In this document: positions 1 to 50,571 of the stretch, piece after piece
Position numbering within the stretch: the first letter of the stretch is position 1
Layout: the number at the start of each line of letters is the position of its first letter
Assembly (NCBI GenBank): GCA_009840175.1
Contig: VXOI01000228.1
Span: 1-50,571 of the forward strand
Direction of reading: 5' to 3'
Length of the DNA stretch: 50,571 bases
Origin: Chloroflexota bacterium
GTDB taxonomy: Bacteria; Chloroflexota; Dehalococcoidia; Lucifugimonadales; UBA3495
Notes under the pieces: generated by a model
Seen by the model: only the letters and a program-made list of their open reading frames with translations
What the model was told of the DNA's origin: nothing
Database searches by the model: none
Position numbers and translations under genes: made by a program

Positions 1-129
1 CATCAAGTGCGGGGCAGGCTCTAACCATCTCCCAGAGGGAAAGCGAATAATCGAAGGTTCCTGAAAGGAGAACAGGCTTGCTTGAACCGATGATGGTATT
101 CGGTTAACATCTGACATCGGACGGAAGTT

Positions 130-1041
130 ATGTCACAGAAGCGGGATTTCATATCCGTAACCGACTTGTCTCCAGCGGAAACCCGACAGCTGATTGAGCA
201 AGCCGCCCAGGGGAAGTCTGAGGCTGGCCGCGCGCCGCTGGCCGGAAAGACGGTGGCGCTGCTGTTCGAGAAGCCGTCGCTGCGGACGAAAGTCAGCTTC
301 CAGGTGGGAGTGGCGCAGTTGGGCGGCTATTCGATGTATATGGGCGGTGAAGAGGTGGGTCTGGGAGTGCGGGAGCCTGTCTCGGACGTGGCGCGAGTGC
401 TGTCGGGCTACGTGGACTGCATTGTGGCCCGGGTCTTCCGCCACGAGGATCTTCGGGAACTGGCCGAATACGCCTCAGTGCCGGTCATCAACGCCCTGTC
501 GGACTGGGAGCATCCCTGCCAGACAATGGCCGACCTGCTTACAGTCTACGAACACAAGGGCAGGCTGGATGGGCTGACACTGGCCTACATCGGCGACGGC
601 AACAACGTGGCACGAAGCCTGTGCCTGGCGTTGCCCGCAGTGGGGATGAACTTCAACTGCGCCTCCCCGGCGGGGTACGAGCTGGACGCCGAATCGGTGA
701 CAGCCGCGGCAGAACGCGGCTCGGGCGTGGTGAGGACTATGCGCTCACCGTCGGAGGCGGTGGCGACCGCCGAGGTGGTGTATACCGACGTTTGGGCCAG
801 CATGGGGCAGGAGGACGAGGCGGCGCAACGGCGGCAGGAGTTTGCCGGATACACGGTGGACCCGGCGTTGATGGCGGAGGCCCGACCAGGCGCGCTGTTC
901 ATGCACGATATGCCAGCTCACTACGGTGAGGAAGTGGCGCCCGGGATGCTGGAACACCCGCAGTCGGTGGCCTATCCGCAAGCGCACAACCGCCTGCACG
1001 CGCAGAAGGCCGTACTGGAGTTCCTGCTGGGCGGGGGATAG
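130..1041 (+). CDS. argF: Ornithine carbamoyltransferase
   Basis: FEKPSLRTKVSF carbamoyl-phosphate motif, HPCQ motif, C-terminal MHDMPAHYGEEV at the position of the usual HCLPAHRGEEV; full length. Confidence 0.93.
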   Translation: MSQKRDFISVTDLSPAETRQLIEQAAQGKSEAGRAPLAGKTVALLFEKPSLRTKVSFQVGVAQLGGYSMYMGGEEVGLGVREPVSDVARVLSGYVDCIVARVFRHEDLRELAEYASVPVINALSDWEHPCQTMADLLTVYEHKGRLDGLTLAYIGDGNNVARSLCLALPAVGMNFNCASPAGYELDAESVTAAAERGSGVVRTMRSPSEAVATAEVVYTDVWASMGQEDEAAQRRQEFAGYTVDPALMAEARPGALFMHDMPAHYGEEVAPGMLEHPQSVAYPQAHNRLHAQKAVLEFLLGGG

Positions 1042-1164
1042 ACTTCCCCACAAGATTTCACCCTCACCCCCGCATCAAGTACGGGGGAAGCTCTGGCCCT
1101 CTCTCTCAAGGGAGAGAGAACCTTGGAGACAATGCTTTCGGGCACTATAACGGAGTGATAGCGG

Positions 1165-1533
1165 ATGGCTACGGAAATCGTTGCCGACCACGTAGAACTT
1201 GCCAGGGACTTCTTGGAGCGAAGCAAGTCCTACTTGGCACAGGGCGACCTGCACCAAGCCTCGGAGAAGGGTTGGGGCGCGGCTTCCCATATTGTCAAGG
1301 CTGTCGCGGCTGCGAACAATTGGCAATACGAGTCTCACGACGAATTCGAAAACGTCGTACTGAATGCTCGCCAGAGATACCGTCAGTGGAGCCTCCTAGA
1401 TATGTCCCGTGCCGCCGAAGCGCTCCACAGGAACTACTACAAGCGGAGCCTGCTCTTGAACGCCGAAGTTATCCGAAGGGATGTTCAGAACGTCGAAAGG
1501 ATGGTGAACATCCTGCGACCCTTTCTCGTCTAA
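1165..1533 (+). CDS. PaREP1/HEPN-like small helical protein
   Basis: Pattern A..FLE.S..YL.QGDL.QASEKGWGAASH.VKA.A resembles the PaREP1/HEPN-type family. Confidence 0.6.
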   Translation: MATEIVADHVELARDFLERSKSYLAQGDLHQASEKGWGAASHIVKAVAAANNWQYESHDEFENVVLNARQRYRQWSLLDMSRAAEALHRNYYKRSLLLNAEVIRRDVQNVERMVNILRPFLV

Positions 1534-1683
1534 CCCACTTTTGCAGGCCAGACCTGCTTGGTACGCGCACGCGGACTTTTGGAACTGAAAATGTGCTTGT
1601 CCTAAAGGTTAGGCGTAAAATGCGACGTGGGCGCAAAGACCCTTCCCTCTGAGGGAGAGAATTGTTTATAAGGTAGCAGTCCC

Positions 1684-3069
1684 ATGCCCCTACCAATCAT
1701 CGCTATTGTCGGGCGGCCCAACGTGGGCAAGTCGTCGCTCTTCAACCGCATTGTCGGCTGGAGACACGCCATCGTGTCCGACGTGGCCGGGACGACCCGC
1801 GACCGGCTGATGGCCGACACCGACTGGGAGGGCCGCCGCTTCATCCTGCTGGACACCGGCGGGCTGGAGTCCGCGCCGGAGGGAGAGATACGCTCACGGG
1901 TCCAGGAACAGGCCGAGATGGCGATGAATGACGCGGATGTGATCATACTGATGACAGACGTGGCCGACGGAATCACGCCATCGGACACCATTGCGGCCCA
2001 GCGGCTGCGCACCACCGAGAAGCCGGTGATTCTGGCAGTCAACAAGGTGGACAACGACAACCGCGAGTTCAACATACCGGAGTTCTATGAGCTGGGGATG
2101 GGCGACCCTACTCCCGTCAGCGCCTACCACAACTACGGCATATACGAGCTGATGGAGCGAGTGCTGGAGTTGGTGCCGGGCACGGTACTTGACTACGAGG
2201 ATTCCGATTCGTTTGAGGACGAAGCGCTTGAGGAGTACCCGGAGTCTCTGGAGGATGTGCCGCCGCAGGCCGAGCTGAACCTGTCCATCGTGGGGCGGAC
2301 CAACGTGGGCAAGTCGGCGCTGCTGAACGCCATACTGGGGCAGGAGCGCTCCATCGTCAGCCCCATTGCCGGCACTACCCGGGACGCCCTGGACACGCAG
2401 TTCTCCTACCGGGGCCGGGAAGTGGTGGTGGTTGACACCGCAGGAATGCGCCGCCCCGGACAGGTGGAACGGGGAATCGAGAAGTACAGCGTCATCCGCG
2501 CCGTGGGAGCGGTTGACCGATGCGATATCTCGCTGATTGTGGTGGACGCCTCAGAGCTGGCAACGGCGCAGGACACCCACATAGCCGGGCTGGCCTGGGA
2601 GATGGGGCGCGGGGTCATTGTGGTAGTCAACAAGTGGGACTTGCGGGAGGAACAAGGCCGGTACGCACGGGCCGAGGCAGAGGCGCTGGTGCGCGAGCGG
2701 CTGCACTTCATGTCCTACGTGCCGGTCTGCTTCACTTCTGCGCTGCACTCCCATGGCATCGGCGGTCTGATGGACACGGCAATGGACCTGTGGGACGAGC
2801 GCCGCCGCCTGGTGGGCAGCCGCGACCTGCAATTCATGCTGGCCGACGCCATGTCGGAGCACAGCCCGCCGCTGGTGAAGCGGAATCGTGGGGTGCGGGC
2901 GCGCATCAACCGGGTGCGTCAGGTCGGCATCAATCCGCCCACTTTTCTGTTTACGGTCAATGACCCTCGGCTGATACACTACACCTACAAACGCTACCTG
3001 GAGAACCGCATCCGCGACGCTTTCGGCTTCGACCGCACTCATCTGCGGCTGGTATTCAGGAGAGAATGA
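1684..3069 (+). CDS. der: Ribosome biogenesis GTPase Der (EngA)
   Basis: Two tandem GTPase domains (GRPNVGKSSLFN, GRTNVGKSALLN; DTGG/DTAG; NKVD/NKWD) and KH-like C-terminus. Confidence 0.96.
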   Translation: MPLPIIAIVGRPNVGKSSLFNRIVGWRHAIVSDVAGTTRDRLMADTDWEGRRFILLDTGGLESAPEGEIRSRVQEQAEMAMNDADVIILMTDVADGITPSDTIAAQRLRTTEKPVILAVNKVDNDNREFNIPEFYELGMGDPTPVSAYHNYGIYELMERVLELVPGTVLDYEDSDSFEDEALEEYPESLEDVPPQAELNLSIVGRTNVGKSALLNAILGQERSIVSPIAGTTRDALDTQFSYRGREVVVVDTAGMRRPGQVERGIEKYSVIRAVGAVDRCDISLIVVDASELATAQDTHIAGLAWEMGRGVIVVVNKWDLREEQGRYARAEAEALVRERLHFMSYVPVCFTSALHSHGIGGLMDTAMDLWDERRRLVGSRDLQFMLADAMSEHSPPLVKRNRGVRARINRVRQVGINPPTFLFTVNDPRLIHYTYKRYLENRIRDAFGFDRTHLRLVFRRE

Positions 3070-3788
3070 AGCAAATTCCCCATGCGCTGCTGGCTCAGGT
3101 TTTCGCCATCCCAGTTCTGGCGGTGGCGATTGCCATGGCCTTCCTGTACCTTCCGGGGCAGGCGGCAGTGTTGCAGTATGTGGCGGTTATCGCGCTGGCA
3201 TACCTGCTGGGTTCGCTGTCGTGGGGCTATATGCTGCTGCGCTGGCGGCTGGGGACGGACGTGCGGGAGTACGGCAGCGGACGCACCGGAATGTCCAACG
3301 TGCTGCGCACGGGCGGTGGCAAGATGGCGGCGGTGGTGTTTGGGCTGGACGTCGGAAAGGGTGTTCTGGCGGTGATGATGGCCAAGGAAGCCACCGGCGC
3401 GAGCGGCGCGGAGGTGGCAGCGGCCCTGGCCGCGCTGGTGGGCCACAACTGGCCGGTGTTCCTGGGATTCCGGGGTGGGCGCGGCATTCTTACGGCCTTG
3501 GGCGGCCTCTCGATGATGGCCCCTGTCCCCGCAGTGGTGGCGACGGTAATCTGGATTGCTACCGCCTTTGGGAGCCGATACATCTCGCTGGGTTCGATTA
3601 TAGGAGTGCTGGCCGGGGCGGCGTCGCTCATCGCGCTGGTGATGCTGGCGGGGTGGTACTCACAGACCTACATGATTTTCGCCGGGGTTGCGGCGGTTAT
3701 GATAATCTGGCAGCACCGCGATAATATACAGCGGCTTCTCCAGGGCAACGAGCGCAGGATTGGCGCACCGGCAACTCCGGCGGAGTAG
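3066..3788 (+). CDS. plsY: Glycerol-3-phosphate acyltransferase PlsY
   Basis: Multi-TM protein with GSLSWGY, YGSGRTGMSNVLRT and GHNWPVFLGFRGGRG motifs; ATGA overlap with der. Confidence 0.9.
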   Translation: MKQIPHALLAQVFAIPVLAVAIAMAFLYLPGQAAVLQYVAVIALAYLLGSLSWGYMLLRWRLGTDVREYGSGRTGMSNVLRTGGGKMAAVVFGLDVGKGVLAVMMAKEATGASGAEVAAALAALVGHNWPVFLGFRGGRGILTALGGLSMMAPVPAVVATVIWIATAFGSRYISLGSIIGVLAGAASLIALVMLAGWYSQTYMIFAGVAAVMIIWQHRDNIQRLLQGNERRIGAPATPAE

Positions 3789-3861
3789 CCGCAGTTCTCA
3801 CATCTCGCACCTCTGCGCCCTTCGTATCTTCGTCTCCGCAGTTCAATCCCGAGGTCTTTCC

Positions 3862-4866
3862 TTGCCTGAGAAAGCGGTCGTAGTCGGCGCGACAACCTGG
3901 GGAACCACGCTGGCCATGCTGCTGGCCGGCAGGGGCCACCGAGTCATGCTGCTGGCTCGCGACCTCTCGGAATGTGTGCAACTGGAATCGGCGCGGGAGA
4001 ACGCGCGGTTTCTGCCCGGCGTGACCTTTCCATCCCTGCTGCGGGTGTCGGCGGATGCTGCGGAGGCGCTGTCCGGGGCGTCGCTGACGGTAATCGCCGT
4101 GCCGTCGGACCGGATGCGGGAGAACATCCGTCGCATCGGCTCACATCTGGACGCGGATTCGGTGGTGGTCAGCGCATCCAAGGGGCTGGAACTGCCGTCC
4201 GCCTTGCGGATGACCCAGGCCATGACCGAGGAACTGCCTGCCAGCCTGCATCCGGGAATTTGTGCCCTGTCCGGTCCTAATCTGGCCAAGGAAATCCTGC
4301 AAGGAAAGCCAGCATCCACCGTCGTAGCAGGGGCCACGCGGGAGGCTGCGGAACGCGCGCAGGCGGCGCTGCTGTCGCAACGCTTCCGCGTGTATACCAG
4401 CCGAGATGTGACGGGCGTGGAACTGGGCGGCGCGCTGAAGAACATCGTGGCGCTGGGGGCCGGAATCTGCGACGGACTGGAGTTCGGCGAGAATGCCAAG
4501 GCGGCGTTCGTCACTCGTGGGCTGGCGGAGATTGCCCGCCTGGGAGTGGCAGCGGGAGCGGAGCCGCTGACCTTCGCCGGACTTGCCGGGGTGGGCGACG
4601 TCATTGCCACCTGCGCCAGCCGCCTCAGCCGCAACCGCTACGTGGGCGAGCAGTTGGCGCTGGGGCGGTCGTGGCCGGAAATCCGGGCTTCGATGGACAA
4701 CGTGGCCGAGGGGGTGAATGCTACGGAAGCGGCGCTCAAGATGGCCGCTCGCCTGGGGGTGGAAATGCCCATCGCCGAGACCACCTACCGCGTTCTGTAT
4801 GAGGGGCTGTCACCATGGGAGGCGGCCGCGGAGCTGATGGAGCGACCGGTGGGCAGCGAGTGGTAG
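3862..4866 (+). CDS. gpsA: NAD(P)-dependent glycerol-3-phosphate dehydrogenase
   Basis: GATTWGTTLA Rossmann motif, SASKGLE, LSGPNLAKE, GALKNIVALGAGI; TTG start at 3862 preceded by a GAGG box fits better than the track ATG at 3760. Confidence 0.9.
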   Translation: MPEKAVVVGATTWGTTLAMLLAGRGHRVMLLARDLSECVQLESARENARFLPGVTFPSLLRVSADAAEALSGASLTVIAVPSDRMRENIRRIGSHLDADSVVVSASKGLELPSALRMTQAMTEELPASLHPGICALSGPNLAKEILQGKPASTVVAGATREAAERAQAALLSQRFRVYTSRDVTGVELGGALKNIVALGAGICDGLEFGENAKAAFVTRGLAEIARLGVAAGAEPLTFAGLAGVGDVIATCASRLSRNRYVGEQLALGRSWPEIRASMDNVAEGVNATEAALKMAARLGVEMPIAETTYRVLYEGLSPWEAAAELMERPVGSEW

Positions 4867-4873
4867 GCCAGCT

Positions 4874-5245
4874 TCACCGCAGTCGCCCCAACGCCAGGTC
4901 GGGGACGCGCTCCAGCAGCCACGCCGCGGCGCAGCGGCGGTGGCAGGGTTCGCCGGCAGGTTCGAAACACAGCAGGGTGAAGTCGCCCATGGCGGTCAGT
5001 TGTTCCAGAAAGGCGGGGAACCCGGCGTCTCGCTCATAGGTCTCGTCGAGTTCCTCTCGGTAGCGGACGTCCAACTCGGCGAAGGTCAGGTTGCCGTGGC
5101 GGTAGTCGGTGAGCAAGGCGCGGGACGGGTACAGGGCGGGTTGGACTTGCCATTCGGTTTTGCGTCCGCGGGGGTGCGCCCGCGATATGCGGTAGCGCTC
5201 GCCCATCCAGTGGCGCGGTTCGTAGAAGCTGGCGGTGTAGAGCAT
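4874..5245 (-). CDS. DUF488 family protein
   Basis: LLCFEPAGEPCHRRCAAAWL matches the DUF488 signature. Confidence 0.75.
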   Translation of the reverse strand: MLYTASFYEPRHWMGERYRISRAHPRGRKTEWQVQPALYPSRALLTDYRHGNLTFAELDVRYREELDETYERDAGFPAFLEQLTAMGDFTLLCFEPAGEPCHRRCAAAWLLERVPDLALGRLR

Positions 5246-5256
5246 GGCTGTCCAAC

Positions 5257-5294
5257 AATTCCCTCTCCCTCTGGGAGAGGGTTAGGGTGAGGGC
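5257..5294. repeat. CCCTCTCCC REP-like element
   Basis: AATTCCCTCTCCCTCTGGGAGAGGGTTAGGGTGAGGG. Confidence 0.85.
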
Positions 5295-6376
5295 GTACCC
5301 TGGGGTACATCTGTATGGGAGCGGCGACGGAAAAGCGGCCTGACGGCGAAGAGGGGCGCGCCCACGATTATCACGCTGATGTAGGTGATGAAACGGTCCA
5401 CCAGCACGAGGGCGGTGGCCGCTTCCTTACCCAGGGTGGCAAGGCGGACGGCCAGCCCGGCCACGCCGGACTCCACCGCGCCGATGCCGCCGGGGGTGGG
5501 AACCAGCGAGAGCAGCGAGTTGGCCAGGGTCAGGAAGACGACCATCGCCACGCTGAGGTCGAATCCCAGGGCCATCGCCACGAGGTACATCCGACCCATC
5601 TCTGCTGCCCAGCCCAGCAGTCCCAGCAGCGTTGTCTGGGGCAGCTTGTAGCGGACGGCTGTCGCGCCGTAGAGGAAGCGCTCGTATCTCGATGCCAGCC
5701 ATTCCGGGAGCCATCGCAACAGCAGAGTTCTCAGTCGTAACAACAGCACCAAGACAATAACCAGCATCAGGACCAACAGGACGGCGGTGAGGGTGACCCA
5801 GGCCCAGGCCGCTCCGCCTCCCGAATGGGTAATAAGGAAGGGAGCAGCGGCCAGTAGCATCAGCGCGACCAGAACAACGTCCAGCACCCGCTCGGCCAGC
5901 ACCGTTCCGATGGCGCCGGAAAAGGCCGCGTTGTGCTCTTCACGGTAGAGGTAGGCGCGATAGGCGTCGCCAAGCCGCAGCCAGCCGATTGAGTTGATGA
6001 ACCAGCCCAGCAGCACCGCACGGCTGCAAAAGAGGATGCCGGGAACGGGTTCGGCCTCGCCTGATGTACTGGCGGAGTGTGCCAGCAGCAACCGCCAGCG
6101 GGCGCCCCGGAATATGAAGGTGGTGTAGTGAACGGCAAAGGCGGCGGCCAGCAGCCAGGGATTGGCTCCACGTACCTGTTCCCAGGTGACGCCCAGGTCA
6201 ACGTCGAACCGGGTGACCAGGAAGAGCAGGAACCCGCCGGCGATTAGGAAGGAAACCAGGGCCGGCAAGGAAATCACTCGCCGCCGGAGAGAGTCAAACC
6301 GCGCAGGAGCCGCGATTTCCGGGCCGGGTTCATGCCCGGAACCGGGCACGGCGTCAGGCTCGTTGCCGGCAGCCAT
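5282..6376 (-). CDS. Lysylphosphatidylglycerol synthase TM region / UPF0104 family membrane protein
   Basis: Multiple TM segments with GWFINSIGWLRLGDAYRAYLY, VLAERVLDVVLVALML and PTPGGIGAVESGV motifs. Confidence 0.8.
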   Translation of the reverse strand: MAAGNEPDAVPGSGHEPGPEIAAPARFDSLRRRVISLPALVSFLIAGGFLLFLVTRFDVDLGVTWEQVRGANPWLLAAAFAVHYTTFIFRGARWRLLLAHSASTSGEAEPVPGILFCSRAVLLGWFINSIGWLRLGDAYRAYLYREEHNAAFSGAIGTVLAERVLDVVLVALMLLAAAPFLITHSGGGAAWAWVTLTAVLLVLMLVIVLVLLLRLRTLLLRWLPEWLASRYERFLYGATAVRYKLPQTTLLGLLGWAAEMGRMYLVAMALGFDLSVAMVVFLTLANSLLSLVPTPGGIGAVESGVAGLAVRLATLGKEAATALVLVDRFITYISVIIVGAPLFAVRPLFRRRSHTDVPQGTPSP

Positions 6377-6493
6377 CAGGAGCGAGGCCCATCGGTCAGA
6401 GTCGTGACTCGGGCGCGCTCATAAGCCGCCAATAGTTCATCTTGAGCTTGTCGAAAGATGGGAGTCGAGGGGATGGATAGATTCGAGGCAAGC

Positions 6494-6536
6494 AAAACCC
6501 GTTCGTCCTCCGGCAAGCTCAGGATGAACGGGTTTT
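6494..6536 (-). terminator. Strong hairpin downstream of ispH
   Basis: AAAACCCGTTCGTCCT...AGGATGAACGGGTTTT inverted repeat (15/16 paired); right arm carries the dispersed AAGCTCAGGATGAACGG repeat. Confidence 0.55.
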
Positions 6537-6559
6537 GGACATCCCTTGCAAATACTGCA

Positions 6560-7480
6560 TTACCGCAGTTCCCGGGGCATAGTGAAGGAAACGTCCTCTT
6601 CAACGCCGCTGAGCATGGTGACGTGGTCCGGGGCCAGGGCTTCGATTACGCTCTCCACCAGCACTTCCGGGGTGGACGCGCCCGAAGTAATCCCGACTTT
6701 TTCCTTGCCTCGCAACCATTCGGGTTCAATCTCTTCGGGACCGTTGATGAGGTAGGCCGGAACGCCCTGGGCGGCGGCCACCTCGCGCAGGCGGTTGCAG
6801 TTGGAACTGTTCTGCGCCCCGATGACCAGCAGCAGGTCCACATTGCCCGCCATCTTGGTCACCGCTTCCTGCCGGTTGGTGGTGGCGTAGCAGATGTCGT
6901 TGCGTACAACCGCCTGGGGGAAGCGTTCCTGTATGGACTCGATGGCGTGGGCAGTATCGCGCACCGAGAGGGTGGTCTGGGTCAGGACGGCGATTTCCTC
7001 ATCATCACCCCACTTGGGCAACTCCTCCGGGGCGTTGTCGTCAACCAGGGTCATATCCACCTGGCCCATGGTTCCCCGGACTTCCTGGTGGCCCCGGTGC
7101 CCCACGAGCAACACGCGGCGGCCCTCGCGGCTGTACTTCTTGGCCTCGTTGTGGACACGGGTGACCAGCGGGCATACGGCGTCAATGACGCGGAGGTTGC
7201 GGGCCTGGGCCTTCTCGAAGTCCTCGGGCGGCGAGCCGTGGGCTGAGAACACCACCAGTGAACCTTCCGGGACCTCGTCAACCTCTTCCACGGTGATGGC
7301 GCCCCGGCTCTCCAGATCGTTGACCACGTAGGGGTTGTGGACAATCTGGTGCTTGACGTATACCGGCGGGCCGTAACGCCGCAGGCAGACGTCCACCACG
7401 TCAATGGCCCGCACCACCCCGGCGCAGAACCCCCGGGGAGAACTGAGCAGAACCTCCAAACCGACCCTCCTGTGGCGCAA
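6560..7480 (-). CDS. ispH: 4-hydroxy-3-methylbut-2-enyl diphosphate reductase
   Basis: PRGFCAGVVRAID, HQIVHNPYVV, AVCPLVTRVHNEA, GHRGHQEV, CYATTNRQ, ITSGASTP motifs. Confidence 0.95.
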   Translation of the reverse strand: MRHRRVGLEVLLSSPRGFCAGVVRAIDVVDVCLRRYGPPVYVKHQIVHNPYVVNDLESRGAITVEEVDEVPEGSLVVFSAHGSPPEDFEKAQARNLRVIDAVCPLVTRVHNEAKKYSREGRRVLLVGHRGHQEVRGTMGQVDMTLVDDNAPEELPKWGDDEEIAVLTQTTLSVRDTAHAIESIQERFPQAVVRNDICYATTNRQEAVTKMAGNVDLLLVIGAQNSSNCNRLREVAAAQGVPAYLINGPEEIEPEWLRGKEKVGITSGASTPEVLVESVIEALAPDHVTMLSGVEEDVSFTMPRELR

Positions 7481-7528
7481 CCCGGCGCGAATGGCGTGGG
7501 ATATGATAGCACAGCGGGATAGGGGTCA

Positions 7529-8635
7529 TTAGCACTGGTCAATGACCAAGCTGTAATTGGTGCTTCGTCCGCCTTCGGGACTGCGGGCCAGGATGCCACA
7601 TTCCATCAGTTCCGTGATGTCCCTGAGGGCGGTATCCGTGGAGCACTTGGTCAGCTTCGCCCACTTGGAGGTGGTGAGATTGCCCTTGAAATCTCCTAAA
7701 AGCAGGTTCAGGACTTTGCGTTGCCGGTCGTTGACGGGAACTTCGGCGATACGCACCCAGAACCGCCCCTTGGCCAGCGTTGCGTCGAGGGTAGCTTCGG
7801 CGCTCTCTACGGCGCGGCCAAGGCAGTCCACAAACCAAGACATCCAATCGGTGACGTCCCTTGCTTTCTTTTGCGTTCGTTCAAGAACGTCATAGTATGC
7901 TTTGCGCTCCTTGCGAATTTGCGACGACATGCTGTAAAAGCGTTGGGAACTGTTATCGGAGCGAGCCAAAGCCATATCCGCAATGGCTCGTGCGATGCGC
8001 CCGTTGCCATCGTCGAAGGGGTGAATAGTAACGAACCAGAGGTGAGCCAGACCGGCCTTCAGAACCGCGTCAACATCGGACTGCTCGTTGAACCAGTCCA
8101 AGAACGCAGTCATATCTCCCGGAACCAGTTCGGCTGGCGGGGCCTCGAAATGGATCTTCTGCCGTCCCATAGGGCCGGAAACGACTCGCGCGATGTCAGT
8201 GCGGTAACTGCCAACGGTTATTCCATAAGTTCCGCTCCGTCCGGTTGGGAACAAAGCAGCGTGCCAACCGAAGAGTCGCTCATCGGTGAGAGGCTCGGCG
8301 TAGTTCTGAGTAGCATCAAGCATGAGTTCAACAATGCCTTCGACATTGCGGTCGGCAGAAGGAACTCCGCCGATATCAAAACCCAACCGCCATGCAATAG
8401 ATGACCGAACTTCCTCGGCAGCCAAGATTTCGCCCTCGATCTCGCTGCTTTTCACTACGTCTGAAGTCAGGGTGTGCAGCACCGCTTCCTGTCGCAGGGA
8501 AAAACCGAGGGACTCCATTCGGCCAAGCAAGTGGCCCTGCAGGTGGCGCACTCTCGCCAGCCTGTTGGTCAGTTCTTCCGGCCGCCAATCGAGACGAGGC
8601 CAGTCTGGTTGTTGGTGAATATACAATTTCCGCAT
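7529..8635 (-). CDS. Fic family protein with DUF4172-like N-terminus
   Basis: HPFDDGNGRIAR Fic motif; SSEIEGE fits the (S/T)xxxE(G/N) inhibitory motif. Confidence 0.9.
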   Translation of the reverse strand: MRKLYIHQQPDWPRLDWRPEELTNRLARVRHLQGHLLGRMESLGFSLRQEAVLHTLTSDVVKSSEIEGEILAAEEVRSSIAWRLGFDIGGVPSADRNVEGIVELMLDATQNYAEPLTDERLFGWHAALFPTGRSGTYGITVGSYRTDIARVVSGPMGRQKIHFEAPPAELVPGDMTAFLDWFNEQSDVDAVLKAGLAHLWFVTIHPFDDGNGRIARAIADMALARSDNSSQRFYSMSSQIRKERKAYYDVLERTQKKARDVTDWMSWFVDCLGRAVESAEATLDATLAKGRFWVRIAEVPVNDRQRKVLNLLLGDFKGNLTTSKWAKLTKCSTDTALRDITELMECGILARSPEGGRSTNYSLVIDQC

Positions 8636-8946
8636 CTCGTGCGGCGATAATATGCTTTATTGACCGCAGATATTGCGGTGATTATATATCCCAATCACCT
8701 CGTCTAGCAATTTATGGTCTACCGCAACCTGTATATTCACTGCGGAAGGTGCGGAGAATAGCAGCCCTAATCTCCGCACGGCGCAATTTTTGGCGCAGGA
8801 CAGCCCGCTACTGTGGGGCATCGGCAGGCGGCCCTATGCTATAATCCTGCGGCATTTGATACTATCTTTACCTACTCTCCCCAGAGGCATTTTCGGGCAG
8901 CAGAGGCCCCCGAAACTCCGTAATACCCGTCTTTCAGGAGGCCAGG

Positions 8947-9900
8947 ATGGTCAGCATTCACGACGAGCTGGTAGTGTTTTCCGGGAACGCTCACCCGGAG
9001 CTGACCCACTCGGTCTGCGAGTACCTGGGCATCCCTGACGGCCAGGCGGAGGTGTTCAAGTTCGCCAACGACAACACCTTCGTGCGCATCCTGGAAAACA
9101 TCCGGCAGCGGGACGTATTTATCGTCCAGCCCATCTGCGCCCCGGTCAACGACCACTTGATGGAACTGCTGATAATGATAGACGCCTGCAAGCGGGCGTC
9201 GGCCGGGCGCATCACCGCCGTTATGCCCTATTACGGTTACGGCCGCACCGACAAGAAAGACCAGCCCAGGGTGCCGATTACGGCCCGGCTGGTGGCCGAC
9301 CTGCTCACCGCCGCCGGAGCCGACCGGGTTCTGACCGTTGACCTGCACGCTCCGCAGGTGCAGGGCTTCTTCAATATGCCGGTGGATGAATTGACCGCAG
9401 TACCCATTCTGACCCAGTACTTCGCCGACAAGGGCATCGAAGACTTGGTGGTGGTGGCAGTGGACATCGGCATCAGCAAAAAGGCCCGCGATGTGGCGGA
9501 GCGTCTGTCGGCTCCTCTCGCCATAATCGAAAAGCGCCGAACCGACAACAGCGGTCAGAGCGAGTTGATGAACGTCATCGGAGATGTTGAAGGCAAGGTG
9601 GCCCTGACCTTCGACGACGAAATAGACACCGGAGGCACGGTGGCCAACGCGGCCCAGGCCCTGCTGGACCACGGCGTGAAGCAGGTCTTTTGTTGCGCTT
9701 CCCACGCGGTGCTGTCGCGGAGCGCGCCGCAGACCATGGCCCAGAGCGCTTTTACCGAGATAGTGGTGACCGACACAATCCCCATCGGGCCGGAAAAACG
9801 TAATGGGAAGTTCACCGTGCTGCCGGTGGCTCCGCTGCTGGGCGAGGCGATATACCGTATCCACAAGGGGTTGTCTGTCGGGGAAATGTTCAACAACTAG
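8947..9900 (+). CDS. prs: Ribose-phosphate pyrophosphokinase
   Basis: ENIRQRDVFIVQ, PYYGYGRTDKKDQPRVPITA, DLHAPQVQGFF, DDEIDTGGTVANAA. Confidence 0.93.
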   Translation: MVSIHDELVVFSGNAHPELTHSVCEYLGIPDGQAEVFKFANDNTFVRILENIRQRDVFIVQPICAPVNDHLMELLIMIDACKRASAGRITAVMPYYGYGRTDKKDQPRVPITARLVADLLTAAGADRVLTVDLHAPQVQGFFNMPVDELTAVPILTQYFADKGIEDLVVVAVDIGISKKARDVAERLSAPLAIIEKRRTDNSGQSELMNVIGDVEGKVALTFDDEIDTGGTVANAAQALLDHGVKQVFCCASHAVLSRSAPQTMAQSAFTEIVVTDTIPIGPEKRNGKFTVLPVAPLLGEAIYRIHKGLSVGEMFNN

Positions 9901-9920
9901 AGGGGCAGCGGAATCGAACT

Positions 9921-9948
9921 GTGAGGGCGCACAATAGTGCGCCCTCAC
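9921..9948. terminator. Hairpin between prs and the amidohydrolase gene
   Basis: GTGAGGGCGCAC-aata-GTGCGCCCTCAC, perfect 12-bp stem, no clear U-tract. Confidence 0.5.
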
Positions 9949-9987
9949 GTGCAACAAGAGACGATGCCAGACAGGAGGCTAGTGACG

Positions 9988-11169
9988 ATGTACGACCTGC
10001 TGATTAAAGGCGGAACCGTGGTTGACCCGTCGCAGGGGATTCACGGCGTCAACGACGTTGCCATCGAGGACGGGAAGATTGCCCGTGTCGCGCCTGACAT
10101 TGACGCCGCCGAGGCCGCGCAGGTGGTGGAGGTCAAGGGCAGGGTTGTGACGCCTGGGCTGATAGACCTGCACACCCACGTCTTCGCCGGGGTCAACGCC
10201 AACGGGGTGGACCCCAACATCGGCGGCGTGCGCGCCGGGGTCACGACGATGGTGGACGCCGGAAGTTCCGGCTGCGACACCTTCGGCGGATTCCCGCGCC
10301 ACATACTGCCCCACAGCGACACGGAAATCATCTGCTTCCTGCACATCTGCCGCACCGGGTTGGCGACCACGCCCGACATTTTCAGCCCGTCCAGCATAGA
10401 CCTGGACCACACCGTCGAGACTATCAACGAGAACCGGCACATCATCTCCGGCGTCAAGGCCAGGATGGTGTCGCCGGCGTTGGAGATCATGGGCATGGAG
10501 ATGCCCCGGATGGCCAAGCGGGCAGCGAAAGAGGCGGGCGTCCGGCTGATGGTGCATATCGGCGATACCGAGAAGCGTTACGATGCCAACGTGATCCGCG
10601 AGTTGCTGCCCATCCTAGAGGAGGGTGACATCGTCACTCACTACTTCACCGCCAATCCCGGCGGGGTGCTGGACGCCGACGGCAAGCTGGTGCCGGAGGC
10701 GCGGGAGGCCCACGAACGGGGGGTGTGGCTGGACACGGCCCACGGGCGGATGAACTTCGCCTTCGACGTGGGAGAGCGGGTGATTGACCAGGGGGTACTC
10801 CCTCACTGCATCAGCACCGACCTGACGGTGCCCGGACGCGCCCGCACCGTCCACAGCATGACCGAGATGATGACGCGGTTCCTGGCCATGGGATTCACCT
10901 TCGATCAAGTGGTCACCATGTGCACCGAGAACCCGGCCAAGTCCATCGGCGTAGAAGACCGCATCGGGACCCTGCACGCGGGGAAGCAGGCCGACCTCTC
11001 CATCCTGGACATACAGGACGGCGACTGGGTGGTCTACGACGTGCTTGGCGACTCCCGCAAGTCGGACCGGGCGGTGACGCCGGTGATGTCGGTGAAGAAG
11101 GGGCAGGTGTTCGAGGCGGCCTGGGGGCCAAGGCCGTGGGGGTGGGCGCCGGATGCTGCTTCGGAGTGA
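9988..11169 (+). CDS. Amidohydrolase/deacetylase family metallohydrolase (dihydroorotase-like)
   Basis: YDLLIKGGTVVDPSQG, VTPGLIDLHTHVF; ATG at 9988 preceded by AGGAGG. Confidence 0.85.
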   Translation: MYDLLIKGGTVVDPSQGIHGVNDVAIEDGKIARVAPDIDAAEAAQVVEVKGRVVTPGLIDLHTHVFAGVNANGVDPNIGGVRAGVTTMVDAGSSGCDTFGGFPRHILPHSDTEIICFLHICRTGLATTPDIFSPSSIDLDHTVETINENRHIISGVKARMVSPALEIMGMEMPRMAKRAAKEAGVRLMVHIGDTEKRYDANVIRELLPILEEGDIVTHYFTANPGGVLDADGKLVPEAREAHERGVWLDTAHGRMNFAFDVGERVIDQGVLPHCISTDLTVPGRARTVHSMTEMMTRFLAMGFTFDQVVTMCTENPAKSIGVEDRIGTLHAGKQADLSILDIQDGDWVVYDVLGDSRKSDRAVTPVMSVKKGQVFEAAWGPRPWGWAPDAASE

Positions 11170-11184
11170 GGGTGGAGCATTAGT

Positions 11185-12090
11185 ATGCCGCCCGTCGCAT
11201 ACCCTATCTTTGAAATATTGCCGGAGTGGGCGCCACAAACGGAGGAAATGGGCAGCAAGTCGAAATTCTGGTATCTCCAACCAGGAGATGCCGAATCATA
11301 CTGGCTGTTCAAGTATCCGAGATCCGAACGCGGCGAACACTGGGCGGAAAAGATAGCGGCAGAAGTAGCCGGACTTTTGGAGATCCCCTGCGCCAGGGTT
11401 GAGTTAGCCGTATCTCAAGGTGAACGAGGCTCGGCAACCGAGTCACTCGCCGGCCACAACCGAGTTCTTATTCATGGGAATGAAGTTCTTACGAGGGCTT
11501 TGTCGGATTATGATTCCAAGGAACGAAATTTTCACTCGGCTGATCATACATTAGAAAACATCTGGACGGCGCTGGACAAAACGTTTGAGAACTCCGAAGA
11601 AGCCGAAGACGCCAAAGTGCAATTGGCGGAATACCTGGTTTTGGATGCCATAATCGGAAATACCGACAGGCATTCCGAGAATTGGGGAACCTTACTAAGC
11701 GAAGACGCTGACCGCCGTGTAGAGTCTCTGTCTCCATCATACGACCATGGCTCATCGTTGGGCCGAGAGCTCATGGACGAGCGACGAGAACGGTTGTTGA
11801 CTGACGATCGCATCGGTTGGTATGTTGAAAGAGGCCGGGGACAAATCTATTGGGACAATGTTAGTAGAAGAGGCCCAAGCCCTCTGGAGCTAGTCCGCAT
11901 GGCGGCTCCCCGGAATCCAGACTTGTTTCGTGCGGCCATAAGCAAACTATATAACTTGGACGAACTGGAATTACGCCAAGTCGTGGATTCAATCCCGGAA
12001 GATTGGATGACGCCTGCGGCAAGAAACTTTGCCTTTGAGCTAATGCGATACAGTTACAAGCAGTTGCGGGAGGCTATCTGGTATGGCTGA
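11185..12090 (+). CDS. HipA-like kinase domain protein
   Basis: VLDAIIGNTDRHSENWG catalytic motif, SPSYDHGSSLG metal-binding motif, GSKSKFW...WLFKYP N-lobe. Confidence 0.75.
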   Translation: MPPVAYPIFEILPEWAPQTEEMGSKSKFWYLQPGDAESYWLFKYPRSERGEHWAEKIAAEVAGLLEIPCARVELAVSQGERGSATESLAGHNRVLIHGNEVLTRALSDYDSKERNFHSADHTLENIWTALDKTFENSEEAEDAKVQLAEYLVLDAIIGNTDRHSENWGTLLSEDADRRVESLSPSYDHGSSLGRELMDERRERLLTDDRIGWYVERGRGQIYWDNVSRRGPSPLELVRMAAPRNPDLFRAAISKLYNLDELELRQVVDSIPEDWMTPAARNFAFELMRYSYKQLREAIWYG

Positions 12091-12832
12091 GAAAACCGTG
12101 TTCTTGGCTTGGCAAGACAAAGGGGTTAGCCGAGAGTGGTTCCCCATAGGCAGACTAGATGCCGATGTTGAAAGTGAAAAATATCGATTCCGCTACATCG
12201 GCGGGGCGAAGCGGGCAGAGAGAGAAGCAAAATTCCCATTGCTTGTGGCTTTCCCTCGTTTGGAGGGGGATTATAAGTCATCAAATCTGTTTTCCACTTT
12301 CAGCAACCGGGTGATGTGGCCTAGCCGCCCAGACTTCAAGGACTATCTGAATTCGCTAGCTTTGACTGAGGATAACGATCCTATGGATATGATGGCGGTT
12401 AGCGGAGGACGCCGCGTAACCGACTCTTACGAGGTTTTCCCGAAAATCGTAAAGAAAGACGATGGCAGTTTCGTCTGCCGTTTCTTCCTTCACGGAGGAA
12501 AGCGTGTCAGCCCGGCAGCCCAGGAGCGGCTAGATTTCTTATCAGCGGACGAGGAGCTTTACCTAGCGCTGGAGCTGACCAACCCGCTGGGCGAGTTGGC
12601 GGTGCAGATTCAAACCACTGACTACCATATGATTGGTTGGTCGCCCCGCTATATGGCCCGCGACCTGGCACTAGCACTGGCGCAACCACCCGGCTCTTGT
12701 CGGGCGCGGGTGGTGCGAGTAAACCTGCGGCCTGTGCCTTCCGAGGAGCGAGTACTTGTAGAGATGTCCGGCAATCTGGGTAGCCACGAGCCGATGTCTG
12801 GGCCGGACTTCCAGCCGCTGGTTCCCGACTAA
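12083..12832 (+). CDS. HIRAN domain protein with HipA N-subdomain-like N-terminus
   Basis: C-terminal NPLGELAVQIQTTDYHMIGWSPRYMARDLA is HIRAN-like; N-terminal IGRLDA...KYRFRYIGGAKRA resembles HipA subdomain 1; 8-nt overlap with the kinase ORF. Confidence 0.65.
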   Translation: MAEKTVFLAWQDKGVSREWFPIGRLDADVESEKYRFRYIGGAKRAEREAKFPLLVAFPRLEGDYKSSNLFSTFSNRVMWPSRPDFKDYLNSLALTEDNDPMDMMAVSGGRRVTDSYEVFPKIVKKDDGSFVCRFFLHGGKRVSPAAQERLDFLSADEELYLALELTNPLGELAVQIQTTDYHMIGWSPRYMARDLALALAQPPGSCRARVVRVNLRPVPSEERVLVEMSGNLGSHEPMSGPDFQPLVPD

Positions 12833-12858
12833 CCATACTCACGTACTGTTGGCCGGGG

Positions 12859-14124
12859 CTATTCCGAACGGCCTGCATCGCCGGGGCGGGTGAAAAACAG
12901 CACGGCCACCGATATGACTGGCAGTATCATCATCAGCATCATGCCGAGGGTATAAGTCCCTGTCAGGTTGTGGAATACCGCGAGGGGCAGGGGGCCGACC
13001 GCTGAGGCGCAGACGGATATGGTCATCGCGGGCCCCTGCACCCGGCCTAATCCGTGGCGGCCATAGTAGTAGGCCCAGATCGTGCCGTGTACGATGATAT
13101 AAGACCCGCTGGAGATTCCCATCATCACCACATAGACCACGGCCACGAACAGCGAGTTGATTGCCACAGCCAGCGCCAAGGTCGCCACCAGGGTCGCCAT
13201 CGAGAAAACGAGGAGAACCTTGGGGCCGATGCGGTCCGACACGAACCCGGACGCCAGCGAGCTGACCGCGGACGAGACCGAGAATATCGCAAACGCTCCC
13301 GCCGCCAGGGTTGCGCTCAACTCGTTCTCCCGGAAGATGGATGCCTGGTGGAACATCAGCGCCGTGGTTATCAGGCTCGGTGAGCTCAGCGACAACGACA
13401 GCAGCCAGAAACCGGGAGAGCTGTAGACCCTGGCGCGCCTCTGCACTCCGGCTGTTGCCTGCCTTGTCTCTGAAACAGGCGGCTGGGATGATCCATCGGG
13501 GAACAGGCCGACGTCTTCGGGCCGGTTTCTGACAACAAAGAGCGCCACCGGAACGATCAGCCCAATGGACACCACACCCAGTACGGCATAGGCCCCGCGC
13601 CAGTCAATGCTGTCTATCAGAAACCTGGCAAACGACGGGAATACAGCGGTGGAGAGCATCGCTCCCAGCGTCATCAAGCCGACGGCCCGGCCCCGCAAGG
13701 AGACGAACCACTGGTTCACCAGCAGAATGCAGTTGATGCCCAACGACCCCTGGCCCAGAGCGCGCAGACTGGCAAAGGCAATATAAAAGAGCAGGATGTG
13801 GGTGGCCGTGGCCATGCCGAAGCAGGCTGCGCCGAGGCCCAGTCCGGCGGCTACCAGCATTATTCTCGGCCCGTACCGGTCGGCGAGTCGGCTGACAAAG
13901 GACACCAGGATGGCGCTCAACACAGTGCTGGCCAAGTAGAGTACCGAAATTCCAGTGCGAGACAGCCCCGTGTCCTCGATTATGGAGTCAATGAACACCG
14001 AGAAAACGTATGACTGGCCCGGTCCGGTGCTGAATACGACCAGCCCTGCCGCCGCGACGATGAACCATCCATAGAAGATACGGTGGCGGGACTTGGGAGA
14101 GGCGCCGGTTGGAAGGTCTATCAT
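12859..14124 (-). CDS. MFS transporter
   Basis: 12-TM-like protein, FYGWFIVAAAGLVVFSTGPGQSYVFSVF and RLADRYGPR MFS motif. Confidence 0.88.
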   Translation of the reverse strand: MIDLPTGASPKSRHRIFYGWFIVAAAGLVVFSTGPGQSYVFSVFIDSIIEDTGLSRTGISVLYLASTVLSAILVSFVSRLADRYGPRIMLVAAGLGLGAACFGMATATHILLFYIAFASLRALGQGSLGINCILLVNQWFVSLRGRAVGLMTLGAMLSTAVFPSFARFLIDSIDWRGAYAVLGVVSIGLIVPVALFVVRNRPEDVGLFPDGSSQPPVSETRQATAGVQRRARVYSSPGFWLLSLSLSSPSLITTALMFHQASIFRENELSATLAAGAFAIFSVSSAVSSLASGFVSDRIGPKVLLVFSMATLVATLALAVAINSLFVAVVYVVMMGISSGSYIIVHGTIWAYYYGRHGLGRVQGPAMTISVCASAVGPLPLAVFHNLTGTYTLGMMLMMILPVISVAVLFFTRPGDAGRSE

Positions 14125-14298
14125 GTTCTCTTCGTGGAAGAACTATTCATTAAGCTGTCACAACCGGCCTTATCGGTAATCTCGAATGCCCTCCGCAAAG
14201 CGAGGGAATATGGCGGGGGGAAATTTGCGTGGACGGGCCGCAAAAAGTGCGACTGATTGTTATGGGACAGTCTTTCATTCCGCAATAAATGGGCAGGT

Positions 14299-15249
14299 CT
14301 ACGTCCTGGCCTGACGGCTCTTTCCGCGCAATGCCCTAGTCAGCGGGCGGAGCCTGGCCTTCAGGCTGAAGCGGCGGCGCACGTTGTTGGCAATCAGCGG
14401 GGCGAGGTTGTGGTTACCGGCGACGATGGGGGCTACCCAAGCGCGGAGTTCTTTCATTGTCGGCGTCTTCTCTTCCCAGGACGGGACCAGGCTGTCCAGA
14501 GGATGCCACCGGCGTTCGCCCTTGAAGCGGGTCATCACCGTGCCGCCAGCTTCCTGCACCGCCAGCGCGCCGCCCGCCATGTCCCACATCCTCGGCGCTC
14601 CGAAGATAGCGTACTGCATCACGCCCCGGGCCGTCATCGCCAGTTCATAAGCTATGCTGCCGGTGGTGCGCGGCTCGCCTGCCTTGTTAGCCAGGTCGCC
14701 AGTGAAGCGCTGCGCGACGCCGAAGTAGCCGGGGAGTCCGATAAGGCGGTTGGGAATAGGCTGCTCCGTTTCCAGCACTTTCACCGGCTCGTCGTCTGCG
14801 AAGCAACCTCCGCCCTTGTGGCAGTGCAGCACGAAACCCCCTCCCTCGGTAGGCCAGGGGACGTAGAGGGCTGCCGCCACGGGACGCCCCCGGTGTATCA
14901 CGCCGATGGACGATGCGAAGACGGGCAGGCCGTTGAGGAAGTTGGTGGTGCCGTCGAGGGGATCGAGTACCCAGAGCGTATCGCGGGCGGGTTCCTCGGA
15001 TTCCTGCTCTTCTTTGGTGGCCTCCTCGCCGAGGATGCCATGTTCCGGGAAGCGGCGGGCGATTTCGGCGGCCAGGTATGCCTGGGTTGACTTGTCGGCA
15101 ACGGTCACCGGGTCGCGCTGCTTGTCGTCCTTGAATTCGACCTCGATGCGGCGACCGAAGTGGCTCGCCAGGATTTCACCGGCGCCGCGGGCTATCTCCA
15201 CCGCGTGGTGTTCGATTTCTTGTACTTGAGCGTCGTCAAGGGGCTGCAC
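14299..15249 (-). CDS. Inositol monophosphatase family protein
   Basis: GEEAT, LDPLDGTTNFLNGLP, WDMAGGALAVQEAGG motifs; GTG start at 15249 with GGAGG upstream preferred over the track start. Confidence 0.88.
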   Translation of the reverse strand: MQPLDDAQVQEIEHHAVEIARGAGEILASHFGRRIEVEFKDDKQRDPVTVADKSTQAYLAAEIARRFPEHGILGEEATKEEQESEEPARDTLWVLDPLDGTTNFLNGLPVFASSIGVIHRGRPVAAALYVPWPTEGGGFVLHCHKGGGCFADDEPVKVLETEQPIPNRLIGLPGYFGVAQRFTGDLANKAGEPRTTGSIAYELAMTARGVMQYAIFGAPRMWDMAGGALAVQEAGGTVMTRFKGERRWHPLDSLVPSWEEKTPTMKELRAWVAPIVAGNHNLAPLIANNVRRRFSLKARLRPLTRALRGKSRQART

Positions 15250-15407
15250 GACTGGCCCTCCGGGTTCCTTCCATGGAGCAAGGCAAGGGTAGAGCAGCGG
15301 CGTCAAGCGGTCAACTGGCGGGTGTCGGCAAGTAAAGCGGGTGTTATAATCCGCCGAAATTGAGTCAAAGGACCGCACCAGACGCCGTGCGGAAAGAGGA
15401 CGTTGGT

Positions 15408-16199
15408 ATGGACTTGGGGTTGAAGGACAAGGTCGCAATCATCGGCGGGGCCAGCAAGGGGTTGGGAAGGGCCTGCGCCCAGGTGCTGTCCGAGGAAGGC
15501 GCGAAGGTCGTCATTTGCAGCCGCACCGCGGCCGACCTGGAACAAGCGGCGGATGAGATACGGGAGTCCACCGGCGGCGAGGTGCTGGCCTATCCTGCGG
15601 ACCTGGACCGGCTGGAGAGCATTACGGGGCTGATTGCAGCGGCGCTGGAGCAGTTCGGCGGCATTGACGTGCTGGTCAACAACTCTGGCGGGCCGCCGCT
15701 GGGCCGCTCGGCCACGGCCACCGAGGAGCAGTGGGAGACGGCGGTGCAGCGGTCGCTCATCTTCTTCGGGCGGATGTGCCGCGAGGGGATACCGCACCTT
15801 CGGGAGCGCGGCGGCGGGCGCATCATCAACATCCTGGCCAGCACGGTCTACAACCCCATCCCCAACCTGGCGCTGTCGGGAGCGACGCGCATGGGCGTGG
15901 TGGCCTACGCCAAGAGCCTGGCCGACGAGGTGGGGCGCGACGGCATCCTGGTCAACAACGTCTGCCCCGGCTCCATCCTCAGCGACCGGATGCTGTCGAA
16001 CGTCACATCCCGCGCCAACGAGCTGGGCATAACCGTCGAGGAAGCGCTGGCGATGCGGGCCGCCGACACCGCCGTGGGGCGAGTGGGCGAGCCGGTGGAG
16101 CTGGCGAACCTTGTGGCCTTCCTGGCATCTGAGCGCTCGACGTACATCACCGGCACGACGATACTGGTGGACGGCGGGTTGGTTCGGTCAGTGATGTAG
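15408..16199 (+). CDS. SDR family oxidoreductase
   Basis: [18 protein letters not shown]-terminal [15 protein letters not shown]; start reassigned to ATG 15408. Confidence 0.9.
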
Positions 16200-16206
16200 C
16201 ATCCTC

Positions 16207-16241
16207 TTCCCTCTCCCTTTGGGAGAGGGTTAGGGTGAGGG
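16207..16241. repeat. CCCTCTCCC REP-like element
   Basis: TTCCCTCTCCCTTTGGGAGAGGGTTAGGGTGAGGG. Confidence 0.85.
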
Positions 16242-16246
16242 GCAAG

Positions 16247-16606
16247 ATGGTCTTTCAGCGCAGGCAGGCGGAGGAGCCGACGGACGCGGCAGGGTTCCTG
16301 GAGCGGGGCAACCGCTACGGGCGCAACGGGGTGTACCACCGTGCTATCCAGGACTTCACGACGGCTATCGAGATGGACCCGGACTTGGTCGAGGCGTGGT
16401 ACAACCGGGGCTGCTCGTGGTATGAGGTGGGGGAGTTGGAGAATGCCATCGCGGACCTGACTCGCGCCATTGAGCTTGCCCCGACTAACGGCCTCTATTA
16501 CGGGCAGCGGGCACTGGTGTACCACTTCAACGACCAGCCGGAACTGGCCGAGGCGGACCAGGAGCGCTGCGACGAGTTGCGGTTTGGGGCGGAGTTGGAC
16601 GGGTGA
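16247..16606 (+). CDS. TPR repeat protein
   Basis: YHRAIQDFTTAIEMDPDLVEAWYNRGCSWYEVGELENAIADLTRAIELAP. Confidence 0.8.
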   Translation: MVFQRRQAEEPTDAAGFLERGNRYGRNGVYHRAIQDFTTAIEMDPDLVEAWYNRGCSWYEVGELENAIADLTRAIELAPTNGLYYGQRALVYHFNDQPELAEADQERCDELRFGAELDG

Positions 16607-16648
16607 GGCTGAGAGTTGCAACGATACCGGCCGCTGATGCCTAGAACT

Positions 16649-16690
16649 TCACCCTCACCCCAACCCTCTCCCTCAAGGGAGAGGGAATTT
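16649..16690. repeat. CCCTCTCCC REP-like element, inverted orientation
   Basis: TCACCCTCACCCCAACCCTCTCCCTCAAGGGAGAGGGAATT. Confidence 0.85.
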
Positions 16691-16739
16691 TTTGCTCCCC
16701 TAACTCCCTGGGAGAAGGGATTTTCTTTGTCCGATGTCC

Positions 16740-17858
16740 CTACTTGAACTTGGGGATCACCTTGTCGGTCAGGCAGCGCATGGTGGTCATCACCACCTCG
16801 CGGGGGACTGAGGACGTCCAGTTGACCTCGAACATTATTTCGTCGGTGCTGAAGTCGTCGCGGAGCATCTCGATCTTGTCGCAGACCTCCTCCGGCGTGC
16901 CAAACAAGTTGACCTCCTCGGTGGCTTCGGGGCTGGCGGTGCCAGCGTCGGTGCTGCCGATGGCGATGCGTCCGGCGTAGTAGCGGCGGGCCAGGTTCAT
17001 CAGGTTCTCGGTCTGGCGGTCGGCCTCTTCTTTAGTGTCGGCCACCAGGGTCGGGATGCGGACGACGGTGGTCGGGTCGCCGGGGTGGCCGGCGTCAATC
17101 CACGCCTTGCGGTAGGCTTTCACGTCTTCCTTCAGCACCGCGGAGCCTCGGGGGTTGTGAGGCGAGCTGCCAGCGCCGATGGCGATGCGGTAGCCCTGCT
17201 CGCCCATGGGCACGAAGCTCTCCTGGCTGTCCACTGGCAGCAGCATCGGCGGGTATGGCTTCTGGTACGGCTTCGGGATGGCAAGGTACGACTCGTAGAA
17301 GGCCGGGTAGCTGTAATACTTGCCCTCGAAACCAGAGAAGTGGTCCTCGGTCCAGAGCTGCTTCATGACCTCCAGGTACTCGAAGAACTGTTCCCGGCGG
17401 GAGGCGGAGCCGCGGGTGCGCCCGCCCGCGCCGTAGATGAAGCGTCCCCGGCTCACCTGGTCAACGATGGATACCTGCTCGGCGGTCTGGATGGGGTCTT
17501 CCATCAGCAGATTGTCGAAGCCGTAGCGCTCGTGGGGCAGGGCAGCCGCCGAAAGCGTTTCGCCCTCCTGCCGCATCACCGGGCGGTGGATGGACGAGCC
17601 AATCTTGATGTGCTCGGTGCGCTCGGCGATGACGGCGGCCAGCATCAGCACCTGGGGGTCCATGCTGGCCTGCTTGGAGAAGTGCCCGCCGCCCAGCCAG
17701 ATGTAGTCCCAGCCCATTTCCTCAACGGCGTCAATCTCTTCGTAGTTCTTGATGTAGGCGTCTTCCTCCAGCAGCTTGCCGCCCTGGTAATCCTGGTGCC
17801 ACGGCACCACGTCGCCCTCGTACAGGGCGTTCCAAGTGTTGAACAGTCCGAAATCCAT
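16740..17858 (-). CDS. LLM class flavin-dependent oxidoreductase
   Basis: GSSIHRP, SRGRFIYGAGGR, PKPYQKPYPPML luciferase-like pattern. Confidence 0.88.
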   Translation of the reverse strand: MDFGLFNTWNALYEGDVVPWHQDYQGGKLLEEDAYIKNYEEIDAVEEMGWDYIWLGGGHFSKQASMDPQVLMLAAVIAERTEHIKIGSSIHRPVMRQEGETLSAAALPHERYGFDNLLMEDPIQTAEQVSIVDQVSRGRFIYGAGGRTRGSASRREQFFEYLEVMKQLWTEDHFSGFEGKYYSYPAFYESYLAIPKPYQKPYPPMLLPVDSQESFVPMGEQGYRIAIGAGSSPHNPRGSAVLKEDVKAYRKAWIDAGHPGDPTTVVRIPTLVADTKEEADRQTENLMNLARRYYAGRIAIGSTDAGTASPEATEEVNLFGTPEEVCDKIEMLRDDFSTDEIMFEVNWTSSVPREVVMTTMRCLTDKVIPKFK

Positions 17859-18037
17859 TTCGCCCCTCCTTCCGTACAGTTATACATAGCTACAATGCGC
17901 CCAATCTAGCACCGGCGGCAAACAGCGTCAACGCAAATCCGTTGAAGCTCGCTTCGCCAGTCATATTTTTGCGATATGTCATGTGCTAGCCTGAATGGCG
18001 GCAACGGCATTGGTAAGCCAATGCGTCAAGCCGGGAT

Positions 18038-19147
18038 TTGCTCCGGGATTCTTGCTCCTGCGCTTTTCGATTCCCGGCGGCAGTAATTGTCTCCACGGGT
18101 GACAGCTTCGTGTTCTCCGTCCTGAAAGTTTTCACCAGCCGGTACTTTGTTGCGCCAGCCCTGGCCGGATTGGGCATAGCGGCGGGCGTACTGATATTTC
18201 TCTATGTCTTTCCGGGTACTCCCAAGATAGGCGTCATAGACATTCCCTTCACGGTTATCACGGAGCAGTCTGCTTACGTAATCGGCGAGTACCTCAATTA
18301 TGCCCGCCGCGATGACTCCATCAAGGCGGTAGTCATCAAGCTGGAGAGTCCCGGCGGTGGGGCCGCCGCCAGCGAACGCCTTTACGTTGAGACCAAGAAG
18401 CTGCGGGAAGAGAAGCCCGTGGTGATAGTTATGGACGGACTGGTCGCCAGCGGCGGTTACATGATGTCCATGGGGGCCAGCCATACCGTCGCCCAGACCT
18501 CTTCGATAGTGGGCAACGTGGGTGTCGTGGCCTTCGCGGGGCCTCTGGTTGAGCCCTTCCCCAGCGAAGAAGTAATCGTCAGCGGCCCCTTCAAGTTCGG
18601 AGGCTCCACCAGACGGGAGTGGATCGGGACGGTAGATTTGCTCAAATCGGCCTTCGCCAAAATTGTTATCACCGAGCGGGGAGACAAGCTGATCCTCACA
18701 GAGGATGAGTTGACCCAAGGCCGCATCTACGTGGGCCTGGAAGCGGCGAGGCTGGGACTGGTTGACGAGATCGGGGGCGAAAGCGACGGATTTGAGAAGG
18801 CCGCGGACCTGGCGGGCATCTCCGGCTACGGCCTGGTTGATGTGAACCTGGAGGTACTGAAAAAGTTCGTCCAGGACTTTGAGGAGGTTTTCCCGTCTGA
18901 GGCCGTCAGCGAAAGAGACCTTGCTGACGCGATGGCGCTGTTGTCTACGAACAACGGCGAGGGGATCGCATCCCGGGAGAGTCTTCCCGGCGGGGCCAAC
19001 GAAGAATCGGATATGATCCAGGCGTTACAAGGGCTGATGCTCCACGGCAGGCTGAACACGAACCAGGAAGACCCACCGCCCGATTTCCCCTTGGAACTTA
19101 ACAACCGGCCCCACATCTATTACATGTACGTTGGCAATGCTCGTTAA
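18038..19147 (+). CDS. Membrane-anchored S49/SppA-like peptidase (start uncertain)
   Basis: N-terminal TM, KLESPGGGAAASERLY, VIVMDGLVASGGYMMSMGA, SIVGNVGVV. Confidence 0.82.
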   Translation: MLRDSCSCAFRFPAAVIVSTGDSFVFSVLKVFTSRYFVAPALAGLGIAAGVLIFLYVFPGTPKIGVIDIPFTVITEQSAYVIGEYLNYARRDDSIKAVVIKLESPGGGAAASERLYVETKKLREEKPVVIVMDGLVASGGYMMSMGASHTVAQTSSIVGNVGVVAFAGPLVEPFPSEEVIVSGPFKFGGSTRREWIGTVDLLKSAFAKIVITERGDKLILTEDELTQGRIYVGLEAARLGLVDEIGGESDGFEKAADLAGISGYGLVDVNLEVLKKFVQDFEEVFPSEAVSERDLADAMALLSTNNGEGIASRESLPGGANEESDMIQALQGLMLHGRLNTNQEDPPPDFPLELNNRPHIYYMYVGNAR

Positions 19148-20477
19148 ACTCGCGCTTCTCATTCTGTTGCCGCTGTTTGCCGCCGCTACCTTCGGTGGAG
19201 TGTTCCTGTACTTTTACCAGGGCGGTTACGACGCGCCGGCCGCGGTGGATATTCCCTATCACGAGATTCCGTCCCGCAGCGCGGCTTCTGGAAAGGTCGC
19301 AGACTCTCCGGGCAGGCAGGAACGCCATGGACTGCTGCTGGTGGACGCCCAGCACGTAAATTCCTTCGGGGAAAACGAGATTATCAGCCTCAGCTCCAGG
19401 GTCGCCAGCAGGGGTTACGACGTGGAGTTCGTTGGCGACTTTTCCGCCATCGAAGACCCCGAGCAGATTTCACCGCGACTGCAACAGTTGGCGGCCAAGC
19501 TGCGGCGCGCCGACAGTTTCGCGGTGATACTGCCGCAGACGCCCTTCTCGGATGCGGAAGCTAGGCTGGTGGAACGGTTCGTGGCTAAGGGCGGAAAGCT
19601 GCTGCTGGTCTCGGACCCTTCCAGGCCGCAGCAGATAAACACCCTGGCCGAGCGGTTCGGGCTGGACTTCCAACCTGACTACCTCTACAACACCGTGGAA
19701 AATGATCTCAACTTCCGCCATATAGTGGTCAGTGACTTCCAGCCCGACAGGCTCACCTCGGGTCTGGACTCAGTTACCCTCTACATGGCCGGATCAATCC
19801 GGTCGCCGGGTCCCGGTCTGGCCTACATAGACGCCAACACCAAGTCCTCGCTGCTGGAATCCGCCGGGGATCTTTCCCCCATTGCCTGGGGCGACAGCCG
19901 CAACGTGCTGGCGGTGGCCGACCTGAGCTTCATGGTGCCGCCGCAGGACTCCCTGCTGGACAACGACCGGCTGGTGTCCAACATCGCGGACTACCTTACC
20001 GAAAGCGAACGGCAGCTCGATCTGGCCGACTTTCCCTACTTCTACCAGACCGGCGCGGACGGCAGCGTAGACATACTGATCGGCCGGCAGTCCCTTCTGG
20101 GAGCTGGTTTGCAGATGAAGAACGGCCTGGCAGCTTATCGCGTATCTGCCCAGGTCAGCGCTGTGGAGGACGTAAGCCGCGATACGGTATTCCTGGGGCT
20201 GTATGAAGATGCCGTCCAGGTCGGCCAGTACCTGCAAGCCGCCGGGGTGCGAGTTGACGATACCCTGGGGACTCCCTTCACTCCCGATCTGGACCCAACC
20301 GGGGCAGGGATCATTGTCCTGGACCGCGGTCAGGATGGACGCCATGTGCTGATTGTCCTGGCGGATACGGAGGAGACCCTGACCGATACCGTAGCCAGCT
20401 TGATTAACGGTGGCTACAGGCATGACCTCGTTAGCGATTTCGTGGGGGTGCACAAGTTTGTGGGAGTGGTCGAATAG
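19131..20477 (+). CDS. Membrane-anchored DUF4350-like protein
   Basis: N-terminal TM, NSFGENEI, RLVERFVAKGGKLLLVSDPSR; overlaps the preceding ORF. Confidence 0.55.
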   Translation: MAMLVKLALLILLPLFAAATFGGVFLYFYQGGYDAPAAVDIPYHEIPSRSAASGKVADSPGRQERHGLLLVDAQHVNSFGENEIISLSSRVASRGYDVEFVGDFSAIEDPEQISPRLQQLAAKLRRADSFAVILPQTPFSDAEARLVERFVAKGGKLLLVSDPSRPQQINTLAERFGLDFQPDYLYNTVENDLNFRHIVVSDFQPDRLTSGLDSVTLYMAGSIRSPGPGLAYIDANTKSSLLESAGDLSPIAWGDSRNVLAVADLSFMVPPQDSLLDNDRLVSNIADYLTESERQLDLADFPYFYQTGADGSVDILIGRQSLLGAGLQMKNGLAAYRVSAQVSAVEDVSRDTVFLGLYEDAVQVGQYLQAAGVRVDDTLGTPFTPDLDPTGAGIIVLDRGQDGRHVLIVLADTEETLTDTVASLINGGYRHDLVSDFVGVHKFVGVVE

Positions 20478-20480
20478 GTT

Positions 20481-21959
20481 ATGAAGGCGCGATCCGGCTC
20501 CATTCTCTTCCTGCCAGCGGCGTTGCTGCTGCTGGCCCTGCTCATTGCTTGCCGACAGGCGGACGCGACGCCAACACCGGAACCGGCCGCGACGGTTGCT
20601 CCGGCAGTGCAGGCCGCCGAGCCACTGACGCCTGGCGAGCGGGAAGCAGTTGACGAGTTTGCCAAACAGCAGCAGAGCATCAATGAACAACGGGAGAACT
20701 TCTACACGGAGTTTGAGGACTGGCGGGCCGGGCTGACCGAGTGCCATCCCAGCGCGGCCCAGGAAGCGCTACAGGAATTCGCCGCATCCTTCAAGGACGT
20801 GACCAGGCAGGCCAGAGACCTCCCTCGGACAACCGGCACCAAGGAACTGGCCGCCATGCTGATCCCGTCCGTTGAGGCGGAGGAGGCGGCCTACCGTCAA
20901 CTGCGCGACCGCTGGCAGCCCAACAACGCGTCGCTCTTCGAGGCGGTTGAGCTGCGCCGCTCCGGGGCCGCCCACGCCCGGAAGAATGCGGAAGACCGAT
21001 CCCTGGAGTTGCAGGAAGAGTTCGAGAAAGGCCCCACCGCCAAAGAAGTGGAGGAAATGGAGGAGTTTTCCGAGGCCTTCGAGGACATCGAGGACGCCTG
21101 AGATGACTTCCATGATGCCTACACCGCCCTTCGACAAAGGGAAGCGATGCTTGAGACAGCCGACCTCATCGCCGGGTACGATTCCCTGGCGATGCAACTG
21201 GGCGGCATCATCGAAATCATAGACGGACTGGAACCGACGGACGACACCGAGGACTTCATTGAGACGCTTCGGGAGGCCGCAATAATCGAACTGGGTGCGT
21301 TGGAAGACCTGTCAAAAGCCCTGTCGCTGGCTTCCGCCTCTCCTCCATCCGGCGAGGGCGCCGAAATTGAGAAGCCGGAGGAGACCGGCCTTGATCAAAC
21401 TCCCCCGCCTCCGTCTGACAACGGGGAGCTGCCGCCCGCCCAAGCCGGGGGCGAGATTGACTTGGGCGCCTTCCAAAACGCGCTTGACGCCGCCTTTACC
21501 GAAAGCGAAACGACCCTGGACAAAGTCAACCAGGCACTAACGACAATATGTTCCCACAAGGCGTCCCAATACCTGGAATACTAAAATCACTTTAACCCCG
21601 CTTACCTCAAGCTGGTGGCGCGGTGGGATGCCTTCCACGACGGTTATGACGAGTGGCAGAAGACAGACGGGGGGTGCGACCGGGCGGAAACGCTGGAGGA
21701 GCTTGGCGGTTTCAGCCAGGATATGGCAGACCTGGGGCGCCAAGTGCGGGCGATGCCTCAGTCCGGTTTCCTGCTGCCTGTCTACACCCTGCTGGCGGAA
21801 GCCGCAGAGCGGGAGGAAAAGGCCATGCGCGCCCTGTATAACTCATGGAGGCCCTTCACCGTTGACGCCTTCATAGCGGTGGATGAAGAGCGGGCCAATG
21901 CCGCCCGGCTGCGCCGACAGGCGAACATCGGCCTCCAGGAACTACACGACCGCCAGTAG
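20481..21959 (+). pseudogene. Lipoprotein with repeated helical modules; one frame interrupted by TGA (21099-21101) and TAA (21582-21584)
   Basis: Track ORFs 20481, 21147 and 21615 share one frame; lipobox LLIAC at N-terminus; N- and C-terminal modules resemble each other. Confidence 0.65.
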
Positions 21960-22035
21960 GGGCTTCGGGCCGGTTGGGACGCATCAGCCAGACGCCGCCA
22001 CCAACCCCGACGGCGAAACTGGCGGCCGGCGAGAG

Positions 22036-22905
22036 TCAGGGAGACGGTTCCTGAGGGGGCGCGCTCCGGCCCCACAGTTCATGGAAGTGGTTGAGCGGCC
22101 CGTGGCCGCGGCCCACCGGGAAGCTGGCTCGCATGGCGGCGGTCACAAAGTCCTTGGCCTGCTGTACCGCCACGGGCAGGGCAAGACCTCGGGCCAACCC
22201 GGCGGCGATGGCCGACGCCAGGGTGCAGCCCGTGCCGTGGTTGTTGGGAGTATCAATACGCTCCGACGTGAAGGTGAGGAAGTTCGAGCCGTCGTACAGC
22301 ACATCGGTGGCTGGCCCCTCCATCCGCCCTCCCTTTACCACCGCGTTCCGCGCGCCCAGTTCTTCGACCAGCGCTTTCGCCGCGTTCTTCAGGTCGTCTT
22401 GGGTGTTGATCTCCAGCCCGGTCAGCAGGCTGGCCTCGCAGGTGTTGGGGGTAACCACGGTTGCCCTGGGGAAGAGGGCCGACCTCATGGCCTCCAGCGC
22501 GTCGTCATCGAACAGCCTCGTCCCCGCCCTGTTGACCAGCACCGGGTCAATCACCACCGCGGCGACAGCGTGAAATTCCAGCCTCTGGGCCACGCACCGG
22601 ATGACGTCCGCGCCGGGCAGCATTCCGGTCTTGACGGCATCCGCGCCGATGTCGGCCATGATGGCGTCTATCTGGGCTTCGACCATCGCCGGGGGAATGG
22701 GCAGGGCGGCATCCACGCCCACCGTGTTCTGGGCGGTGACGGTGGTGATGGCGCAGGTTCCGAAAACGCCAAGAGCGCCGAAGGTCTTGAGGTCGGCCTG
22801 TATGCCCGCGCCGGCCCCTGAATCCGATCCGGCGATGCTCATAACGCGCGGTACCCGTGTCGGTGTCATCGGCTCCCGTCCTGCTCGGCGAGAAGTTTTG
22901 ACCAT
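22036..22905 (-). CDS. thiD: Bifunctional hydroxymethylpyrimidine kinase/phosphomethylpyrimidine kinase
   Basis: [73 protein letters not shown]. Confidence 0.93.
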
Positions 22906-23075
22906 CTTATCATGCTGATTTTTCCGTCCTGGCCAACCCGTCCTTCGACAAGCTCAGGACTAACGGTTCGATCAGTTTAGCGATTTTGCAGTCGAACGCA
23001 TCCCATAGGTGAATTATTGACACCCGGCAAGCCGTTGCCTACCATCGCCTGCAATCACAGACGGGCTAGGGAGGG

Positions 23076-23954
23076 ATGATGACTGATTTCAAGACCGGCT
23101 CGGTGCAAGCCAACGGCATCAATTTCCATTACCTGGAGATGGGCGAGGGGCCGCTGGCGCTGTGCCTGCACGGGTTCCCTGACCACGCCTATTCCTTCCG
23201 CCACCTGCTGCCCGACCTGGCCGAAGCGGGCTTCCGCGCCGTCGCGCCGTTCATGCGCGGTTACGCCCCCACCGAAGCGCCGCAGGACGGCAACTACCGG
23301 GCCGTCATGCTGGCCCGCGACACTGTCGCCCTGGTTGACGCCCTCGGCGATGGGCAAGCCTATCTCATCGGCAACGACTGGGGCGCAGGGGCGGTTATCG
23401 GCGCTTCCGTGCTCGCGCCGGAGAAGGTGCGGAAGCTGGTCATCATCGCCTCGGGCCGCGTTGACGAAGAACTGGCGATGGACTACTGGTATCTGCGGGG
23501 CACGTGGCACTTCTACTTCTTCCAGATGCCCTTCGCCGAGAGGGCGGTGGCGCACAACGACTATGCCTACGTGGAGCAGTGGTGGCGCGACGCCTCGCCG
23601 GAGTGGGACATACCGGACTATGCCCTGGAAAGCATCAGGGAGACCTTCCGCAAGCCGGGAGTGGTCGAGGCCGCGCTGGGCTATTACCGGGCGCGGTTCG
23701 GCCCGGCGCCGCAGGACACGGAGGCGCTGAGGGATGAAGAACGCATCAACGCCGGTCCGGTCACGGTTCCCACGCTGGCCCTGCACGGCACCCGCGACCG
23801 CCCCAAGCGGCTGGAGTCCTTCGAGAGCGAGCACATGGACGCCTATTTCACCGGCGGGCTGGATAAGGTGCTCATACCCGGCACCGGCCACTTCATGCAC
23901 CAAGAGAGGCCGGAGGAAATCAACCCCAGGATCGTGGAGTTCCTGACCGGGTAG
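23076..23954 (+). CDS. Alpha/beta hydrolase (epoxide hydrolase-like)
   Basis: LHGFPDHAYSFRHLLPDL, GNDWGAGAV, GTGHFMHQERPEEIN. Confidence 0.87.
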   Translation: MMTDFKTGSVQANGINFHYLEMGEGPLALCLHGFPDHAYSFRHLLPDLAEAGFRAVAPFMRGYAPTEAPQDGNYRAVMLARDTVALVDALGDGQAYLIGNDWGAGAVIGASVLAPEKVRKLVIIASGRVDEELAMDYWYLRGTWHFYFFQMPFAERAVAHNDYAYVEQWWRDASPEWDIPDYALESIRETFRKPGVVEAALGYYRARFGPAPQDTEALRDEERINAGPVTVPTLALHGTRDRPKRLESFESEHMDAYFTGGLDKVLIPGTGHFMHQERPEEINPRIVEFLTG

Positions 23955-23967
23955 GGGCGGATAGGGG

Positions 23968-24081
23968 ACGATTGCGAAGCCACTTCTTGTCACCCTGAGC
24001 GTAGCGAAGGGTCTCTGCGCTGAGAATAGGATTCTTCGCTTCGCTCAGAATGACAGTTAGCAACGGCGACTTTGCAATCGT
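23968..24081. repeat. MITE-like/hairpin repeat, copy 1
   Basis: Outer arms ACGATTGCGAAGCC / GACTTTGCAATCGT (12/14 complementary) enclosing TGTCACCCTGAGCGTAGCGAAGGGTCTCT...AGGATTCTTCGCTTCGCTCAGAATGACA. Confidence 0.75.
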
Positions 24082-24116
24082 GCTGATGGCTTACAGCAGA
24101 CTCATTGACTCTGCCG

Positions 24117-25181
24117 CTACCAGGACTTGACTACCGGGAGCACTTCTTCGGCGAAGAGCTTCAGGCTGCGCTCGGCTATTTCGAGGGGAATGCCGCCGAA
24201 GCGGAAGGATACGTTCCACTCGAAGTCGCCGAGCAGTTCCCGGCGTTCCTCCAGCCCGCGCAGGATTTTGTCGGGGGTACCCCAGCTTGCCGCCTTCATA
24301 AAGCCCTCGACTGCGCCCTCCAAGCCGGTTGAGCGGGCTATTTCGGCCTTCTGCTGATAGGCGTTATAGCCTTTCACCCCGGCGAAGTGGTCGCTGAGGA
24401 ACTCGTAATGGTAGAAGTTGCTCTCGACAAACTTGCCCTGGTACTGGCGCGCCTCTTCCTCGGTCTGCTCCAGGTCTGAGCCGCAGACGACGAACTCGGT
24501 GAGCATCAGGGAGGGCGGCTCGGTGCCGTGAAATTCGCGGTGCAATGCCCGCCCGCGCTCGATGCCCGGCATACGCATTTCCCAGGGGCGGTCGGCGAAC
24601 ATAACTATGTGCGCGCCCAGCTTTGCCGCCGAGAGGACTGACTCGTCGCTGGCGGCAACGGCGTAGATGCGGCCGTCGAAGGAGTGCTGCGGCCGGGGGC
24701 GGATTTCGATGCGGGGCTGCTGGTAGTAGGGGCCGTCGCCTTCGATGAAGCCGGTCTTGAGGGCTTCGACTATCATGGGGGCCGCCTCGTCGAAGCGGTC
24801 GCGGGATTCGTCCATGCTGATACCGAAGGCTTCGAACTCGCGCCGGGCCAGTCCGCGCCCGAACCCCAGACGGAGCCGTCCGCCGCTGAGCATATCGAGA
24901 ACTGCGGCGTTTTCGGCCACCCGAAGCGGGTTGTGCCAGGGTAGGATGACGGCTGCCGTCCCCACATCAATGTTGGGATGCTTGGCCGCGATGTGGGTCA
25001 TCAGTTGCAGGTTGTCCGGCACGAAGGAATAGTCGTTGAAGTGGTGCTCAGCCGACCAGACGCTGTCGAATCCGTACTCAGCAGCCATTTCCACGAGGCG
25101 CAGTTCCTCGCCCCACATCTGGGCGTCCGAGCCTTCCTCCCAGCCGTAGCTGGTCATTACCAACATCAGTCCGACATCCAT
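24117..25181 (-). CDS. LLM class flavin-dependent oxidoreductase
   Basis: WSAEHHFNDYSFVPDNL, GTAAVILPWHNPLRVAENAAVLDMLSGGRLRLGFGRG. Confidence 0.9.
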   Translation of the reverse strand: MDVGLMLVMTSYGWEEGSDAQMWGEELRLVEMAAEYGFDSVWSAEHHFNDYSFVPDNLQLMTHIAAKHPNIDVGTAAVILPWHNPLRVAENAAVLDMLSGGRLRLGFGRGLARREFEAFGISMDESRDRFDEAAPMIVEALKTGFIEGDGPYYQQPRIEIRPRPQHSFDGRIYAVAASDESVLSAAKLGAHIVMFADRPWEMRMPGIERGRALHREFHGTEPPSLMLTEFVVCGSDLEQTEEEARQYQGKFVESNFYHYEFLSDHFAGVKGYNAYQQKAEIARSTGLEGAVEGFMKAASWGTPDKILRGLEERRELLGDFEWNVSFRFGGIPLEIAERSLKLFAEEVLPVVKSW

Positions 25182-25232
25182 GTATATGCTCCTTACGATT
25201 TTGCAGGTTACTCGCTCTTCTCAGGCGGGAGG

Positions 25233-26075
25233 TTAGAAGCTCGGCTTGGTGGGAAAGGGGGTCACCTGGAGTTCGTGGGTCCAGCAGGATCTGTCCTGGG
25301 TGTGCAGGTAATAAAAAGCCTCGGCGATTTTGACGGGGTTCATCAGCAGGTCAGGATTCTGCTGGGCATGGGCCGTGGCCCGTGTTCCCGGAGAATCTAT
25401 CATGCCGTCAATGACCACGTTGGCGACGTGGACGCCGTGCTCGGAGTACTCCTCGGTCAGCGCCTGCGCGAACCCCCGCATCAGCACCCGCGGGTAGTAC
25501 AGCGACTGCCCGGTGTACCGCTTGCGGCCCCGCAGGGAGAAGTTGTTGTTGGAAATGAGGATGGTGCCCTGGCCCTTCTCCCGCATGGAGGGCAGCACCT
25601 CCTTGGCTACCAGGAAGGGACCGCTGCTGGCGATGTGCTGGGCGGTCTCGTACATCTCGAAGGGGATGTTCTCCATGAGTTCCATTTCCGGCGGCAGGTC
25701 GCGGCCCTCGAGGTAGCCCGCGTTGTAGACCAGCACGTCGGGATCGCCGGCCTCTTCCCGTATCCTGGCGAAGGCATTGGAGATGGAATCGCGGGAGGCG
25801 AGGTCCAGCTCGACGATCATGGCGTCATCACCCGCTTCGCGTATGGCCGCCTCGAGCGGAGCGGCATTGGCGTGATTGCGGGTGGTAAGCACGGTGAAGA
25901 AGCCTTCCTGCGCGAACTTGAGGGAGATGGCCCCACCCACGCCCCAGCGCACGCCGACGGGCAGGTCGCTGTCGTCAATGTCGCCACCGTGGACCAGGTG
26001 AGTGTTGCGGCCGTCCGACTGCCACTTGGATGTCGCGCCGATGACGACGGCGACGGGTTTTCCGTTCGAGTTCAT
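25233..26075 (-). CDS. SDR family oxidoreductase
   Basis: SDR-like core: VVIGATSKW, VLVYNAGYL, ISNNNFS; YTGQSLYYPRVLMRGFAQAL. Confidence 0.75.
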   Translation of the reverse strand: MNSNGKPVAVVIGATSKWQSDGRNTHLVHGGDIDDSDLPVGVRWGVGGAISLKFAQEGFFTVLTTRNHANAAPLEAAIREAGDDAMIVELDLASRDSISNAFARIREEAGDPDVLVYNAGYLEGRDLPPEMELMENIPFEMYETAQHIASSGPFLVAKEVLPSMREKGQGTILISNNNFSLRGRKRYTGQSLYYPRVLMRGFAQALTEEYSEHGVHVANVVIDGMIDSPGTRATAHAQQNPDLLMNPVKIAEAFYYLHTQDRSCWTHELQVTPFPTKPSF

Positions 26076-26233
26076 GTTGGATTCCTCTCGCAGATGTGTC
26101 GGCTATCTACATTGGAAAAAGCCAAATACGAGCGGCCGGGCCTTGCGGCGGCGGGAGACCGCGCACCGGAACTGACCCCGCAAATGTATCGGCAATCCAA
26201 TACTAACAGGTCAATCAAGGGGCGCAAGGGATG

Positions 26234-26310
26234 TGGTGGGCCTGGATGGACTCGAACCAACGACCTCGGTCTTATCAGGACCGCGCTCTAACCGCCTGAG
26301 CTACAGGCCC
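26234..26310 (-). tRNA. tRNA-Ile (GAT), CCA encoded
   Basis: Reverse complement GGGCCTGTAGCTCAGGCGGTTAGAGCGCGGTCCTGATAAGACCGAGGTCGTTGGTTCGAGTCCATCCAGGCCCACCA folds as a cloverleaf; anticodon loop CTGATAA. Confidence 0.96.
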
Positions 26311-26424
26311 ACATTCGGGGGGAATGCCAACTCCGTTCCAGCGACGACCGGGCGGACGCCGGGAGTGGCACTGTTCGACTATTATATCTGCCGGGTCCGG
26401 GTTAGACAACCCTGACGGATCCCG

Positions 26425-27615
26425 CTAACTCGGTCCGTCCGGGCCGTCGCCGCCTGCGATGTCCGCCCCGGGCGCATCCACAGGGGGCGGGCGGCGCACT
26501 ATAACCGACGGTACGGTGGGGCGGCTGTTACCCTGGGGCGATGCTCCGTTGGGAAATTGCAGAACGCGCACCGGGTAGTTGATGATGATACCTTCCTCAG
26601 CGAAGCGGCGATGTAGCTCATTCACCAGTTCAGAGCGCAGCTCGAAGCTGGACAACCGGTCCCTGGCCTGCACGAACAGCCAGAAGTCCACGTTTGACTC
26701 GCCAAAGGTATCGAAAGCGAAATATGATCCGTAGTCTTTCACCGCGTGGGGGCTCTCTTCCAGCACCCGATTCATTACATCCCTGGACACTGCTTCCACC
26801 CGGTCCAGGTCGCTGCTGTAACTGACGCCGCAGGTCAGATAGACGTTGATCGGCGGCGTCGGCTCACTATAGTTTGTGACGATTGACTCCGCCAGGCGCG
26901 AGTTGGGTATAACCACCAGTTGGTTCTCCCAAGTGCGGATTCGAGTACTGCGCAGACTCACTTCTATCACGTATCCCGCGATACCTCCCTCAAGCTCGAT
27001 GTAGTCGCCGGGGGAGATGACGTTCTCTGTCGCAACGTAGGTGCCGGCGAAAACGTTGGACAAGGTCGGCTGTATCGCCAGCGCTACGGCCAGGCCGCCG
27101 AGGCTCAGGCTGGCAATCAACGGACCGATGGATATGCCCAGCGCGTCCAGCATCAGCATAACGCCGATGGCGTACACTATTATGACCGCCACCTTGCGCA
27201 GTATGGGGAGGATGTGGGCGGTGGCGCTGCGCTGGTCCACGCTCAGCCGGGAGATGTACCAGTCGAGGGAGACCGATAGCAGCCGCGTGATAAGGACGAG
27301 CGCCGCCAAAATGGCGGCGGCGGTGAAGAGGGCATTAACCACGTCCCGCTGCCCGGCGGTGAGGTCAGTGGGAATGACCACTGCCAGGTAGCTGCCCAGC
27401 ACCAGTATGATGAGGCTGACCGGACGGCGGACTGCCCGGAAGACCAAGTCATCCAGTTCTGTTTCGGTGTGATGGGACAGCCGCTGGGCCAGGGGGATGA
27501 TGACGTAGTGCGACAGGGCCGACACCAGCATCGCGATGCCGAAGATTATCAGCCCGATTACCGGGTCTACCCAGGCCTGGTCTTCCAGCCCGAAACGGGC
27601 GAGCAGCGAGTCCAT
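26425..27615 (-). CDS. Mechanosensitive ion channel, MscS family
   Basis: LSLGGLAVALAIQPTLSNVFAGTYVATENVISPGDYIELEG...IRTWENQLVVIPNSRLAESIVTNYS. Confidence 0.9.
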   Translation of the reverse strand: MDSLLARFGLEDQAWVDPVIGLIIFGIAMLVSALSHYVIIPLAQRLSHHTETELDDLVFRAVRRPVSLIILVLGSYLAVVIPTDLTAGQRDVVNALFTAAAILAALVLITRLLSVSLDWYISRLSVDQRSATAHILPILRKVAVIIVYAIGVMLMLDALGISIGPLIASLSLGGLAVALAIQPTLSNVFAGTYVATENVISPGDYIELEGGIAGYVIEVSLRSTRIRTWENQLVVIPNSRLAESIVTNYSEPTPPINVYLTCGVSYSSDLDRVEAVSRDVMNRVLEESPHAVKDYGSYFAFDTFGESNVDFWLFVQARDRLSSFELRSELVNELHRRFAEEGIIINYPVRVLQFPNGASPQGNSRPTVPSVIVRRPPPVDAPGADIAGGDGPDGPS

Positions 27616-27663
27616 TTACGTCCTGGCGTCTCTCTGTCGTTGCTCTTTGGCTGTTCGGGCGAA

Positions 27664-28500
27664 TTATAGCCGATTCAGCAGTCGGGGCAGAATATCGTCG
27701 GCCGGGCCGGTGAGCACAACGTCGCACCAGGGGGTGAGGGACGTTGGTTCGGGGTTCACTTCGATAAGGGTCGCGCCCCGTTCCTGGGCCACCAGCGGCA
27801 TCCGCGCCGCCGGGTTGACGGTGCCCGACGTTCCCACCAGCAACATACAATCGCACCGCTCCGCCGCCTCGCGGCAGGCTTGCAGCGTGTCGGGAGGTAT
27901 TGGCTCTCCGAACATCACCGTGTCCAGCTTGAGCACGCCGCCGCACTCGCCGCAAAGCGGAGGCCTGTTGGCAAGACCAGCCCCTTCGGCAAGCTCAGGA
28001 TGAGCGGAGAGTTGCGCCTCGAAGTCGCCGCGATGGAACCGCAGGCCGCATTGCAGGCAGCGCAGCCGGTTGCGGTTGCCGTGAATTTCCAGCACGGCGC
28101 GGCTGCCGGCGGCGGTTTGCAGGTTGTCCACGTTCTGGGTGATGACGCAGCGCAGGATGCCCCGCCGCTCCAGTTCGGCAAGGGCCAGGTGCCCGGCGTT
28201 GGGCGCGGCCCGGTCAACGGCCTGCTTCATCTGGTACACGGGATGTGACGGGTCAACCTCGGCAGCCAGCCGCTTCCGCCACCACGCCGCCGGGTCAAGG
28301 GCGAACTCCTGGTACGACAGCAGCGGCGGAGTGCCGCGCTGCGTCCACAGTCCGCCCGCGCCGCGATACGTGGGAATGCCGCTGCCCGCCGACAGCCCGG
28401 CCCCGGCCAGCGCCACCACGTAACGGGCGCGGGAGATGAGGGCGGCGGCTTGTTGTATTTCGTTGGTCGACTGGGTCATAAGCTGATTTTCTGCCACCAA
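27664..28500 (-). CDS. Sir2 family NAD-dependent deacetylase (start 28500 or 28479)
   Basis: ALAGAGLSAGSGIPTYRG, ITQNVDNLQ, EIHGN, CLQC...CGEC zinc site, MFGEPIP, GTSGTVNPAA. Confidence 0.93.
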   Translation of the reverse strand: MVAENQLMTQSTNEIQQAAALISRARYVVALAGAGLSAGSGIPTYRGAGGLWTQRGTPPLLSYQEFALDPAAWWRKRLAAEVDPSHPVYQMKQAVDRAAPNAGHLALAELERRGILRCVITQNVDNLQTAAGSRAVLEIHGNRNRLRCLQCGLRFHRGDFEAQLSAHPELAEGAGLANRPPLCGECGGVLKLDTVMFGEPIPPDTLQACREAAERCDCMLLVGTSGTVNPAARMPLVAQERGATLIEVNPEPTSLTPWCDVVLTGPADDILPRLLNRL

Positions 28501-28503
28501 ACT

Positions 28504-29475
28504 TTATGAGCCAGTCCGCAGTTCGTTTAGTTCAGCAGTCCGGTCTCGCAGATTATCGCCCAAGTTGATTCTTGCAGTCACTCGCGCTTCGCCCACACGC
28601 ATTCCCATCACAACAGGAATCGCCGCCAATCCCAAGCCGGTGGCGCTCAAAGCCGAGCCGATTGCACTGTATGCCGACGCCCGGCCCAGCCGCTTGCCGC
28701 CGCTGCGCATGGTATCCCGCAACGCGGCCCGGCCCATCAGATATTGCCGTCCCTCGGTTACTCCGATTATCAGCGCGGATGTGACGGGAATAACGTCAAC
28801 CGCAAACTCGGCGGCAATGTCCAGCGCGTTGCTGATAGCATCCTCTGACAGCTCCGCTATCTGCTCTTCCGTGGTTTCTTCCAGCATTGAGTGAGATATA
28901 TTGGTTCCAACTATGCCGTCAAGTTCGCTGTCCACTTCTTCGGGAACAGCTACGCGATAGCCCCCTTCCAGTGCTCCCTTCACATAGGATAAATCTTCCG
29001 TGGCCTTGAGCTGTATCTGTTCAACTGTTTCGCCGTTCCGGTCAGCGATTTCCAAGTCCCAGCCCGGCTGGTTTGAGGAATCAGCCAGACGCGCTACCTG
29101 CCCAGGCTCAAGCTGCAACTCGCCGACGGTTTCGCCGTCGTTCAGCCGGTCTCTGACCAAGACCTCGAAATATATGCCCTTGGTGTTGTTGACGTAACCC
29201 TGAATTTGTTCAGCGCTTCTGTCAGCCAACGTAGCCGGGTCTACTCTGGGATGACCCCGTTCAAATGCTGCGAGAAGCTGCGGGTTTTTCTCCGGCTCCA
29301 ATCCCAGATTGATCAAATCGTCGGCGCTTATATCTGCGGCGATTCCGGCTGTTTCCAGTACCTCCCGCTCACTGCGGCAGCGGTACTGTTCCACAAGCGC
29401 CAGCAACTCCGCCCTCTGCCTGGGCGGATAATTGTCGGATAGAGAAACTAGTTCATCCTCAATCATTACGGCCAC
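28504..29475 (-). CDS. Uncharacterised protein with possible PD-(D/E)xK-like core and hydrophobic C-terminus
   Basis: YFEVLVRDRL...NQPGWDLEI...EQIQLKAT resembles an E...D...QxK nuclease arrangement; Gly/Ala-rich hydrophobic C-terminus. Confidence 0.5.
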   Translation of the reverse strand: MAVMIEDELVSLSDNYPPRQRAELLALVEQYRCRSEREVLETAGIAADISADDLINLGLEPEKNPQLLAAFERGHPRVDPATLADRSAEQIQGYVNNTKGIYFEVLVRDRLNDGETVGELQLEPGQVARLADSSNQPGWDLEIADRNGETVEQIQLKATEDLSYVKGALEGGYRVAVPEEVDSELDGIVGTNISHSMLEETTEEQIAELSEDAISNALDIAAEFAVDVIPVTSALIIGVTEGRQYLMGRAALRDTMRSGGKRLGRASAYSAIGSALSATGLGLAAIPVVMGMRVGEARVTARINLGDNLRDRTAELNELRTGS

Positions 29476-29517
29476 CTTGAAGTTATGCGGAATGGTCTAC
29501 TGGTATCTTGGATACAT

Positions 29518-30033
29518 TCAGCCAAATAACGCCCTCCAGATTCGTCGGAGAATGCCGACGGAGTTGCGTTGTTGCCTCTCCTGTTCCAAATGGGCCACCC
29601 TCTCGGCTAACTCCCCTTGGAATTGCCGAATGTCCGCGGATTCCTGTTCCAGTCGGGCCACTCGCTCGACCAACTGCCCCTGTAATTGTCGAAAGTTTGT
29701 GGATTCCTGTTCCAACTGGCCCACCCGTCGGCTGGTGTCGGTCTGGTCGTGATGCAAGCCGACCGCTACCCGTGTGACCGCCTCAGTGAATTCGTCGAAC
29801 CGGCGGATGTCTGCGCCAGTAAGTACTTCCCCAGAGCGTTGGATGACCTGACCAGTGGACCTTGAGGCGTCGCTTATTTCTTGCCCGGCGCGTTGAAATC
29901 CCCGCCCGGCTCTATTGGCAGCGCGGCGCAACCACGAAGGACGTCCTTCAGATTCTTGGGAATTTTCGCCGCTTTGAGACGGTTGCTGTTCCGACATTGC
30001 GTCTTCTTTCGCCACTGTCAACCTCACCTCCAA
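29518..30033 (-). CDS. Coiled-coil protein with 21-residue tandem repeats
   Basis: VGQLEQESTNFRQLQGQLVER / VARLEQESADIRQFQGELAER / VAHLEQERQQR heptad repeats; start uncertain. Confidence 0.6.
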   Translation of the reverse strand: MEVRLTVAKEDAMSEQQPSQSGENSQESEGRPSWLRRAANRAGRGFQRAGQEISDASRSTGQVIQRSGEVLTGADIRRFDEFTEAVTRVAVGLHHDQTDTSRRVGQLEQESTNFRQLQGQLVERVARLEQESADIRQFQGELAERVAHLEQERQQRNSVGILRRIWRALFG

Positions 30034-30063
30034 TAGGAATTTTGCAGCTTCTGATTTCAGGTG

Positions 30064-30708
30064 TCACCCCTCAAACCCCTCCGCCCCTAGCAGCGGCACG
30101 AACCGGCAGGGGCCGAGAGCGCTGATGGACACGCCCTCGCCGGTTTTCAGCACCAGCAGCAGCTCCTGCTGCTCACGAGAACCGACGGGCAGGGTCATGC
30201 GTCCGCCCACCCGCAGTTGCGACAGCAGCGACTGCGGTATGGCCGGCGCGGCGGCGGCCACCAGTATGGCGTCGTAGGGGCCGTGCTCCGGGCAGCCGGG
30301 CACCGGCCCGGCCAGCTCCACCACCACGTTGCGGTAGTCCAGCTCCAGCAGCGTGGCCTCGGCTCGCGCGGCCAGCGCGGGCAGCCGCTCGACGGTGACC
30401 ACCATTCCGTCCGGGGCGGCCTTCGCCAGCACCGCCGCCTGGTAGCCGGACCCGCAGCCCACCTCCAGAACCTTGTCGCGGGGCGACAGGCGTAGGGCGG
30501 CAGTCATCTCCGCCACCATCATGGGCTGGGAGATGGTCTGCCCCTCTCCGATGGCCAGCGGTATGTCCAGGTAGGCCATGCTGCGCTGCTCCGGTGGCAC
30601 GAACCGTTCCCTCGGTACGGCGGCCATCGCTCGCAGCGTCTCCGGCGAGCGTATGCGCCCGGACAGCTTGGTCAGCAGCTCGGCCCGTTTGCGCTCCAAC
30701 TCGCTCAT
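30064..30708 (-). CDS. pcm: Protein-L-isoaspartate O-methyltransferase family protein (start 30708 or 30723)
   Basis: ERFVPPEQRSMAYLDIPLAIGEGQTISQPMMVAEMT, VLEVGCGSGYQAAVLA. Confidence 0.9.
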   Translation of the reverse strand: MSELERKRAELLTKLSGRIRSPETLRAMAAVPRERFVPPEQRSMAYLDIPLAIGEGQTISQPMMVAEMTAALRLSPRDKVLEVGCGSGYQAAVLAKAAPDGMVVTVERLPALAARAEATLLELDYRNVVVELAGPVPGCPEHGPYDAILVAAAAPAIPQSLLSQLRVGGRMTLPVGSREQQELLLVLKTGEGVSISALGPCRFVPLLGAEGFEG

Positions 30709-30817
30709 ACTGGATTTTAGCATGGGGACTGAATGCCGGATTCCGGGCGTTTGACACACCATAGGCCGCAACCTAGAATCGAGTACTGATACAGCAATTT
30801 CCAGGGCCGGAGGGTTC

Positions 30818-31900
30818 ATGCACGTCGGACTGGTGATGGAATGCGACTACCGCTATGGCGAGACCGAGCAGGCAGCCTTCGATGAAGCCTTTGCCATGGC
30901 AGAGGCGGCGGAGATGGGCGGACTGACCGGCGTTTGGCTGGCGGAGCGGCACTTCGCCGCGCCACGCAGCCCGCTGGACACCGGCGGAGCAGGCATTCCG
31001 TCAGTGGTGTCCGCGCCGCTCATCATCTCGTCGGCGATTGTGGCCCGCTATGAGAGTCTGCGGGTGGGCGTGGCGGTTAACGTGCTGCCCCTGGCGCATC
31101 CCATACGCATCGCCGAGGAAGTGGCGACGGTGGACCACATCAGCCGCGGCCGGGTCGAGTTCGGCGTGGGCCGCAGCGGATTCGCCCGGGCCTATGACGG
31201 CTACGGCATCTCCTACGCCGAGAGCCGCGAGCGCTTCCAGGAATGTCTCGACGTGATACTGTCCGCATGGACCAATGAAAGGTTCTCCTACGAGGGCAAG
31301 CACTACCGGTTCAACGACGTCTGCGTCATTCCCAAGCCCTTCCAGAAGCCCCATCCGCCGCTGCGCATCGCCGCCACGACGAAGGAGACCTTCCCGCAGG
31401 TGGGACGCGCCGGCATCCCCGTGTTCGTCGGGCTGCGGGGCATGGACCGCCCGGCCCTCGCCGACAGCCTGAACGCATACCGGACGGCGTGGAAGGAGGC
31501 CGGGCACGAAGGCGATGCCAGCGTATTCCTGCGCATCCCAGTCTTCGTGGGCGAGACCGACGAGCAGGCCCACGCCGACGCCGAGGAATCCACCATGACA
31601 GCCTACCGCCGTCTGGCCCAGAACTTCCTCAACAGCGCCACCGTGGCCGGGGCCACGCCCGACGAGGAGCGTGTTCAGCGAGGCCATCGTCTCTCCGCCA
31701 TTACCTACGAGGACCTGCTGCGCGACCGCCTGGCCTACGGCGGCCCGGACCGGGTGACCGAGTTGCTGCGCGAGATTATCGAAGAACTGCAACTGGACGG
31801 CGTGGTAGCCGAGGTCAACGTGGGTGGCGGCATCTCGAAGGACAAGGTGCTGGCGTCGGTCAACCGCTTCGCCACCGAGGTAGCCCCGGCCCTGCGCTGA
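30818..31900 (+). CDS. LLM class flavin-dependent oxidoreductase
   Basis: WLAERHFAAPRSPLD, VNVLPLAHPIRIAEEVATVDHISRGRVEFGVGRSG. Confidence 0.9.
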   Translation: MHVGLVMECDYRYGETEQAAFDEAFAMAEAAEMGGLTGVWLAERHFAAPRSPLDTGGAGIPSVVSAPLIISSAIVARYESLRVGVAVNVLPLAHPIRIAEEVATVDHISRGRVEFGVGRSGFARAYDGYGISYAESRERFQECLDVILSAWTNERFSYEGKHYRFNDVCVIPKPFQKPHPPLRIAATTKETFPQVGRAGIPVFVGLRGMDRPALADSLNAYRTAWKEAGHEGDASVFLRIPVFVGETDEQAHADAEESTMTAYRRLAQNFLNSATVAGATPDEERVQRGHRLSAITYEDLLRDRLAYGGPDRVTELLREIIEELQLDGVVAEVNVGGGISKDKVLASVNRFATEVAPALR

Positions 31901-31975
31901 CTTGGGTTTACCGGCACTCCATCATTCCCGCGAAAGCGGGAACGACGGAGAATTTGGCAACTCGTTTAGTGCTCC

Positions 31976-32097
31976 AGGGCCTTTCCAAAGCTCCCTCTTG
32001 TCGTCCTGAGCAAATCGAAGGGTCTCTATCCCAAGTATAGGATTCTTCGCTGCGCTCAGAATGACAGACGTAACGACAGCGGCTTTGGAAAGGCCCT
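31976..32097. repeat. MITE-like/hairpin repeat, copy 2
   Basis: Perfect 16-bp inverted ends AGGGCCTTTCCAAAGC / GCTTTGGAAAGGCCCT around TGTCGTCCTGAGCAAATCGAAGGGTCTCT...AGGATTCTTCGCTGCGCTCAGAATGACA. Confidence 0.85.
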
Positions 32098-32098
32098 G

Positions 32099-32875
32099 TT
32101 AGTGCTGAGCAGTAACTCGCGGCAGGATATAGCGGTCTATTGCGTAGGCCAAGCCGTCTGCCTCCACGGGCGGGGCTGACAGGCTCGCCGCGGCACGGAT
32201 TTCCTCCGGCGCGCCGCCCATTGCTATCGGCAGGCCGCAGGCCCGCAGCATGGGCAGGTCGTTGTAGCTGTCGCCCACGCAGGCCATCTCGGACGGCTCA
32301 ACGCCCAGCATCTCGCCCATGCGGGCGATACCGCTGCCCTTGTCCACCCCCTTCACGGTGAAATCCACCGCCCACAGGCCGTTGTAGGGCAGAGACGCCA
32401 GGATGACGCTCATCCGTGGGTGGTCGCTGAAGCGTACGGTCAACGCTTCCGCATTCTCTCGGGACATATCCAGCGCCGAAATGCGGACGATGTCCCAGTC
32501 GGGGATGTCGCTGACGCGGCGGAAGGTGCCCTCAACGTGAGTGGCGACGAAACGCGCCTCCAGCTCCCCGATGAGCGTCAGCACCTCCGAAGCCAGTTCC
32601 GGCCCCAGGTTGGCGCTCCAGATGTGGCGGCGCTCCACCGGGTCTAGGATGGCCGCGCCACCATCCGACAGTTGCGGCCCGGCCAGCCCAAGCTGCCGGG
32701 CGTACTCGAAGACATCCTGAGGCTCGCGCCCGGTGGCGATGAACACCGGAATCCGCGCCGAGAGCCGCACTATGGCGTCCTTCACTGCCGACGTGACACG
32801 CTCGTCCGGCCCGATGATGGTGCCGTCGAGGTCGAGGGCCGCTGCCCGGATAACCCCTTGAAATTCTGGTTCCAT
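32099..32875 (-). CDS. HAD family (Cof-type) hydrolase
   Basis: ALDLDGTIIGPDERVT, FIATGREP, KGSGIARMGEMLGV, CVGDSYNDLPMLRACG; start reassigned to ATG 32875. Confidence 0.9.
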   Translation of the reverse strand: MEPEFQGVIRAAALDLDGTIIGPDERVTSAVKDAIVRLSARIPVFIATGREPQDVFEYARQLGLAGPQLSDGGAAILDPVERRHIWSANLGPELASEVLTLIGELEARFVATHVEGTFRRVSDIPDWDIVRISALDMSRENAEALTVRFSDHPRMSVILASLPYNGLWAVDFTVKGVDKGSGIARMGEMLGVEPSEMACVGDSYNDLPMLRACGLPIAMGGAPEEIRAAASLSAPPVEADGLAYAIDRYILPRVTAQH

Positions 32876-32899
32876 ACAAGTGTTCCGCGCACAAATGAA

Positions 32900-32921
32900 G
32901 GGGCGCATGGCCATGCGCCCC
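32900..32921. repeat. Perfect 22-bp palindrome
   Basis: GGGGCGCATGGCCATGCGCCCC. Confidence 0.85.
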
Positions 32922-32946
32922 CGAGGATTCTGTTTACGAACGCGCC

Positions 32947-33237
32947 CTAGTCCAGTTTCAGATTGATTCTAATCCCGCCAACCCATCTGGCGAATAAATT
33001 ATATGCAAGAGGCGCGATAATCCCCACGGCCAGTCCGCCACCAGCGAACATCGCTGTCATGCCGGGAATTGCCGCAAAGGCAAGCCCGGTGCCTCCCCAG
33101 GACACTTGGCCCACGATGATATCGTAAATCGCCCCGCCAACAGAATAGATTATCCCCAGGGTCAAGCCCACAATTCCCATCAGAACCGTCAGGAACTTGG
33201 CTGAAGACAAAATCCCGATGCGCTTCAATTCTGTCAT
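32947..33237 (-). CDS. Small membrane protein
   Basis: Hydrophobic segments with C-terminal APLAYNLFARWVGGIRINLKLD. Confidence 0.6.
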   Translation of the reverse strand: MTELKRIGILSSAKFLTVLMGIVGLTLGIIYSVGGAIYDIIVGQVSWGGTGLAFAAIPGMTAMFAGGGLAVGIIAPLAYNLFARWVGGIRINLKLD

Positions 33238-33311
33238 TTTGGAACCGCTTCCCAGAATTTGCTTGTCTTGCTTCCTTGGAATTGCAAAGTTCGCGCCAAG
33301 ACATATTTGCG

Positions 33312-33353
33312 AGGCCCGTTCATTCCTTCAATTGAGTCGGAACGAACGGGCCT
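33312..33353 (-). terminator. Hairpin downstream of the VOC gene
   Basis: AGGCCCGTTCATTCC...GGAACGAACGGGCCT, 14 of 15 paired. Confidence 0.6.
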
Positions 33354-33428
33354 TGTTCCCTTAAAGGCTGCTCAATCGCCGACTAATCGACCGGCTCTTG
33401 AGAAACGGCAGGATTTTGCGGACGGGGT

Positions 33429-33884
33429 TTAGTCGAAGACCAGCGCGGTGTTCTGGCGACCGGGGCGGCGCATTTCTTCCAGTCCCTCTTCCGCGGTGTC
33501 GAAGGTGTTGCAGAACAGCTCGATGCCGTTGCCGTCCGGGTCCTGGATGTAGATGCTCTTGGTCATGCTGTGGTCAACGGTGCGGAGCTTGTCAACCTCG
33601 TAGTATTCCTGGAGCTTATGGTAGTAGTCCTTCAGCTCTTCGTAGTCCTCAACCTGGATGGCCATGTGGTTCAGGCCCAGACCGCCCTCGACCACTTCCT
33701 GCGCGCCTTCCTTGGCCTGGAACAGGGCCAGGTCGTGGTGGATGCGTCCGCAGGTCAGGAACGTGCCGAAGCCCGGCCGCTCCACGGCAACCTCGAATCC
33801 CAGGACTTCGGTGTAGAACCTGGTCGAAGCGTCCTGGTCCTTGACGTTGATTACCAGATGCCCAATCCTCTTCGGCTTCGCCAT
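33429..33884 (-). CDS. VOC family (glyoxalase/extradiol dioxygenase-like) protein
   Basis: RIGHLVINVKDQDASTRFYTEVLGFEVAVE, IYIQDPDGNGIELF. Confidence 0.9.
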   Translation of the reverse strand: MAKPKRIGHLVINVKDQDASTRFYTEVLGFEVAVERPGFGTFLTCGRIHHDLALFQAKEGAQEVVEGGLGLNHMAIQVEDYEELKDYYHKLQEYYEVDKLRTVDHSMTKSIYIQDPDGNGIELFCNTFDTAEEGLEEMRRPGRQNTALVFD

Positions 33885-33988
33885 TATTCCCTCCGTGTGG
33901 ACTCCTGCTGAGTCTCATTGCTAGTGGCACCTACTATACGCCAGCCCCCGTGTTTTGCCAAGATATCGAGACGTGGGCAACTAATCTC

Positions 33989-34732
33989 TTAACTGCCTTG
34001 CAGGTTTTGCAACTGCTCCCGCAGCCGCCTTACTTCTTCCTCCGCTGCCTGCAACGCCTCCTCGCTCTCCCTGTGAGTGCGAAGCCACTGCCCGGTCTCC
34101 GGGTCATACAGTCGCAGCTCCAACCCTTGCCTCGCGCAGATGTCCAGCGTCAGTACGTCGCTGCGGCCTCGCAGTGTGCCGTCGTTGTCAGTCTCCAGCG
34201 TTATTGGCTGGTACGCGCCGCCAGCTAGCCGCTCACCGACCAGTTGCGGCGTGAAATGCTCGCCGGTAGGGTCGAATCGCCAGTATTCGGTTACTCCCAT
34301 ACCGGCGTAAATGTCCCGCTTCTCCCCTGCGTCCCGCCGCCAGGTGCTTGGCGACGCGACTTCCATCACGAAGTCCGGCGCCTTCCCTTCCCGCCATACT
34401 ATCCAGGAATCCCGGAAATGCTTGCCTGCGGCCCCGAACACCACGAATACGTCCGGCGCAACCCGCGTTGCGTTATCGTTCATCCGGTAGTACATCAGCA
34501 TATCCCCGCCAACGTAAACGTCGGGCCGGCCCAGAAACCGGTTTTCCAGTACCGAAACGGTATCGGTCATCGCCACGTACTGCCACTTGTTCTCAGCCAT
34601 TGGTTCGCCATCCGAGGAAGGGTATTCGATGCTCAGGTCGTCTTCCGCTTCCTCGATGGATGGATGCCTGACGGACGCTGTAGTGCGTTTGGCTACCATG
34701 ATTGTCGCGCTCCTGGCTGGTGTCCTGACCAT
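33989..34732 (-). CDS. Uma2 family (DUF820) endonuclease-like protein
   Basis: VAPDVFVVFG, APDFVMEVASPSTWRRDAGEKRDIYAGMGVTEYWRFDP. Confidence 0.9.
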   Translation of the reverse strand: MVRTPARSATIMVAKRTTASVRHPSIEEAEDDLSIEYPSSDGEPMAENKWQYVAMTDTVSVLENRFLGRPDVYVGGDMLMYYRMNDNATRVAPDVFVVFGAAGKHFRDSWIVWREGKAPDFVMEVASPSTWRRDAGEKRDIYAGMGVTEYWRFDPTGEHFTPQLVGERLAGGAYQPITLETDNDGTLRGRSDVLTLDICARQGLELRLYDPETGQWLRTHRESEEALQAAEEEVRRLREQLQNLQGS

Positions 34733-34762
34733 TGGGGTAGACGGGAGGCTCGATTGAGAATA

Positions 34763-36214
34763 TCAACTGGAATGCAGGAAATCCAGCACCCGCTCCTTTG
34801 CCCCGTCACGGTTGTAGCTGCGGTAAAGCAGCAGGGCGTTGCGGGTGGGGTCACCGCCGAAGAAACGCTCGTACAGCACCTGCCGCCCGCCGAAGGCGCT
34901 GCACGCCACGTCCCACGCCAGCCGGAACAGCCGCACCCGCTCGCGGGCGTCGGCGGTGTCGGTGGTCAGGTAACGCTCCACCTCCGGGCCGATAGGCGCG
35001 TTGAAGTCGCCTTCCGACGGCAGGGCCATCAGGTTGCCGGAGCCCATAAGCTGCACGATTTCGGCCAGCCGGGGGTAGATGGTTGTAGGATACAACGCCC
35101 GGCCCACGGTAATCGGCCCCTGCGCCGGGCACATCACGCCGTAGTCGTTGACCCAGGCGTCGGCCTCCGATGCCCGCATACAGGCCTTCAACGTCTCCAG
35201 GTGGATGATGATTTCGGCGATTCGCTCCTGGACGTGCTGCAACTCGCCCGACCCGAGGGTGTCGGCCATCAGTTGCGCCAGCCCCAGGATGAACTCGGTC
35301 TTGACCACACAGCGGTTGACCACCTGGTAGCCGGAGTGGGTGGTGGACTGGGTGGCGAGGCCGTAGTTGTTGCACATATCCACGTCGCCCAGCAGGAATA
35401 CCCGCTCCCACGGCACCAGCACGTCATCGAAGAACACGATGCAGTCCATCTCTTCGAACCGCGACCCGAGGGGATGGTCGAAGTCTGAGCGTCCGTAGTC
35501 GAAGCTCTCGCGGCAGATGAACTTCAAGCCCGGCGTGTTGTTGGGGATGGCGAAGGAGAACGCCTGCCGCCACGACTCCGGCCCTATCATGTGCGTCCGC
35601 GTGGGGTACACGGCTATCTCGTCGGAAAGCGGCCCCAGCGTCGCCAGCACCCGGCTGCCCCGCACGACGATGCCCGCGTCGGTTTCCTTGACTACGGTGA
35701 GGGCCACCTGCTCGTCCAGCTTGTCCAGCACCCCGGACTCGCGGCGAGGTTGCAGGTTGACCAGCGTATGCGTCAGCGTTATGTCGTTCTCGCGGATGTG
35801 CTCGAAGTAGCGGCGCACGTTATCGGCGAACTCCGGCCTGTTCTGACCGAAGTACTCGGCCGCCCCGGCCCACCCGGCGATGGACACGTTCATAAAGTCG
35901 GGGGTCCGGGCCATCATGCCGCAGCCCACCCAGGCCCAATGCGTCATCATCCTGCGCCGGGTCAGTAGGTCATCCACCGTGCGCGGCACCATGAACGACA
36001 ACCCCACCGGATCCCCCGACGAAGGCGAGGGAAACACCATCTCACCCCCCACCTTCTCATCGTGCTGCCGGTCATACAGCGCCGCCACCGACTTCACGCC
36101 GCCCTTCAGCGCGGGATGCGTGGTGACGTCCTCAACCCGCTCGCCGCGCATCCACACCTCGGCGGGGTTCTCGCGCAGGTTGGCGATATACTGCTGTCCG
36201 GTCTTGGCTGGCAT
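34763..36214 (-). CDS. 4-hydroxyphenylacetate 3-hydroxylase (HpaB) family protein
   Basis: QYIANLRENPAEVWMRGERVEDVTTHPA, IVVRGSRVLATLGPLSDEIAVYP, FFDDVLVPWERVFL. Confidence 0.88.
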   Translation of the reverse strand: MPAKTGQQYIANLRENPAEVWMRGERVEDVTTHPALKGGVKSVAALYDRQHDEKVGGEMVFPSPSSGDPVGLSFMVPRTVDDLLTRRRMMTHWAWVGCGMMARTPDFMNVSIAGWAGAAEYFGQNRPEFADNVRRYFEHIRENDITLTHTLVNLQPRRESGVLDKLDEQVALTVVKETDAGIVVRGSRVLATLGPLSDEIAVYPTRTHMIGPESWRQAFSFAIPNNTPGLKFICRESFDYGRSDFDHPLGSRFEEMDCIVFFDDVLVPWERVFLLGDVDMCNNYGLATQSTTHSGYQVVNRCVVKTEFILGLAQLMADTLGSGELQHVQERIAEIIIHLETLKACMRASEADAWVNDYGVMCPAQGPITVGRALYPTTIYPRLAEIVQLMGSGNLMALPSEGDFNAPIGPEVERYLTTDTADARERVRLFRLAWDVACSAFGGRQVLYERFFGGDPTRNALLLYRSYNRDGAKERVLDFLHSS

Positions 36215-36312
36215 GACGTCTCCTTGACCACAAACAAAGAGTAAGTTTCAGCAACAATATATTACAGCCCTGCAAGGTATCACTTGCCTATCGTAGCCGA
36301 GCCGCTAGCAAA

Positions 36313-36352
36313 GCTCCCTCTCCCTATAAGCGAGAGGGTTGGGGTGAGGGTG
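36313..36352. repeat. CCCTCTCCC REP-like element
   Basis: CTCCCTCTCCCTATAAGCGAGAGGGTTGGGGTGAGGGTG. Confidence 0.8.
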
Positions 36353-36812
36353 AAATCGCTGGAGTACAAATTCCTGACACTTGCCCCTTGCCATCTCTTG
36401 TGACGCATCTCTAATGTAGGCAATATCAGCATCAACGCCCTCAACCCCCGCCATCAGGAACGTCCCCTAAAGATCAAGCCTGGAGCTGCCCGAAAGAGAA
36501 TCAAGAAAATCCTCTAATCACAAGAATCACAGTTCAGACAATGACCGGAAAAGACAGGAAATGACCGGAAAGTAAAAATTTTCCATCCCCGGAAAGGCCG
36601 AGAGACAGATGCTGTCAAGCGCAAATGCGTCCCCTGAGTACCGCAACATCCTGACACGATTCTGTCCAAAACTGCACAGAAGTGCACACAATTGCACACA
36701 TTTTAAGGGGTATGCCATCGCGCCGTGCGTCAGCGCCTGACCCGCCCGTATCAAAACGCACGGCCTTGTGATACATTGCGTCCACCTGAACTCCACCGTC
36801 AGGAGGTGCGCC

Positions 36813-37913
36813 ATGAAAGGCCGAGTTGTTGCCTGCGTCGAGTACGGCAAGCCCTTCGAGATACAAGAGTACGACGTTCCCGAACCCGCTCCCGGCGCAG
36901 TGCTGCTGCGCATGACCCAGGCGGGCATCTGCGGCTCCGACCTGCACGTCTGGCGCGGCGACCAGGTCAACGTGCCGCTGCCGCCCACCGGCCGCGCCAT
37001 GGGCCACGAGGGCACCGGCGTCGTCGAGACTCTCGGCGACGGCGTCACCACCGACTCCGCCGGTGCGCCCGTACAGAAGGGCGACCGGGTGGTCTATGCT
37101 GCGGTGTTCCCCTGCTACGCCTGCCACCAGTGCCTCAAGGGCAACACCAACTGGTGCATGAACCGCAATTACCCCGCCGCCGGAACCTGGCCCTACTTCA
37201 CCGGCACCTACGCCGACTTCCTGTACCTGCCACCGCGACACCCCTTCTTCCGCGTCCCCGACGAGCTGGACGACGACCTGCTGGGGCCGGTCAACTGCGC
37301 CATGGGCACCGTCACCACTGGCCTCATCCGCGCCGGGGCCGGCGAGGGTGACTACGTGGTCATCCAGGGCGCGGGCGGCCTCGGCGTCCACGCCACCGCC
37401 ATGGCCAAGGAGATGGGCGCAGACCGCGTCATCATCCTCGACCGCCTCGAGAACCGGCTGGAGCTGGCCGAAGCCTTCGGCGCAGACCACACCATCAACA
37501 TCGAAGAGTTCAACACCCCAGAGACCCGCGTCCGCCGCGTCAAGGAGCTGACCGATGGCCGCGGCGCCGACGTGGTGATGGAGCTGGTGGGCCGGGCCGA
37601 GCTGCTGGCCGAGGGCATAGATATGCTCAGCAACGGCGGCACCTTCATCGAGATTGGCGACATAGTGCGCGGGCGCGAGGTCTCCATAGACCCGTCCAAG
37701 CTGCTCCAGGGCAAGAACATCATGGGCTCGCTGATGTACCGGGCCGAGCTGCTGCCCCGGCTGCTCAACTTTCTGGTGCGTAACAGGGAGCGCCTGCCCT
37801 TCGAGCGCATCGTGTCGCACAAGTTCCCCCTGGCCGAGGTCAACGAAGCCTTCCCCCAGTGCGAGTGGGACCAGCGCCAGCCGGAGATAACGCGGGCCAT
37901 GCTGGTGCCGTAG
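36813..37913 (+). CDS. Zinc-binding alcohol dehydrogenase family protein
   Basis: GICGSDLHVWRGD, MGHEGTGVVETLGDGV, CxxC-type Cys cluster, GAGGLGVHATAMAKEMGADRVI; start reassigned to ATG 36813 after AGGAGG. Confidence 0.92.
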   Translation: MKGRVVACVEYGKPFEIQEYDVPEPAPGAVLLRMTQAGICGSDLHVWRGDQVNVPLPPTGRAMGHEGTGVVETLGDGVTTDSAGAPVQKGDRVVYAAVFPCYACHQCLKGNTNWCMNRNYPAAGTWPYFTGTYADFLYLPPRHPFFRVPDELDDDLLGPVNCAMGTVTTGLIRAGAGEGDYVVIQGAGGLGVHATAMAKEMGADRVIILDRLENRLELAEAFGADHTINIEEFNTPETRVRRVKELTDGRGADVVMELVGRAELLAEGIDMLSNGGTFIEIGDIVRGREVSIDPSKLLQGKNIMGSLMYRAELLPRLLNFLVRNRERLPFERIVSHKFPLAEVNEAFPQCEWDQRQPEITRAMLVP

Positions 37914-37943
37914 GAGGATTCGTAACCCAATCCCTGGAATAGC

Positions 37944-37974
37944 AATCGGCCCCGGGTATTTTCCGGGGCCGATT
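37944..37974 (+). terminator. Terminator-like hairpin after the Zn-dehydrogenase
   Basis: AATCGGCCCCGG-gtatttt-CCGGGGCCGATT perfect 12-bp stem. Confidence 0.65.
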
Positions 37975-38000
37975 CGTAGTCGTACGGTATTCACGTTACA

Positions 38001-38279
38001 ATGATTCAGAACTTCAGGGACAGAGACACCGCGCGGTTCAACAGCGGCGCAAGGATTGCAGCTTTTGAAGGATTCGCCAGGCAGGCGAGACAAAAGTTGA
38101 AAGATCTGGATGATGCCAATTCGCTGAAAGACCTGCTTGATAAGCCTGGCAATCACTTGGAATCACTAACAGGAAGGCGGACTGGACAATACAGCATACG
38201 TATCAACCGACAATGGCGCATATGTCTCAGATGGGCCGACGAAGGCCCATACGACGTTGAAATCGTGGACTATCACTAA
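38001..38279 (+). CDS. HigB-like (RelE/ParE superfamily) toxin
   Basis: DRDTARFNSG, LKDLLDKPGNHLESLTGRRTGQYSIRINRQWRICLRW...VEIVDYH. Confidence 0.92.
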   Translation: MIQNFRDRDTARFNSGARIAAFEGFARQARQKLKDLDDANSLKDLLDKPGNHLESLTGRRTGQYSIRINRQWRICLRWADEGPYDVEIVDYH

Positions 38280-38294
38280 TTTTAGGATTCCGAA

Positions 38295-38660
38295 ATGAAG
38301 ATTGACGACCGGCCCTATAAAGATGGCCTGCCCCCCATACACCCCGGCGAAAGCTTGGCCGACGACCTGAACGAAATGGAAGTCACGCCACAGGAGTTCG
38401 ACGTGATGTTGGCGGTGAAACCTGGCACCACTGCGGCAATACTTGAAGGCCTCCGTGACATAGACGCTGAATTCGCCCTGCGGCTGTCTCATTATTTCGG
38501 CACTACTGCAAGGTTTTGGATGAATCTCCAGGTTTCCTACGATCTGAAAATCGCGGAAAAGAATGTGGGGCCTGGTATTCTGAAGGAAGTAAAGCCTAAG
38601 CCCAAATATCTGCTCAGAGTCCCCGGCGATCCGCTTGTAGACGAGCTTTCAGACTTGTGA
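38295..38660 (+). CDS. HigA-like antitoxin
   Basis: IHPGESLADDLNEMEVTPQEFD...FALRLSHYFGTTARFWMNLQVSYDLKIA; directly follows the toxin. Confidence 0.9.
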   Translation: MKIDDRPYKDGLPPIHPGESLADDLNEMEVTPQEFDVMLAVKPGTTAAILEGLRDIDAEFALRLSHYFGTTARFWMNLQVSYDLKIAEKNVGPGILKEVKPKPKYLLRVPGDPLVDELSDL

Positions 38661-38767
38661 GACCCGGTTACCCGCGGTGGTTTGGTGTATTAGACAGGCC
38701 GCGAATTCGGTCCAAGCTCAACGTATGCTAGAATGCCCCTGAAAGCCCCAACAGCGAGGATTGACGC

Positions 38768-39838
38768 ATGAAATTCGGCCTGATGTATGAAATCCAGATT
38801 CCCGAACCCCATCATCCCGGTATAGAGGCGGAGCGCTACAAGCAGGTATTGGCCCAGGTGGACCTGGCCGACGAAGTCGGCTTCGAGTACTTCTGGACCG
38901 TGGAGCACCACTTCCTGCGGGAGTTCTCCCACTGCTCCGCGCCCGAGGTGCTCTACGGCGCCATCTCCCAGCGCACCAAGCGCATCCGCATCGGCCACGC
39001 CGTGGCCCTGCTGCCCTCGCAGTACAACCACCCCGTCCGTGTCGCCGAGCGCGCCGCCGTGCTGGACATCCTCAGCGACGGGCGCATGGAGCTGGGCACC
39101 GGGCGCTCCACTACCCTCATCGAGATGGACGGCTTTGAGGTTGACCCGGCGCAGACCCAGGCCCAGTGGAACGAAGCCATCCGAATGATTCCCAAGATGT
39201 GGACAGAAGACCCCTTCTCGCACCAGGGCGAGTTCTTCAACATCCCGGAGCGGTCGGTCATCCCCAAGCCGGTGCAGCAGCCGCACCCGCCCATGTGGGT
39301 TGCCTGCAGCCAGCCCGACAGCTTCCGCCGCGCCGGTGAGCAGGGCCTGGGCGTCCTCTGCTTCAACCTCGGCGGATACGCCCAGATGGAGGAGCGGGTC
39401 GCCGCATACCGCGAGGCCATCAAGAACGCCAACCCCGTCGGCTCCTTCGTCAACGACCAGGTGGCGGCCCTCTGCATCGTCCACTGCGGCGAGGACGGCG
39501 AGGAAGCCCGTCGCGTCGGCGGGCCGGAGGGAGCCTGGTTCGTGCAGATGGCCGAGAACCTGTACGCTCCATGGGCCGGACGCGAGGTTCCCGACAGCTA
39601 CAAGTTCGCCGTGGACGCCATCCAGACCGAGCGAGTGGACAAGACGGCGCAGGACCACCTGGACTCCGGGGCCTTCGCCATGGGCACCCCCGACGAGATT
39701 ATCGAGGTGATGAAGAAGTACCAGGAGGCCGGCGTTGACCAGGTGCTGTGCTTCGTCCAGCCCGGCAATCTGTCCCACACCCGCATCATGGACTCCATCA
39801 AGCTCATGGGCAAGCACGTCATACCCTACTTCAAGTAA
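38768..39838 (+). CDS. LLM class flavin-dependent oxidoreductase
   Basis: FGLMYEIQIPEPH, TVEHHFLREFSHCSAPEV, GHAVALLPSQYNHPVRVAERAAVLDILSDGRMELGTGRS. Confidence 0.92.
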   Translation: MKFGLMYEIQIPEPHHPGIEAERYKQVLAQVDLADEVGFEYFWTVEHHFLREFSHCSAPEVLYGAISQRTKRIRIGHAVALLPSQYNHPVRVAERAAVLDILSDGRMELGTGRSTTLIEMDGFEVDPAQTQAQWNEAIRMIPKMWTEDPFSHQGEFFNIPERSVIPKPVQQPHPPMWVACSQPDSFRRAGEQGLGVLCFNLGGYAQMEERVAAYREAIKNANPVGSFVNDQVAALCIVHCGEDGEEARRVGGPEGAWFVQMAENLYAPWAGREVPDSYKFAVDAIQTERVDKTAQDHLDSGAFAMGTPDEIIEVMKKYQEAGVDQVLCFVQPGNLSHTRIMDSIKLMGKHVIPYFK

Positions 39839-39867
39839 GACAAGGCACCGGACCAGCGCTGACGCAC

Positions 39868-39896
39868 GTAGGGGCGGGTTTGAAACCCGCCCCTAC
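39868..39896. repeat. Perfect palindromic REP-like element
   Basis: GTAGGGGCGGGTTT-g-AAACCCGCCCCTAC. Confidence 0.85.
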
Positions 39897-39922
39897 ATCA
39901 TTTCCAGCCCCGTCTCCGTCAG

Positions 39923-39958
39923 TTCCCTATCCCTCCGGGGGAGGGTTAGGGTGGGGGC
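39923..39958. repeat. CCCTCTCCC REP-like element, degenerate
   Basis: TTCCCTATCCCTCCGGGGGAGGGTTAGGGTGGGGG. Confidence 0.75.
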
Positions 39959-39969
39959 ATCCGCTCGGC

Positions 39970-40113
39970 TTAATCGGAAGAAGGCAGCTTGCGCGGTTCC
40001 TGCAACTCCATCTTGACTTCGCAGCACTCGATCTCGCCGTCGCCGCTCTTGGTGCAGAGGACGCTGCTGCCGCAGGTCTCGCAGGTATACCGCTTTCCCA
40101 ACTGATTTGCCAT
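39970..40113 (-). CDS. Desulforedoxin-like mini-protein (47 aa)
   Basis: MANQLGKRYTCETCGSSVLCTKSGDGEIECCEVKMELQEPRKLPSSD; CxxC...CC pattern; internal start 40113. Confidence 0.7.
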   Translation of the reverse strand: MANQLGKRYTCETCGSSVLCTKSGDGEIECCEVKMELQEPRKLPSSD

Positions 40114-40124
40114 TGCTGAACCCT

Positions 40125-40241
40125 CTACTTGAGCTGCATCGGCTCGCCGCAACAGCCGACGCTGCCGGTCCCGCCCTTGGTTACGATGAATTCGGCCTTG
40201 CATTGCGCGCAGACATAGCGCTTGCCGGTCTGGTTAGCCAC
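40125..40241 (-). CDS. Desulforedoxin-like mini-protein (38 aa, GTG start), absent from the ORF track
   Basis: Hand translation VANQTGKRYVCAQCKAEFIVTKGGTGSVGCCGEPMQLK, paralogous to 39970..40113. Confidence 0.7.
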   Translation of the reverse strand: MANQTGKRYVCAQCKAEFIVTKGGTGSVGCCGEPMQLK

Positions 40242-40326
40242 GAGTCGCGCTCCCTGTTGCGGAATTAAGTATCAGTAATTGTAGCTTGCTGATAACGGCG
40301 TTTCAACTTAGCGTCGCCGACGCGCT

Positions 40327-40746
40327 CTACTCCTGTTTGAAGCGGACGAGGAAACTGGCTTCGCCGAGAGGAATGCCGTCGAACAGGATGGCCGCGGAGT
40401 GCTGCCCAGGGGCCTGCACCGGAATTCGGAAGGTCTTGATCCACCGCTGGAACAGGATGCCCTCGTCCCAGTCCACTCTCTGGGCGGGCGGCGTCTCCAG
40501 CGGGACGCCGGGCGTCTTCAGCGCCACGAAGAGGCGGTGCTCGCCGGGCAGTGCCCCGCCAATGCAGAAGGCCAAGTTCACGTCAACCTCGGCCACCACC
40601 GGCCCACCCTCACCGCCCGGCAGTGGTTCCGGCAAGTCCACCAAGTCCACGATGTTGTTCAGATTCAGCTCGCCGTCGTCGCCTTCCGAGGTGCTGCGAC
40701 AGAATAGGGCGTACTTCAGATAAGGGTCGTCAATGCCTGTCGTCAA
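40327..40746 (-). CDS. Conserved protein, possibly DUF6941-like
   Basis: Compact 139-aa ORF with YALFCRSTSEGDDGELNLNNIVDLVDLP and C-terminal beta-like pattern. Confidence 0.5.
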   Translation of the reverse strand: MTTGIDDPYLKYALFCRSTSEGDDGELNLNNIVDLVDLPEPLPGGEGGPVVAEVDVNLAFCIGGALPGEHRLFVALKTPGVPLETPPAQRVDWDEGILFQRWIKTFRIPVQAPGQHSAAILFDGIPLGEASFLVRFKQE

Positions 40747-40778
40747 CCGCTTTCTCCCCTGTGGTTCGTATCAGCAAA

Positions 40779-42482
40779 CTATTTTATCACGGGATGGTGT
40801 TTCAACGCAGACGGCGCGGTTGGATTATAATTGCGTTCAAAGCCGCAACCGGGAGGATGACACGATGGCCCTGAGCCGAGAGCAGTTCGAATCCGGAATG
40901 AGCAGCCATCGTGTACCGTAGGCAGAACTGTATCCCCAATCCGTAGAACCTCGGATTCCCCTCGGCCAATCGGACTGTCTCCGGGCATAGGCATCGTGTA
41001 GTGAACGATTGCTTGACTTGGGGCGACGGCGATCTCCTTTACAAAGGAACGGACAAAGGCTTTCGTCTCCGTAAGTTCGCTCTGCATAAGAAAATCGCTC
41101 ATCTCTTGTGCGTAGGCCGTAATCCTTGCATCGTCCAAGCGTACCGGACGGTTTGCCAGGGCCGCCCTGGCTTCCTCTGCGGCCACCTCCAACTTTTCCT
41201 GGCGCTCTTGGTGTTCCCGTAGACGGGGGATAATGTCGTTGATTTCCAGATCGGTGGTCTCAACGGCTTGCCAGAGCCGGTCCATTCGCCTGCGGACTTC
41301 AATCGATTCTTCCACGACTGCCGCAAGCCGTTCTTTCTGTTCTTGAAACACTTCGTCCAACTCTTCATTGACGAGTTCCACTAGGGTCTTTATGTTGCCC
41401 TCGGTAAGGACGTTCACCCTGATCTGGTCGATAATTGTGCGCTCGAACCTTTTGGCGTTTAGCCTGGGCGTCTCGCAAGCACCTTTCCCGCGCTTGAGCA
41501 ATGAGTTACAAACGTAGTAGGCGTATTGCCCACTCTTGGCATCTTGGCCAGTCAGGGCACTGCCGCACTGGGAGCATTTGGCGATCCCACTGAGGATGTA
41601 AGGGCTGGCTGTCCTCTGTGGGTGTCGCTTATCCGGGGCATTAGCCTGCATCACTTTGGCAACCCGCTCGTATTCATCTCGGGAAACTATGGACGGGAAG
41701 GCATTCTCTACGCGAATGGGCGGAAATTTATCCTTAGCGGTCACGCCCCAGACAAGAGTGCCGGTGTAAACTTCGTTCATCAAAATCCTGTGGACCGTGG
41801 TCTTCAGCCACTTCGTTCCCCGTGGGCTGGCAATGCCTTCTTGATTGAAACTCTTCGCTATGTCCAACGTGCTCTTCCCCAACCCTGCCATTAGGTACAT
41901 CCTGCGCACTATGGAGTCGGCCGGCGGGTCGAGCGCGAGCTTGGGGCGCTTTTTGGGACCATCGGATACAAAGACCCTCTTGTAACCGTAGGGAGCGTGA
42001 GGGGTTACCCAGAACCCGCGAGAGGCAGCCTCTCTCGTGCCCCGCATAACGTCTTGCGCTAAATTTTCCGAGTAGAACTCGTCCACGGACTCGATGATGG
42101 CCTCCATCAACTTTCCAGTGGGGGAGTCGTCGGCGTGCTCGGTTATAGATACGACACGAATCCCCCTGCGGCGGAGCATGGACTTAAAGGCGACGGCGTG
42201 TTCCCGCTTGCGAGTGAACCGGGAAAATTTCCAGACTAGGATCTCGTTGAAGGGTGCATTAGGCTTGCTCGCTTCGTCCAGCATCTTGCGAAATTCGGTG
42301 CGGTCAGCTATACGTCCGCTCTCGGCCTCGTCAACGTACTCCCGAGCCACAATATAGCCGTTCCGATCTGCGTAGTCGCGTAAGGCCCGCAACTGAGCGG
42401 ATATTGAAAGGTCCACGTCTTGTCGGTCACTGGACACCCTAGCGTAGAGTGCCGCCGGAATGAGACCCGCTTTGTGGTTCAT
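40779..42482 (-). CDS. Large serine recombinase (resolvase N-term, Recombinase, zinc-ribbon)
   Basis: AALYARVSSDRQDVDLSISAQLRALRDYA, WKFSRFTRKREHA, GYKRV, SGIAKCSQCGSALTG; ATG 42482 with AGGAGG upstream. Confidence 0.93.
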   Translation of the reverse strand: MNHKAGLIPAALYARVSSDRQDVDLSISAQLRALRDYADRNGYIVAREYVDEAESGRIADRTEFRKMLDEASKPNAPFNEILVWKFSRFTRKREHAVAFKSMLRRRGIRVVSITEHADDSPTGKLMEAIIESVDEFYSENLAQDVMRGTREAASRGFWVTPHAPYGYKRVFVSDGPKKRPKLALDPPADSIVRRMYLMAGLGKSTLDIAKSFNQEGIASPRGTKWLKTTVHRILMNEVYTGTLVWGVTAKDKFPPIRVENAFPSIVSRDEYERVAKVMQANAPDKRHPQRTASPYILSGIAKCSQCGSALTGQDAKSGQYAYYVCNSLLKRGKGACETPRLNAKRFERTIIDQIRVNVLTEGNIKTLVELVNEELDEVFQEQKERLAAVVEESIEVRRRMDRLWQAVETTDLEINDIIPRLREHQERQEKLEVAAEEARAALANRPVRLDDARITAYAQEMSDFLMQSELTETKAFVRSFVKEIAVAPSQAIVHYTMPMPGDSPIGRGESEVLRIGDTVLPTVHDGCSFRIRTALGSGPSCHPPGCGFERNYNPTAPSALKHHPVIK

Positions 42483-42525
42483 GCTGCTTGCCTCCTGTAA
42501 CTGAAGAATGTTCTCGGGAGCAGCG

Positions 42526-42849
42526 TCAACTGCGCCCAGATGCGAATCGACTGTTGGGTTCTTCCTTTCCATCAAGAGGGACGGCCTGTAACCGGAATCC
42601 CAGGGCACCAAGCACGCGAAGTACGGTGCCTACTTCAGGCCTGGCCCCGGCTTTCATTGACTTGTAGAGACTTTTCTCCCCCAGGCCGGTCTCCTGGGCT
42701 AACCTCTTCATTCGGTGGGCGCGGGCCATCTGCGCCAGAAGGCCCATCAACTCGTCCACTGACGTTCTGGAGGCTGGGTCAACAGCGGCCAGGGCCAGGT
42801 TCAAGGCTGCGGCCATTTCGTCCTCGCTGAGGCACCGGGCATCTGGCAT
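42526..42849 (-). CDS. HTH protein resembling addiction-module antidotes
   Basis: ARAHRMKRLAQETGLGEKSLYKSMKAGARPEVGTVLRVLGALGFRL; start reassigned to ATG 42849. Confidence 0.72.
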   Translation of the reverse strand: MPDARCLSEDEMAAALNLALAAVDPASRTSVDELMGLLAQMARAHRMKRLAQETGLGEKSLYKSMKAGARPEVGTVLRVLGALGFRLQAVPLDGKEEPNSRFASGRS

Positions 42850-43025
42850 GGTCAAGCTCCAATGAACTGATCGTCCCGATTTGTGCGACGTTTCGTTCCT
42901 GCTCCATAGGGTATCGCATTGGATACTTCCAGCGCAAGGAGTGACCGGCAATCCGTCCTGCCGGATCAAGGAGCGGCCCCCTCGCCACCCTTGCCGTCCG
43001 GGTTTTGTTCAGGTGGGACGGCAGG

Positions 43026-44693
43026 TCATGCGAATGGACACCCTAGCTCCAGAACATCGGGGCTGCGCCATGCCTTCCCCAATGGCCCGACCTGTTCCAG
43101 CCGTTCCCTGAAGGAAACCCACAGAGGCACATCCACCTTGGCGCGTTCCATCTCCTGGCGGGCGACGCCGAGGAAGTTGCCCTCGGCCAAGTAATCGTCG
43201 AAGACCACCAGCACGAAGGGTTGGTGGCCGTGGTCATCCAGGGGGCGCTTGGTGGAGTAATACCGCAGGTAAGGAGCGAGGCGGGCGGCCATAGTGGAGG
43301 GATGGATGGCGCGCCGCTCCCATTCCAAGAAGAAGGGAAGGGTATTGTCGCCGGCGCGGACCACGCCATAGCCGTCGGGATGCACGGAGCGGAGGCTGCC
43401 CCGGTGGTGGAAGTAGCGGGTGGAGTGGTGGGGCGAGCTGAGCTGGATTACCTGAACGCCGGGGGTCGCCCCGGCCTGCCGCGCCAGGTCGGCCATGAAG
43501 CGGTGGACGGCCTGGGTGTGCTGGATGGTGCGGGCCAGGGGACGGGCGCGGACGCCGGGAACGTCCCGCCAGTGGGCGGGCGGCGTCCCGTCGTCGTGGT
43601 CCACGGCCCAGCGGCGGATGGCGGCGGCGACGGAGGCGCGGTCCCGTCGAGCCAAAAACGCCAATCCCCGGCGGCTGAGAGCGAGGAGTCGACGTCCGTC
43701 CGGGGACGCCTCGGCCACCAGGTCCAGGCGCTTCAGCGGGGCCAGGATCTTGGACACGCCGGAGGGGGAGAGACCCAGCAGGCCGCCCAGGTCGTCGGCC
43801 TTGATCCAGGGCCAGTCGGACAGGCAGTCGAGCAGGCGCTTGGCGGCGGGTCCCAGGGCCAGGGGCAGCCGGTGGTCGGGAAGGCCGTCGTGGTTGTTGA
43901 TCTCCACGGGACCGGGCAGGGAAAGCCGGGACAGGGGCGGCTCCGCGGGCAGGGCGCCGCCGGGGGCTAGTTGATCCAGGACGCGGCGCAGGGTGAGGGT
44001 GGTGTCGATGTTGGCGGCGCGCCAGACGGGGTCGTCGGCCCAAGCGCGGGCGGCGTCGGCTTCCAGCGCCAGGTGGACCGGGCCGGGGTAGCGGGCCAGG
44101 GGTCGGCGGGCCTGACGGAGGCGAGGCTCATCGGGCAGCAGGACCAGGAGCGCACGGGGATTGAGGCGCTCGTGGTCGGTGAGCCGCCCGATCCGGTCGG
44201 CGAAAACGGTGCGGTCTGCGGTGTGGCCCCAGCGGATGATGCCCAGGGTCTTGCCGCCGGGCAGCGCCACGCCGGCGTCCAGGGGGTCGGCCCGGTACCA
44301 TTGGAACCGGGGTATGTCATCTGCGGCGTCGGCCAGGGCCGAGGCCAGGCGATAGATCACGGCCACGGCGTCCAAGCGCTCCAGCAACAGCCGCTGCCAG
44401 TGGGCGGAGGCTGGGTACCGGTCCAGGACATGGCGGAGGTTAGAGCCCTGACGCTGAGCGAGTCGTCGCCAGCCGCGTTCGGTCAGGCGCCAGCGGCGGG
44501 TGGTGGCGGTCAGGGGAGCGGCGTGGCGGACGCACTCCACCAAGCCCTCACCTTGAAAGGTAGCCAGGGAGTTGTGAGCGGTGCGCTCGCCCAAGCCGGC
44601 CGCGGCGGCCAGCTCCAACCGATCCAGGAAGGGCATGGCCGCCAGGGTGCGCAGGGCAACGTCGTCGCGCCGGAGGGAACTCATCCCCGTCAA
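43026..44693 (-). CDS. Replication-relaxation family protein
   Basis: N-terminal winged-helix (LRTLAAMPFLDRLELAAAAGLGERTAHNSLATFQGEGLVE) and C-terminal nuclease-like region; adjacent to conjugative ATPase. Confidence 0.65.
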   Translation of the reverse strand: MTGMSSLRRDDVALRTLAAMPFLDRLELAAAAGLGERTAHNSLATFQGEGLVECVRHAAPLTATTRRWRLTERGWRRLAQRQGSNLRHVLDRYPASAHWQRLLLERLDAVAVIYRLASALADAADDIPRFQWYRADPLDAGVALPGGKTLGIIRWGHTADRTVFADRIGRLTDHERLNPRALLVLLPDEPRLRQARRPLARYPGPVHLALEADAARAWADDPVWRAANIDTTLTLRRVLDQLAPGGALPAEPPLSRLSLPGPVEINNHDGLPDHRLPLALGPAAKRLLDCLSDWPWIKADDLGGLLGLSPSGVSKILAPLKRLDLVAEASPDGRRLLALSRRGLAFLARRDRASVAAAIRRWAVDHDDGTPPAHWRDVPGVRARPLARTIQHTQAVHRFMADLARQAGATPGVQVIQLSSPHHSTRYFHHRGSLRSVHPDGYGVVRAGDNTLPFFLEWERRAIHPSTMAARLAPYLRYYSTKRPLDDHGHQPFVLVVFDDYLAEGNFLGVARQEMERAKVDVPLWVSFRERLEQVGPLGKAWRSPDVLELGCPFA

Positions 44694-47365
44694 CTCCCGT
44701 CGGTCGGCGCTTGGCCCGGTGCGGCCTCGTCCCGTCGCCGATGCCGGCTTCTGGGTTTCTTCACCGTCCGGCCATGCTGGCCGTCGCCGTCATTGCTGGG
44801 AGGTTCGTTGCCCGGTTGCAGCTCACTGGATTGCCCGGTGCCGGTCTGGCCATTGCCGGACTGCTTGCCGCCGTTCTCGCCGGCGGGGTCAGACTGGTTG
44901 CCCTGCTGCCGCTCCATGCGTTCGCGCAGCTTCTGGACCTGCTCTCGAGCCTCATCCTCCAGGGCGATAACGGCGCCGATGGGAGCGGTGTATTCCACGG
45001 TCCGGGCGCGGACCAGTTCCTCAACCTCCGGGTAGCTCGGCCGGGGCTTTCTGACCATCATGGTGTAGGTGGGTTGGCGCTCTCCCTCGTGGGTGGCCCG
45101 CACGTAGCAGTGGTGGGAGGGCAGGGAGACCAGGTCCTCCTCGGCGACCCGTTCCCGGTCCAACTCGCCCATGATGTCTCGGGCGTCGGCGGCGGCCACC
45201 TGGAACACCGCCAGGCAGCCCACGTTGGCCAGCAGGGTGTCCCGCATGGTGTTCGATAGTTCGGCCAGGCGGGCCAGGCTCTGTGTGGCCAGGATGAAGT
45301 TGGCCCCGAACTTACCCAACTCGCTGAGCATGGACTCGTAATCGACGCCGGGGATGGCCTGCATCTCGTCCACCACCACCAGGGCGCCCCGGCGTTGGTC
45401 GGGGGGCAGGTTGCCCTGCTCGGCGATCACCGCGCCCACCAGGTTAAGCAGGGACGCGCCCACCAGGGCGGAGACGTCCCGGCCGGCGGCGGACTGGGAG
45501 GCCGCCACCAGCAGCACACCGCCGTCGGAGATGACCCGGCGCAGGTCGATGGTGGAGCGGGGCTGTCCCAGGATGGCACGCGCCTTCTTGGAGGAGGCGT
45601 AATAGGCCAGGCGGGTCTGGACCGGGGCCAGGGCCTGGGATCGGGTTTCCCGGGCCCAGCCGGGCAGTTCCCGGAGCCACCAGGCGGCGACGTAGGGGTC
45701 GTCCACCCGCCGGAGCACGTCCCGTCGGAACTCCAGGTCCGCCAGCATGCGCAGTCCGTCCAGGATGGTGAGCTGCTCGTCTTCCTCGGTGTCGGGGTGG
45801 CTGTTGTACTCGTGGAGACTCTTCACGGTGTGTTCCAGGATGGACTGCATCCGGGGGCCCCACTGGTCCCACAGGCCCTTGGCGATGCGGACCACGGAGT
45901 CACAGGTGCGGTCCCGGTCGGGGAAGACGTGGGCGTCCAGAAGGTTGATGCCGGGGACCCGCTCCTCGTCGGCCAGGTCGATGAGGTAGGTTTGGTCGAT
46001 GATCTCCGCCGGAACCCGCTTCAGGATGTCGGTGACCATGTCGGCGTGGGGATCGACAACGATGATGGCGTCGTGGTCGCGGCCGGCGGCCTTTTCGGCC
46101 ATGCGGTGTTCGACGACGTGCTGCATGAGGGTTGACTTGCCCATGCCGGTGCGGGCGACGTAGAGGTGGTGGCGGCGGTAGGTGTCGGGGGAGAAGCGCA
46201 CCGGCCGGGGCTTGCCGTCCACGGTGTCGCCCACATGGGCGCCGCCGACATTAATGGCAGGCGGCGGCAGGACCCGGGCGCCGGCGCGCCGGACCATGGG
46301 CAGTTGGTCACCTGGACCCAGGGGATGCCATAGGGTGGCCAGTTCCCGGACGCCCAACACGCCTCGGGCCTGGAAGAGGCGAGTGGCCGGCGGCATGGGT
46401 TCGGTTTCGGGTATGATGGGTTTGATTTTGCAGGCCCTGAAGCTGGCCCCGGCCAGGTTGTTGTAGTTGGCGTAGCCGGCGGCCACGCTGTCCAGCAGTT
46501 TCTGGGCCCGGTCCTGGCCGGCGTGTTCGGGCAGGATGGCGAACGCCTCCACCTGGGCCTGGTAGGCCATGCGGCTGACCTTTTCCTGAATCATCAGTGG
46601 GTCATGGTGCTTGCCGCCGGAGAGGGCCTTCCTGATGCGCCACCAGGCCCAGCCGGCCACCACCAGCGCGGTGGCGGCGCCCGCGCCCAGGAGGACGGCC
46701 TTCCAGGTTTCGCCGGCCTGGACCCAGAAGTAGCCCCGCAGACCCACCAGGGCGGCCACGCCGAGAATGGCCATGGTGACGCCGTCCTTGGTGTGGACCT
46801 GGGCCCGGCCGGTGTCGGCAGAGAGCGCGGGTTCGGGCTTGGATTGGCGGCGGGCCTTCTCCTGATGCTGGCGGGTCCAGTCGGCGCCCAGAGTCAGCAG
46901 CCGGATTTGGGCCACCACCCGTTCCCCTTCTTCCAAGTCGGACAGGGAGCCGATTATGGCGAGCATGGGGTCGGAGCCCGGGTCCAGCAGGTCGTCGTCA
47001 TGGAAGGGACGCAGGGGTAGGTATTCGGGCCCCTTAATGCGGATGGTCATGGACCAGGCCCGCTCTCCCTCGGCCAGCCGCAGTGGGTCGTCCTCCGGCG
47101 TCACCGGGCTGACCCGTGCCTGGGGGTAGTACACACCCAGTTGTTGGCGGACGAAGGCCCCCTCCCGGCACCGGGCCAGGATACTGACGCCGGCGTCGTC
47201 GCCGACCAGTTCCAGGGAGAAAGGTTCGGCTACGGAGACCGAGGCCAGGAAGTTCTCCACCGCCAGCAGGGTGCGTTCGCCGCTGCGCTGGGGAGTGATG
47301 GTCCAGAGCCTGGTTGCGGGCTTGGGCTTGCCCTTGAACATTCCGGTGAGCAGGTTCTTCAACAT
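44690..47365 (-). CDS. VirD4/HerA-like DNA-translocase or coupling ATPase
   Basis: Two TM helices, Walker A VARTGMGKSTL, Walker B ALVVVDEMQAI, FILATQSLARL; ATGA overlap with downstream gene. Confidence 0.82.
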   Translation of the reverse strand: MLKNLLTGMFKGKPKPATRLWTITPQRSGERTLLAVENFLASVSVAEPFSLELVGDDAGVSILARCREGAFVRQQLGVYYPQARVSPVTPEDDPLRLAEGERAWSMTIRIKGPEYLPLRPFHDDDLLDPGSDPMLAIIGSLSDLEEGERVVAQIRLLTLGADWTRQHQEKARRQSKPEPALSADTGRAQVHTKDGVTMAILGVAALVGLRGYFWVQAGETWKAVLLGAGAATALVVAGWAWWRIRKALSGGKHHDPLMIQEKVSRMAYQAQVEAFAILPEHAGQDRAQKLLDSVAAGYANYNNLAGASFRACKIKPIIPETEPMPPATRLFQARGVLGVRELATLWHPLGPGDQLPMVRRAGARVLPPPAINVGGAHVGDTVDGKPRPVRFSPDTYRRHHLYVARTGMGKSTLMQHVVEHRMAEKAAGRDHDAIIVVDPHADMVTDILKRVPAEIIDQTYLIDLADEERVPGINLLDAHVFPDRDRTCDSVVRIAKGLWDQWGPRMQSILEHTVKSLHEYNSHPDTEEDEQLTILDGLRMLADLEFRRDVLRRVDDPYVAAWWLRELPGWARETRSQALAPVQTRLAYYASSKKARAILGQPRSTIDLRRVISDGGVLLVAASQSAAGRDVSALVGASLLNLVGAVIAEQGNLPPDQRRGALVVVDEMQAIPGVDYESMLSELGKFGANFILATQSLARLAELSNTMRDTLLANVGCLAVFQVAAADARDIMGELDRERVAEEDLVSLPSHHCYVRATHEGERQPTYTMMVRKPRPSYPEVEELVRARTVEYTAPIGAVIALEDEAREQVQKLRERMERQQGNQSDPAGENGGKQSGNGQTGTGQSSELQPGNEPPSNDGDGQHGRTVKKPRSRHRRRDEAAPGQAPTDGS

Positions 47366-47598
47366 GGGTGTTTCTCCTTTCAAGGCCGGCGCGTTTCGCT
47401 TGCTCGTAGCCGGCCTGCGGAAAGCGCGAGCACTGGTAATACAAACATATATTCTATTCCATTATGAGAAGGTAAACCCCGCCGCGCAAGGGGCCGAGCG
47501 TCACCACAGCAAGCGAATCCCCGGCGGGGCGCCTTCCAACCCGGATGTCGGCGCGGTTAGTCCCGCGCCAGGGCGGACGCTCCGGCCTGGCGATGACA

Positions 47599-47806
47599 CG
47601 TCAAAGTGCAATCGCCCGGATGCCCATTTGCCAGTGCTTGGGCTGTAAGGGAAATAAGAGGAGATTGCAGAATACAATCAGAGGCGGGCTTGAACTTGAA
47701 CCCGGCCGGTTTCGCCGGACCGCAAGGAATTTCTGCGAACGATTTGGTTGATGCTCGGTGGCAATCGGATTGCACTGATTGTATTGTAGTGATTGCACTT
47801 TTGACG
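47599..47806. promoter_or_regulatory. Iteron-like cluster of GATTGYA motifs between divergent genes
   Basis: Copies at 47607-47613(-), 47663-47669(+), 47673-47679(-), 47768-47774(+), 47777-47783(+), 47791-47797(+), plus the GCAATCgGATTGC palindrome at 47761-47773. Confidence 0.65.
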
Positions 47807-47822
47807 CGAGGTGAGCCATCAT

Positions 47823-48725
47823 ATGGACGATGAATCGGTCCCTCCCGGCGGCGACGTTGGCGCTGCCGACGAGGCCGAACCCTCCCTATCGGACGATCTC
47901 CTATTGGACCTGCTGGACGCCCTGGTGGAAGAACGAGGCCGGGTGCCGGCCGCTCGGGTCCTGGGAGTGAATTACCGCACCCTGGCCAGTTGCTGCGATA
48001 CCCGGCAGGTCTCCCGCCGGATGCGGCAGGCGCTGGCGGATTTCCGGGAACGAGGCAGCGATGGCAATGGTGAAACGGTGACTAGCTATAGCGAACGTCC
48101 ACCGGACGGCGACGGGGCGGCCCTGCGGGAGCGGGTGGCTGAGCTGGAGGATGAAAACACCGAACTGCGGGAGTTGGCGGATGAACAGGCTATCCGGCTG
48201 GAGGAATTGAACCGGAGGGTTGCCGAGTTGGAAGACAGCAAGCAAGCGGAAGGGGCCACCGAAATTGTTGGCACTGCGGAAATCGTTGACGCTGACTCTG
48301 ATGGTGTCAATCCTCACGAGCAGGGCGACAAAGTGGGTCAGGGTTGGATACCGCCCCGGCGCCGTCCCGGAATGCCAGATGCAGGGGTGATCACCCTGGA
48401 GGAACAGCCTGACGAGGAATTCGCCTTCGGCCCGGCGGCGGCGCTCGTGGCCGAGTGGAGGCAGTTGCGGGTGGGTGGTGGTAAGGTCTCCAATAGTGTT
48501 GGCCGGGCAGAGGCCGCAGTGCGACGGTGGGAACTAGAAGCCGAGTTGCTGGGCGATTATCGCCTGACCCTGCCGCCCGACACGTATACCTTGGACGACG
48601 CACGTAGGGCCGACCACATACGCTGGCGGCGGGATGCCTTGGCCGAGGCCCGCAGGAAACTGCGACTAGCTAAACGAGCACGGTTGCTGCGGCAGGTGAT
48701 CACGCTCGGGACTTGGCGGAAATAA
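47823..48725 (+). CDS. HTH/coiled-coil protein of unknown function
   Basis: LLDALVEERGRVPAARVLGVNYRTLASCCDTRQVS HTH-like; central leucine heptads; ATG 47823 with GAGG upstream. Confidence 0.6.
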   Translation: MDDESVPPGGDVGAADEAEPSLSDDLLLDLLDALVEERGRVPAARVLGVNYRTLASCCDTRQVSRRMRQALADFRERGSDGNGETVTSYSERPPDGDGAALRERVAELEDENTELRELADEQAIRLEELNRRVAELEDSKQAEGATEIVGTAEIVDADSDGVNPHEQGDKVGQGWIPPRRRPGMPDAGVITLEEQPDEEFAFGPAAALVAEWRQLRVGGGKVSNSVGRAEAAVRRWELEAELLGDYRLTLPPDTYTLDDARRADHIRWRRDALAEARRKLRLAKRARLLRQVITLGTWRK

Positions 48726-48851
48726 TACAGGTTGCCTCTCTGTCCTGAAACCGCTTTGGAGTCCGCTCCTTTAAGATTTCGGCCAGCACAGACACTCATG
48801 GTCCAAGCGCATGCTCTTGACAGGCTATAAACCCAATGTCAACGTTGTGTT

Positions 48852-49292
48852 ATGATAGCAGCGTTCGACCAAAACGGCCTGCTGCCACCGGGCATCCATT
48901 GGGTCTCGTGGGAGGAATTCGCCGACAAATTCGGACGCACAGCTTGGCGGCGCCCGCTGATGGCGGGCTTGAGAAGCGCGATGGAGAATTTGAGAGACGC
49001 GGGCTGTCGGGCCGTCTACGTGGATGGAAGTTTCGTGACGGCCAAGGAAGCCCCCAACGATTTCGACGCCTGCTGGGAGGAGGCGGAAGTTGATCCCATC
49101 GCCCTTGACCCTGTGCTGTTGACCTTTGACCCCGGCAGGGCGACCCAGAAGGCCAAGTATCTGGGCGAATTGTTTCCGGCCTCCGCGATTGCAAACACGG
49201 ACGGGTTTTCGTTCCTGGAGTTCTTTCAGACGGACAGAGAGACCGGACGGCGGAAGGGGATCATTGCCATCGACTTGGGAGGATTGGAATGA
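48852..49292 (+). CDS. DUF6932-like putative nucleotidyltransferase
   Basis: AVYVDGSFVTAKEAPNDFDACW fits the GS...DxD nucleotidyltransferase pattern. Confidence 0.65.
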   Translation: MIAAFDQNGLLPPGIHWVSWEEFADKFGRTAWRRPLMAGLRSAMENLRDAGCRAVYVDGSFVTAKEAPNDFDACWEEAEVDPIALDPVLLTFDPGRATQKAKYLGELFPASAIANTDGFSFLEFFQTDRETGRRKGIIAIDLGGLE

Positions 49293-49759
49293 TCAAGAAC
49301 GAACGGCAATACCGGATAACCAAGGCGCAGGCAGCCAGGTTCTCCGATGCCCTGGAAAAGCTTCGGCAACTCCCGGATCCTGAACTACACCCGGTGATTG
49401 CCCAGGCTCAGGAGGACGCGTTTAGAAGTCAACTGAGGGATTTGGAGAATGAGTTGCGCGAGTACGAATCCCTCAAGTCCGGAGATTTCCCCATGGAGTC
49501 TCTCAAGGCAGTGAGCGAAGTCCCTTCGGTGCTCATCAAGGCAAGGATAGCCACGGGTTTGAGCCAGAGGGACTTGGCCGAAAGGGTGGGGCTGAAGGAG
49601 CAGCAGATTCAGCGGTACGAGGCCACTGACTACGCCGCCGCTAATCTGGCCAGGATCATGGAAGTAGCCAGCGCATTGGGCACGGCAGTCGAGGGGCCGG
49701 CATCAGAGGCGGGAACGCGTTCATCCGATTTGTCGGATTTGAGTTTCCAAGGCCGTTGA
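49289..49759 (+). CDS. XRE-family HTH protein (putative antitoxin partner)
   Basis: IKARIATGLSQRDLAERVGLKEQQIQRYEATDYAAANLARIMEVASALG; ATGA overlap with upstream ORF. Confidence 0.85.
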   Translation: MIKNERQYRITKAQAARFSDALEKLRQLPDPELHPVIAQAQEDAFRSQLRDLENELREYESLKSGDFPMESLKAVSEVPSVLIKARIATGLSQRDLAERVGLKEQQIQRYEATDYAAANLARIMEVASALGTAVEGPASEAGTRSSDLSDLSFQGR

Positions 49760-49784
49760 TCCAGAACATTCAATGGTATTCGCC

Positions 49785-50571
49785 ATGACCACCCAACAGC
49801 CCAGGCACAGCGAACCCAGCGTCAACAACCAGCTTGGGGACTTGCTCCGCGAGATGCTGTCCGGCTGCCAGGTGCATTCGGAAAACACCCAACTGGTGGC
49901 GGGACGCCCCGGTCTCCAGTTGGACAACTTGATCACCGCCCCGGGACGTGCCCCGATTGTTGTGGAGGCGGAGTACGAAGCGCTGGGAACCGCCGAAGGC
50001 GACGCTGCCGGACGCCTGGGACTTCCGGTGATTGGAGAAACTCACCCCATCGAGGCGGCCATCGCCCTGCGTTACCCGGACACAGTACGTTTCGCCGACA
50101 ACCTGCGCCCGGATTTGGCCGATGCCCGTCTTGCCTATGCCGTGCTGTACCAAGACGGCAACCGGTTTCCTGAAACCGGCTGGCTGCGTGGGCGAGTGTC
50201 GGACCTGGCCGACCTCATCAGGCTGGTATCCGTACCTCAGAAGGCCGTGGACGCCGCCGCGGACGCCCTCCAGAAAGGCATCGAACGAGCCGCCGACATC
50301 CTGGGTGAGATGGCGCAGACCCGGCCCAACATCACGCCGACCATCGCCGGGCTCCTGGGCATGTCCGACGTTCCGCAGACGCGGCGCATGGCCGGCGCCA
50401 TCCTGGCCAACGCCCTCGTGTTCCACCAGCGCATTGCCGGTATGCACGACAGCATAAGACCGCTGCGGCTGGTTTGCGGTCCCGATGTTCCCAATCCCCA
50501 GAGCGCCACCCTGGACGCCTGGAAAGAAATACTCGACATCAACTACTGGGCCATCTTTGCCATCGCCCACG
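49785..50571 (+). CDS. Open-ended ORF (at least 262 codons), possibly the N-terminus of a large DNA methylase/defence protein; not in the ORF track
   Basis: Hand translation MTTQQPRHSEPSVNNQLGDLLREMLSGCQVHSENTQLVAGRPGLQLDNLITAPGRAPIVVEAEYEALGTAEG... shows no stop to the edge; in-frame ATG also at 49773. Confidence 0.6.
   Translation, partial: MTTQQPRHSEPSVNNQLGDLLREMLSGCQVHSENTQLVAGRPGLQLDNLITAPGRAPIVVEAEYEALGTAEGDAAGRLGLPVIGETHPIEAAIALRYPDTVRFADNLRPDLADARLAYAVLYQDGNRFPETGWLRGRVSDLADLIRLVSVPQKAVDAAADALQKGIERAADILGEMAQTRPNITPTIAGLLGMSDVPQTRRMAGAILANALVFHQRIAGMHDSIRPLRLVCGPDVPNPQSATLDAWKEILDINYWAIFAIAH

Follow-up and report, generated by a model that had tools for sequence, protein, structure and literature searches.

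A HipA-type kinase gene followed by the gene of a partner protein with a HIRAN domain was described in 2021 as hipIN by Gerdes, Baerentsen and Brodersen, who named the partner HipN (PMC8262856). The authors predicted that HipN neutralises the kinase HipI and proposed that sensing of DNA ends by the HIRAN domain releases the kinase to bring about abortive infection; the actinobacterial HipN are an exception, lacking most of the DNA-binding motifs (PMC8262856). The words "restriction" and "prophage" are absent from the main text of that paper (PMC8262856). The same gene pair is represented in PADLOC by the entry PDC-M03, for which a search by name retrieved no paper. No experimental study of any hipIN was found in the searched literature, which covers few subscription journals.

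The two domains of HipN have better characterised counterparts. In the HipBST system, the protein HipS blocks the kinase HipT via a Trp pushed into the active site beside the Gly-rich loop (PMC10627512). The HIRAN domain of the eukaryotic protein HLTF contains a pocket in which one dinucleotide is held between Y72 and Y93, and among the mutants tested the N90/N91 double mutant alone fully impaired function (PMC4666394). According to a paper from 2025, about a third of the genes for deoxydinucleotide-specific nucleases have a HipA-HIRAN pair as their neighbour (PMC11706625). The present analysis concerns a hipI-hipN pair from a Chloroflexota bacterium, placed on a stretch of 50,571 nucleotides (contig VXOI01000228.1), which is hereafter called the window.

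Organization of the hipI-hipN locus

The features of the locus, all on the forward strand, are the following.

11185..12090, + strand: HipI-type Ser/Thr kinase, predicted toxin; 301 aa, core kinase without N-subdomain 1, from the HipA_C, PDC-M03A and CtkA/HipT/HipA profiles
11242..11271, + strand: Gly-rich loop EEMGSKSKFW with Ser24, candidate autophosphorylation site, from column counts; presumed equivalent of HipA Ser150 and HipT Ser57-Ser59
11656..11685, + strand: catalytic motif GNTDRHSENW, read from the sequence; D161, R162, H163 and N166 invariant in 99 relatives
11734..11757, + strand: metal-binding motif PSYDHGSS; D187 invariant in 99 relatives
12068..12073, + strand: GGGAGG, a plausible hipN ribosome-binding site within the kinase ORF, read from the sequence
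12083..12090, + strand: 8-nt overlap ATGGCTGA of the kinase end and the HipN start, from the ORFs and the gaps in relatives
12083..12832, + strand: HipN, predicted antitoxin/regulator; 249 aa, HipS-like and HIRAN domains, from PDC-M03B and AlphaFold2
12083..12466, + strand: HipS-like domain, aa 1-128; AlphaFold2 pLDDT 93.2 and Foldseek HipS matches
12470..12778, + strand: HIRAN domain, about aa 130-232; Pfam HIRAN at aa 150-216, Foldseek lp_0118 and HLTF HIRAN
12578..12592, + strand: TNPLG, aa 166-170, at the position of HLTF NNPYD, with Y93/D94 of the ssDNA pocket replaced by Leu/Gly, from the HLTF alignment and column counts

The kinase matches Pfam HipA_C over the cut-off (3.6e-10) and is the sole HipA_C match of the 4.3-Mb assembly. 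The solved structures nearest to it by profile are CtkA (4.6e-25), followed by PI4K2, HipT and HipA. An alignment of 99 non-redundant relatives shows no variation at G23, K43, E55, D154, D161, R162, H163, N166 and D187, and 94 of the 99 carry Ser or Thr at position 24, next to the Gly-rich loop. Given the invariant catalytic residues and the Ser/Thr at position 24, HipI is very likely an active kinase with an autophosphorylation site of the HipA/HipT kind. The Gly-rich loop already occupies residues 20-29, so that the N-terminal subdomain is absent. The original prediction, made from the nucleotide letters, had read the kinase in the same way, with both HipA motifs retained and the N-terminal subdomain missing, and had placed an 8-nt overlap between the two ORFs. 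The alignments and the ORF coordinates bear out these points.

The two ORFs are in different frames, and their overlap is likely to couple the translation of the partner to that of the kinase. In relatives, the gap between the kinase stop and the HipN start is -4 in 94 of 155 cases and -8 in a further 19. Both proteins are recognised by PADLOC, the kinase as PDC-M03A (2.4e-81) and the partner as PDC-M03B (7.8e-70), encoded by adjacent genes. Among the PHROGs the pair falls in phrog_8728 and phrog_8026, families without known function. Weak PDC-M03A matches elsewhere in the phylum (L009-L014) are not accompanied by a HipN and were placed outside the hipIN family.

The fold of HipN was predicted with AlphaFold2 from an alignment of 95 relatives, with phage and plasmid rows left out, and the model is of high confidence (pLDDT 95.6, pTM 0.91). 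The comparison of its N-terminus with HipA N-subdomain 1 (Pfam Couple_hipA members) by sequence profile is marginal, with an E-value of 0.004 in one comparison and of 0.34 for the control, and structure was therefore used for this half. Modelled separately (pLDDT 93.2), residues 1-128 retrieve HipS chains of the E. coli and Legionella HipBST complexes (7vkb, 7ab3, 8ezr) as all four of their best PDB matches in Foldseek, with probability 1.00 and TM-scores of 0.71-0.76 normalised by target; the following match has a probability of 0.30. In the C-terminal half, the Pfam HIRAN match on residues 150-216 is weak and under the cut-off (5e-4). Profile comparison finds lp_0118 (8e-5) and HLTF (about 0.005), and Foldseek returns lp_0118 and the HLTF HIRAN with probability 1.00, with HLTF-DNA complexes among the matches. 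A partner with an N-terminus like HipA subdomain 1 and a C-terminal HIRAN domain had been proposed; structure confirms the former, and profile and structure together the latter. A natural inference, by analogy, is that HipN would dock on HipI as HipS does on HipT.

Linkage, fusion and decay among relatives

The surveys were run with the kinase alignment, since the diverse HipN alignment varied too much to be used for scanning collections; a narrow HipN alignment gave no match against the viral contigs. With the kinase profile, 116 relatives were detected on viral contigs and, among genomes, at least 542; 80 from each set were kept. Wherever the contig continues, in 156 of 156 loci, the kinase gene is immediately followed by hipN on the same strand; this count leaves out four loci (L105, L117, L141 and L162) whose contigs end less than 200 nt from the kinase match. 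Conserved linkage in relatives, which had been named as a test of the proposal, is thus complete in all judgeable loci. The recurrence of the pair in more than 150 loci, with the order kept and the genes usually overlapping, is far beyond chance.

Two loci encode kinase and partner as one fused chain: a P2-like phage of E. coli, whose protein is HipL-like, and the provirus locus L094. In P2-like prophages the gene of the HipL-like kinase-HipS-HIRAN fusion (L029 4374..6578; L194 8356..10560) stands between those of the replication endonuclease and the portal protein, immediately behind the gene of an Rv2179c-like 3'-5' exonuclease, and this prophage fusion is present in 61 of 5426 E. coli genomes. 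One provirus contig encodes, at a distance of 2 kb from the pair, a 40% relative of the 3'-5' exonuclease (L045 1473..1994).

The decay of the pair is one-sided. The kinase is broken and HipN intact in nine loci, HipN alone is broken in none, and both are damaged in one (L185). In seven of the nine the kinase frame is split (L087, L099, L134, L144, L157, L171 and L182), and in two the kinase is mostly gone, namely in genome G001 (L008), from the genus of the window, and on an Oscillatoria plasmid (L023). Were breaks to strike the two genes in proportion to their length, the chance of all nine hitting the kinase would be about 0.004 (our own arithmetic, 301/550 raised to the ninth power). The decay loci were mostly found via the kinase, which is a bias against the one-sided result, and the broken kinases in metagenome assemblies may in part be sequencing or assembly errors. 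G001, the sister of the window within the genus, has lost two thirds of the kinase and retains an intact HipN, and the dN/dS between the HipN of the window and that of G001 is 0.10. A small ORF for a retropepsin-like aspartyl protease (L008 1032..1388) stands in G001 where the kinase part was lost. The one-sided decay fits a toxic kinase.

The HIRAN pocket

In the alignment with HLTF, the window HIRAN carries Arg141 at the position of Y72, Leu169 at Y93 and Gly170 at D94; of N90/N91, N91 alone is retained, as Asn167. The aromatic-Asp pair of the HLTF pocket is found in none of the 57 copies that are at least 45% identical to the window (the window subgroup) and in 22 of the 33 copies that are less than 36% identical. 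It is present in 18 of 21 provirus copies versus 3 of 69 genome copies. On the HipN tree its distribution needs six changes, compared with about 23 by shuffling, and the aromatic-Asp pair therefore follows lineages. There are thus two HIRAN types, the provirus copies with a canonical pocket and the mainly chromosomal copies without it.

The window subgroup conserves HG at 137-138, NP at 167-168, DY at 180-181, GW at 185-186 and PRY at 188-190. As judged from the alignment columns, the pocket of this subgroup is altered yet held constant. The original prediction had envisaged a kinase that could be gated by DNA damage or foreign DNA. Gating by DNA ends is not supported for the window copy: with Arg, Leu and Gly at Y72, Y93 and D94, and the aromatic-acidic pair missing throughout the subgroup, recognition of DNA ends in the style of HLTF is doubtful for the window HIRAN. 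Another ligand or partner is possible.

Genomic context

The relatives are frequently carried by mobile elements. On the provirus contigs the neighbours of the pair include integrases, repressors, DNA methyltransferases and structural genes, and the pair adjoins the integrase in Vibrio phages with a PM2-type capsid gene and in a C. difficile phage. On a Nostoc plasmid (L022 2075..7880) it adjoins DUF499 and DUF1156 genes, which we take to resemble parts of a methylation-based defence system.

A second recurrent setting is the type I restriction operon: 14 of 80 genome loci have the pair within or beside one, in the same orientation. The pair has hsdM and hsdS upstream and hsdR downstream in seven loci (L118, L119, L121, L131, L169, L173 and L175), hsdS upstream and hsdR downstream in two (L114 and L116), hsdR downstream and none other in three (L111, L143 and L148), and type I restriction genes upstream only in two (L166 and L170). 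On a Rhodococcus plasmid (L025) the order is R, S, hipI, hipN, M. Thirty relatives of the window, taken as roughly 85 Mb, contain about 15 strong HSDR_N matches, and we estimate that hsdR would occur by chance within 8 kb in well under 1 of 100 loci. The estimate comes from one phylum, and the 14 loci are partly non-independent. The survey of defence settings that had been suggested thus places the relatives in proviruses and phages and at restriction operons; both the nesting and the provirus carriage are features of the relatives, not of the window. PrrC, whose gene also lies in a type I restriction operon, comes into action once restriction is blocked. By analogy with PrrC, a guard role is possible for the hipIN pairs nested in restriction operons.

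In the window, the pair sits amid housekeeping genes. An amidohydrolase gene lies 15 nt upstream, a gap in which no autoregulated promoter is visible, and an MFS gene follows downstream on the opposite strand; no gene for a HipB-like HTH repressor was found near the pair. The order PRPP synthetase, amidohydrolase, pair, inositol monophosphatase and dehydrogenase is common to the window, G001 and G016, so that the site is retained in at least three genomes of two genera and is, given the conserved gene order, old in these lineages. Such surroundings and a stable site are less typical of mobile defence cargo. The GC content across the pair is 0.50, compared with about 0.62 in the surroundings, which points to a foreign origin.

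HipN is present in 12 of 50 genomes of the family of the window. On the HipN tree the window belongs to a well supported group of 26 (99/98) that includes Gemmatimonadota, Latescibacterota, Acidobacteriota, Pseudomonadota and Rhodothermota, and several other Chloroflexota copies branch elsewhere. The mixing of phyla indicates exchange across them.

Some further genes of the window were noted. The MFS gene (12859..14124, - strand) stands between the pair and the inositol monophosphatase gene and is absent from that place in G001 and G016. A Fic/DUF4172 protein (7529..8635, - strand; PADLOC SoFic, 4.4e-46) is encoded 2.5 kb from the pair, and also in G001, as a second toxin-like or defence-like gene close to the hip genes. 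At 40779..47383 (- strand), consecutive genes for a serine recombinase, a Replic_Relax protein and a TrwB/HerA-like ATPase resemble part of an integrative mobilizable element.

Proposed function

The hipI-hipN pair is probably a toxin-antitoxin module used in defence or abortive infection, in which HipN caps the kinase and its HIRAN domain acts as the trigger module. This reading is favoured by the invariant kinase residues, the HipS and HIRAN folds, the complete linkage, the fusions and the one-sided decay, as well as by the carriage of the pair as cargo of proviruses and phages, its place at type I restriction operons and its PADLOC entry as a candidate defence system. Free HipI, as an active HipA-type Ser/Thr kinase, would harm the cell. 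HipN would be made in step with HipI through the overlapping genes, and its HipS-like half, to judge by the fold, would fill the place of the missing N-subdomain 1 and keep the kinase core inactive. Infection, or the failing of a neighbouring defence, would change the state of the HIRAN module and free the kinase. By comparison with HipA and HipT, the freed kinase would then arrest growth, with a translation factor, for instance an aminoacyl-tRNA synthetase, as its probable phosphorylation target. In the window copy, a trigger of the HLTF type, namely 3' DNA ends, appears unlikely from the pocket residues.

The nature of the trigger is where this reading departs from the one of Gerdes and co-workers and of the original prediction, in which the kinase is released when the window HIRAN binds 3' DNA ends or ssDNA, from phage or from damaged DNA. 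The HIRAN fold, the HLTF-DNA complexes among the structural matches, the canonical aromatic-Asp pair of most provirus copies (18 of 21) and the frequent hosting of the pair by restriction operons, which are makers of DNA ends, speak for a DNA-gated kinase. It is nonetheless an unlikely account of the window copy, where Y93 and D94 are Leu and Gly, with the aromatic-Asp pair missing from all 57 subgroup members, where Y72 is Arg, and where Asn167 is the sole pocket residue left. In a more specific variant, HIRAN would sense deoxydinucleotides or other very short products of DNA breakdown, with the adjacent DEDD-type nucleases as an off-switch that destroys the signal. It draws on the HLTF pocket, which holds exactly one dinucleotide (PMC4666394), on the third of deoxydinucleotide-specific nuclease genes that adjoin HipA-HIRAN pairs (PMC11706625), and on the prophage HipL fusion, which comes after a 3'-5' exonuclease gene. 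The breakdown products might arise from the cutting of DNA by phages or by the restriction enzyme whose operon often houses the module, and the nucleases would be comparable to the ring nucleases of cyclic oligonucleotides. We regard both the sensor and this source of its signal as highly speculative and the least probable of the readings; if true, the altered and strictly conserved pocket of the window subgroup would read a different small ligand.

There are two other accounts. The pair could be kept, with no role against phages, as an addiction or stability module, since loss of the antitoxin is costly, and the overlapping genes, the toxin-like kinase, the plasmid and phage carriage, the one-sided loss of the kinase and the stable chromosomal site in the relatives of the window would all suit such a module. 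However, a sensor-like HIRAN is retained in every intact copy, and nesting within restriction operons would be unexpected of pure addiction, so we consider this account improbable, to about the same degree as gating by DNA ends. Less probable again is that the pair has become an ordinary signalling switch in these Chloroflexota, a domesticated regulatory kinase. The conserved site in the window, G001 and G016 and the purifying selection on HipN between the window and G001 are in its favour, but G001 has lost the kinase while HipN stays, and the patchy occurrence (12 of 50 family genomes) and the GC dip to 0.50 suggest a foreign origin.

The survey makes the experimental test of hipIN, predicted in 2021, concrete. 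Its repeated occurrence within type I restriction operons is a hint of a guard role. The trigger, if found, would reveal a bacterial use for HIRAN, a domain so far mainly understood in eukaryotic DNA repair.

Comparison with known systems

The window pair agrees with hipIN in its kinase of 301 aa (range about 279-321) without N-subdomain 1, in Ser24 beside the Gly-rich loop, and in a downstream partner composed of a HipS-like N-terminal domain and a C-terminal HIRAN domain; it differs in the DNA pocket of its HIRAN, from which the aromatic-Asp pair is missing. Both proteins match PADLOC PDC-M03, a candidate defence system, in adjacent genes, and no difference was found. With HipBST the window shares a core kinase and the HipS fold in the N-terminus of the partner, whereas it has no hipB, its partner gene lies downstream of the kinase gene instead of upstream, and the partner carries an additional HIRAN domain. 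The proposal of a split HipA with reversed order, an added HIRAN and no HipB repressor is thereby supported. HipL, the single-chain kinase-HipS-HIRAN protein, has identical domains in the identical order, in one chain rather than in two genes. CtkA (PDB 3akj) has its kinase core in common with HipI (4.6e-25) and is a fold relative only. The HLTF HIRAN shares the fold and one pocket Asn with the window, whereas the positions of Y72, Y93 and D94 are Arg, Leu and Gly.

The window pair is therefore a further copy of hipIN/PDC-M03, a kind already known. The novelty that had been seen in the pair did not hold, since hipIN (PMC8262856) and PDC-M03 precede it, the idea of DNA ends and abortive infection included. 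What this analysis adds to the texts examined is the nesting in restriction operons, the split into two types of HIRAN and the one-sided decay; these observations refine a known family and define no new one.
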